Assembly (NCBI GenBank): GCA_902775355.1
Contig: CACYLY010000011.1
Location: forward strand, 1 to 39,419
Direction of reading: 5' to 3'
Origin: Oscillospiraceae bacterium
GTDB lineage: Bacteria > Bacillota > Clostridia > Oscillospirales > Oscillospiraceae
Length of the DNA stretch: 39,419 nucleotides
The notes under the pieces were generated by a model that made no database searches, had not been told where the DNA came from, and saw only the letters and a program-made list of their open reading frames with translations. The stretch's first letter is position 1. Each line of letters starts with the position of its first letter. This document shows, in pieces, positions 1 to 39,419 of this stretch. A program made the position numbers and the translations under genes.

Positions 1-147
1 GGGGCGGACGCGAAGATCCTGCAGCGGGCCCAGCAGGCGGCTCTGCAGCTGCTGCGGGACGATCCGGAGCTTACGCTGCCGGAGCATCAGGCCCTGCACG
101 CCCAGGTGGATCGGCTCTTCCGCAGCAACGCCGACAGCTTTAACTGA
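1..147 (+). CDS. recG: C-terminal end of probable ATP-dependent DNA helicase RecG (partial)
   Basis: Frame 1 is open from the first base to a TGA at 145-147 and gives 48 residues. They form an amphipathic helix followed by a short motif (DPELTLPEHQALHAQV) and a tail ending in SFN. The pattern of an alanine/glutamine-rich helix, then 'L-x-x-DP-x-L-x-x-PEH' and a final hydrophobic helix, matches the extreme C-terminus of clostridial RecG, the branch-migrating helicase of recombination and fork rescue. No helicase motif lies inside the window, so the assignment rests only on this tail; PriA or another superfamily 2 protein is possible. The gene is the only plus-strand gene before 10 kb. Confidence 0.5.
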   Translation, partial: GADAKILQRAQQAALQLLRDDPELTLPEHQALHAQVDRLFRSNADSFN

Positions 148-186
148 GAGCGGGATTGCGCATTTTGTTTTGCGGTCGGCAAAGAA

Positions 187-372
187 CGCTGTAATGGCTT
201 CGCGAGCGCGGCGAGTCGAAGGATCTATATCCTCGCAGCGCCGACCATCGGTCGGCGAAATCCACGGGGTCGCCGGGCAATGCCCGGCGCTGCGGGAGCG
301 ACGTTGCTCATTTGGCGAGAGGGGCAAGCCCCTCCCCTGCGCTGTCACAGCTTCGCCTCCTCAAAAGAGGAG
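187..372. repeat. Composite array of short palindromic repeats, copy A
   Basis: Several palindromes follow one another between the recG-like stop and the terminator. 207-224 is a fragment of the element seen complete at 27919-28021 (shared AGTCGAAGGATCT). 234-294 is a nested palindrome with outer arms CGCAGCGCCG and CGGCGCTGCG, enclosing CCGACCATCGGTCGG and GCCGGGCAATGCCCGGC. 319-334 is GAGGGGC-AA-GCCCCTC. 357-372 is a CCTCC...GGAG hairpin. The same modules occur in the same order at 4887-5132. No gene is seen here; a reading frame across it is repeat translation. Confidence 0.75.
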
Positions 373-393
373 AAAAGTCCTTCTCTTGCATAT

Positions 394-425
394 AAAAACA
401 GCACCCCTTGCGGGGTGCTGTTTTT
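394..425. terminator. Bidirectional intrinsic terminator
   Basis: A perfect 14-bp stem (394-407 with 412-425) has a TTGC loop. One side begins with five A and the other ends with five T, so it can stop transcription from both directions. It lies between the plus-strand recG-like gene and the convergent minus-strand lipoprotein gene. Confidence 0.9.
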
Positions 426-438
426 GTATATTCAATGA

Positions 439-1254
439 TCATGTATCGTTCGCGAGCGTTCCCATGGGCGTGAGGAACAGGGTCATGCACGGGCCGCTCT
501 CGTCGGAGAGGACCAGACGCAGCATCCCGTCCTCCTGCAGGCTCAGGCGCAGCGCGTCGTCCCCCTCCGAGAGGACCAGAGCGCCCTCGGAAAAGTCCAT
601 ATCCACCAGCACGTCGCCGAACAGGTCGCCGCCGAGAGCGGCGCGCTGTCCCTCAATGTACAGGTCGGTGTTCTCGCCGAAGAGCTCGGCGGGCCAGATC
701 TGACCGTTCATGTCCACAAAGCTGCAGATCCAGTAGCCGTCCATCTCGCCGACGGCCGTGTCGCCCCGCAGGGCGGCGGGCGCATAGAGGTCCGCCGGCT
801 GCTCCCGGGTGAAGACCACCTCGGTCAGCGGCCAGTACAGGGTCTCGCCCCGCACGGACAGAGGCGCGCTTTCGTCCCCGTCCAGCCAGATGAAGCCGTC
901 GTTCAGGACCCAGCTGCCCCGGACGCTGTCCTTCGCGGAGTTGGCGACGCTGAGCTCATAGCTGCCGTCCTCGTGCAGGTCCAGGCAGAAGCTCACCACC
1001 TGCAGGGTGCCGTACCAGGAGCCCGCAAGGGCCTCCTCCGGCGTGGGAGCGGCAGGCGGTTCCGGGATATCCGGCATCGGATGCGGCGTCGCCTCCGGCG
1101 CGGGATCCTCGGTCTGCTCGGGCTGGGTGGGCTGTTCGGGCTGCTCGGTCTGCGTCGGCTGTTCCGGCTGTGCGGGCGCGGTCTCCGTCTCTCCGCAGGC
1201 GGAAAGAGTGAGGATCAGCGCGAGAGCAAGCAGCAAAGCAAGCAATTTCTTCAT
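439..1254 (-). CDS. Secreted lipoprotein with Pro/Glu/Gln/Thr linker and lipocalin-like C-terminal region
   Basis: The 271-residue protein starts with a lipoprotein signal peptide: MKK, a Leu/Ala core and the lipobox LSAC with Cys20. It should therefore be lipid-anchored on the outer face of the membrane. Residues 21-75 are a flexible linker made of PEQPTQ-like repeats that would lift the folded part through the wall. Residues 75-271 hold two stretches of alternating beta strands with the pattern 'G-x-W...L-x-L-x-x-D-G-x-Y/M-x-L', similar to lipocalin-like domains of clostridial lipoproteins. No enzyme motif is visible. The gene follows the Ig-like secreted protein gene by 26 bp and ends at a strong terminator, so it is probably the last gene of that operon. 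The ribosome site AAGAAAGGAG is 6 bases from the ATG. Function unknown. Confidence 0.8.
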   Translation of the reverse strand: MKKLLALLLALALILTLSACGETETAPAQPEQPTQTEQPEQPTQPEQTEDPAPEATPHPMPDIPEPPAAPTPEEALAGSWYGTLQVVSFCLDLHEDGSYELSVANSAKDSVRGSWVLNDGFIWLDGDESAPLSVRGETLYWPLTEVVFTREQPADLYAPAALRGDTAVGEMDGYWICSFVDMNGQIWPAELFGENTDLYIEGQRAALGGDLFGDVLVDMDFSEGALVLSEGDDALRLSLQEDGMLRLVLSDESGPCMTLFLTPMGTLANDT

Positions 1255-1280
1255 GTTGATTCTCCTTTCTTCCGTCCGTG

Positions 1281-3887
1281 TTATCGGCCCTTTACCGGGG
1301 CCATCTCCGAGACTGTGTTATACAGGGAGTCGCGGATCTCCATGGTATAGGCGCAGGTTGTGCTGGCCGAGTGGGGATACTCCAGCCAGCCCAGGGAGTC
1401 CACCGTGTAGGTTTTCACTACCTTGTAAACATCCTCGTTCTTTTTGGCATTGGGATCATAGCAGCTGACGGTGACCTTATAGGGTCCCACGCCGGCGACA
1501 AAAAGCCATCTGGAGAGTCTGCCGCCGTTGACCGTTTCCGTCTCTGCGCAGGCCAGCTCATCGTAGGCCATCACCTCGTCGCTGGTGGAACTCTTGCCGG
1601 TATAGCTGTCGGTCACGATACAGACGTAGCTTTTGCCCAATCCCGTATTCGGCACCTTATAGTCCGGCGAGTCGCCGACTTTTGTCCATCCGGTATCGGT
1701 TTTGACCTTCCAAACATACTGCAGCCCTTTGTTGTCTCCGGTTCCGGAAACAGCGCGGCAGTGCAGCACGGGAGCAGGTCCGTCATATTTGGTAACGGTG
1801 GTCACGGGCTGATCGATGATGAACGGTTCATCGCCCTCATAGTTTATACGGATGCCCGGGACGTTCAGCGTATGATCGTCCGCGTCCGTCACATAGCAGA
1901 AATACCAGCCGGGCTTGTCCACAATGAGATAGTTTTCTTCCTGATCGTCCCATCTCTCCTGCTGGTCGGTGAGAGGACCGTCCCAGATCCATCTGTAAGA
2001 GTAAGGCGGTTTCCCTCCTTCGACATCCACGACAAGGATGCAGTTTTCATAGGGGTAAACTTGCGTATAGGGTCCGGAGGTCCATACTACGCGCATAGCC
2101 CCATCGGTGACGGTGAAATAATCCGACTCCGCCCACTGGCCCTTCGAATCCTCTGCATAGACCCAATAGGAGCCGGGCTCCGTGATCTCAAAGCTGGGCG
2201 TTTTTCCCTGGCCTGTATAGACCTTCTCCTTCACGCCGTAGGCGCGGACGGTATAGGTAAAGGGCGCCTCGCCGTTTTCCATCTCCATGTCCGTGACGAA
2301 AACGCCGCTTTCGTCCAGATCGCCGCCCTGGGGCTGGCGGAGGATATTCAGTTGTTTTCCCTCCACGTGGATGTAGACCGGGATCTCCGCTCCCGTGCCG
2401 TCACGGCCGGTGCAGCAATACCAGCCGGGGCCGGAGATCTCCAGGGTGAAGACGCGGCCTTCGGCTGCGTCGCTGGTCTGCTCTTCCACAGGCACGTCGT
2501 CCTTGGTCCAGCTCGCCGAATAAGGGGCCTCGCCGCCCTGGAGGCGGACCTCCAGGAGCAGGGTCTCACCGGGTCCGATCTCGGTGGCCGACGTGCAGTC
2601 CAGCAGCGCGAATCCTTCCCCGGCATAGGCGTAAACCCTGCGGGACCGTACCGAATCGCCCGCCTGGTCCGTGACTTCACAGTAGATCATCCTGCCGGAC
2701 AGCCTTTCCTCCAGCGGGAGCACGGGAGAGTTGGCGCCTTCGATCTTCCAGGGCTGCCCATCTCCCCAGTTGTCGTCCACCCACCACTGGTAGGAATAGG
2801 GCTTGACGCCGTCCGCTACACGGATGGTGAACTCGCCGCCCTCCTTGCCGTCCAGGTTCTGGGGCTCTTCCACAATGCGCAGGCGATAGCGAAGCTCCGC
2901 GCTGTCGGTGACGGTCCAGTTGCCGGCGTTGTCGCGGATGATGCAGTAATACTCGCTGTCCCCGCGGTCCGCTGTAAAGCTGGGCTCGTCGCTCTTACCC
3001 AGGTTGTGATCGTGCGGATCAAAATACTTACTGGGATCAAGCTGCTCGGTGGTGCCGGCGGGCTCTTTCGCGGCCATTTCGCCGCGGCCGGTGAGCTTTC
3101 CCGCAAGGCCCAGCGCCTGCTGTCGCTCCTCTTGATAGGCCGCGATCAGTTCCGCAAGCTTCTCGTCGGCATGGCTCGACACATACTCCGTCATCTGGCT
3201 TTCCTTGTCCTCGGTCTTGTCCACCCGGTGCCACTCGTAGGTATAGGGCTCCTCGCCGCCCTCCACCGCAACGGTCATGGTGTGGGTCTCGCCGCTGTCG
3301 CGGGTGATGACGCCGTCCTCGGGCTGGCGCGTCACGACCAGCACGGGTTCCTTCGGCGGCTGCGGGATGCGCAGCTGCTGGAACAGATCATCGATCGGGG
3401 AGATCTTTTCGTCCTTGGTCTCGCCGCAGCGGTTGCAGTAGTAGTGCATGGTCTTCATGCCCAGCACACCGCCGCCGTCCTCAATCAAAACGCCCTCGTT
3501 CCAATCGTGACCCAGAGCCGGGAAATACTGTTCTTCAAACGCACTACAATTATAGCAATACCGATACATTTCAATTCCGCGCGTACAATTCGGAAACTCT
3601 TCAGGATTATCCGCCTCTTCCGCACGCTCCCAGTCGCTCCAGTTGTGCCCTCTGTCCGGAGCTTTTGCCGGAGAGACTTCATAGTAGTGTTCTCCGCACC
3701 TTCTGCAGTACCAATGCTTGGTGCCTGCTGTCGTACAGGTCGCCGTGTCTTCATTTAGACCCCACCGGTGCGATCCTCCGCCGAAGCAGCCGCTGGCAGG
3801 CGGATCGGCCTGGGCCACGATCGGGGCCAGGCTCAGGGTCAGGATCAGGGCCAGGGCCAAAGCCAGGGTTTGTCTGATTCTCTTCAT
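1281..3887 (-). CDS. Large secreted protein with CxxC repeats and about seven Ig-like domains
   Basis: The start chosen is the ATG at 3885-3887, preceded by AAGGAGG; a longer open frame to 3974 lacks a ribosome site. The 868-residue protein has a signal peptide cleaved after about Ala27 (AQA|DPP). Residues about 50-155 hold three copies of a small motif ending in CxxC, the first two closing with GHxW (C61/C64, C111/C114, C151/C154), a repeat common in secreted clostridial proteins. The rest is a string of beta-sandwich modules, each marked by 'GG-x-x-PY-x-Y-x-W' (GGEEPYTYEW, GVKPYSYQW, GGEAPYSASW, NGEAPFTYTV, GGKPPYSYRW and two more divergent copies) and a later 'Y-x-C-x-V-x-D' strand, like Ig-like or PKD adhesin domains. 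No LPxTG signal, membrane anchor or enzyme domain is visible, so it is likely released or held non-covalently. Its operon neighbours are the response regulator upstream and a lipoprotein downstream. Confidence 0.85.
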   Translation of the reverse strand: MKRIRQTLALALALILTLSLAPIVAQADPPASGCFGGGSHRWGLNEDTATCTTAGTKHWYCRRCGEHYYEVSPAKAPDRGHNWSDWERAEEADNPEEFPNCTRGIEMYRYCYNCSAFEEQYFPALGHDWNEGVLIEDGGGVLGMKTMHYYCNRCGETKDEKISPIDDLFQQLRIPQPPKEPVLVVTRQPEDGVITRDSGETHTMTVAVEGGEEPYTYEWHRVDKTEDKESQMTEYVSSHADEKLAELIAAYQEERQQALGLAGKLTGRGEMAAKEPAGTTEQLDPSKYFDPHDHNLGKSDEPSFTADRGDSEYYCIIRDNAGNWTVTDSAELRYRLRIVEEPQNLDGKEGGEFTIRVADGVKPYSYQWWVDDNWGDGQPWKIEGANSPVLPLEERLSGRMIYCEVTDQAGDSVRSRRVYAYAGEGFALLDCTSATEIGPGETLLLEVRLQGGEAPYSASWTKDDVPVEEQTSDAAEGRVFTLEISGPGWYCCTGRDGTGAEIPVYIHVEGKQLNILRQPQGGDLDESGVFVTDMEMENGEAPFTYTVRAYGVKEKVYTGQGKTPSFEITEPGSYWVYAEDSKGQWAESDYFTVTDGAMRVVWTSGPYTQVYPYENCILVVDVEGGKPPYSYRWIWDGPLTDQQERWDDQEENYLIVDKPGWYFCYVTDADDHTLNVPGIRINYEGDEPFIIDQPVTTVTKYDGPAPVLHCRAVSGTGDNKGLQYVWKVKTDTGWTKVGDSPDYKVPNTGLGKSYVCIVTDSYTGKSSTSDEVMAYDELACAETETVNGGRLSRWLFVAGVGPYKVTVSCYDPNAKKNEDVYKVVKTYTVDSLGWLEYPHSASTTCAYTMEIRDSLYNTVSEMAPVKGR

Positions 3888-3970
3888 CAACTTTTCCTCC
3901 TTGTATTCCTTATCGTTTCTTTCGTAAACGCGCAGTCTCTTCTTTCCGTTCTCCTTCCCTCCTCTGTATA

Positions 3971-4627
3971 TCATCTCTCGTTTGTCTTCACTCTGTCGCT
4001 GTCGTGGACCACAAGGCCCAGGAAGCGGGCGTTCATCGCCAGATCGAGACGGCTGGCGAAGCCGGTCTTTTCCATGATGTTTTGCAGATGGCGCTTCACC
4101 GTGTTGACGGAGATGTGGAGCTTCTCGGCGATCTCCTCGTTGGTGAGGCTGGCCGTCAGCTCCCGCAGCACGTCCAGCTCCCGCTCCGTCAGCTCCCCGC
4201 GGCTGCTCTTGCCGAAGTTCACCCGGGGCTGCTCCGCCGGATAGACCGATTCGCCGCCCACGGTGCGGTCCATGATCTCAATGAGGCTGTGGTCGTCGTA
4301 CTCCTTGTACCAGAAGCTCTCCACCCCCAGGGCCCGGGCCTTTTCCTCCCAGCTGGTCTCCGAGGTGGAGGTGGTCAGGATGATCTTGACCTCCGGGTGC
4401 TTTTTCTTGATGATCCCCGCGGCGCTCAAGCCGTCGATCCCCTCCTGCATCATCACGTCCAGGATCAGGAGCTCGAAGCGGTGCCCGTCCACATAATCCA
4501 CCGCCTCCTGGGCCGTGCGCAGCGACGCCGTCAGCTCATAGCGGCTGGAGGCGCGCACGTACATTTCAAAAAAGCCGCGGGAGATGTTCTGGTCGTCCGC
4601 CACAACGACCCGGATCTTTTCATTCAC
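3971..4627 (-). CDS. NarL/FixJ-type response regulator (REC + LuxR HTH)
   Basis: The receiver domain occupies residues 1-120: acidic pair D11-D12, phosphoacceptor D57 in LLILDVM, T85/T86, and the conserved lysine K108. A LuxR-type helix-turn-helix follows (LTERELDVL...NEEIAEKLHISVNTVKRHL) at about 150-205. When phosphorylated by a histidine kinase, the protein should dimerise and bind DNA. The GTG at 4625-4627 is taken as start because AAAGGGCGG lies 7 bases before it; a TTG 21 bases further upstream is the alternative. The likely partner kinase is at 5248-6564, 600 bp upstream across a repeat nest. The gene sits 83 bp before the secreted Ig-like protein gene, a plausible target or operon partner. 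Confidence 0.9.
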   Translation of the reverse strand: MNEKIRVVVADDQNISRGFFEMYVRASSRYELTASLRTAQEAVDYVDGHRFELLILDVMMQEGIDGLSAAGIIKKKHPEVKIILTTSTSETSWEEKARALGVESFWYKEYDDHSLIEIMDRTVGGESVYPAEQPRVNFGKSSRGELTERELDVLRELTASLTNEEIAEKLHISVNTVKRHLQNIMEKTGFASRLDLAMNARFLGLVVHDSDRVKTNER

Positions 4628-4790
4628 ACAGACGCACCGCCCTTTCAAAAGCCGTCCTTGCTTCTGCCTCTTCTCGGGAAAAGGGCATAGTCCACCCCGC
4701 CCTTAATATTTCGTCCTTATTATATCGAAAGAAATGAGGGCTGCCTATCACCCATTTGTACCATTTTTGAGGGGGGAAACATAAAAATTA

Positions 4791-4814
4791 CGCTCCCGAC
4801 GGAAATCGGGAGCG
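4791..4814 (-). terminator. Probable intrinsic terminator after the sensor kinase transcript
   Basis: A 9-bp stem CGCTCCCGA/TCGGGAGCG (4791-4799 with 4806-4814) is followed on the minus strand by TAATTTTTA. It would end a transcript reading out of the kinase gene before the response regulator. The T tract is interrupted, so it may be leaky. Confidence 0.5.
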
Positions 4815-4886
4815 ATGAGAATGGTTTTGTTCGGGGTTTTCCGGGCGTGACGTTTTGCCAACATGAGCGGAGCAAAGAATCTTCAC

Positions 4887-5230
4887 CCCGCCGTAGCGCC
4901 GAGCATCGCTCGGCGAACCTCAAGCGATACGACGCCGGGCAATGCCCGGCGCTACGGCGGGAACGGATGTAGGCGCGCGTAGGGAGCGATCCCCTGATCG
5001 CTCCGCAAACGGGCTGTCGAGGGCGCCAGCCCCTACAGAGGATGATCCGGCGTCGCTGCGGATCGGCGGGAGGGGACAAGCCCCTCCCCTACGGCGTCTT
5101 CAGTGCGTTCTTGCCTCCCTCTTAGAGGGAGGTGTCGCGGCGCGCCCCCGCAAGCGCCGTGAGGTCGGGAATTTGAAGACAGAGGAACGGATTGCCACAC
5201 CAGTGACTCGGTCACTGGTTCGCAATGACA
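4887..5230. repeat. Composite array of short palindromic repeats, copy B
   Basis: The 620 bp between response regulator and kinase hold no convincing gene but a row of palindromes. 4887-4961 is a nested element with perfect 15-bp outer arms (CCCGCCGTAGCGCCG and its complement) enclosing GCCGAGCATCGCTCGGC and GCCGGGCAATGCCCGGC. 5068-5088 is GGGAGGGG-ACAAG-CCCCTCCC. About 5114-5132 is a CCTCCCTC/GAGGGAGG hairpin. 5189-5230 is an inverted repeat from GGATTGCCA to CGCAATGACA around CAGTGA-CTCGG-TCACTG. The first three families are those of 187-372, in the same order. The array runs up to the kinase stop codon. Confidence 0.8.
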
Positions 5231-5247
5231 ATGGGATAAGGTCGCCC

Positions 5248-6564
5248 CTACGGGCGCGCGAGGAGCGTGAGCTCCAGCTTGAAGCGTGGCAGGCTTTGGA
5301 CGCGCATTCGGCCGCCGGCCGTCTCCACGCTGCGGCGCAGGCTCAGCAGGCCGCCGCTCTCGGCGATCTCGCCCTTGGGGGGCTTGCCGTTGTTGGTGAT
5401 CGTCAGGAAAAGATCCTTCGACTCCGCTTCTCTTTGTTCTGGCTGACGCGTGTCGCTCCCTCCCAGGACGACCTCGATCCGGTCGCCCTCCGCGTGCTTG
5501 ACGGTATTGGCCGCGCACTCTCGGATCGCCTGGGCCAGGAGGGAGCGGGCGGCGGGCTCCTGCGGAAAGCGGCCCTGCAGCTCCACCGTCACGCCGATGC
5601 TCTCCGCCAGACTGATCGCCGTGCGCAGCGGGTCCTCCTCCGACGGCCGGCTGGTCTCGCCCAGAAGGAAGCGGTTCATCTGCCGGGTCATCAGGGCGAC
5701 CATGGCGCGATCCGTGCTTTCCGGATGCTCGATATAGTGCCGGCCCATCAGCAGCACCTGGCCCAGCTCGTTGTGCAGGGCGCTGCGGGCGGCGGCTTCT
5801 TCCTGTCGCACAAACATCTCGCCGGAGAGCTTGGCCGCCTCTTTCATGCGCCGCTGGATTTGCTGCAGGCGGGCGTTTTTCTCCCGCAGCTCCTCCGTGA
5901 TGCGGTAGCGCTCGGTCACATTGACGGCGCTGGTCCGTTCAAAGCGCTGCCCGTCCACGGCAAGGGCTTCCCGGTCGAAGAGCCAGACCTCCCCCCGGTC
6001 GGTGGGGACCAGGCGCTTGCCGCCCTGATCCTCGCCCCGCGTTTCCAGCGCGGCCCAGAATCGGCGGGCGTCGGAGAGGCGATCGCCCGTCAGTTCCCGG
6101 CACAGCGCGTCCATTTTCAGATTGGTCAGCAGCACCGTGCCGTCCTTTCCGCTGACGCAGATCCCCTCCGGCAGCAGGTCCAGGGTCTGCCGGATGGCGG
6201 CGGGCGTCACCGTGCCGGTCCGATACCGCCGGTATTCCAGGAAGCGATAGAGCAGGATCCCCGAAGAAAGCAGCTCCAGAAGCGCATAGACCGCCCAGGG
6301 CACAGTCCGGATCAGCCCCATGAGCGGGATCGTGTACCTGGTGATCTTCGGATCGGGATAATTGACAAGATCATACGCCTCCAGCATGAACACGAAGATC
6401 AGGAAGCCCAGCAGCATATGCAGGGCGGCGCGCAGCATCTGCCCTCTGTTCTTCTCCTGGAAGGAGAGCAGGGCCGCCGCCGTCTGGACGATCTGCAAAA
6501 ACAGCGCGATCATCAGGAGCAGCAGGGCTCCGGACGTCTCGGCAATTTCGAAATAAGACTTCAT
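5248..6564 (-). CDS. Membrane sensor histidine kinase (HisKA_3/NarX-like)
   Basis: The 438-residue protein has three or four hydrophobic segments (about 12-34, 45-66, 78-106), a PAS-like region (about 120-220), a coiled coil (220-250) and a transmitter. The phosphoacceptor is H264 in SALHNELGQ, a variant of the HisKA_3 motif in which Asp after His is Asn. The ATPase domain has the N box (RECAANTVKHAEG, E349 and N353) and the lid motif ESGGLLSLRRSVETAGG; the usual DNG of the G1 box reads NNG at 391-393, a divergence that could lower activity. Its ATG overlaps the stop of the 7TM sensor gene by 4 bases (ATGA), so the two are translationally coupled. The likely partner is the response regulator at 3971-4627. 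The final codons ARP-stop lie in a repeat-like sequence. Confidence 0.88.
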   Translation of the reverse strand: MKSYFEIAETSGALLLLMIALFLQIVQTAAALLSFQEKNRGQMLRAALHMLLGFLIFVFMLEAYDLVNYPDPKITRYTIPLMGLIRTVPWAVYALLELLSSGILLYRFLEYRRYRTGTVTPAAIRQTLDLLPEGICVSGKDGTVLLTNLKMDALCRELTGDRLSDARRFWAALETRGEDQGGKRLVPTDRGEVWLFDREALAVDGQRFERTSAVNVTERYRITEELREKNARLQQIQRRMKEAAKLSGEMFVRQEEAAARSALHNELGQVLLMGRHYIEHPESTDRAMVALMTRQMNRFLLGETSRPSEEDPLRTAISLAESIGVTVELQGRFPQEPAARSLLAQAIRECAANTVKHAEGDRIEVVLGGSDTRQPEQREAESKDLFLTITNNGKPPKGEIAESGGLLSLRRSVETAGGRMRVQSLPRFKLELTLLARP

Positions 6565-8201
6565 CGACCTTCGCCTCCTTCCGCACGGATCGTCAGGAAG
6601 GTGCAGCCGTCGCTCTCCCGCCAGTCCACCGGGAGCTCCGTCTCCGGAAGACCGGGATTTTCGCCGGCCTCCATGGCGAGCCGGACGCCGCCGGGCAGCA
6701 GCGACACGGTCATCCTTTTCAGGTAGGGCAGGAAGGCCTCGATCAGGGTCTCAAAGCTGTCATAAAGCGCGTGGACCGTCTCCAGCGGCAGCGCCGAATA
6801 CTCCTCTCCCATGGCCGCCGCGTCGATCCCGCAGCATTTCAGGAAGCGTGCAGATTCCTGCAGCGCCAGGAACAGCTCCCGGTTCGGCTTCGGCAGGCTC
6901 TCCTCCGAGAGCAGGAGCAGATTGCTCTTGCGTTTGCAATAGGCGTTCAGTACGCAGCAGCGGGCCAGGGCGGCGGGAAAGCCCTCCGACTCCGGCGGCG
7001 TGCCCTCCAGCAGCGCTTCGATCCGTTTCTGTTTTGGATAGAGGGCGGCGGCGATCCGGTCGTAGACCTGGTTTTGGGCGTCCAGATGGGCCTTCTTTTC
7101 CTTCAGCTCGTTCTCCACGGCGATCAGGTCGTTCTCCTCGCTCAGGATCTCGTTGGCCTCGGCCAGGCGGCGGCCCTCCCGGTGCAGCTCGCTCTCGTCC
7201 TCCGTCCAGAAGGCATAGCCCGGGCGGAGCTCCATCCCCGAAAGCCGGGTGTCCTCGTCCAGATACACGGGAGCCGCCGCGGCCTCGGCCAGCTGCGCCT
7301 CAGACGCGCGGATCGGCAGGTTGGTCTCATAGACCAGCGTAAAATCCTCGTCCGTGATCCGGACCGGCAGCCCCAGATTCGTAAAGAAGCCCGTATAGTT
7401 CTCATTGTACGGGATCAGGCGGTTTCGGATACAGACTTCAAAGAAGCCCAGCATGGCGAAAACGTGGATCTCCGGCGCGTGATACATGCGGACAAGGTCC
7501 AGACGCGTGAACACCAGCAGATTGAGAAGGCTCATGGCAGCCCACAGCAAAACCACGCCGCCGAACCAGAGCAGGCCCCGAAGGTTCCGCCGCCAGGCAT
7601 TCCGGATCAGGATCGCAAAGCCTGCCAGCAGGGTCATCACCATCCAGGCGTACATGAAATAAAACAGCGGGCCGTAGGTATAGGTGCCGACGATGCCGTG
7701 AAACTCAGCCAGCGGGATGAGCCGGTGATAAAACAGCTGATGCAGGTCATTGCTCATGATCAGCAGCAGCAGGGCGCAGGCGGGGATCAGCAGCAGCCGC
7801 TCTCTTCCCCTCTCCTCGGCCCTCTCCCCGCGGCTGATGCGGATACAGGTCATGAGAAACAGCGTCGGAACCAGGACCATCGGGATATTGTAGGCGTAAT
7901 CCACAAAGCGTCTGACCGTGATGCCCGTCAGGATCCTAAAGCGCAGGACCCGGACCAGAAGATAGACGATCATCAGGAGCGCCGAGGCGACGATATAGCT
8001 CCGCGCCCTGGTGGGCAGGAGCCGGGATCGCACGGACTGCATCCAGAAGAGCAGCATCCCGATATAGAGCATGAAGTTCAGGCTGAACATGAAGGTGTCG
8101 ACAATGGAGATCCGCGTCTTGGTCAGGAGATTTGCGACTCCGCCCAGCAGCAGGAAGCCAAAAAACAGCCAGGTATTCCTTTTTTGTCTCCTTATGTCCA
8201 T
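6561..8201 (-). CDS. 7TM-type membrane sensor protein without a recognisable kinase core
   Basis: About seven hydrophobic helices fill residues 10-260, resembling the N-terminal 7TM sensing region of clostridial histidine kinases. A soluble part follows with a PAS-like stretch (about 280-340) and a coiled coil (345-385). The C-terminal 160 residues look like a remnant transmitter: the spacing fits, but no phosphoacceptor HE/HD motif, N box or glycine-rich lid can be found. It may sense a signal and pass it to the kinase encoded immediately downstream with a 4-base overlap. AAGAGGCGG precedes the ATG. Equal length and order of this pair suggest a two-component system with a split or doubled sensor. 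The ligand cannot be inferred. Confidence 0.75.
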   Translation of the reverse strand: MDIRRQKRNTWLFFGFLLLGGVANLLTKTRISIVDTFMFSLNFMLYIGMLLFWMQSVRSRLLPTRARSYIVASALLMIVYLLVRVLRFRILTGITVRRFVDYAYNIPMVLVPTLFLMTCIRISRGERAEERGRERLLLIPACALLLLIMSNDLHQLFYHRLIPLAEFHGIVGTYTYGPLFYFMYAWMVMTLLAGFAILIRNAWRRNLRGLLWFGGVVLLWAAMSLLNLLVFTRLDLVRMYHAPEIHVFAMLGFFEVCIRNRLIPYNENYTGFFTNLGLPVRITDEDFTLVYETNLPIRASEAQLAEAAAAPVYLDEDTRLSGMELRPGYAFWTEDESELHREGRRLAEANEILSEENDLIAVENELKEKKAHLDAQNQVYDRIAAALYPKQKRIEALLEGTPPESEGFPAALARCCVLNAYCKRKSNLLLLSEESLPKPNRELFLALQESARFLKCCGIDAAAMGEEYSALPLETVHALYDSFETLIEAFLPYLKRMTVSLLPGGVRLAMEAGENPGLPETELPVDWRESDGCTFLTIRAEGGEGR

Positions 8202-8279
8202 AGCGCCGCCTCTTTTCGCTTCTTATTGGGAATGGCATGATCCGGAAGACCATGCCATTGAAAGAATCCTATTTGCTGT

Positions 8280-8882
8280 TCAATCAGCTCCGGCCTTTTC
8301 CAGGCCGCGCGCCACAAGCACGATGGCCTTGACGGCCCCCTCCACGCCGGTGAGGGCGCTGTTGACGCACAGGTCGTAGTTGTTCAGGTCGCCCCAGGAC
8401 TGATCGGTGTAATACTTGTAATAGCCGGAGCGGTCCTTGTCCACCTGCTTGACCAGCTTTCTGGCTTGTTCCTCCGTCAGGTCCCTGCGCTCCATCAGGG
8501 TGCGGATGCGTACATCCAGCGGCGCCATGATGAACACCCGCAGCAGATCCTCCCGCTGGCGCAGCACATAGTCCGCGCAGCGGCCCACGAAAACGGCGTT
8601 CCCCTCTTTGGCCAGATTGCGGATCGCTTCAAACTGCGCCGCGGCGATCTGGGTGCTGAGGCGGAAGCCCTCGCCCATGCCCAGGTAGTGGGGCGCGTCG
8701 GAAAAATACGGAGAGACGCGTTTTTCGTCATAGGAGGCCAGGACCGCCCGGTTGAAGTTGGAATCCTCCGCCGCCCGGTCCACGATCTCCTTGCCCAGGC
8801 AGTAATAGCCCAGCTCCTCCGCCACGCCCTTGGCGATCAGATAGCCGTTGCTGCCGTGCTGTCTTCCGATGGTGATGATCAT
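8280..8882 (-). CDS. Cytidylate kinase-like family protein
   Basis: The start at 8880-8882 gives MIITIGRQHGSNG, with AAGGGAGGG at the right distance upstream; longer in-frame starts lack this. The 200-residue protein begins with a P-loop-like segment in which the usual GxxxxGK[ST] is replaced by GRQHGSNG, the hallmark of the cytidylate kinase-like family (PF13189) abundant in gut Clostridia. It also has the dimer/lid region YYKYYTDQSWGDLNNYDLCVN and the R-rich LMERRDLTEEQA stretch. Family members are predicted nucleotide kinases, but substrate and role are largely unproven. It lies 87 bp downstream of ribU on the same strand and could be co-transcribed with it, and 78 bp upstream of the 7TM sensor gene. 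Confidence 0.85.
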   Translation of the reverse strand: MIITIGRQHGSNGYLIAKGVAEELGYYCLGKEIVDRAAEDSNFNRAVLASYDEKRVSPYFSDAPHYLGMGEGFRLSTQIAAAQFEAIRNLAKEGNAVFVGRCADYVLRQREDLLRVFIMAPLDVRIRTLMERRDLTEEQARKLVKQVDKDRSGYYKYYTDQSWGDLNNYDLCVNSALTGVEGAVKAIVLVARGLEKAGAD

Positions 8883-8915
8883 GCCGATCCCTCCCTTTTG
8901 TCCCATTTTAGCCAT

Positions 8916-8949
8916 CTCCCCGCAAAAAAGCAAGCCTCTTTGCGGGGAG
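8916..8949 (-). other. Hairpin between ribU and the cytidylate kinase-like gene
   Basis: An 11-bp stem CTCCCCGCAAA/TTTGCGGGGAG (8916-8926 with 8939-8949) spans most of the 87-bp gap. Neither strand has a T tract directly after it, so it is a poor terminator; it may be an RNA processing or stability element. On the minus strand the loop contains TTGC followed by six T, which could act as a weak internal terminator. Confidence 0.4.
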
Positions 8950-8969
8950 AGTCGAGTGAACAGGCGGGA

Positions 8970-9905
8970 TCAGGTTTTGGCCGAACCGGGCTCCTGCTTT
9001 CTGCTGCGCTTTCTGTCGTCGCCCTTGTGCATGAGGGGCGAGATGCGCTTATACAGCAGGAAGGTCAGCAGAGACACCACCGCGCCCTTGAGCAGGTTGA
9101 AGGGCACCACGGCATAGAGCACCAGGGTGTAGACGCTGGTGATATGGCTGTTGACACTGGTGCCCATGCCCACGATCTTCTCCAGCTCCATGTGGAAGAG
9201 CTGAGCGAACTTGGGGATCAGGTACAGGGCGTTGAAGGCGCTGCCGAAGACGGTCATCACCACCGTGCCGGCGATCATGCCGATCAGGGCGGTTTTCTTG
9301 CTGGGCCTGGCGTGGTAGATCACGCTGGCCGGCAGCACGAAGGTGCAGCCCACGGCGAAGTTGGCAAAGTCGCCCACGAAGGCGGTGCTGGTGCCCTTCA
9401 GCAAAAGCTTCAGGAAAACCTTCACAAATTCCGACACCACGCCGGCCACCGGTCCCAGGTAAAAGGTGCAGATCATGACGGGCAGCTCGCTCAGGTCCAG
9501 CTTATAGAAGGCGGGGGCAAAGGGCAGCGGGAACTCCAGCAGCATCAGCACCGCCGCCATGGTGGAAAAGATGGCGGTATAGGAGATGTAGTGGGTGTCG
9601 GAAAAGCTCTTTCTGTCCTTCACCAGCAGGCGCTCAAAGAGCCAGGCCAGCAGGAACAGGCCCGCGAAGACGAGCAGGCACACCAGCAGGAAGCCGCCGT
9701 TTTCCTTTGCGGATTTCAGGAGTTTCTGCATCCTGGTGGGCTCCGCCTCCTTCTCAGGAGCGGCTTCCTCCGCCTGGGCTGCCTCCCCGGCAGTCTCCTC
9801 CGCGGGAGCGGCGCCGCCTTCGGCAAAGGCCGCGGGCAGCATGGAGAACATCAGCAGCAGAGCCAGCAGCAGGGCGATCAGATGTTTCAGGTTTGCAATT
9901 TTCAT
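8970..9905 (-). CDS. ribU: ECF transporter S component for riboflavin, with N-terminal extension
   Basis: Residues about 125-295 form the six-helix S component: 'YISYTAIFSTMAAVLMLLEFPLPF', then a Leu-Asp-Leu-Ser-Glu-Leu-Pro motif (KLDLSELPVMI) and GPVAGVVSEFVK. Such proteins bind the vitamin and join the EcfA-A'-T energising module, which is not encoded here. The FMN riboswitch upstream fixes the substrate as riboflavin or FMN. Unusually the protein is 311 residues against about 200 for typical RibU. The first 110 residues have a signal-peptide-like start (LLALLLMFSMLPAAFA), an acidic Ala/Glu linker (27-57) and an extra hydrophobic helix (about 72-92). AGAGGAGG lies 5 bases before the ATG. 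Confidence 0.85.
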   Translation of the reverse strand: MKIANLKHLIALLLALLLMFSMLPAAFAEGGAAPAEETAGEAAQAEEAAPEKEAEPTRMQKLLKSAKENGGFLLVCLLVFAGLFLLAWLFERLLVKDRKSFSDTHYISYTAIFSTMAAVLMLLEFPLPFAPAFYKLDLSELPVMICTFYLGPVAGVVSEFVKVFLKLLLKGTSTAFVGDFANFAVGCTFVLPASVIYHARPSKKTALIGMIAGTVVMTVFGSAFNALYLIPKFAQLFHMELEKIVGMGTSVNSHITSVYTLVLYAVVPFNLLKGAVVSLLTFLLYKRISPLMHKGDDRKRSRKQEPGSAKT

Positions 9906-9991
9906 TTTTTCCTCCTCTTGATCCGCAAAGCATTCTCCGTCGGGTCTGCCGGCGCGGCCGGAAGGGCTTGCCGGCCGCTCTCTTTTTCATG

Positions 9992-10026
9992 CAAAACAAA
10001 AAACCTGAAGTCATGATGACTTCAGG
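9992..10026 (-). terminator. Riboswitch-controlled intrinsic terminator
   Basis: On the minus strand a perfect 10-bp stem CCTGAAGTCA-TCA-TGACTTCAGG (10026 to 10004) is followed by TTTTTTGTTTTG. It lies between the FMN aptamer and ribU. Its 5' arm CCTGAAG is complementary to CTTCAGG in the aptamer P1 strand (10161-10167), so aptamer folding and terminator formation can be coupled. Confidence 0.88.
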
Positions 10027-10062
10027 CGCAGCAAAAGAGAGGAGAACGCACGCGGAATCTCC

Positions 10063-10170
10063 CGTCTTCTTCCATCCAGACTATACTGTCGGTTCCGGAG
10101 TCGCACCGGATCAGCCCGAAGGCTCGCGGACTATACCGCCGGTCGGGGATTTCACCCTGCCCTGAAGACG
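10063..10170 (-). promoter_or_regulatory. FMN riboswitch (RFN element)
   Basis: Read on the minus strand, the segment has the conserved order of the RFN element: AGGGCAGGGTGAAAT, CCCGACCGGCGGTATAGTC, GCGAGC, GATCCGGTGCGA, CCGGAACCGACAGTATAGTC and TGGATGGAAGAAG. P1 closes between CGTCTTC (10170-10164) and GAAGACG (10070-10064). When FMN is bound, P1 is stable and the downstream terminator forms, turning ribU off. Confidence 0.96.
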
Positions 10171-10175
10171 ATTCG

Positions 10176-10204
10176 AGTATAGCACATCAGCTTTCCTTTG
10201 ACAA
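10176..10204 (-). promoter_or_regulatory. Sigma-A-type promoter of the riboswitch-ribU transcript
   Basis: On the minus strand TTGTCA (10204-10199) and TATACT (10181-10176) are separated by 17 bases. The predicted start, about 10169, coincides with the beginning of the aptamer. Its -35 box overlaps that of the divergent promoter by five bases. Confidence 0.8.
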
Positions 10205-10226
10205 GACCCTATTTATCCGTTACAAT
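10198..10226 (+). promoter_or_regulatory. Sigma-A-type promoter of the YpsA-like gene
   Basis: TTGACA (10198-10203), a 17-base spacer and TACAAT (10221-10226) are nearly consensus. The start would be about 10233, only 20 bases before the start codon region. The -35 overlaps the divergent ribU -35. Confidence 0.85.
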
Positions 10227-10254
10227 AAAGCGGACATGCAAGAGGAGGCGTTTC

Positions 10255-10755
10255 ATGGACACCCTTGTGACCTGCTGCTTTACCGGGCACCGTCCCTCCA
10301 AGCTCCCCTGGGGCTATCGGGAGGAGGATCTGCGCTGTCTGGATCTGAAAATGGATATCGTCCAGGCCCTGGTGAAGCTCTATGAACGGGGCTACCGGCA
10401 CTTTCTCTGCGGCATGGCCGAGGGCTGCGACCTGTACTTCGCCGAGAGCGTGCTGATGCTGCGGGAGGTCCACGCCGACGTGAGCCTGGAGGCGGCGGTC
10501 CCCTTCCGGGGTCAGGCGGAGCACTGGGGAGCCGAACAGCGGCAGCGCTACCGCTGGCTGCTGGACCGCTGCGACAGCGTAACGGTGCTGCAGGAAAAGT
10601 ACAATCCCGGCTGCATGATGGCCCGCAACCGCTACATGGTGAACCGCTCCTCCCTGCTCCTGGCCTGCTACAACGGTGAGGCCGGCGGGACCCGCAGCAC
10701 CATCCTCTACGCCCGGCAGCAGGGGCTGGAGATCCTCACCATACCCATAGAATAA
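10255..10755 (+). CDS. SLOG-domain protein, YpsA/DUF1273 family
   Basis: The ATG at 10255 is preceded by AGAGGAGG at 6 bases; earlier in-frame codons fall inside the promoter. The 166-residue protein shows the SLOG (SMF/DprA-LOG) Rossmann fold: N-terminal CCFTGHRPSKLPWG, then FLCGMAEGCDLYFAE after strand 2 with a nucleotide-binding-like glycine/acidic loop, a VPFRGQ strand end, and Arg/Asn in MARNRYMVNRS. Family members bind nucleotide-derived ligands; B. subtilis YpsA influences cell division. The exact role here is unknown. The gene forms a single unit between a strong promoter and a strong terminator. Confidence 0.85.
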   Translation: MDTLVTCCFTGHRPSKLPWGYREEDLRCLDLKMDIVQALVKLYERGYRHFLCGMAEGCDLYFAESVLMLREVHADVSLEAAVPFRGQAEHWGAEQRQRYRWLLDRCDSVTVLQEKYNPGCMMARNRYMVNRSSLLLACYNGEAGGTRSTILYARQQGLEILTIPIE

Positions 10756-10783
10756 CAGAGAGCTCAACGTAGAGCTCTCTGTT
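10754..10783. terminator. Bidirectional intrinsic terminator
   Basis: A perfect 12-bp stem AACAGAGAGCTC/GAGCTCTCTGTT (10754-10765 with 10772-10783) lies between two convergent genes. It begins within the TAA of the ypsA-like gene and ends directly before the HAD gene stop. A T-rich tail (TTTCATTTT) follows on the plus strand. Confidence 0.8.
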
Positions 10784-11425
10784 TCATTTTAGAAGCAGCT
10801 CCCGCAGGGCAGCCAGATCCTCCGCGACAGCCGCCGCGCCGGCGGCCTCCAGCTCTCCCGGAGCGGCGTAGCCGTAGCCCACGCCGATGCAGGGAATGCC
10901 GCAGCGTCGGGCGCCTGCCACGTCGTACTTCGTGTCACCCACCAGAACGCAGTCCTCTTCCCGGGCGCCGAGGGCGTCCATGGCCCGGCGAAGGACCTGC
11001 CACTTGGCGTTCCCCTCTCCCTCGTCGGCGGCGCCGCAGATCACGTCGAAGAGCTCGAAAAGGCCCTCCCGCCGCAGCAGCTCCTCCGCCAGCACCTGGG
11101 GCTTGGAGGTGGTGACGCCCAGGGTTTTCCCGGCGGCGCGCAGCTCCAGCAGCAGCTCTCTCAGGCCGGGAAAAGGCCTGCTCTCGTAGAGGCCGATGGG
11201 CACGTAACGCTCCCGGAAATCCCGGACCGCCTGCTCCGCCTCCGCCTGGGAAAAGCCGAACTTTTCGCAAAACATCTCGTCCAGCGGCGGGCCGGCGAAG
11301 CAGCGAAGCTCCGAGAGCTCCGCGTCCATCCCCCGTTTGCGCAGGGCGTGGCGGACGCATTTGGTGATCCCCTCCACGGTATCGTAGAGCGTACCGTCAA
11401 AATCGAAAAGCAAGAATCGGGCCAT
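10784..11425 (-). CDS. HAD-superfamily hydrolase, subfamily IA (phosphoglycolate phosphatase-like)
   Basis: The 213-residue protein has all HAD motifs: I DFDGTLYDT with nucleophile D8 and D10, II TTSKP, a lysine after it, and IV GDTKYDV with the metal-binding acidic residues. The cap region between motif I and II (about 15-85) is the helical C1 type of subfamily IA, and the overall pattern resembles Gph/PpaX-like phosphatases. Substrate is probably a small phosphorylated metabolite; it cannot be fixed from sequence. A weak GGAGAGG precedes the ATG. It is divergent from the ATPase gene at 11501 with 75 bp between. Confidence 0.88.
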   Translation of the reverse strand: MARFLLFDFDGTLYDTVEGITKCVRHALRKRGMDAELSELRCFAGPPLDEMFCEKFGFSQAEAEQAVRDFRERYVPIGLYESRPFPGLRELLLELRAAGKTLGVTTSKPQVLAEELLRREGLFELFDVICGAADEGEGNAKWQVLRRAMDALGAREEDCVLVGDTKYDVAGARRCGIPCIGVGYGYAAPGELEAAGAAAVAEDLAALRELLLK

Positions 11426-11500
11426 GGATCCTCTCCTCCTTCACGGGAAGACATAGCATCCGCCCCCGGCGCATACACTATGCGGAAAGGGGGCTGGACT

Positions 11501-12403
11501 ATGAACAGCTTTTTTCTTGGGGCAAACAGCAAAAACGGATTCTATTCCCTTTACGGCGGCTTTCCGGGCAAGGCAGGCGCCTTTCTGCACATTCTCAAAG
11601 GCGGCCCCGGCACGGGCAAATCCACCCTGCTGCGCAGGATCGCCGCCGCGGCGGAGCAGCGGGATCTTTCTGTCCGGCGGGTCCTGTGCTCCGGAGACCC
11701 GGACTCTCTCGACGGGCTGTTCCTCCCCGACCTGGGTCTGGCCTGGGCAGACGGGACCGCGCCCCACGCCCTGGAGCCGGGGCTCTTCGGCGTCACCGGG
11801 GACTATCTGGACCTGGGTCGAGCCATGACACGGCCCTTTTCTTCTGCGGAAAAGGAAGCGCTCCTGAGCCTGCAGGAGGAGAACCGCCGGCAATACAAGG
11901 AAGCTTATCAGGCGCTGGCCGACTCCGCCGCTGCGGGCTGGGAAGCAATGACGCCGCCTTCCGACCTCGGCGAGGCGCTGGAGGCCATGCCCCGGCGGGA
12001 CAGGAGCCCGGAGATCCGCCGCTGTTTTCTCAGCGCCGTCAGCTGCAAGGGGCTTCTGCAGCTTCCCCTTCCCGAGGAATACCAGATCCTCCCCGCTTCT
12101 CCCGCGGCGCTGCGCAGGGCGGCCGAAGCCGTAGCCGCCAGAGGCTGGGACACGCTGCGCTGCCCCTGGCCGCTGGACCCCGCCGAGCCGGAGTGGCTGC
12201 TGCTGCCGGAAGTAAAGCTGGCTCTCCGCGTGCGGCGTCAGCCCTCGGAAGAGGCGGAGCTTTTCCTGCAGCAGGCCGTTCAGGCGCTGCGGCAGGCAAA
12301 AGCCTTCCACGATGAGATGGAGGCCGTTTATCGCCCGCACATGGATTTCGCGGAGCTGAACGAAGAAGCCGAGCGCCAGATCCGAAAAGCTTTTTCAGAA
12401 TAG
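11501..12403 (+). CDS. P-loop ATPase of the PRK06851-like family, single nucleotide-binding domain
   Basis: The ATG at 11501 follows AAAGGGGG; an earlier ATG at 11480 has no site. The 300-residue protein begins NSFFLGANSKNGFYSLYGGF, the family's signature start, and has a Walker A GGPGTGKST at residues 34-42. A sequence VRRVLCSGDPDSLDGLF follows, where this family has its conserved 'H/C-x-S-x-D-P-x-S-L-D' motif. The C-terminal third is helical. Relatives occur mostly in spore-forming Firmicutes and are usually about 360 residues with a second P-loop region; the second site is not recognisable here. The role is unknown. It stands alone between a divergent HAD gene and a terminator. Confidence 0.75.
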   Translation: MNSFFLGANSKNGFYSLYGGFPGKAGAFLHILKGGPGTGKSTLLRRIAAAAEQRDLSVRRVLCSGDPDSLDGLFLPDLGLAWADGTAPHALEPGLFGVTGDYLDLGRAMTRPFSSAEKEALLSLQEENRRQYKEAYQALADSAAAGWEAMTPPSDLGEALEAMPRRDRSPEIRRCFLSAVSCKGLLQLPLPEEYQILPASPAALRRAAEAVAARGWDTLRCPWPLDPAEPEWLLLPEVKLALRVRRQPSEEAELFLQQAVQALRQAKAFHDEMEAVYRPHMDFAELNEEAERQIRKAFSE

Positions 12404-12407
12404 TTTC

Positions 12408-12438
12408 AAAACAGCGGAGCAGGCAGCTCCGCTGTTTT
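12408..12438. terminator. Bidirectional intrinsic terminator
   Basis: A perfect 13-bp stem AAAACAGCGGAGC/GCTCCGCTGTTTT (12408-12420 with 12426-12438) separates the convergent ATPase and J-domain genes, with T-rich tails on both strands. Confidence 0.88.
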
Positions 12439-12458
12439 CTTTTCAGTTAAAATTCCTG

Positions 12459-13127
12459 TCAGCAGCAGAACACCCGATAGCCGCACAGCGGGCCCAGGCA
12501 AAACTGGGACAGGCACAGCGCCATACACATTCTGTCCAGCCGGATGCCGCTCTGATAGTTTGTGGAATAGTCGTTGTAAAAATCTCCGCCGCCTTCCAGT
12601 TGACGCAGCAGATTCTGATACTCTTCGCATTCCGGGTCCAGAGCCACGGCCTTTCTGGCGTCTTCCAGCGCGGCGATCTTGTTGCCCTGATACATCTTTG
12701 CCACGCCGCTGAGGTAATACCAGCGGCCGTCCCGCTCCTCCGCAGGGACCCCGCTCAAGGCCGTCAGCGCTTCTTTATACATGCGGTTGCGGATATAATT
12801 GCGTGCAGCGGTGTATTCGCTGCGCTCGGTCTGGCGGCGCTCCTGCTGCTGATACCAGGTGTAGGGATTGAAGCCGCTGTAGCTGGCCCAGCCGTAAGGG
12901 CCGTATGCCGTCTCCGCCGCGGCGCCGTCTCCGTACGAAGCCCGGGCTGTGCCGTTCTTGATGGCGTCATAGGCCGCGTTGACCTCGTGCATCTTGTCCG
13001 CAGCGGTCTGGTCACCGGGGTTCAGATCCGGATGGTATTTTTTTGTGAGATCCCGGTAGGCTTTTTTGATCTCCTCGTCGCTGGCGTCCGGGGAGACGCC
13101 CAGGACTTGGTACGGATCCTTAGTCAT
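12459..13127 (-). CDS. J-domain protein with TPR-like segment and Cys-rich C-terminus
   Basis: Residues 3-65 are a J domain ([22 protein letters not shown], with the HPD motif in YHPDLNPGD), which stimulates DnaK ATPase. No G/F region, zinc-finger domain or substrate domain of DnaJ follows, so this is a specialised class C co-chaperone. Residues about 105-175 look like two TPR-type helix pairs ([53 protein letters not shown]). The last 25 residues contain five cysteines ([17 protein letters not shown]), suggesting a metal or membrane attachment site. It is the last of three co-directional genes after the zinc-ribbon and DUF5685 genes (15-bp gap). Confidence 0.85.
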
Positions 13128-13142
13128 CCTTCTCTTCCTTCT

Positions 13143-13952
13143 TTAAAACCTGCGGTCAAACTGCGTCCAAAGACCAAGACACAGGATATTTTTCAAAAGA
13201 CTCGCGTCCTGTACAAGCGGCAGCCGGTCAAAGGCGCGGACGCAGTCTCCCATCAGCATCTGCAGGATCGCGCGGAAGCGCTGTTCATTGTCCGGCAGAC
13301 CGTAAAAGCGGCGGAAGGGATTGTAGCGGTTCCGGACCGTGTCCGCCGGCAGGTCCATGCAGGCGTCCATCACATAGAGCGCCCGGCCCAGCGCGTCTCC
13401 CATCCCGCGCAGCGTGCCGCTCCAGCGATCCTCCCTCCAGACGAAGAGCTCGCTCAGCAGGGAGCCGAAGCAGGCCGCCGCCGCGTCCGGATCCTCAATC
13501 TTCTCCCGTTCCAGTCTTCCCAAGGCCTCAAGACCCTTTCTCATGGCCGCGCACTGCCGGGGGTAATCGGCGCAAACGCGCTCATAAGCGCCGCGCAGGG
13601 CCTTTGCCTGACTCAAAGCCAGGAGGCTTCCGTCGTCCTCCCAGTCGTCCAGCCGCTTCAGATACGCCAGGGCCAGGTTCAGATCAGCGGCGTAGGCCGT
13701 GATCTCGCTGCGCTGCCAGGCGCGGGAGGCGAAGGGGTGGATCAGGCAGTTTCCCTCTCCCCCCTGCTCTTCCGGCTCATATAGAGACTGGAGCAGCAGC
13801 ACCAGAAAGGTCATGTCGTAATTCAGCGTCAGCCGGGACAGAGTCCCGTGACGTTCCTGCAGGCAGCGGCAGAGCCCGCAGTAGCAGGCCTTGTACCGAG
13901 CCAGCTCCTCCGGGCTCAGTCGGGCAGGGTCCGCGGCCAGATATCCGAACAT
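13143..13952 (-). CDS. DUF5685 family protein
   Basis: The 269-residue, mainly helical protein starts MFGYLAADPARLSPEELARYKACYCGLCRCL, the signature of DUF5685: a Tyr-rich N-terminus followed by C-x-C-x-x-C, then YDMTFLVLLL. Later it has an Asp-rich helix pair (LKRLDDWEDDGS; YVMDACMDL) that resembles, weakly, the metal-binding aspartates of all-helical isoprenoid-type enzymes. The function of the family is not established. The ATG is one base after the stop of the zinc-ribbon gene, and the J-domain gene follows 15 bp downstream, so the three are one operon and their products may cooperate. Confidence 0.8.
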   Translation of the reverse strand: MFGYLAADPARLSPEELARYKACYCGLCRCLQERHGTLSRLTLNYDMTFLVLLLQSLYEPEEQGGEGNCLIHPFASRAWQRSEITAYAADLNLALAYLKRLDDWEDDGSLLALSQAKALRGAYERVCADYPRQCAAMRKGLEALGRLEREKIEDPDAAAACFGSLLSELFVWREDRWSGTLRGMGDALGRALYVMDACMDLPADTVRNRYNPFRRFYGLPDNEQRFRAILQMLMGDCVRAFDRLPLVQDASLLKNILCLGLWTQFDRRF

Positions 13953-13953
13953 T

Positions 13954-14358
13954 TCAGCTATTCCTCACGAAGGAGGTGCCGCACTTGCGGCAGACGATTT
14001 TGATCTTTCCTCTCCCCCGGGGCACCCGCAGGGTCGTCCGGCAGGAGGGACAGCTGAAAAAGCGATAGTCCTTCCGCTGCAGCCAGCGTTCCTTCAGCAG
14101 GCGAAAAGAGGAGCAAAAGGCCGTACGTTTTTTCCAATACCAGGCGTTCTCCGCCTGGCGCTTATACAGATTGCGGGAAAACATCCGGAAATAGGCATAG
14201 CCGAGGACCGCGAGAAACGGCAGAGAAAAGAACTTTCCCACGCCTGAGGGCAAAAACATAGACAGGAGCATCAGCACCAGCCCCAGTATGATCAGGAAGC
14301 GGTTCAGTGCGTCGTTTCCGTTGCGTCCGTACATGAAACGCAGCAATTTTTCTCTCAT
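13954..14358 (-). CDS. Small membrane protein with C-terminal zinc ribbon
   Basis: The start at 14356-14358 follows AGGTGA; a longer frame has no ribosome site. The 134-residue protein has two hydrophobic helices (about 20-37 and 44-60) and a basic middle part. It ends in a zinc ribbon with two cysteine pairs (CPSC and CRKCG about 22 residues apart) close to the C-terminus. It probably sits in the membrane with the ribbon in the cytoplasm. It is first in the operon with DUF5685 and the J-domain protein; upstream TAGAAT at 14396-14401 (minus) could serve as an extended -10. The function is unknown. Confidence 0.75.
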   Translation of the reverse strand: MREKLLRFMYGRNGNDALNRFLIILGLVLMLLSMFLPSGVGKFFSLPFLAVLGYAYFRMFSRNLYKRQAENAWYWKKRTAFCSSFRLLKERWLQRKDYRFFSCPSCRTTLRVPRGRGKIKIVCRKCGTSFVRNS

Positions 14359-14433
14359 GGGCTTCACCTGCAGCAAACAAGATTTCTGATGCTTTATTCT
14401 ACCACAAGCCGGGCGCAAAACATCAAGAATCTG

Positions 14434-15507
14434 TTAACAAGCGCGCTCTTTTGCCCTGGACTGCATGCTCAGCAGCACGATTTTTTCGCAGAGCTCCGGA
14501 TAGCTCAGCCCGGCCAGGGCCGCGGATTTTGGAATCAGGCTGTTGGGGGTCATGCCGGGCAGGGTGTTGACCTCCAGACACCAGGCTTTTCCATCCTCGT
14601 CCAGGATAAAATCCGTACGGGAGTAGACCGCCAGTCCCAGAGCCTGGTGGATGCGCAGGGCCGCCTCCGACACCAGCTGCCGCTCCGCCTCGGTGATGGG
14701 CGCCGGGCAGAGCTCCCGGGCACCCTCGTCCCCGCTCTGATATTTGGAGACATAATCGAAATCATGGCCCTCGGGCGGCACGATCTCGATGGGGCTCAGG
14801 GCTTTTCCGTCCAGGATCGGCACCGTGAGCTCCCGGCCGCGGATCTTTCGCTCCACCACCACCCGGCTGTCAAAGGGAAGCAGCTCCTCCAGCGCCCGGC
14901 TCAGCTCCTCCCGGGTATCCGGCAGGGTCACGCCGATGGAAGATCCGCCGTCCACTACCTTGACGGCGCAGGGGCAGGGCAGTTCCTGTGCCAAGCGCGG
15001 GATATCCTCCCGGGTATAGCGCAGCTCCCGCCATGCCGGCGTCAGCACGCCGCAGCTCTCCATGATCCGCTTGGCCACAGCCTTGTCCATGGCCATGGCG
15101 CTTCCGAGGGGGGACGAGCCGGTGTAGGCCACGCCCAGCAAATCCAGGGCAGCCTGGATCTTGCCGTCCTCTCCGTCTGCGCCGTGAAGCCCCAGGAACA
15201 CGCAGTCCGCCAGTTTGCATAGCTCCAGCACGTTTTTCCCGATCCGGCTGGGGCTCTGATCCTTCCGGGAAGCACGGACCTGCTTCAGATCCGGCGCGTC
15301 TTTCGAAATGCTCACCTGTCCGCAGCGGCCATCCTCGCTGTCGAACACCCGCTCCAGAGGACCTTCCCAGTCCTCCAGCCCGAGAAACAGGTCGACAAAA
15401 ACCGCCTGATGACCCAGGGAGCGCAGGGCTTTGCACACGGATACGGCGCTGACCAGGGACACCTGCCTTTCCGTACTGATGCCGCCGCCAAGAACCAGGA
15501 TCTTCAT
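14434..15507 (-). CDS. ddl: D-alanine--D-alanine ligase
   Basis: The 357-residue ATP-grasp enzyme joins two D-Ala for peptidoglycan precursors in the cytoplasm. It has the N-terminal GGGISTERQVSLVSA, the HGADGEDGKIQAALDLLGVAYTG segment, the ATP loop GGSSIGVT, and the catalytic C-terminal 'TDFILDEDG...EVNTLPGMTPNSLIPK'. The omega loop reads DFDYVSKY; its tyrosine marks the D-Ala-D-Ala type rather than a VanA-like D-Ala-D-Lac ligase. AAGAAGGT precedes the ATG. It is the first gene of the minus-strand block that starts beside the tRNA genes, 75 bp ahead of the zinc-ribbon operon. Confidence 0.95.
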   Translation of the reverse strand: MKILVLGGGISTERQVSLVSAVSVCKALRSLGHQAVFVDLFLGLEDWEGPLERVFDSEDGRCGQVSISKDAPDLKQVRASRKDQSPSRIGKNVLELCKLADCVFLGLHGADGEDGKIQAALDLLGVAYTGSSPLGSAMAMDKAVAKRIMESCGVLTPAWRELRYTREDIPRLAQELPCPCAVKVVDGGSSIGVTLPDTREELSRALEELLPFDSRVVVERKIRGRELTVPILDGKALSPIEIVPPEGHDFDYVSKYQSGDEGARELCPAPITEAERQLVSEAALRIHQALGLAVYSRTDFILDEDGKAWCLEVNTLPGMTPNSLIPKSAALAGLSYPELCEKIVLLSMQSRAKERAC

Positions 15508-15646
15508 ACAACATACCTTCTTTCACAGAGCTTCCGTTATCTGCAAGCATACCACCGGATCGCCACGGAAACAAGCTTTTTTTCTTCGTGTTCTGCCCGG
15601 CGGACGCGCAGAGGAAAACAGCGACCAGGGAGGAGGAAAAAACTTC

Positions 15647-15674
15647 TTGACAATCCAACGATTTGTGGTATTAT
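15647..15674 (+). promoter_or_regulatory. Sigma-A-type promoter of the tRNA pair
   Basis: TTGACA (15647-15652), 16 bases and TATTAT (15669-15674), with TGTGG before the -10. The predicted start is 6-8 bases before tRNA-Gly, the normal arrangement for tRNA operons. Confidence 0.8.
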
Positions 15675-15687
15675 ATCCCTTGCTGAT

Positions 15688-15763
15688 GCGGGCATAGCTC
15701 ATCCGGTAGAGCGCCACCTTGCCAAGGTGGAGGTAGCGAGTTCGAGCCTCGTTGCCCGCTCCA
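15688..15763 (+). tRNA. tRNA-Gly (anticodon GCC)
   Basis: A full cloverleaf of 76 bases: acceptor GCGGGCA/TGCCCGC, D arm GCTC...GAGC, anticodon stem CCACC/GGTGG with loop TTGCCAA (GCC at 15721-15723), T arm GCGAG-TTCGAGC-CTCGT and an encoded CCA end. Confidence 0.97.
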
Positions 15764-15801
15764 ACAAAACCTGTTGCTTATGCAATGGGTTTTTTTCATA
15801 C

Positions 15802-15884
15802 GCGGGTATGGTGGAATTGGCAGACACGCTGGATTTAGGTTCCAGTGGGCAACCGTGCAGGTTCAAATCCTGTTACCCGCACCA
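15802..15884 (+). tRNA. tRNA-Leu (anticodon TAG)
   Basis: 83 bases: acceptor GCGGGTA/TACCCGC, anticodon stem CTGGA/TCCAG with loop TTTAGGT (TAG), a long variable arm TGGGCAACCGTGC typical of Leu, T loop GTTCAAATC and encoded CCA. It is 38 bp behind tRNA-Gly and shares its promoter. Confidence 0.96.
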
Positions 15885-15920
15885 AAAAGGCGAGAATCCG
15901 AAAAGGATTCTCGCCTTTTT
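15884..15920 (+). terminator. Terminator of the tRNA operon
   Basis: A perfect 16-bp stem (15884-15899 with 15905-15920, core GGCGAGAATCC) starts at the last base of tRNA-Leu and ends in five T. Confidence 0.92.
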
Positions 15921-16165
15921 GGTGCCGCGCCTGCGGCGCTGGCAGATCCGCTTCGCTCAATTTTGGCGAGAGGGTCATACCCTCCCCTCTCGCGCTCACC
16001 CCATGCGGACTTGCGACTTGGTTCGGATTTGGATTTCTCCGGCGCGCAAGAAAAGGGGGAAATCCGAACAGGGTTTCCCCTTTTCTGGTGGCCGCGCCTG
16101 CGGCACGGGCAGATCCGCTTCGCTCAATTTGAGTGAGGGGGTCATACGCTTCCCGCTCGCGGCGC
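15921..16165. repeat. Duplicated hairpin-repeat unit between tRNA-Leu and the TIR gene
   Basis: Two imperfect direct copies lie at 15921-15995 and 16087-16165. Both run GGTG, CCGCGCCTGCGGC, CAGATCCGCTTCGCTCAA, then a palindromic GAG-x-GGGTCATAC-pyrimidine block. Each is preceded by a terminator-like hairpin: the tRNA terminator at 15884-15920, and 16050-16085 (GAAAAGGGG/CCCCTTTTC). The GGCGAGAGGG...CCCTCCCCT part matches 312-338, so this belongs to the family of the composite arrays. Copy 2 ends 4 bases from the TIR gene stop. No gene is seen in the 280 bp. Confidence 0.8.
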
Positions 16166-16168
16166 TAT

Positions 16169-19100
16169 TTATTTAAAATCCCTTCCCAAGCAGCGGATGT
16201 ACTCGATTTCGTTGCGGTACTTGACCGTCCAAGACACGCCGTCCTGCCGGCCATGTTTGACACAGGGCAGGTAAGAGACGTAGCCCGGATAGCTCTCGTT
16301 TATGTAATCCGGATCCTCGTCCAGGTCCGTGATAGGAGGCTGTATCCTCTCTCCTTCCACTTTTCGGATCGGAAAAGACCAGCAGGCCATCGGCTTGACA
16401 TGCCAGGGGTGCATCTGCAGGTCCGTAGCTGCCCGCTGCAGACCGCATTGCCCCGACGGCAGTTCAAAGACGCACTTGGTTTTGGTAAAGTGCGCGGGGA
16501 AGGATGCGTCATAATCATGTGCTTCGGTCTTTTCTGTCTTACGGCGGCTTCGCATGCCTGGCCAGTCTCCGTCTACAATAAACGGCCGCTTGAGCCATTC
16601 GAAGTGTTCCGGGTGGGCCTCTACGAATTCGGTGATACGCCGTTCCTCCTCCGGCGTCAGATAAACGCCGTCGTAGCAGCACACGGACTGACAGGAACCG
16701 CAGAAGCAGTTTGCCAGAACGGGTTCTTTCGGCAGGCCTTCCACCAGGTCGCGATCGAAGCGCTCCCGGTAGGCAGTAATACCGGAAACATAGGTCTTAC
16801 ACCAGTCTTCGGCCTGCTTCAGATGCTCGGGATCCATATCTTTGCAGAACCGTTTTACCGTTTGCATGATAACGACTGGCTCTCCCTTCACGCCCTCGCA
16901 TCGCTCCAGGAGGGCACACATGATATCGGTATCAAAGCTTTCGATCTCCCCAAGGACGCGGCAGCAGTATGCCTGCAGCATGTGTCCCGGGAACCCGGCT
17001 TCACGCACACGTGCATAGATCGTCTCATCCCGGAGTCGGTCGGCGTCGTGCAGCAGCCAGGCGCCCAATATCTGGAAGCAATCCGCCAGGGAGGCCAGAT
17101 ACCGGTAAGCTCCCTTCCTGGCGCGCAAACTCAGGTTTTCCAGTGCTGTCAGGCTTGCCCGGTCCCCGAAGCGGGCCACGGCCAGTTCCCTCCAGACGGA
17201 GCCGTACAGGTAGTCCCAGTCATGGATTTGCGAGGCGATCTTCAATCCCTCTTCATAGTACTTCAGGGATTCCATGATTCTGCCCTCAGTTTGCAGCAGA
17301 TTGGCATAACAGAGCTTGGCGATATCGTCGGCATGGATGTAGTATCGGTTCTCCATCAGACGGAACATCTCCGACGAAATCTTGTCAGCCTGCTCCAGTC
17401 TGCCCAGGGCCATATACCCATCAAAAAGATTGACCATCGACACGATGAGATCGTAATACTTTTTCTCTTTGCGGTACTGTTTGACATCGTTGTCCGCCGC
17501 CTTGACGACCTCCCGATTGTTGTCCAGGTCATGTGCCGTCAAAGCAACCACATGCCAATAATTCGCTTCGTTCACGCCCACCTTCCAGAAGTCCTTCCCG
17601 TGTTTTTTTCGCTCGGCTGTGATCAGACCGAATGATTCTCCCGCCTGTCCTGCGTAAAAATACGAATACGCCGCCTGACAGGTCAAGTCAAAAGCCTCCT
17701 TTTCGGTGACATCATTTTTTTCCAGGAAACCCAGAGCCTCTGCCGCGGCAGGGGCGAGTTCGCTGCCGGAGGTCTTTTTGTAATAGTCAAGAAGATGCAT
17801 ATAGTATCCGCAGTCTTTGCCGATCTCGTCCTCGAAGCGTATGAGGAAGCTTTTTTCAAGATCCAGCCTGCCGTATAGGCGGGCGCCCTCCAGGAGTTTG
17901 TCAAGAAGCCTGCGCTTGGTCTCGGCAGGCATTTCATCCCAGGCGTCCGGATCGAAATGGGACGGACCGTACAGCACCGCGTATTCTGACAGGGGCGGTT
18001 CTTCCCTGGCGCAGCGAACCAGATTTGCCGCGAAGCGGCGGTCGCCGTTAGCAGAAAAGACCCGGTACGCGCCAGCCCCTTCGGAGGTCATCCATTCCAG
18101 AAAGGATTTGTGGAACACCTGCAGCACGGTCTGGCTGCCCTCCTGCATCTCATAGACATAGGATCGGACCTTTCGCAGCTGCATCTTCAGCGCTTCCGGC
18201 TCCAGGCCCAGAACGGAGCAGACCTCCGCCTCGGTAAGTTGTCTCCTTGCCACCAGAAGCAGTTCGAACAAGGGTTTATAACGGTCGGAATAGTCACCAA
18301 CTGTGGGAAACACTCGCCGAAAATTGGTGTAGTACGCGCCGCCAAGTCCGGAGGGCAGCCGATCCGGGTCAAAGCGGGTCTGCGACAGGAGCTTGATCAT
18401 CTCACGGGCGCAGATGAAGGAGCCATCGCTGCGGGCAATGATCTTTTCTGCCACTGATTCATCGTCGACTCTAAGCCTGACGTACTCGCGTATATCGGCT
18501 TCGATCTCGCAGCGGTGGTCGTCTATGCGGATGGAGCGGTACTGCTGCAGTGCCTCGGAGATCACGGCTTCTGGCCGCGAAGTGAAAAACACCCGGATCC
18601 AGCCCGGCAGTCCCTCCGTGATGCGGAGCATGACGTCAAGCAAGTGCGTCTGATTGGTAACGGCCTCGTCGAGGGCGTCAAAGATGATGATCTTCCTCTC
18701 ACGACCGCCGTCGATGAGCAAATTCAGAGGCTCGAGCAGCAGGCGGTCGATGAGATCGTCCTCCGACAGCAGCGCTGGGTCGTACTTGCCAAGCAGCTCC
18801 ACCAGGAGCATCTGATAGTCCTCCAGCGCGCAGGCAAGCTGAAAAGCCACGCTGCAAATGAGCTTGCGTGCGTCCCGGGTGGAGGAGTTGTTCCACTCGA
18901 AATAATGAGCCGCTATACAGGAGGTGGAGAAACCGCACAAATAGGCAGACAGAACGCTCTTGCCCGTGCCGGGAGAGCCGTAAACTACCGTGGCCCGGCT
19001 TGCCGACGGGGACATGGCAAGGTCCACCAACCATTTACGGGGGATGATCTCGTCCTGCAGCAGCAAGCGCATTTTCAGTGAATTCGTGATGGGAGACAGC

Positions 19101-19690
19101 TGCCTCTGCAGCCGTTCGATGTTTCCGGAGAGCACATCGCCGCGCTCATCCTCCACCAGGGCGCAGATCAAAGCGAACTTCTCCGCAAACCATTTTTCCC
19201 AGGCCGCCGGATCGGGATCGGCGCGCTTTTCCCGCCAGTCCGACAGATCCAGCCACTGGTGGTTGCTGATGCTGTTGGGTGCCTCGACTCCCTTTTCCAG
19301 CAGGATCGCGTGGATGCGGCAATTGTAGTTTCCCACTCCGATCGAGATCTCATCCAGACACACACCGGGATTTCGAACGGAATAATTGGAAACAAACGCC
19401 AAAAAGCCACTGCTGTCCAAGATCCCGCGGGTTATGGCATCACGCCAGTCATTGCCCGTTTTGATCTCGGCGTAGTCGATCCACGGCAGATGACCCCGCT
19501 CCCTCAGTTTTTCACAGATTAGCTTGACCAGCCATGCGTTTTCGTCGTGGCCGTAACTCAAGAAAACCTTTTTGGGAACAAATTTCTTTTCCTGGGGCAG
19601 GAACGTCTTCTCGCAGTCCTCACAGACATAAACACATTTCTTTTTGCTGTAATAAACGTTTTGGGATCCGCAGTGTACACAGCTGATCAT
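16169..19690 (-). CDS. Zinc ribbon-TIR-STAND NTPase-TPR protein with YkgJ/DUF3109-like C-terminus (putative NLR-like defence protein)
   Basis: 1173 residues. 1-30: zinc ribbon (C4, C7, C23, C26). About 40-175: TIR domain, starting VFLSYGHDE; E114 in PGVCLDEIS sits where NAD-cleaving TIRs keep their catalytic Glu. About 210-480: STAND/NACHT-like NTPase, Walker A GSPGTGKS (238-245), Walker B IIIFDALDEA (334-343), FFTSRPEA sensor, then a winged-helix-like part. About 640-960: TPR-type helices. 995-1173: cysteine cluster (C995, C997, C1000, C1004, C1005, then KCVF, GQC, KPMACWSFPIR and LPC) like YkgJ/DUF3109 metal-chelating domains. TIR-STAND-TPR proteins are known antiphage sensors that deplete NAD; that role here is inference. 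Nothing comparable to the last domain is known to me in this setting. It has its own promoter and AAAAGGAGA site, no operon partner, and locally lower GC; it stands by a tRNA pair, suggesting acquisition. Confidence 0.88.
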   Translation of the reverse strand: MISCVHCGSQNVYYSKKKCVYVCEDCEKTFLPQEKKFVPKKVFLSYGHDENAWLVKLICEKLRERGHLPWIDYAEIKTGNDWRDAITRGILDSSGFLAFVSNYSVRNPGVCLDEISIGVGNYNCRIHAILLEKGVEAPNSISNHQWLDLSDWREKRADPDPAAWEKWFAEKFALICALVEDERGDVLSGNIERLQRQLSPITNSLKMRLLLQDEIIPRKWLVDLAMSPSASRATVVYGSPGTGKSVLSAYLCGFSTSCIAAHYFEWNNSSTRDARKLICSVAFQLACALEDYQMLLVELLGKYDPALLSEDDLIDRLLLEPLNLLIDGGRERKIIIFDALDEAVTNQTHLLDVMLRITEGLPGWIRVFFTSRPEAVISEALQQYRSIRIDDHRCEIEADIREYVRLRVDDESVAEKIIARSDGSFICAREMIKLLSQTRFDPDRLPSGLGGAYYTNFRRVFPTVGDYSDRYKPLFELLLVARRQLTEAEVCSVLGLEPEALKMQLRKVRSYVYEMQEGSQTVLQVFHKSFLEWMTSEGAGAYRVFSANGDRRFAANLVRCAREEPPLSEYAVLYGPSHFDPDAWDEMPAETKRRLLDKLLEGARLYGRLDLEKSFLIRFEDEIGKDCGYYMHLLDYYKKTSGSELAPAAAEALGFLEKNDVTEKEAFDLTCQAAYSYFYAGQAGESFGLITAERKKHGKDFWKVGVNEANYWHVVALTAHDLDNNREVVKAADNDVKQYRKEKKYYDLIVSMVNLFDGYMALGRLEQADKISSEMFRLMENRYYIHADDIAKLCYANLLQTEGRIMESLKYYEEGLKIASQIHDWDYLYGSVWRELAVARFGDRASLTALENLSLRARKGAYRYLASLADCFQILGAWLLHDADRLRDETIYARVREAGFPGHMLQAYCCRVLGEIESFDTDIMCALLERCEGVKGEPVVIMQTVKRFCKDMDPEHLKQAEDWCKTYVSGITAYRERFDRDLVEGLPKEPVLANCFCGSCQSVCCYDGVYLTPEEERRITEFVEAHPEHFEWLKRPFIVDGDWPGMRSRRKTEKTEAHDYDASFPAHFTKTKCVFELPSGQCGLQRAATDLQMHPWHVKPMACWSFPIRKVEGERIQPPITDLDEDPDYINESYPGYVSYLPCVKHGRQDGVSWTVKYRNEIEYIRCLGRDFK

Positions 19691-19731
19691 GGTCCCGTCT
19701 CCTTTTCGGCAGCGATTGATTTATATGAAGA

Positions 19732-19760
19732 ATTATAACGGAAAATGCCGGAATTGACAA
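19732..19760 (-). promoter_or_regulatory. Strong sigma-A-type promoter of the TIR-STAND gene
   Basis: On the minus strand TTGTCA (19760-19755), 17 bases and a perfect TATAAT (19737-19732). Transcription would start near 19725, giving a leader of about 35 bases before the ATG at 19690. Confidence 0.85.
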
Positions 19761-20453
19761 TCGCTTTTCTTTCTTGCCGCTTCATGCGGGCAGGACGCTT
19801 TCTTTCCATTCCCGGCTTCATCGCTTTCTCTCCCGCGATCCCGAGCTTCTCACGGCGGAGAGCAGCGAATACGGACATGAAGCAAAAGCAGGGCCGGATC
19901 CTTTGAAAGATGCCCAAAACGGTATGAACTGCGTTTCCTCAGACGGAAATGTCTGCTCTCGCTTATTTTATCTCAATCCCACTCTTTCAAGCTTGCTCGT
20001 CTTTGCGCAAAGCTCTGCCGGTCTGATTTCTTAGCCTTGTTGTTTTCGCCCTTTTATTTATAATACAGTCAAAGTCCCTACGATCGAAATCGGCTTTCGC
20101 ATATCCGGCAGCAGATCGGAATTCCGTCGTGACCTTCCCAAACCAGAAGCAGGCCAAAAGGAAAAGGCGGCTATCATTGCAGTTATTTCCATCTCCACCG
20201 TTTTTTGGCGGCGCATTGCATTGTGCTTTTTCGTTTCCTCCTTCCGAGATTTCCTATTACGCCTTCCGTTTTGACCGTCCCGTGTCCTTCAACGGCTTTG
20301 GAACGCCGCGTGTCCACCCGGACAGCTCTATGTTTATGACCCACCAGGTTTTGACCGACGTGCTGATCGCGGATTACGATTATGTTTATCTCCCCTGAGC
20401 CTGTCCGAAGGTTTCCCACGCAATCAAAACTTGACAGGTTTTGACAAAAAGTA
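19761..20453. other. Gene-poor, AT-richer spacer
   Basis: About 690 bases without a reading frame that has both a ribosome site and a recognisable protein. A plus-strand promoter-like pair TTGTTT/TATAAT with a 17-base spacer lies at 20036-20064, without a clear gene behind it. An 89-codon GTG-started frame (20129-20398) ends in FDRPVSFNGFGT...DYDYVYLP, which could be a gene remnant but lacks a ribosome site. Two TTGACA boxes 10 bases apart (20431, 20441) lie at the right end. Confidence 0.5.
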
Positions 20454-20482
20454 TTGATTGTTTGCGCATTTCCTTTTATAGT
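20454..20482 (+). promoter_or_regulatory. Probable promoter of the zinc-ribbon membrane protein gene
   Basis: TTGATT (20454-20459), 17 bases and TATAGT (20477-20482). A second TATAGT overlaps at 20482-20487. The start codon is 30 bases downstream behind GGAGG. Confidence 0.65.
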
Positions 20483-20512
20483 ATAGTTATAAAATCTTTT
20501 TGGAGGTGTACC

Positions 20513-21367
20513 ATGCCCATCTGTTCAAATTGCGGAAACAATGTTCCCGACGGCTCCAGATTCTGCACCGTGTGCGGAGCGCCCATCGCAGCAGCCCCCC
20601 GGTCTTCCGTTGACCCGAACGCGCAGGATATGGGTCCTGCCCCGCAGGCTCCTCAGCCCGAGTACTGGCAGTCCGCCCCGAACTATGCCCCCTCGTATTC
20701 TTACAGTCGTCCCGCGGTCGGCAGCGTGTTTGACATCTATGGCAAAGCCTTTGGATGCCTGGCAAAAAAGCCCATCCGTCTCTGGGGCCTCTCCCTGCTG
20801 TATATGGTGATCGTCAGTATGGTAAGCTCTCTCGGCGCCTTTGTTCCGATCATCACCTTGCCGATCACCCTGATCCTCAGTCTGGGCTTTACCGGCGTCC
20901 TGCAGGACGGTTATCACGGACTTGACGTTCGCAGCGAGCAGCTTTTCCAGGGCTTCAAGAAGGATGAAGTGGTCCGCAACGGCGCCGGCATGTGCTGGCA
21001 GAGTCTGTGGAACATGATCTGGTCCTTGGTCCCGATCATGAACATCATCAAGTACTACTCCTACTGCTTTGTTCCCTACATCCTGCTGACCGATAAAGAG
21101 ATCACCGCCACCGAGGCCCTTCGCAAGTCCATGCGCATGACGAAAGGTTACAAGGGAAAGATGTTCCTGGCAGATTTCTTGATCATCATCGGATTCTTCC
21201 TTGTCCTCCTCGTGCTGGGTCTTCTTACCAGGATCCCCTATCTCGGCATTCTCTTCGGGATCATCCTTGTGCTCCTGTATATTGCGGCCATACTCTTCCT
21301 GCCCATTTTCTGCGGCCTTGTCCGTACGGCTTTCTTCAACGAAGTCAACGCGATCTACACGGAGTGA
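20513..21367 (+). CDS. Zinc-ribbon polytopic membrane protein (DUF975-like)
   Basis: The ATG at 20513 is preceded by TTGGAGG; the longer frame upstream covers the promoter. Of 284 residues, 1-25 are a zinc ribbon (PICSNCG, C4/C7, and RFCTVCGAPI, C18/C21), followed by a Pro/Ala/Tyr-rich linker (26-75) and five or six membrane helices (about 100-275). The helical part contains 'ILSLGFTGVLQDG', 'YYSYCFVPYILLTDKEITATEALRKSMRMTKGYKGKMF', the pattern of DUF975 and related membrane proteins of Firmicutes. The function of the family is unknown. It is divergent from the TIR gene with an 820-bp gap, so a functional link is only positional. A strong terminator follows. Confidence 0.78.
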   Translation: MPICSNCGNNVPDGSRFCTVCGAPIAAAPRSSVDPNAQDMGPAPQAPQPEYWQSAPNYAPSYSYSRPAVGSVFDIYGKAFGCLAKKPIRLWGLSLLYMVIVSMVSSLGAFVPIITLPITLILSLGFTGVLQDGYHGLDVRSEQLFQGFKKDEVVRNGAGMCWQSLWNMIWSLVPIMNIIKYYSYCFVPYILLTDKEITATEALRKSMRMTKGYKGKMFLADFLIIIGFFLVLLVLGLLTRIPYLGILFGIILVLLYIAAILFLPIFCGLVRTAFFNEVNAIYTE

Positions 21368-21413
21368 TCCCGGCGATCCGACCCGAACAGACCGTAAATA
21401 AGCTTTTCCTTTT

Positions 21414-21439
21414 ACGATACCCCCCTCGGGGGGTATCGT
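21414..21439 (+). terminator. Intrinsic terminator
   Basis: ACGATACCCCCC/GGGGGGTATCGT (21414-21425 with 21428-21439) followed by TTTTTC. It ends the zinc-ribbon membrane protein transcript. Confidence 0.9.
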
Positions 21440-21473
21440 TTTTCTTCTCCCGTCACACTTCTAAAGTGCAAAA

Positions 21474-21497
21474 GGCGGGGCGCCGCAGCGCCCCGCC
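21474..21497. other. GC-rich perfect hairpin in the gap before the BofA-like gene
   Basis: GGCGGGGCGC-CGCA-GCGCCCCGCC forms a perfect 10-bp stem. It is followed on the minus strand by TTTTGC, but no minus-strand gene reads into it. The remaining gap (21368-21695) shows only a TTGACA at 21550 and TATACT at 21579 with too long a spacer (23) for an ordinary promoter. Confidence 0.5.
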
Positions 21498-21695
21498 CGC
21501 ATTCGAGCGCAGGAAATCATTAGAAATTCTTAATTCCGCGCTCTTATGCTTGACATTTTTTCGGTTTGGCTGTATTTCTATACTGCGAAAACACAAAACC
21601 CGTATCTTTTTCTTCCCGAAAAACTGTCCGGTCCTATTATGTGTCCCGGCCGCGAAAATACACAGGAAGTCCTTTCCTCTTACGAAGGAGTCTCT

Positions 21696-21983
21696 ATGGA
21701 AAAAATCCCTTTTCTGGATCAAATCCCTTTCCCTGCCCTGTCCATCGGCGGCCTTGTCATCGTCGTTTTCTTCGTCATGCTGTTTGCAAAGCCTCTGGGA
21801 AAGATGGTGAAGCTGCTGCTTCACGCGGTGCTGGGCTTTGTCCTGCTCTTCGCCATGAATCTTTTTGTCCCTGTCGACGCGCTGCATCTGGACATCAATG
21901 TTGCCAACTGCATCGTCGCCGGGGTCGGCGGTGTGCCGGGGATCATTCTGCTCCTGATCTGTCAATATTTCTTCCATGTCTGA
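21696..21983 (+). CDS. bofA: BofA-like pro-sigma-K processing inhibitor
   Basis: The ATG at 21696 follows AAGGAG; the open frame extends further upstream but without a site. The 95-residue protein has two or three membrane helices (about 14-30, 38-55, 68-92), the central 'KPLGKMVKLLLHAVLGFVLLFAMNLF' and the C-terminal 'NCIVAGVGGVPGIILLLI', the BofA signature (G-V-x-G-x-P-G-x-x-L-L). In Bacillus, BofA holds the SpoIVFB protease inactive in the outer forespore membrane until pro-sigma-K must be cleaved. SigK with a hydrophobic pro-sequence is encoded in this same window (38280-38975), which fits. Many Clostridia lack the complete SpoIVFA/B set, so the partner should be checked. Confidence 0.8.
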   Translation: MEKIPFLDQIPFPALSIGGLVIVVFFVMLFAKPLGKMVKLLLHAVLGFVLLFAMNLFVPVDALHLDINVANCIVAGVGGVPGIILLLICQYFFHV

Positions 21984-22002
21984 CCGGAAAATGAAAACGA
22001 TA

Positions 22003-22040
22003 AAACGGAGGATCTGATCGTGTGATCGGATCCTCCGTTT
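22003..22040. terminator. Bidirectional terminator between convergent genes
   Basis: AAACGGAGGATC/GATCCTCCGTTT (22003-22014 with 22029-22040) with an inner GATC/GATC extension; T runs at both ends. It separates the BofA-like and MgtC-like genes. Confidence 0.85.
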
Positions 22041-22048
22041 CTGTATGA

Positions 22049-22744
22049 TCAGGTCTCCTCCACCTTTGTCACGCCCTCGAGACGCTGCAGGTTCAGCACC
22101 AGTTCGTCTACGGTCTGGGTCCGATGGATCTGCAGGACCAGCACCGCGCTGAACAGCGGCCCGTCGCTCTCGTCGGCGCTGCGGGAGATCTCCAGATCGC
22201 TGACGGAAAAGCCCTTTTCCTTCAGCATGGCCAGGACGTTCTCAATGACCGGGGCCTTTCTGTACTCCATATACAGGTGGGCCTGCTTCGCCTTGGTTTT
22301 CAGATAGTATTCCAGGCGCACCAGCACCAGCTCCGCGATCAGGACCAGGACCGTAGTGAAGAGGGCCAGTTCCAGATATCCCGCGCCGCAGACCAGGCCG
22401 ACGATGGCCGCGGTCCAGAGGCCCGCCGCCGTGGTCAGGCCCTTGACCCGGTGCCGTTTGGTGACGATGATGGTACCGGCGCCGATGAAGCCGATGCCGA
22501 CGATGACCTGGGCGCCCAGCCGGGAGATGTCGGTATGGTAATGCATCACCTGATAGAGATAGAGGTTGGTAAGGATCGTGATGGCCGCGCCCAGGGAAAT
22601 CAGGATATGGGTGCGAAAACCGGCGGGGCGGCGTTTATACTCTCTCTCCAGACCGATCAGACCGCCGCAGAGAACCGCGGCCAGGAGTCTGACCGTCACC
22701 CCCAGAAAGCTCATCTCTCTGGCAAAATTCAAGCATGTCAGCAT
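22049..22744 (-). CDS. MgtC/SapB family membrane protein, copy 1
   Basis: The 231-residue protein has the MgtC membrane domain: 'RLLAAVLCGGLIGLEREYKRRPAGFRTH', 'LGAQVIVGIGFIGAGTII' and 'VKGLTTAAGLWTAAIVGLVCGAGY', with five helices. The C-terminal 80 residues are an ACT-like soluble domain. MgtC proteins are linked to growth in low magnesium, acid and membrane potential control. The start ATG at 22742-22744 follows GAGGGGG; Met11 is a possible alternative. It lies 13 bp downstream of its paralogue and ends the murF operon. Confidence 0.9.
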   Translation of the reverse strand: MLTCLNFAREMSFLGVTVRLLAAVLCGGLIGLEREYKRRPAGFRTHILISLGAAITILTNLYLYQVMHYHTDISRLGAQVIVGIGFIGAGTIIVTKRHRVKGLTTAAGLWTAAIVGLVCGAGYLELALFTTVLVLIAELVLVRLEYYLKTKAKQAHLYMEYRKAPVIENVLAMLKEKGFSVSDLEISRSADESDGPLFSAVLVLQIHRTQTVDELVLNLQRLEGVTKVEET

Positions 22745-22757
22745 TCCGCGGCCCCCC

Positions 22758-23480
22758 TCACAATTCTTCCACGGCCAGGACGCCGTCCAGCGTGGAGATG
22801 CGCGCCAGCACCTGGGTATGGTGCTGCTTCGGGCTCAGCCGCACGCTGAAGATCCCCTTCAGCCGGCTGTCGCCGGGGCCGTCCCGGTCGATCTCCGTCT
22901 CATAGAGCGTCAGTCCCGCGTCCTTCATGCGGCGGATCACAGCTTCCAGCCGCTCAACGCTGTCCATCTCCACGTAGATATTCATGTTGCGCGCCCGCTC
23001 CACAATGATCAGCTCCAGCTTGGGGAGCACCTGCATACACAGCAGGATCAGCGCAAAGCCCACGAGGACGCATTCATAAAAGCCCGCGCCGATGGCAAGG
23101 CCCATGCAGGCGGAGGCCCAGAGACAGGAGGCGGTGGTAAGGCCTTTGACCTCCTGCCGTGCGGTGACCATGATGGTGCCCGTGCCGATGAAGCCGATGC
23201 CGCTGATGACCTGGGCGCCCAGTCGGACCGCGTCCGTCTTTTGCCCGACCAGGGCGAAGTCCTCCGCCCACTGGGTCGAGAGCATCAGCGTCAGATACTG
23301 GCTGAGGATGGATGTGGCGGCCGCTCCCATGGCCACCAGCATGTAGGTGCGAAAGCCGGCGGGACGGCCTTTCATCTCCCGATCCAATCCGATGACGCCG
23401 CCCATGAGCATGGCAAGCAGGATCCGCAGCATCATGGAGCCCAGATTCAGTTCCCGCAAGAGAAGCAGTTTCTCCGTCAA
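22758..23480 (-). CDS. MgtC/SapB family membrane protein, copy 2
   Basis: A paralogue of the next gene: 'RILLAMLMGGVIGLDREMKGRPAGFRTY', 'RLGAQVISGIGFIGTGTIMVT', 'VKGLTTASCLWASACMGLAIGAGFY', then an ACT-like C-terminal part (NMNIYVEMDSVERLEAVIRRMKDAGL). About 240 residues. The TTG at 23478-23480 is chosen because GAGGTGAT lies just before it; a GTG at 23487-23489, overlapping the yjjG stop, is the alternative. Tandem copies suggest a heteromeric or differently regulated pair. It is in the murF-yjjG operon, which is unusual for the family. Confidence 0.88.
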   Translation of the reverse strand: MTEKLLLLRELNLGSMMLRILLAMLMGGVIGLDREMKGRPAGFRTYMLVAMGAAATSILSQYLTLMLSTQWAEDFALVGQKTDAVRLGAQVISGIGFIGTGTIMVTARQEVKGLTTASCLWASACMGLAIGAGFYECVLVGFALILLCMQVLPKLELIIVERARNMNIYVEMDSVERLEAVIRRMKDAGLTLYETEIDRDGPGDSRLKGIFSVRLSPKQHHTQVLARISTLDGVLAVEEL

Positions 23481-23485
23481 TATAA

Positions 23486-24184
23486 TCACCTCTCGAATAA
23501 ACGGTCGACCAGCGCGGGGAGCTCCGAAAGGGAGCGGATCTCCGTTTCCGGCACGATGTCCTCCCTGCCGGCCCGACCCTGGGGATTCAGCCAGCAGGTG
23601 TGCATCCCGGAGCGGATGCCGCCCAGGATATCCGAGGTGAGGCTGTCCCCGATCATCAAGGCCCGGCTCGGATCGAAGTCCGGGATCCGGTCAATGCTGC
23701 GGCGGAAGAATTCCTCCGATGGTTTGTCCGCGCCGATCAGCTCGGAAATGAACATGTCTTCAAAAAAGGGCGCGATGCCGGAGCTCTCGATCCGGGCCTC
23801 CTGGACGGCGTAACAACCGTTGGAGGCCAGAAAGAGCCGCGCCTTTCCTTGCAGCTGCCGAAGTATTTCCTCCGCCCCGGGGAGAAAGCGGTGCCCGTCT
23901 CCCAGCAGTTCTTCGTAGCGGCGGCTGACGGACGCGGCGTCGGTCTGGATCCCTTTCTCCGCGAAGAGCAGAGCGAAGCGGCGCACCAGCACCTGCTCCC
24001 GGGTAAGCAGCCCCCGCTCCAGCAGCTCCCACTGGCTGCGGTTGATGTCGCTGTAACGGTCCAGCAGAGTCTGCTCCGGCTCGATCCCCGCCTCCCGGAA
24101 GGCTCTGGAGAGCGCCCGGTGCTCCGCCCAGTGAAAGTCCAGGATGGTATCGTCCAGGTCGAAAAACAGGCAGGGCTTTTTCAT
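23486..24184 (-). CDS. yjjG: YjjG-type HAD pyrimidine nucleotidase
   Basis: The ATG at 24182-24184 overlaps the murF stop by 4 bases, so translation is coupled; a longer frame into murF is not used. 232 residues with HAD motifs DLDDTILDF (D9, D11), LASNG, KP(SEEFF), and GDSLTSDILGG. The order and length fit the YjjG/YfnB family (TIGR02254), which dephosphorylates non-canonical pyrimidine nucleotides in the cytoplasm. The substrate here is inferred only from the family. Confidence 0.87.
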   Translation of the reverse strand: MKKPCLFFDLDDTILDFHWAEHRALSRAFREAGIEPEQTLLDRYSDINRSQWELLERGLLTREQVLVRRFALLFAEKGIQTDAASVSRRYEELLGDGHRFLPGAEEILRQLQGKARLFLASNGCYAVQEARIESSGIAPFFEDMFISELIGADKPSEEFFRRSIDRIPDFDPSRALMIGDSLTSDILGGIRSGMHTCWLNPQGRAGREDIVPETEIRSLSELPALVDRLFER

Positions 24185-25527
24185 AGCTTTTTCAGCGCCT
24201 CCGCCGCTTCCTCGAAGCGCATGCCCCGGGAGGCCTTCACCAGCACCCGGTCCCCGTCCCGGATCAGCTCCGGCAGGGCGCGGATCAGCGCTTCCCTGTC
24301 GGCAAACCAGCGGCCACGCTCTCCCGCGCCGGCGGCGATCTCCGCGCCGAGGGGGCCGGAGCAGAGCACCAGATCCACGCCCTTTGCAGCAGCATAGGCG
24401 CCCACGTCCCGGTGCATTTCCCCGGCCTCGCTGCCCAGCTCCAGCATGTCGCCCAGAATGCAGACATGCCGGCCCGGCAGCTTCACCAGCGAGTCCACCC
24501 CGCATTTCACAGAGTCCGGATTCGCGTTGTAGCTGTCGTCGATCAGGGTGATGCGCCCGGTCTCCGTCACGGCGGAGCGGCGGCCCACAGTCTCATAGGC
24601 GGCGACGCCCCGGGCGATCTCCTCGTCGCTCAGGCCCAGGAGGAAGCCCACCGCGGCTCCCTCCAGGGCGGCGTAGACCATGTGCTGCCCGAAGGCCGGG
24701 ATGCGCACGGGAATGCGCCGCTCCCCGAAGGCGACGGTGCAGGCGGTATGTTCTTCTTCATCCAGCCGGATGTTCAGCGCCCGGATATCGCAGTTCTCCC
24801 CCAGGCCGAAGCTGAGCTTCTTCTGCCTGCAGTCAAGCTCCCGCAGCAGATCGTCGTCCCCGTTTACCAGGACGACGGCGTCCTCCCCCATCTCCTCCAG
24901 CATCTCCGTCTTGGCGCGGAAAACCCCGGCCCGGTCGTGCAGGAATTCCAGATGGGCGTGGCCGATCATGGTGAAGACGGCGATGGTGGGCCGGGCGATC
25001 TTTGCCAGAATACGCATCTCTCCAAAGCCGGAGATGCCCATCTCCACCACGGCGGCCTGGTGCTCCGGCTCGATGCGGGAGACGGTCATGGGCACGCCGA
25101 TCTGGTTGTTGAAATTTTTCTCGGTCTTCAGTACCCGCAAGCGCTGCTCCAGCACCGCGGCGATCATCTCCTTGGCGGAGGTCTTGCCCACGCTGCCTGT
25201 AATGCCGACCAGAGGGATGTTCAGAGTGCTGCGATAGTCGGCGGCGATCTTCTCCAGGGCGGTCTGTACGTCCTCCGCCAGAAGGATGGGCCGCGTCTCC
25301 CCCTCCGGGATCCGCTGGGCCAGACAGCAGGCGGCGCCCCGGTCAAAGGCGGCGGCGATATAGTCGTGCCCGTCGGCGTTTTCTCCCTTGTAGGCCACGA
25401 AGAGGTCTCCGGGCTGAACGGCCCGGCTGTCGATCACCACCCGGCCCAGCTCCGCATCTGGATCATAAGCGCCGCAGAGCCTGCCGCCGCAGGCTTTCGC
25501 CGCGCGCAAAAGCGTCATATTCTTCAA
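24181..25527 (-). CDS. murF: UDP-N-acetylmuramoyl-tripeptide--D-alanyl-D-alanine ligase
   Basis: MurF adds the D-Ala-D-Ala made by Ddl (14434-15507) to the UDP-MurNAc tripeptide. Of about 448 residues, the N-terminal domain ends near 95 (VIDSRAVQPGDLFVAYKGENADGHDY). The central domain has the P-loop GITGSVGKTSAKEM, the KNFNNQIGVP segment and EMGISGFGEM; the C-terminal domain has IDDSYNANPDS. The TTG at 25525-25527 is taken as start because GGGAGG lies 7 bases before it; the ATG at 25516-25518 is too far from this site. It is first in the operon murF-yjjG-mgtC-mgtC and has a clear promoter. Confidence 0.95.
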   Translation of the reverse strand: MKNMTLLRAAKACGGRLCGAYDPDAELGRVVIDSRAVQPGDLFVAYKGENADGHDYIAAAFDRGAACCLAQRIPEGETRPILLAEDVQTALEKIAADYRSTLNIPLVGITGSVGKTSAKEMIAAVLEQRLRVLKTEKNFNNQIGVPMTVSRIEPEHQAAVVEMGISGFGEMRILAKIARPTIAVFTMIGHAHLEFLHDRAGVFRAKTEMLEEMGEDAVVLVNGDDDLLRELDCRQKKLSFGLGENCDIRALNIRLDEEEHTACTVAFGERRIPVRIPAFGQHMVYAALEGAAVGFLLGLSDEEIARGVAAYETVGRRSAVTETGRITLIDDSYNANPDSVKCGVDSLVKLPGRHVCILGDMLELGSEAGEMHRDVGAYAAAKGVDLVLCSGPLGAEIAAGAGERGRWFADREALIRALPELIRDGDRVLVKASRGMRFEEAAEALKKL

Positions 25528-25571
25528 AGCGCCACCTCCCAAAGCTGCGACAATGACATCAATTCAGCGCG

Positions 25572-25600
25572 AGTATATCATATGTCCGCAGAACATGCAA
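25572..25600 (-). promoter_or_regulatory. Promoter of the murF operon
   Basis: On the minus strand TTGCAT (25600-25595), 17 bases and TATACT (25577-25572), about 45 bases before the murF start. Confidence 0.7.
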
Positions 25601-25630
25601 AAGAATTCCTGTTGTTTCTGAAAAAAAGTC

Positions 25631-25659
25631 GTGCAATCGGAGAATATCTATGCTATACT
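25631..25659 (+). promoter_or_regulatory. Extended -10 promoter of the exonuclease gene
   Basis: TGCTATACT (25651-25659) is an extended -10. The -35 position (25631-25636, GTGCAA) is poor, as is usual for this class. The start codon is 36 bases downstream. Confidence 0.6.
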
Positions 25660-25694
25660 GTTCCGAGTAAAATCTAGACGAAGAGGATTGTTTT

Positions 25695-26690
25695 ATGAAT
25701 TACGTTGTGGTGGATCTGGAGTGGAATCAGGCCATGAGCTCCAAATCCTCCGTTTTCAATAAGCTCCCCATCCATCTGCGGGGAGAGATCATCGAGATCG
25801 GCGCCGTGAAGCTGGACGAAAACATGCGTCCGACCGAAGAATTTACCATTGACGTCAAGCCTGTATATTTCCGTCGGATGCATTACAAGGTGAAGAAGAT
25901 CACCGGCTTTGACAAGGAACGTCTCTCCCGGGGCTTCAGCTTTCCCGAGGCGCTGGCCCGTTTCAGGGAGTGGTGCGGAGACGGCGTCACCTTCCTGACC
26001 TGGGGCTGCGATGACCAGGGGATCCTGGAGCAGAACATCATCATCCACGATCTGGACTGGGACTGGATCAGCGGCTGGGTCAATCTGCAGCTGATTTACA
26101 ATCTGCAGACCGGCGGGGACAAGAATCAGAAGTCCCTGGCCAGCGCCATGGAGCACTTCGAGATCGAGCAGACCCGCATCGCCCACGACGCGCTGGGGGA
26201 CGCGTACAACACCGCTCTGGTGAGCACCCACCTGGATATGAAGGAGGGGCTGCGCCTCTATCCCGACGCGGCCCGGATCCTGGCCTCCCGCATGCCCAAC
26301 TACAAGCCCGCCGAGGAAAACAGCGGGCCCGAGGCTCTCTTCCACGAGAGCAGCGAGGGCTTTGAGAGCAAAGCCGCCGCCTTTGCGGATGAGCGGCTCA
26401 GCAATATCCCCTGCCCCGTCTGCGGTCAGCCTCTGGTGGGAACCCGCTGGGTCAATCAGGGCGATCAGCGCTATATGAATCTCTTCAGCTGCGCCGAGCA
26501 CGGGTCTTTCCTGGCCCGGGTCCGCTTCCGCAAGGATCCGGTAAACGGCAGCTGGACCGCAAACCGCCTGCTCTATGAGGCGGACGAGGAGCTGCAGGAC
26601 TTTTACAAGAGCAAGGCCAGCCAGTCCCGCCGCCGGGGGCGCAGCCACGGCAACCGGAAAAACCGCTCGTCCAACAAGCAGCCGATATAA
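25695..26690 (+). CDS. DnaQ-like 3'-5' exonuclease with C-terminal zinc ribbon
   Basis: The 331-residue protein starts NYVVVDLEWNQ with the metal ligands D7 and E9 of Exo I, has an Exo II acid pair D106/D107, and Exo III as H164-D165-ALG-D169, the DEDDh set. This is the KapD-like or sporulation-inhibitor-like exonuclease group. Unlike plain 180-residue members it continues with a linker, a zinc ribbon (IPCPVCGQPL...LFSCAEHG, about 238-275) and a tail of Arg, Lys, Ser and Asn (about 305-331), both likely for RNA or DNA binding. The substrate is unknown. It is monocistronic: promoter at 25631, terminator at 26698. Confidence 0.85.
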   Translation: MNYVVVDLEWNQAMSSKSSVFNKLPIHLRGEIIEIGAVKLDENMRPTEEFTIDVKPVYFRRMHYKVKKITGFDKERLSRGFSFPEALARFREWCGDGVTFLTWGCDDQGILEQNIIIHDLDWDWISGWVNLQLIYNLQTGGDKNQKSLASAMEHFEIEQTRIAHDALGDAYNTALVSTHLDMKEGLRLYPDAARILASRMPNYKPAEENSGPEALFHESSEGFESKAAAFADERLSNIPCPVCGQPLVGTRWVNQGDQRYMNLFSCAEHGSFLARVRFRKDPVNGSWTANRLLYEADEELQDFYKSKASQSRRRGRSHGNRKNRSSNKQPI

Positions 26691-26697
26691 AAAGATT

Positions 26698-26721
26698 CGG
26701 AGGAAGCAAACGCTTCCTCCG
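26698..26721 (+). terminator. Intrinsic terminator; copy 1 of a repeated hairpin
   Basis: CGGAGGAAGC-AAAC-GCTTCCTCCG followed by seven T. The same hairpin recurs at 27869-27890 and 28049-28072. Confidence 0.93.
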
Positions 26722-26822
26722 TTTTTTTCGATCCCTCAGGCCGCGCTTTCCGGCGGTATGCAGCTCCCGCCGTGTTTCTGCGCGCGAAGCGGGCCTCCGG
26801 TTTCCGCCCGAGCGGACCCGCC

Positions 26823-27707
26823 TCATCTGTAAAACTCGATCTCGTAGCAATAACGCCGTTTTTCCCCGCTTTCCAGGCGCTCCATCCCGTTTTTCTCCTC
26901 CAGCGTACCGGCGAAGCCGGCCTCGTCCGTCCGGCCGTACCAGGGCTCCAGGCAGATAAAGGGCCCTTTAGGATTCGCCCAGACCGCCAGGAAGGGAAAG
27001 CCCGGGCAGCGGAGGCTGATCCAGGGGCTCCCGTCGGGCGCGGCGATCCCCACCTCGTCGATCCCCTGCCGCTCGAAGATCCAGGTATCGGGGATGTTTT
27101 CCAGATACGGCGCGTCGCCGCAGGTCAGGGACAGGGTGTGGGTCTGTTCCGGCAGGGCGAAGCCCGCCGCGTCCGCCTGATAATAGCGCAGCGTATCCTT
27201 CCCCGGGAAGCGCAGGAGGCAATCCTCCTTCCGTGCGCCCTCCGGCATCAGAAAGCCCGGGTGTCCGCCGATGGAATAGAGCATGGGCTCTTCGCCGCGG
27301 TTTTCAACCGTCCATTCGATCCGCAGCAGCCTGGGACGCGCCGCGTCCGCACTGTGCCGCACCGTCAGGCAGAAGTCCCAGGGGTAGATCCTTCGCGTCT
27401 CCTCAGAAGCGCAGAGGCGATGCTCCACCGCTGCGGCGCTCTCTTCGGTGCAGGTAAAAACCAGATCCCGGGCAAAGCCGTGCTGGGTCTTCATGGGCCA
27501 CTCCCGTCCGCCGCTGCGGTACTTTCCTTCCGTCACCTTTCCCACAAAGGGAAACAGGATGGGCGCATGCCGGTTCCACACGCCGGGATCTGCCGTCCAG
27601 ATCCGTTCTCTTCCGCTCTCCTTGTCGATCACGCTGCAAAGCTCCGCCCCGGCGTCGGCGATCGCAACGCGCAGGCAGTCCGTCTCCAGAACATGGGTAT
27701 TTGGCAT
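26823..27707 (-). CDS. Aldose 1-epimerase family protein (LacX-like)
   Basis: The 294-residue protein has the galactose mutarotase beta-sandwich pattern: 'NRHAPILFPFVGKV', QHGFARD (H76), GGHPGF with the second catalytic-type His, and CLEPWYGRTD with the conserved Glu. The WxRHAPxLFPxVG element is typical of the LacX/YeaD branch rather than true GalM, so it may act on sugar phosphates or other hexoses. A GGAGGAG site precedes the ATG. No sugar operon is near, so the substrate cannot be given. Confidence 0.88.
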   Translation of the reverse strand: MPNTHVLETDCLRVAIADAGAELCSVIDKESGRERIWTADPGVWNRHAPILFPFVGKVTEGKYRSGGREWPMKTQHGFARDLVFTCTEESAAAVEHRLCASEETRRIYPWDFCLTVRHSADAARPRLLRIEWTVENRGEEPMLYSIGGHPGFLMPEGARKEDCLLRFPGKDTLRYYQADAAGFALPEQTHTLSLTCGDAPYLENIPDTWIFERQGIDEVGIAAPDGSPWISLRCPGFPFLAVWANPKGPFICLEPWYGRTDEAGFAGTLEEKNGMERLESGEKRRYCYEIEFYR

Positions 27708-27868
27708 GCTGTACTCCTCCAGTCCGGGATTTTCCCGCGTTTTCCGTCGACTCCATTGTAATCCCGGAAGTCCACAAACGCAATATTTTATTCTTCGCAG
27801 ATAAGCCGATCCCGAGGATCGTTCCGGAAAGGCAGTTCGGGACGTTTCCGTAGGTAGAAACAGACAAG

Positions 27869-27890
27869 GGAGGAAGCAAACGCTTCCTCC
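27869..27890. repeat. Repeated hairpin GGAGGAAGC, copy 2
   Basis: GGAGGAAGC-AAAC-GCTTCCTCC, identical in stem and loop to the terminator at 26698-26721 but without a T tract, so not a terminator by itself. The gap 27708-28077 holds no gene, only this, the element 27919-28021 and copy 3. Confidence 0.75.
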
Positions 27891-27918
27891 GGGCAGACTG
27901 TAGACAAAGTGGACTTAC

Positions 27919-28021
27919 TGTCATCCTGAGCGAACGAAGCGAAGTCGAAGGATCTAAAAGGGCCGTGTTTACCAAGACTTTAGATCTTTCGGCTCCGGCT
28001 TCGCCTCCGCTCAAGATGACA
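27919..28021. repeat. MITE-like inverted repeat element, about 103 bp
   Basis: The ends are TGTCATCCTGAGCG and CGCTCAAGATGACA. About 40 bases on each side pair imperfectly, up to GGATCTAAA and TTTAGATC near the centre, so the whole element folds into one long hairpin. A half copy of this family occurs at 207-224. No transposase is present; it would be moved in trans, if at all. Confidence 0.8.
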
Positions 28022-28048
28022 ATTTTTCAGGTTTCTCAACACATTGAA

Positions 28049-28072
28049 CGGAGGAAGCAAGCGCTTCCTCCG
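28049..28072. terminator. Repeated hairpin GGAGGAAGC, copy 3, downstream of the XRE gene
   Basis: CGGAGGAAGC-AAGC-GCTTCCTCCG, with TGTTTTTA on the plus side. It lies 5 bp beyond the stop of the minus-strand XRE gene. The T tract is on the wrong strand for that gene, so efficiency for it is doubtful. Confidence 0.6.
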
Positions 28073-28077
28073 TGTTT

Positions 28078-29106
28078 TTATTCTTCGTCCTCTTCCCCGT
28101 CTTGGCGGTTCTGCCATTTCTTCTGGAACTTCATGCCAAAGCGGGTGGCTTTCTCGACGGCCTCGGAGATCTGTTTTCCCAGTTTTTCGCCGAAATCGTC
28201 CAAGTCAAAGGAGAAGTTGAAGGCGTCCCCTTCCTCCTCGTCCTCATCGTCGGAGCGTGAAGCGCGGCCCCGCGTATGTTCCTCGGCCTCTTCACAGTAC
28301 ACGGATACGCCGGCTCTGACATTTCCGCCCACGTCGTCGCAGTTCACATTGCCGCCCGCGCTTACGCTGCCATCAACATCTCCGGCCTTCACGTTGCCGC
28401 CGGCCTTTACATTGCCTTCCACATCGCCGCAGCTGACGCTTCCTCCCGCGTTGAGGTTGCCGCTCACGTCGCCGCATTTGATCCCGGTCCCGGCGCAGAC
28501 GTCTCCGTCCACATCGCCGCAGTCCACGCCGGTACCCGCGTCCACGCTGCCGCTTACGTCGCTGCAGGAGACGCTCTCCCCTGCGCTGACGTTTCCGCCC
28601 ACGTCGCCGTCGATCTCAACGGAGAAGTCGCTGTGGATATTCTGGGCTTTTCCCTCGTACTCAAACACAAAATGCTTTTTCGCCTGCTCCAGGTTCACAT
28701 CTCCCGCCAGATAACCCACCAGCTCGTGGCCGTGAAACAGCACGGCGTAAAAGGTGTCGTCATCCGGCCAGGGGAAGGCTCCGGGGATCGGTTGCTCGCG
28801 CACCGGCTCAAAGACCGGCTCCAGCGCCGTCTCCGGGAGCACGGGCAGCACCTGTGCTTCCTCCGCGGGATTCTCCTTCAATTCTTCATCGGGAAGCTCC
28901 AGCGGCTGCCGGCCCAGGAGCTGATCCACACTGACGGAAAAGAGATCGGCCAGCAGCGGCAGGGTGGACAGATCCGGACTGGAGATGCCGTTTTCCCACT
29001 TGCTCACTGCCTGAAAGGTAATGCCCAGCGCATTGGCCAGCTGCTCCTGGGTCATGCCGTGCTCCTTGCGGAGCCGCATAATGATCGTTCCGATGGATTC
29101 GTTCAT
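28078..29106 (-). CDS. XRE-type regulator fused to a cysteine-ladder repeat domain
   Basis: Residues 5-62 are an XRE/Cro helix-turn-helix (LRKEHGMTQEQLANALGITFQAVSKWENG), so it should bind DNA. A Pro/Glu linker and a beta-rich stretch (FYAVLFHGHELVGYLAGDVN, about 117-140) follow. From about 170 to 265 come six full copies and a part copy of a 15-residue unit, x-A-G-x-x-V-x-C-x-D-V-x-G-x-V (for example DAGTGVDCGDVDGDV). This predicts a short right-handed beta-helix with a ladder of cysteines, one lost in copy five. The end is acidic (SDDEDEEEGD) then helical. Similar HTH-repeat proteins exist in Clostridia, with no proven role; signal binding, metal binding or polymer formation are possible. 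TTGGCA and a weak TACGCT lie upstream. Confidence 0.85.
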   Translation of the reverse strand: MNESIGTIIMRLRKEHGMTQEQLANALGITFQAVSKWENGISSPDLSTLPLLADLFSVSVDQLLGRQPLELPDEELKENPAEEAQVLPVLPETALEPVFEPVREQPIPGAFPWPDDDTFYAVLFHGHELVGYLAGDVNLEQAKKHFVFEYEGKAQNIHSDFSVEIDGDVGGNVSAGESVSCSDVSGSVDAGTGVDCGDVDGDVCAGTGIKCGDVSGNLNAGGSVSCGDVEGNVKAGGNVKAGDVDGSVSAGGNVNCDDVGGNVRAGVSVYCEEAEEHTRGRASRSDDEDEEEGDAFNFSFDLDDFGEKLGKQISEAVEKATRFGMKFQKKWQNRQDGEEDEE

Positions 29107-29210
29107 GTTTGTATCCTCCTGTCTTTTTCAGGCTGCGCGCCGCCCTTGTTCGCCCAAAGCGTAGCAGGAAAAAGCCCGCTTTGCCAATAACCTGTTCGTT
29201 GAATCGCGGC

Positions 29211-29229
29211 ACTCAACCGTTGGTTGAGT
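29211..29229. promoter_or_regulatory. Palindrome upstream of the XRE gene, candidate operator
   Basis: ACTCAACC-GTT-GGTTGAGT, perfect 8-bp arms. It lies about 105 bp upstream of the XRE start codon and beyond its likely promoter. No T tract follows, so it is not a terminator. It could be an operator for the XRE protein itself. Confidence 0.45.
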
Positions 29230-29240
29230 CGATTTCTGTG

Positions 29241-29268
29241 AAAAAGCCTTCCCACAGGCGGGAAGGCT
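29241..29268 (-). terminator. Terminator of the nusA/infB-ribF operon
   Basis: On the minus strand AGCCTTCCC-GCCTGT-GGGAAGGCT (29268 to 29245) followed by TTTTT, 8 bases beyond the ribF stop. Confidence 0.9.
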
Positions 29269-29276
29269 CTTGTTTT

Positions 29277-30179
29277 TCAGGGATGTGCGGTAAAATAGGC
29301 TTTTGCCGCCTCCGCGTCCCGGTGGATCTGCCGGGACAAGGCCTCGAAGCTCTCAAACTTGATCTCCTCCCGCAGGAAGGCGTAGAACTCCACGCGGGCC
29401 TGGCGGCCGTAGAGATTGCCGGAGTAGTCCAGCAGGTGGCTCTCCACGCTGACCCGCTCGTCCTGGCTCACCGTGGGGCGAACGCCCACGTTGGTGACGG
29501 CGATGTAATTCTCGCCGCTCTCCAGGAAGACCTTGGAGGCGTAGACCCCATGGCGGGGCACCACCACCCCGTGGGGGAAGAACATGTTGATGGTGGGCGT
29601 ACCCAGCTTCCGGCCCAGATGATAGCCGGAGTGGACCGTGTCCGCCAGAGTGTGGGGGTGGCCCAGCCAGCGGTTGGCCTCCTCGATCTGCCCGGCGGCG
29701 ATCAGCTCCCGGATGTGGGTGGAGCTGACGATCTGCCCGTCCAGCATCACCGGCGGGATCACGTCGCAGCCCAGGCCGTGCTCGGCGCAGTAGTCCCGCA
29801 GCCGTGCCGCCGTGCCCAGGCCCTTGTAGCCGAAACAGAAGTCGTGTCCCACCACGATGTGGCAGATCTGGAGATCCCGGATCAGGTCCTCCAGAAAATC
29901 CCGCCAGTCCATCTGCATGACATGGCGGTTGAAGTGGATGAACACCACGTTCTCAATGCCGTAGCAGCGGCGGATGATCTCCTCCCGGCCAATGGCGCTG
30001 TTGATGAGAGGGACCTCCCTGCCGAAGACCAGGGTGTCCGGGTGCACGTCAAAGCTCAGCACCGAGGGCATGGCTCTCAGTTCTGCGGCCCGCTGTTTGG
30101 TACGCTTCATCAGCTCCCCGTGGCCGATATGGACCCCGTCGAAAAAGCCCAGGGCGATGACTCTCTTTTGTTCTTCCAT
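29277..30179 (-). CDS. ribF: Bifunctional riboflavin kinase/FAD synthetase
   Basis: Makes FMN from riboflavin and FAD from FMN. The N-terminal adenylyltransferase has GFFDGVHIGH (11-20), 'VLSFDVHPD', the VVGHDFCFGYKGLG segment and SSTHIRELIAAG. The C-terminal flavokinase (about 180-300) has GRKLGTPTINM, the loop GVYASKVF, NVGVRPTV and VESHLLDY. Full length at 300 residues. It is the last gene of the nusA operon, three bases after truB. It makes the ligand sensed by the riboswitch of ribU at 10063-10170. Confidence 0.95.
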   Translation of the reverse strand: MEEQKRVIALGFFDGVHIGHGELMKRTKQRAAELRAMPSVLSFDVHPDTLVFGREVPLINSAIGREEIIRRCYGIENVVFIHFNRHVMQMDWRDFLEDLIRDLQICHIVVGHDFCFGYKGLGTAARLRDYCAEHGLGCDVIPPVMLDGQIVSSTHIRELIAAGQIEEANRWLGHPHTLADTVHSGYHLGRKLGTPTINMFFPHGVVVPRHGVYASKVFLESGENYIAVTNVGVRPTVSQDERVSVESHLLDYSGNLYGRQARVEFYAFLREEIKFESFEALSRQIHRDAEAAKAYFTAHP

Positions 30180-30182
30180 GCC

Positions 30183-31052
30183 TCAAACCTCGAAAAAGCT
30201 CTTGATGCTGCGCAGTTCGCCGCTCCGCAGCCGGCCCAGGGCGAGGAAGTGTCCCGCCGGGCCGTAAACGCGATAATCCCCGTCCGGTGCAGAAACGGCA
30301 AAGGCGGCGCCGGTACGGATCCGTTTTTCCGCGGCGGCGTCCGCGCGCAGCGCCGGATAAACTGCGAACAGCCTGTCCACCGGCAGGAGCAGCGACGCCG
30401 CCTCTCCCCTGTCCGCGGACTCCTGGACCTGGTTCAGCGTATACGCGTCCTCCAGGCGGAAATCCCCGGCCCGGGTCCGGCGCAGGGCGCTCATGCAGCC
30501 GCCGCAGCCCAGCCTCTCCCCGATGTCGTGGCAGAGGCTGCGAATGTAGGTGCCCTTGGAACAGGTGACGTCCAGCAGGATATCCTCCCCCTCCCGGCCC
30601 AGATACCGCAGCTCCGCGATATGGACCGGCCGGGGCTTCCGCTCCACGGCGCCGCCCCGCCGGGCGATCTCATAGAGCTTTTTGCCCCCCACCTTGATGG
30701 CGGAGTACATGGGCGGGATCTGCAGAATGTCCCCCCGAAAGGCGGAAAGCACCTGCTCCAGCTCCGCGTCGGAAACCGCTCTCGGCTCTCCGCCGATGGG
30801 ATTTCCGGTAATGTCCTGGGTATCGGTGTCAAGGCCCAGGCGCAGGGAGGCCAGGTATTGCTTCTCATGGCTCTCCGCGAACTCCACCGCTCGGGTGGCC
30901 CGGCCCACAAAAACCGCCAGCAGCCCCGTGGCCATGGGGTCCAGGGTGCCGGAGTGGCCGATGCGCCGCTCGTGCAGGATGCCCCGGAGCTTGGCGACCA
31001 CGTCGCTGCTGGTCCAGTCGCTGGGCTTGTCGATGAGCAGGATGCCGTTCAT
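30183..31052 (-). CDS. truB: tRNA pseudouridine(55) synthase
   Basis: Modifies U55 in the T loop of tRNAs. The ATG at 31050-31052 overlaps the nrnA stop by 4 bases and follows GAGGT. Motifs: GILLIDKPSDWTSSDVV, the catalytic GHSGTLDPMATGLL with D38, KQYLASLRLGLDTDTQDITG, and the C-terminal KGTYIRSLCHDIGERLGCGG. 289 residues, of normal length. Confidence 0.95.
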   Translation of the reverse strand: MNGILLIDKPSDWTSSDVVAKLRGILHERRIGHSGTLDPMATGLLAVFVGRATRAVEFAESHEKQYLASLRLGLDTDTQDITGNPIGGEPRAVSDAELEQVLSAFRGDILQIPPMYSAIKVGGKKLYEIARRGGAVERKPRPVHIAELRYLGREGEDILLDVTCSKGTYIRSLCHDIGERLGCGGCMSALRRTRAGDFRLEDAYTLNQVQESADRGEAASLLLPVDRLFAVYPALRADAAAEKRIRTGAAFAVSAPDGDYRVYGPAGHFLALGRLRSGELRSIKSFFEV

Positions 31053-31984
31053 GCCCAAACCTCGTCGATGGCCTTCAGCAGGAGCTCCCGGGCCTCCACG
31101 GGCGGCACGGGGATGTTGCAGCCCGCGGCCATCTTGTGGCCGCCGCCGCCGAAGCGGGCGCAGAGGGCGCAGCTGTCAAAGCTGTCCTGGGAGCGGACGG
31201 AGACCTTGCTGGCCCCGCCGGGCCAGTCCCGGATGGTGATGCAGACCTCTCCGCATTCGGCCCGGCCGGCCAGCCCGGCCAGATCGTCGCAATCGTCCTC
31301 GGTGGCGCCGGCCTGGGCCAGCATCTCGTCGGTGACGATGGCCACGACCACTTTCCCATCCCTGTGAAAGCTCATGTTCCGGTAGATAAGACCCTCCAGC
31401 TTGATGCGGGCGGCGGACACCTTGCGGAAGAACAGCAGGTTCAGCCTGGCGTTGTCCGCCCCGGCCTCCAAGAGCTCCGCCGCGTGGCGCAGGGCAAGGG
31501 CGTCGGTGTTGGCATATTGGAAGCAGCCGCAGTCCGTGGAGAGGGCGATGTAGAGCAGATCCGCCTCGTCCTTGGTCAGATCCCCGCAGAGCTCGCGGAT
31601 GATGCGCAGCACGATCTCTCCGCAGGCAGCCCGTTCCGGGTCGATGCACTCCGCTCCGGCATAGTGGGAGTTGCTGGGGTGATGGTCGATGCAGAGATCC
31701 ACCGGGCCCGAGAAGCCCTGGGCAAGCATCTTCTCCGTGGCCACGTCCACCGCGACCGTATAGGACGCCGCAAAATCCGCCGGCGCGTCATAGGGCTCCA
31801 CGAAGGGCAGGAGCTTTGCGATGACCTGGGGGTTGGGCTGGAGATACGCTGTCTTTCCCAGGCGCCGCAGGGCGGAGCAGAGGGCGGCGGCGCTGCCCAT
31901 GGTGTCCCCGTCCGGGTTCCGGTGGGTCACCAACAGGATCCGGTCCTGCTCCCGCAGCAGCCGGGCGCAGTCCTCAGCTCTCAT
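31049..31984 (-). CDS. nrnA: DHH/DHHA1 phosphoesterase NrnA (oligoribonuclease/pAp phosphatase)
   Basis: Degrades short RNA oligonucleotides and pAp in Firmicutes. The 311-residue protein has THRNPDGDT (H21, D25, D27), VAVDVA, the DHH motif CIDHHPSNSHY and the C-terminal DHHA1 glycine motif FGGGGHKMAAG. It overlaps the rbfA end by 11 bases and truB by 4, so translation is coupled along the operon. Confidence 0.93.
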   Translation of the reverse strand: MRAEDCARLLREQDRILLVTHRNPDGDTMGSAAALCSALRRLGKTAYLQPNPQVIAKLLPFVEPYDAPADFAASYTVAVDVATEKMLAQGFSGPVDLCIDHHPSNSHYAGAECIDPERAACGEIVLRIIRELCGDLTKDEADLLYIALSTDCGCFQYANTDALALRHAAELLEAGADNARLNLLFFRKVSAARIKLEGLIYRNMSFHRDGKVVVAIVTDEMLAQAGATEDDCDDLAGLAGRAECGEVCITIRDWPGGASKVSVRSQDSFDSCALCARFGGGGHKMAAGCNIPVPPVEARELLLKAIDEVWA

Positions 31985-32345
31985 GGCTCTCGTCCTCGTC
32001 GTGACGGATATCCAGGGCGTTGATCATCTGGCTGATGTGGGCGCCGTACTCGATGCTGCGGTCCACTTCAAAGACCAGCTCCGGGGTATAGCGCAGATTC
32101 AGGGCCTGGGCCAGCTCATGGCGCAGCCAGCCCCCGGCGGACTTCAGGCCCTTTTTGAATTCCTTCTCGTTTTCCAGCCCCAGTACGGAGAGCCAGACCT
32201 TGGCATAACGCAGGTCGCCGGTGGTCTCCACCCGGGTGACGCTGATCATCCCCTGCTGGACCCGGGGGTCCTTCACCTGGGGGATCAGCTTGGACAGGAC
32301 GAACTGAATGTCGTCGTTGGTTCTTGCAAGCTTATTGGAAGGCAT
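31974..32345 (-). CDS. rbfA: Ribosome-binding factor A
   Basis: Helps mature the 30S subunit and its 16S RNA 5' helix. The ATG at 32343-32345 follows AAGGAG; the longer frame runs into the repeat element. 123 residues of the KH-like RbfA fold: LARTNDDIQFVLSKLI, DPRVQQGMISVTRVETTGDLRYAKVWLSVLG, LRYTPELVFEVDRSIEYG. It lies between infB and nrnA; the gap to infB carries an inserted palindrome. Confidence 0.95.
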   Translation of the reverse strand: MPSNKLARTNDDIQFVLSKLIPQVKDPRVQQGMISVTRVETTGDLRYAKVWLSVLGLENEKEFKKGLKSAGGWLRHELAQALNLRYTPELVFEVDRSIEYGAHISQMINALDIRHDEDESHES

Positions 32346-32365
32346 AGTTTTCTCCTTAGTCACTT

Positions 32366-32433
32366 GTAGGGGCGGCCCTTGTGGCCGCCCGCCTGTCAAT
32401 TGGACGGCGGGCGACCGTAAAGGTCGCCCCTAC
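32366..32433. repeat. Inverted-repeat element inside the infB-rbfA gap
   Basis: Two 28-base arms, GTAGGGGCGGCC...GCCGCCCGCC and GGCGGGCGACC...GGTCGCCCCTAC (32366-32393, 32406-32433), pair imperfectly around TGTCAATTGGAC. Each arm also has its own small palindrome. GGTCGCCCCTAC recurs at 5240-5251. The element fills most of the 109-bp gap within an essential operon without breaking a gene. Confidence 0.85.
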
Positions 32434-32454
32434 GGCTTATTCGTTGTTCCCGGA

Positions 32455-34845
32455 TCAGTCCTTGATCTGCTCCATGACGAAGCACTCGATCACGTCGCCG
32501 ATCTTTACGTCGTTGAATTTCTCCACCTGCATGCCGCACTCGTAGCCGGCTGCGACCTCCTTGACGTCGTCTTTGAAGCGGCGCAGGGAGGCCAGGCTGC
32601 CCTCGTGGATAACGATGTTGTCCCGCAGGACACGCACGTCGCAGCCACGCTGGATCTTGCCGTCGGTGCAGTAGCAGCCGCAGACCGTGCCCACCTTGGA
32701 CACCTTGTAGGTCTCCCGGACCTCGGCGTGGCCGATGATCACTTCCTTGAACTTGGGAGCCAGCATGCCCTTCATGGCGGCCTCGATCTCGTTGATGCAG
32801 TCGTAGATCACGCGGTACATGCGCATGTCCACGTTGCTGCGGGCGGCGCTGTCCCGGGCGGCGTTGTCCGGCCGGACGTTGAAGCCCACGATGATGGCGC
32901 CGGAGGTGGCGGCCAGCATCACGTCGCTCTCGTTGATGGCGCCCACGGCGCTGTGGATGACCTTGACCCGGACCTCGTCGTTGGAGATCTTCTCCAGGGA
33001 GCTCTTCACCGCCTCGGCGGATCCCTGGACGTCGGCCTTGACGATCAGGTTCAGGGTCTTCATCTCGCCGGCCTGGATCTGGCTGAACAGATCCTCCAGG
33101 CTGACCTTCTTGGCGCCGGGCATGGCGTTGCTGTTCTGGCTGACACGGCGCTCCTCGGCCAGCTCTCTGGCCATGCGCTCGTCGCTGACAGCGTTGAAGA
33201 TATCGCCGGCGCTGGGCACCTCGCTGAGGCCGGAGATCTCCACAGGAGTGGAGGGGCCGGCGGAGCTGACCCGCTGTCCCTTGTCGTTGATCATGGTGCG
33301 CACACGGCCCACGGCGGTGCCGGCGATAATGATGTCGCCCAGCTTCAGGGTGCCGTTCTGCACCAGAACGGTCATGATGGGGCCCCGGCCCTTGTCCAGA
33401 CGGGCCTCAATAACGGTGCCCTTGGCGGCCCGGTTGGGGTTGGCGCTGAGCTCCAGCACCTCGGCCTGGACCACCAGGTTCTCCAGCAGGTCCTCGATGC
33501 CCATGCCGGTCTTGGCGGAGATGGGCACGATGATGGTATCGCCGCCCCACTCCTCGGAAACCAGGTCATACTCGGTGAGCTGCTGCTTGATGCGCTCGGG
33601 ATTGGCGCCCACGGTGTCCATCTTGTTGATGGCGACCACCACGGGGATCCCGGCGGCCTTGGCGTGGTTGATGCTCTCCACGGTCTGCGGCATGATGCCG
33701 TCGTCCGCGGCGACCACCAGGATGGCGATATCCGTCACCATGGCGCCGCGGGCGCGCATGGAGGTAAAGGCCTCGTGGCCCGGCGTGTCCAGGAAGGTGA
33801 TGGGGCTGCCGTTGATCTCCACGGTGTAGGCGCCGATGTGCTGGGTGATGCCGCCTGCCTCGCCGGAAACCACGTTGGCGTGACGGATCCTGTCCAGCAG
33901 AGAGGTCTTGCCGTGGTCCACGTGGCCCATGACCACCACCACGGGAGCCCGGGGCACCAGATCCTCCGGCTTATCCTCGTGGTCGTCGATGAGCTTCTCT
34001 TCCACGGTAACGACGACCTTCTTCTCCACCTTGCAGCCCAGCTCCATAGCCACCAGAGCCGCGGTGTCGTAGTCGATGATCTCGGAAACGGAGGCGAAGA
34101 CGCCCAGCTTCATCAGCTGCTTGATGACCTCGGCGGCGGACTTCTTCATCATGGTCGCCAGCTCACCCACAGAGATCTCATCGGGGATCTCCACCTTCAG
34201 CTGCTGTTTGCGGGCGATCTCCAGCTGCAGGCGCTGCATTTTATCCCGCTCCTCCTGACGGCGCTTGTTGGAGGGCTGCTGCTGGGCGCCGCGCTGCCTG
34301 GCCTTGCTCTGGATCTTCTCCTTGCCGCGGCGCATGTTGTTCTGATTGCCCACCTTGGCGTCGCCCATGTCCTCGAACTTTTCATTGTATTTCTCAATGT
34401 TCACGGCAGCGCCGCCGCGGGTGTCCACCACTCGCTTCTCGGCCACCTGGCGGGGAACATGGGGCTTTTCCTTCTTCTCCTGCTTGGGCTGCTGGGGAGC
34501 CTGAGCGGGAGCCGTATGAGCCGCCGCAGCGGGGGCGGCGGACGCGGGCTTTCCGGGCGCCTTGGTCTGGCTCTGGGCCGGGGCGCTCTTGGCGAGAGCC
34601 TTGGCGGCCGCCGGCTTCTCCTCGACCTTTGCAGGCGCTTCGACCCGGAAGATGTCCTCCAGGCTGGCGGCCTGGTTATGCTGGGTCATATACTCGAAAA
34701 TCACATCCAGCTCGGGCGTTTCCAGGACCTGCATATGGTTCTTGGGCGGCGCGATATAATCCGTCAGGATCTGGGAGATGACCTTGGAAGCCACCCCGAA
34801 ATCCTTTGCCACCTCATGTACGCGATATTTGATCATAGTACTCAT
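32455..34845 (-). CDS. infB: Translation initiation factor IF-2
   Basis: The GTPase that brings fMet-tRNA to the 30S subunit. 796 residues: N-terminal IF2-N domain ([23 protein letters not shown]), an Ala/Pro/Lys linker (about 70-200), a second IF2-N domain (about 218-270), then the G domain with G1 GHVDHGKT (307-314), G3 DTPGHEAF, G4 NKMD and G5 SAK, and domains II-IV. ATG at 34843-34845 follows AAGGAGG and overlaps ylxQ by 4 bases. Confidence 0.97.
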
Positions 34846-35264
34846 ACGTCAGTCCTCCTTGTACCTGCTCGTTTCGACCCCTTTTGGGTCTTTCTTCTGT
34901 CCGCTTTCTCGCTGCGTTGCCGTACTCGCTGCGCAGTCTCGGCGTAATCCTCCGGCCACTGGGCGGCCAGCAGCTTCATCAGCGCGTCCGCAAAGCCCAG
35001 ATCCGTGACGGCCGCCATGCTGCAGCTGCCCAGGCCCAGAGCCGCCCCCAGCTCTCCCCGGTCGAAGGGGAGCGGGACCAGCTGCACGTTCCTGCCGTTC
35101 GACAGGTTTTCCGCCTTGCGTCTGGCATTGTCGGCAACGTCCGCGGAAAACAGCAGAAGCTTTGCCTTTCCGGCCTTCACCGCGTCCCCCGCCTGATCCT
35201 CTCCTGGAGAGACGGCGCTGGCGCGGCGCATCAGGCCCAAAAGGCCCAAAATTCTCTCTCTCAT
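34842..35264 (-). CDS. ylxQ: L7Ae/L30e-family ribosomal protein YlxQ with basic tail
   Basis: The ATG at 35262-35264 overlaps the ylxR stop by 4 bases; a longer frame inside ylxR is not used. 140 residues: [47 protein letters not shown] is the kink-turn RNA-binding fold seen in YlxQ, located between ylxR and infB as usual. The last 30 residues are very basic and longer than in typical YlxQ of about 100 residues ([20 protein letters not shown]), suggesting extra RNA contact. Confidence 0.88.
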
Positions 35265-35536
35265 TCGCCGCGCTCCATTTCCTCGCGCAGGCGATCGTAA
35301 ATATTCTCCGGAATGGCCGTTTGAAAGGCCCGTTCCAGCGCTTTGGCCCGGATCGCTTTCTTCAGGCACTCGGCGCTGGGACAAACATAGGCTCCCCGGC
35401 CGTTGGCCTTTCCTTTGAAATCCAGGCTGATCTCGCCCTCCGGGGACCGGACGACCCGGATCAGCTCCCGCTTGGGCTTCATTTCACGGCAGCCGAGACA
35501 CTGCCGCATCGGTATTTTCTTCTGCACCTCGGCCAC
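35261..35536 (-). CDS. ylxR: YlxR family RNase P modulator (RnpM)
   Basis: 91 residues with the YlxR signature KKIPMRQCLGCREMKPKRELIRVV and GRGAYVCPSAECLKKA. YlxR/RnpM binds the RNase P RNA in B. subtilis. The start is GTG at 35534-35536; a second GTG three codons later has the better-spaced AGGTGG and may be used instead. Confidence 0.92.
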   Translation of the reverse strand: MAEVQKKIPMRQCLGCREMKPKRELIRVVRSPEGEISLDFKGKANGRGAYVCPSAECLKKAIRAKALERAFQTAIPENIYDRLREEMERGE

Positions 35537-35568
35537 CTCGCTTTCCTAAAACCTAAAACCTAATATAC

Positions 35569-36621
35569 TCACGCTTCGCTCTGGGGCTTGATGTCGATCT
35601 TATAGCCGGTGAGCTTGGCGGCCAGGCGGGCGTTCTGGCCCTCCTTTCCGATGGCAAGGCTCAGCTGATTGTCCGGCACGATGACCCGGCAGCTCTTTCC
35701 GTCCTCCTGCATGGTGACGCTGACGACCTCGGAGGGAGAGAGGGCCGCGGCGATATACTCCTGAGGGACTTCGCTGTACTTCACGATGTCGATCTTCTCA
35801 CCGCCCAGCTCATTGACGATGCTGGCCACGCGGCCGCCCTTGGGGCCCACGCAGGAGCCGATGGGATCCACATTAGGATCGGAGGACCAGACGGCCATCT
35901 TGGTACGGCTGCCGGCCTCCCGGGCGATGGACTTGATTTCCACCGTGCCGTCGAATATCTCGGGCACTTCCAGCTCGAAGAGGCGCTTTACCAGGCCGGG
36001 ATGGGTCCGGCTGATCAGCACCTGAGGCCCGCGGCCGGAGTTGCGCACTTCCACCACGTAGACCTTGATCCGGTCCCCTTCCTTGAGGACCTCGGTCTTG
36101 ATCCGCTCGCCGGCGGAGAGCATGGCCTCGGTAAACTCGCTGTTGGAGGAGATGCGAATGGAGACGCTGCCGTTGCGCGGCTCGATGTGAGACACCACGC
36201 CGGTGAGGATCTCGTGCTCCTTGGAGGTGAACTCCTCATAAATGATGCCCCGCTCCGCCTCCCGGATGCCCTGGGTGATGATCTGCTTGGCCTGCTGGGC
36301 GGCGATGCGGCCGAACTTTTTGGTCTCCACCGGGATATTGACGGTCTCCCCCAGCTTGACGCGGCGGTTCAGCTTCTTGGCAGCCTCCAGGTTGATCTCA
36401 TGGCTGGGATCCTCCACCTGGTCCACTACGGTCTTGGTCACGTACATCTCGATGCGGTACTTCTCCTCATCCAGATCGATGGCCACATTGTCCTCGCACT
36501 CGGGATTGTCCTTCCGGAAAGCGGCCAGCATGGCCTGCTTGATCTTCTCGTACATATAGCCGCGGGGAATGCCTTTTTCCTTTTCAATGGCTTCGATGGC
36601 CTCGAAAAATTCTGCGTTCAT
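35569..36621 (-). CDS. nusA: Transcription termination/antitermination factor NusA
   Basis: 350 residues, the short Firmicutes form without the acidic C-terminal repeats. The N-terminal RNA polymerase-binding domain covers 1-130, S1 about 135-200 (EILTGVVSHIEPRNGSVSIRI), and two KH domains follow (HPGLVKRLFELEVPEI, DPIGSCVGPKGGRVASIVNELGGEKIDIVKYS, and LAIGKEGQNARLAAKLTGYKIDI). It pauses polymerase and promotes folding of terminator hairpins, which could act on the hairpin in its own operon leader. GGAGAG precedes the ATG. Confidence 0.97.
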   Translation of the reverse strand: MNAEFFEAIEAIEKEKGIPRGYMYEKIKQAMLAAFRKDNPECEDNVAIDLDEEKYRIEMYVTKTVVDQVEDPSHEINLEAAKKLNRRVKLGETVNIPVETKKFGRIAAQQAKQIITQGIREAERGIIYEEFTSKEHEILTGVVSHIEPRNGSVSIRISSNSEFTEAMLSAGERIKTEVLKEGDRIKVYVVEVRNSGRGPQVLISRTHPGLVKRLFELEVPEIFDGTVEIKSIAREAGSRTKMAVWSSDPNVDPIGSCVGPKGGRVASIVNELGGEKIDIVKYSEVPQEYIAAALSPSEVVSVTMQEDGKSCRVIVPDNQLSLAIGKEGQNARLAAKLTGYKIDIKPQSEA

Positions 36622-36658
36622 TTGTAACTCTCCATTCTATGCATGCAAATCTGTTTAA

Positions 36659-37120
36659 TCAAAAAGATACGTAAAGCCGGACCTGGGCGATCTGAGCCGG
36701 TTCAAAGCGCAGCTCTCTGCCGTTTCGGTCGATGATGACAGCGCCGTCCTCATATCCCAGGAGCTTTCCCACATAGACCTTGCTGCCCTCCAGGGGCTTG
36801 TAGAGCTTTACCTCCACATCTGTCCCCAGAAACTGCGCGAAATCCGAGGGACGCTTCAGCTCCCGGTCTGCGCCGGCGGAGCCCACCTCGAACACGTAGC
36901 TCTCCGGAATGGGATCGGCCTCATCCAAAAGAGGGTCCAGCCGACGGCTGATGCGCTCGCAGTCGTCAATGGAGACGCCGCCTTCTTTGTCCACGAAGAT
37001 CCTGAGGTACCAGGTCCCCGCTTCCCGGACGTATTCCACGTCCCATAGCGTGCAGCCCTCTTCCTCCACCACCGGCTTCACCAAATCAAAAACGCGCTCG
37101 CTGATCTTGCTCAATTTCAT
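36659..37120 (-). CDS. rimP: Ribosome maturation factor RimP
   Basis: First gene of the operon. 153 residues: KPVVEEEGCTLWDVEYVREAGTWYLRIFVDKEGGVSIDDCERISRRLDPLLDE, VFEVGSAGADRELKRPSDF and the C-terminal SH3-like domain. The ATG at 37118-37120 directly adjoins GAGGTGG; the TTG six bases later (37112-37114, giving MSKISERV) has the better spacing and may be the true start. Confidence 0.92.
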   Translation of the reverse strand: MKLSKISERVFDLVKPVVEEEGCTLWDVEYVREAGTWYLRIFVDKEGGVSIDDCERISRRLDPLLDEADPIPESYVFEVGSAGADRELKRPSDFAQFLGTDVEVKLYKPLEGSKVYVGKLLGYEDGAVIIDRNGRELRFEPAQIAQVRLYVSF

Positions 37121-37147
37121 CCACCTCGGTCTCTCGAAAAAATCTCG

Positions 37148-37173
37148 AAAAAAGAGTGGGCCGCAACCCACTC
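37148..37173 (-). terminator. Leader terminator (attenuator) of the rimP-nusA-infB operon
   Basis: On the minus strand GAGTGGG-TTGCGG-CCCACTC (37173 to 37154) followed by six T, then CGAGA and another T run. It lies between the operon promoter and the rimP start, so it may attenuate the operon. Confidence 0.75.
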
Positions 37174-37202
37174 TCCAATAACACGATCAACCTTACTATA
37201 CG

Positions 37203-37231
37203 AGTATACCACTATCTTGCGTCCTTTGCAA
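37203..37231 (-). promoter_or_regulatory. Promoter of the rimP-nusA-infB operon
   Basis: On the minus strand TTGCAA (37231-37226), 17 bases and TATACT (37208-37203). The start would be about 37196, 25 bases before the attenuator hairpin. Confidence 0.78.
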
Positions 37232-37313
37232 GACTTTTTTTCAAGATATTGGAATGAAAAGCCGCGAATTTGCGAAATGATCGGGCGGCGGATCTCTCCG
37301 CCGCCCGGGAAGG

Positions 37314-38129
37314 TCAGTATTCAAAGTCCGGGACGTAGTGGGCGTAGAATTCCTCGTAGCAGAGCTTGTTGTTCATGATAAAGGTGGCCGCCTCCACGCC
37401 GACATAGCGATAATGCCAGGGTTCATCCCAGCCGGTGAGCAGAAGCTTGCGGGTCGGGTAGCGCTTGATAAAGCCGTAATTGGCGCAGATGGAATCCAGA
37501 TACTCATAAAAGCGCTGGTTCATGTGATCGTAGTTCTGAGCCACGTACTGCTTGTCGTAGAGGTCCACGGCCAGACCCAGCTGGTGCTCGCTGGCGCCGG
37601 GCTCCATGGTGTACTTCTTCGCCTCCGCCACAGCCAGCTGATACTCCGGCAGCAGCCAGATCTCTTTGCCCTCAATGCCCATTTCCAGCGCGATATTGTA
37701 GCACTTGCCGTCAAAGCGCTGCTTCTGATAGGAGTAGGAGCGGTAGGCGCCGCCCACGTAAACGCCGAAGCCGTTGTCCCGCAGGTCCTGGATCAAAGCC
37801 TCCAGGTGGGGCAGAGCCGCGGTGTCGAACATCATATTATACGTGCCTTCGATCTTGGAGACGTCCGGCACATAGGAGGAAGCCAGCAGCTTGTTGCTGT
37901 TCACCATGGCATACTGGGGAAGCGTGATGTCGATATCCGGCCATTCGTCCTGGATCGGGGAGGGCGTCGGCGTCGTTTGATTGATTTCCTCTTCCTCCTT
38001 GTCGGGCCGGGGCGGCATGTTGTCGGGATAGTTATTGGCCGCGGCAACCCGCGCAGAGACCACGGCGACCAGCGCCAGGCACAGCATGCCCATGCAGACC
38101 AACCAGCCGATTTTCTTCCAATTCAACAT
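37314..38129 (-). CDS. VanY-type D-alanyl-D-alanine carboxypeptidase, membrane-anchored
   Basis: The ATG at 38127-38129 follows GAGGTGG. 271 residues: a membrane helix (about 7-31) as uncleaved anchor or signal, a Pro/Glu/Thr linker (35-62), and the zinc peptidase domain. Ligands are visible in YRSYSYQ (substrate Arg), GASEHQLGLAVDL (S-x-H-x-x-G-x-x-x-D type) and EPWHYRYVG (E-x-x-W-H). It trims the last D-Ala of cell-wall stem peptides outside the cell. No van ligase genes are near, so it is likely a wall-remodelling enzyme and not part of a resistance cluster. Confidence 0.9.
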   Translation of the reverse strand: MLNWKKIGWLVCMGMLCLALVAVVSARVAAANNYPDNMPPRPDKEEEEINQTTPTPSPIQDEWPDIDITLPQYAMVNSNKLLASSYVPDVSKIEGTYNMMFDTAALPHLEALIQDLRDNGFGVYVGGAYRSYSYQKQRFDGKCYNIALEMGIEGKEIWLLPEYQLAVAEAKKYTMEPGASEHQLGLAVDLYDKQYVAQNYDHMNQRFYEYLDSICANYGFIKRYPTRKLLLTGWDEPWHYRYVGVEAATFIMNNKLCYEEFYAHYVPDFEY

Positions 38130-38279
38130 GTTTCCACCTCGCTTTCCCGGCAGTATGGAGTCCGGGAACGCCGACAAGGGTCCGGACTCATTCCCTTTAA
38201 ATTGTATTATAACACCATTTTCTCAGAGATTCAAGTGCTATTTCAGGGCTCATCCCCCACTTTGCCTCCATCTATTCCC

Positions 38280-38975
38280 TCAGACCGGCGCGGCCTCTTC
38301 CCCCAGCGCGTCCCGCAGTTTCTCCAGCGCCTTTTTTTCAATGCGGGAAACATAGCTGCGGCTGATCTGAAAGCGTTGGGAAACCTGGCGCTGCGTCAGA
38401 CTCTCGCCGCCTCCCAGGCCGTAGCGAAGGCGTACGATCTCCGCCTCCCTGGGCGTCAGGACCGTGTCCACAGCCTTTCGGAGCAGCCTGCACTGTTCTT
38501 CGTTTCCAAGCCGCTCCGCCAGATCGTCCTCCTGGGCCAATACGTCCAGATAGGACAGCGCGCCTCCTTCCTCTTCCAGATCCAAGGCCTCGGAAATACT
38601 CACATCCCCGGCGCTTTTGCGTTTGCCCCGGAAATTCATCAGGATCTCGTTTTCGATGCAGCGGCTGACGTAGGAAGAGAGCTTGACGCCCTTTTCCGCT
38701 TTATAAGTGTTTACGCCCTTGATCAATCCGATGGTTCCGATCGAGATCAGATCGTCCACGTCCTCCGCCTGGGCATAGTACTTTTTGACAATATGGGCCA
38801 CCAGGCGCAGATTGTGCTCCACCAGTCGGTTGCGGGCTTCCAGATCTCCTTGTGCCCATCTTGCCAGGCATTCCTGTTCCTCCGCCTTGCTCAGCGCCCG
38901 TGGAAAAGATCCGCCCGGCGTGACCCGCAGCATCCAGAACAGCAGCTGCAGCAAAAACCATGCGCTTCCGATCAT
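38280..38975 (-). CDS. sigK: RNA polymerase sporulation sigma factor SigK (uninterrupted, with pro-sequence)
   Basis: 231 residues. Residues 1-20 are hydrophobic (IGSAWFLLQLLFWMLRV), a pro-sequence that tethers the factor to membranes until cleaved. Region 2 follows: SKAEEQECLARWAQGDLEARNRLVEHNLRLVAHIVKKYY, DLISIGTIGLIKGVNTYK, and region 4: LTPREAEIVRLRYGL...QVSQRFQISRSYVSRIEKKALEKL. These match SigK rather than SigE. The gene is intact with no skin-type insertion. GGGGTGA precedes the ATG. SigK directs late mother-cell genes for spore coat; the BofA-like protein at 21696 may control its cleavage. Confidence 0.9.
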   Translation of the reverse strand: MIGSAWFLLQLLFWMLRVTPGGSFPRALSKAEEQECLARWAQGDLEARNRLVEHNLRLVAHIVKKYYAQAEDVDDLISIGTIGLIKGVNTYKAEKGVKLSSYVSRCIENEILMNFRGKRKSAGDVSISEALDLEEEGGALSYLDVLAQEDDLAERLGNEEQCRLLRKAVDTVLTPREAEIVRLRYGLGGGESLTQRQVSQRFQISRSYVSRIEKKALEKLRDALGEEAAPV

Positions 38976-39099
38976 TTTTTCACCCCGGGGTCATCTTATT
39001 CGCGAAAGGCTTGACAGTATTCGCCCGCCGTCGACGATTTCACGGATTAACGAGCATAAATTTTACCTGAGGGACTTGCATTTTGATGCAAAAAGCTAA

Positions 39100-39127
39100 T
39101 TGTATTTTTTTTGAACTCTGCTATAAT
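39100..39127 (+). promoter_or_regulatory. Probable promoter of the sugar transferase gene
   Basis: TTGTAT (39100-39105), 16 bases and a perfect TATAAT (39122-39127) in an AT-rich stretch. It leaves a leader of about 140 bases that is T-rich and shows no clear hairpin. The rest of 38976-39271 holds no gene. Confidence 0.6.
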
Positions 39128-39271
39128 ATATAATTAAGTATTATGTGCTCTATTGAAACCGTTTCTCTTCATACTCTCTTTCGGTCTATTATCTTTTTTC
39201 AGCAAGTTCCTTTTTTCGTAAACGTTTTTTTCTGACGGATTGAGAAGAACCAAGGATAGGTGGGATCTGCT

Positions 39272-39419
39272 TTGGAATCAAAAAGAAGCCTATACCGTTC
39301 GGTCATAAAGCGCAGTCTCGATCTGCTGCTCTCTTTTCTTGCGCTGGTCCTGTTGTCTCCCGTCTTTCTCGTGACCGCTCTGGCTGTTTTGCTGGAATCC
39401 GGCCGGCCGGTGATTTTTC
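39272..39419 (+). CDS. Bacterial sugar transferase (undecaprenyl-phosphate glycosyl-1-phosphate transferase), N-terminal part
   Basis: A TTG at 39272-39274, behind AGGTGGGATC, starts a frame open to the window end: 49 residues reading ESKRSLYRSVIKRSLDL, a membrane helix (LLSFLALVLLSPVFLVTALAV) and LLESGRPVIF. This is the start of the WcaJ/WbaP-like Bac_transf domain (YxxxKRxxD...LSP...ESGxPVIF). These membrane enzymes begin exopolysaccharide or capsule repeat units by loading a sugar phosphate onto undecaprenyl phosphate. The gene may open a surface-polysaccharide locus to the right. Confidence 0.85.
   Translation, partial: MESKRSLYRSVIKRSLDLLLSFLALVLLSPVFLVTALAVLLESGRPVIF

What the first reader, a model, noticed from the sequence alone, without database searches (positions are those of the whole stretch)
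16169..19690. Single-gene zinc ribbon-TIR-STAND-TPR-YkgJ protein: candidate NLR-like antiphage sensor with an added cysteine-cluster domain
Seen: a CxxC/CxxC ribbon, a TIR domain with an acidic residue (E114) at the NADase position, intact Walker A and B, TPR-like helices, and a 179-residue C-terminal cysteine cluster like YkgJ/DUF3109. Known: TIR-STAND proteins can sense phage and destroy NAD. Inferred: the TPRs sense a ligand and the TIR is the effector. The metal-binding C-terminus is the unexplained part; it could bind iron or zinc, sense redox state or the invader, or be a second effector. I know of no described defence system with this order.
Basis: partly seen in the sequence, partly recalled or inferred. 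Interest (0 to 1): 0.88.

Follow-up and report, generated by a model that had tools for sequence, protein, structure and literature searches.

The report
TIR immune receptor with cysteine-cluster tail
A bacterium carries, in a small DNA segment that its nearest relative lacks, one large protein built like a plant or animal immune receptor whose sensing end includes a probable metal-binding domain that many other bacteria make as a separate small protein.

Summary
The gene is real: one uninterrupted 1173-codon ORF on the MINUS strand of 16169-19690. TIR (42-154) and STAND-type NTPase (226-372) pass Pfam cut-offs, E about 1e-18. The zinc ribbon and TPR helices are weaker but have support. The tail (995-1173) is DUF3109-like, with eight conserved cysteines and the CX4CX3CC spacing that binds [4Fe-4S] in FliB.

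The protein is modular. Residues 1-480 are 35% identical to a protein of another genus of the family that ends in a RyR domain instead. Residues 672-1030, TPR plus start of the tail, are 30% identical (E 1e-50) to a Paenibacillus AAA-TPR-tail protein near a type I restriction gene. In 8 of 9 loci from a species-wide pattern scan the tail stands alone. The gene lies in a 5.3-kb segment missing from the closest relative. The full order was found only here, in the searches made.

Best reading: a single-protein NLR-like receptor with TIR effector, STAND switch and TPR-[Fe-S] sensor or bait. Antiphage function, NAD loss and metal are inferred. New variant of a known kind.

The parts
16169..19690 (-). 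The gene: 1173-aa zinc ribbon-TIR-STAND-TPR-DUF3109-like protein
19601..19690 (-). Zinc-ribbon-like N-terminus, residues 1-30 (C4, C7, C23, C26)
   Evidence: cysteines kept in G294; E 0.13 only; pLDDT 73-86
19229..19567 (-). TIR domain, residues 42-154; E114 at the likely TIR glutamate position
18575..19015 (-). STAND NTPase (NPHP3_N), residues 226-372; Walker A 238-245, Walker B 334-342
16601..17677 (-). TPR plus start of the tail, homologous to Paenibacillus ihuae L038, residues 672-1030 (30%, E 1e-50)
16172..16708 (-). DUF3109-like cysteine-cluster domain, residues 995-1173
16676..16708 (-). CX4CX3CC motif (C995, C1000, C1004, C1005)
   Evidence: motif in FliB: PMC8598068 passages
19732..19760 (-). 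Promoter-like site TTGTCA-17-TATAAT, 11 of 12
16161..21470 (.). Accessory segment absent from the closest same-genus relative (G1518/L058), which has about 100 unaligned bases in its place
20441..21367 (+). Second gene of the segment: zinc ribbon + DUF975-like (DUF975 just under its cut-off) protein, divergent; any link to the TIR gene untested
15688..15884 (+). tRNA-Gly and tRNA-Leu at the low edge of the segment
15878..16161 (.). Two 117-nt repeats (75% alike) at the low edge of the segment

Best explanation
A single-protein, NLR-like receptor. At rest the STAND NTPase holds the protein closed. A trigger acting on the C-terminal half (TPR superhelix plus a cysteine-cluster domain that probably holds a [4Fe-4S] cluster) lets the NTPase bind NTP and assemble; the N-terminal TIR domains are brought together and consume NAD, halting the cell before an invader spreads. 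The C-terminal half is a transferable sensing module; its cysteine domain, which other bacteria make as a free protein, is the part that is watched or that binds the trigger. Shown: domain order, intact motifs, relatives of each half with different partners, presence/absence at the locus. Inferred: assembly, NADase activity, metal, the trigger, defence.
For: TIR and NTPase over Pfam cut-offs; E114 at the likely TIR Glu position. The N-terminal 480 residues recur in a protein with a RyR domain at the far end (35%; RyR E 9.7e-28); phage RyR-domain proteins bind or cleave the TIR products 2'- and 3'-cADPR (PMC13232231, preprint, passages), so that end can carry ligand-handling domains. TPR plus start of the tail recur on another AAA NTPase, one ORF away from an HsdR gene. 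Accessory: 5.3 kb missing in G1518; GC3 0.696 against 0.706-0.890 in 21 neighbouring ORFs. Rare: matches to P0001 in 4 of 400 family genomes including its own (0 of the 9 other same-genus genomes listed there), 3 of 391 class genomes including its own. The RyR relative lies with PP2C, a kinase with a Card1-like endonuclease end, ClpP and a conjugation ATPase. N-terminal effector, STAND, variable C-terminal sensor is the described plan of bacterial antiviral STAND proteins (PMC10907252, passages).
Against: No NAD, metal or phage data. No library model of a defence system covers the protein. Neighbours in the window are housekeeping or unknown genes. Two of five printed alignments do not put a Glu opposite E114 and one does not reach it. 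The Paenibacillus relative has no recognised effector, which suits the tail being an effector rather than a sensor; its gene is also split into two frames and has an assembly gap. The free-domain relatives stand among genes that do not look like defence genes (7 loci by eye). Relatives at 28% identity in G763 and G799 sit at one conserved housekeeping place. AlphaFold gave low confidence for TIR and NTPase; the alignment held no relatives there.
Confidence: 0.5

Rival explanations
1. The cysteine domain is a second effector or an enzyme, for example an Fe-S dependent protein methyltransferase like FliB, switched on by the STAND core; the TIR is a first effector or a signalling adaptor.
For: Same CX4CX3CC spacing and, like FliB, eight conserved cysteines; in FliB the [4Fe-4S] is needed for methyl transfer (passages of PMC8598068). 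The Paenibacillus protein has AAA, TPR and this domain but no other recognised effector. Invariant W, K-P and D-G residues besides the cysteines.
Against: No match to a methyltransferase family in Pfam or NCBIfam; no solved structure with a similar fold found; the motif alone is short.
Confidence: 0.2
2. A redox, oxygen or iron sensor: the cluster falls apart under oxidative or iron stress and the TIR then lowers NAD, a stress response rather than phage defence.
Against: Rare, present/absent distribution is unlike a general stress sensor; a relative of the front half carries RyR at its end instead.
Confidence: 0.13
3. A regulatory or scaffolding STAND protein without immune role, the TIR acting only as an interaction domain.
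For: Housekeeping surroundings; G763/G799 relatives with conserved synteny.
Against: TIR Glu kept in the four aligned TIRs; accessory segment; defence-type genes near two relatives.
Confidence: 0.12
4. The order is a MAG or assembly artefact.
For: The genome is a 92-contig assembly, 87.5% complete, 3.21% contaminated; no second full-length copy found.
Against: One open frame with even composition (GC3 0.676-0.740 in five segments); flanks match the same chromosomal place in G1518; TPR and tail are joined independently in Paenibacillus and the front half occurs in G294.
Confidence: 0.03

Closest known systems
G294 protein (L014 6830-10246), 1139 aa, another genus of the same family
   Same: Zinc ribbon-TIR-NPHP3-type STAND, 35% identity over the first 480 residues; then TPRs
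   Different: Its TPRs do not match ours in BLAST (best E 0.010 over 19 residues) and it ends in a RyR domain, not the cysteine cluster
Paenibacillus ihuae AAA_16-TPR-DUF3109-like protein (L038)
   Same: TPR plus start of the tail, 30% over 372 alignment columns, E 1e-50; second half of the tail 46%
   Different: Other NTPase type, no TIR found; gene split and gapped in the assembly
DUF3109 (PF11307) small proteins, e.g. on a Priestia megaterium plasmid, L028, 184 aa
   Same: 40% identity, same cysteines and loops
   Different: Free proteins (ORFs of 161-295 aa, some starts doubtful); neighbours not defence-like where looked at by eye
FliB, flagellin lysine methyltransferase (PMC8598068, passages seen)
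   Same: CX4CX3CC motif, eight conserved cysteines
   Different: No alignment to FliB made here; methyltransferase activity not implied
Antiviral STAND / bNACHT proteins (PMC10907252 passages; PMC12169576 abstract)
   Same: N-terminal effector, STAND NTPase, C-terminal repeats or sensor
   Different: No PADLOC Avs model among the matches; NPHP3-type NTPase; cysteine domain at the end
Cat1 and short-Ago TIR effectors
   Same: TIR domain
   Different: Those TIRs are driven by nucleotide or Argonaute partners, not by a STAND core in the same chain (recalled)

Membership tests
TIR domain, NADase type | Pfam TIR_2 over the curated cut-off | tested here: met
   67.4 bits against 28
TIR domain, NADase type | Glutamate at the catalytic position | tested here: inconclusive
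   E114 opposite a Glu in 2 of 5 printed alignments, three columns past the Glu in 2, not reached in 1; kept in 4 of 4 aligned TIRs, its own included. Likely met; catalytic role recalled
TIR domain, NADase type | NAD cleavage | not testable with these tools
   needs an assay
STAND NTPase | P-loop domain with Walker A and B | tested here: met
   NPHP3_N 67.9 bits against 24.8; motifs read
STAND NTPase | winged helix after the NTPase | tested here: inconclusive
   HTH_TANC1 463-568 E 0.013, 15.7 bits against 27
Bacterial NLR-like receptor (effector-STAND-repeats) | tripartite order in one chain | tested here: met
Bacterial NLR-like receptor (effector-STAND-repeats) | defence against phage | not testable with these tools
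   needs phage challenge
Avs (antiviral STAND) families | match to a PADLOC Avs model | tested here: not met
   5 families at E <= 0.1, all matching only within residues 32-118, none named Avs
Defence island gene | other defence genes beside it in the window | tested here: not met
   10 neighbouring ORFs searched in Pfam: housekeeping or unknown; ORFs farther out not searched
DUF3109 (PF11307) | score over the curated cut-off | tested here: not met
   24.9 bits against 33.5 for the domain; but 10 of 10 aligned sequences, its own included, match at E <= 0.01 and Priestia L028 passes (37.5)
YkgJ / CxxCxxCC (PF03692) | match to the model | tested here: not met
   no match for P0001 at E <= 1; relative L011 15.7 bits against 23
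[4Fe-4S] cluster protein of the FliB type | CX4CX3CC motif | tested here: met
   C995, C1000, C1004, C1005; of 10 aligned sequences, its own included, 9 keep the first cysteine and 10 the other three
[4Fe-4S] cluster protein of the FliB type | bound cluster | not testable with these tools
   needs spectroscopy and metal analysis

The most novel reading that the evidence does not exclude
A bacterial counterpart of the plant 'NLR with integrated decoy': a free Fe-S protein of the DUF3109 kind, which some invader disturbs, was fused to the TPR arm of STAND receptors as bait, in a module now found in this genome and in Paenibacillus, and the TIR effector fires when the bait is touched. The C-terminal end holds a RyR domain (a cADPR-binding kind) in a relative of the front half, so it is an exchangeable bait or ligand socket.
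Probability: 0.2. Interest if true: 0.85.

Novelty: new variant of a known kind. Interest (0 to 1): 0.6.

Why it matters
If right, it shows bacterial NLR-like receptors built by swapping whole sensor modules, including one made from an otherwise free metal-cluster protein. That makes a long-standing question, whether bacterial receptors guard or bait cellular proteins as plant NLRs do, testable with a single gene. The relative with a RyR domain adds a case where a TIR and a probable reader or remover of its product share one chain.
Full report
WHAT IS THERE. The finding's span holds one gene, on the minus strand, 19690 down to 16169, 1173 codons. Pfam: TIR_2 at 42-154 (E 2.1e-18), NPHP3_N, a STAND-type NTPase, at 226-372 (E 1.5e-18), weak TPR matches, DUF3109 at 995-1113 (E 1.2e-3, under its cut-off). 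PADLOC matches lie within the TIR stretch only (5 families); NCBIfam has two rows far under their cut-offs, a retron-TIR model and an ATPase. A promoter-like site with 11 of 12 matches lies 42-70 bases upstream. Walker A and B are intact. E114 falls on a Glu in two of five printed HMM alignments to solved TIRs (Cat1 9mud, 8qlo), three columns past the Glu in two others, and is not reached in one; it is kept in all four TIRs I aligned, its own included.

THE LOCUS. Downstream of the gene are tRNA-Leu and tRNA-Gly and D-Ala-D-Ala ligase; upstream a zinc ribbon-DUF975-like gene, two MgtC genes and a Mur ligase. The ligase was found in 9 of 11 same-genus genomes, its own included, and the stretch on the gene's side was fetched for the eight others. 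Only one, G1518, keeps the local order (ligase, both tRNAs, two MgtC, HAD, Mur ligase, exonuclease at 86-94% protein identity); in the other seven only the ligase matched of the ten window proteins searched. In G1518 alignment runs to window 16160 and resumes at 21471, with about 100 bases between: the target gene and the zinc ribbon-DUF975-like gene are both absent. So the gene is part of a 5.3-kb accessory segment; one relative shows it, and gain or loss is not decided. I saw no integrase gene in the segment; a repeat (two copies in the window, six matching places in the genome including these) lies at one edge. GC3 of the gene is 0.696, below each of 21 neighbouring ORFs measured (0.706-0.890; the lowest is the other gene of the segment).

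RELATIVES OF THE FRONT HALF. Of 400 genomes of the family, 4 matched at E 1e-5 or better, one being its own: G294 (E 1e-74), G303 (the tail alone, plus a separate TIR), G261 (TIR only). The G294 protein is zinc ribbon-TIR-NPHP3-TPR and ends in a RyR domain (E 9.7e-28); over the first 480 residues it is 35% identical, while the TPR halves do not match in BLAST. It lies after Spo0A and before an unknown gene, PP2C, a 1395-aa kinase with a Card1-like endonuclease end (E 6.8e-6, just under the cut-off), ClpP and a conjugation ATPase. A front-half profile found 1 of 394 order genomes (its own) at E 1e-20 (whether G294 was in that draw is not told). Of 391 class genomes 3 matched, its own and G763 and G799, 28% identical over about 38-557, 949-950 aa, with no ribbon or tail seen, both between what by eye are a ZIP transporter and an inositol monophosphatase. 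These two speak for vertical inheritance of some distant relatives.

RELATIVES OF THE BACK HALF. A tail profile found 2 of 400 family genomes, its own and G303. Another free copy is on a Priestia megaterium plasmid. In Paenibacillus an 885-aa ORF holds the end of an AAA_16 NTPase (its start is in a separate 156-aa ORF), TPRs and the tail, interrupted by an assembly gap. TPR plus the start of the tail match residues 672-1030 with 30% identity, E 1e-50. A type I restriction R subunit (E 1.7e-78 and 2.6e-75 for two domains) lies on one side with one 184-aa ORF between, SbcD on the other. The fusion was in 1 of 384 genomes of that family, its own. The two relatives thus cover the two halves of our protein; the join lies somewhere between about residues 540 and 670.

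THE TAIL. Ten sequences, its own included, align with 22 invariant positions. Eight cysteines are conserved: 995 (9 of 10; L037 instead has one at the place of C997), 1000, 1004, 1005, 1073, 1082, 1103, 1143. C995-X4-C1000-X3-C1004-C1005 is the spacing that binds [4Fe-4S] in FliB, where changing the four cysteines to alanine abolished cluster and activity; FliB is also said to have eight conserved cysteines (PMC8598068, passages). The metal here is inferred. AlphaFold with nine sequences gave pTM 0.68, mean pLDDT 68 and no convincing match to a solved structure.

MECHANISM. I think most likely (0.5) that this is a one-protein NLR-like receptor: TIR as NAD-consuming effector, STAND NTPase as switch, TPR plus Fe-S domain as the sensing end. 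The RyR relative is informative: phage RyR proteins bind or cleave cADPR isomers (PMC13232231, preprint, passages), so the C-terminal end can hold ligand-handling domains. Bacterial NLR-like proteins can also sense through a host protein: bNACHT25 needs DnaJ (PMC12169576, abstract). A domain that exists free elsewhere and is fused to a receptor arm is what an integrated bait would look like; that is my boldest reading (0.2). The strongest point against a sensor role is the Paenibacillus protein, in which no other effector was recognised, so the tail could be an effector (0.2).

NOVELTY. STAND proteins with N-terminal TIR effectors are a known kind (PMC10907252, passages). The DUF3109-like tail, its company with the TPR arm on two NTPases, and a RyR end in a relative of the front half are, as far as ten searches of an open-access library show in their listings, undescribed. 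The complete order was found once only, in this genome. Hence 'new variant of a known kind', interest 0.6: well supported as anatomy, unproven as function. On checking, the E114 position was marked down from met to inconclusive; the odds did not need to change.

Noticed in passing
L014 6830-10246 and L066 (genome G294): TIR-STAND-TPR-RyR protein in one chain, followed by an unknown gene, PP2C, a kinase with a Card1-like endonuclease end, ClpP and a conjugation ATPase: a possible defence cluster in which a TIR and a probable reader of its product are fused.
   Followed up: partly
own genome, L017 (G000:C35:29000-37184): Two TIR genes (one TIR-Sel1, one with TIR at its C-terminus) with an ADP-ribosylglycohydrolase and a nucleoside phosphorylase frame within about 8 kb.
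   Followed up: no
own genome, L016 2841-5111 (G000:C38): A TIR protein with leucine-rich repeats (TIR_2 8.7e-20, LRR_4 7.6e-23), 757-aa frame. The genome has 8 TIR_2 regions over the cut-off, the target's included.
   Followed up: no
window 15878-16161: A repeat of about 120 nt after tRNA-Leu, two copies here, six matching places in the genome including these, one elsewhere 90% identical; related repeats stand at the same place in L058.
   Followed up: partly
window 20441-21367: Zinc ribbon-DUF975-like gene, absent together with the TIR gene from G1518, divergently placed.
   Followed up: partly
L022: Phage contig with a protein whose GGGYWSDG...GSRC stretch resembles, by eye, variable-repeat tail proteins; not related to the finding.
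   Followed up: no
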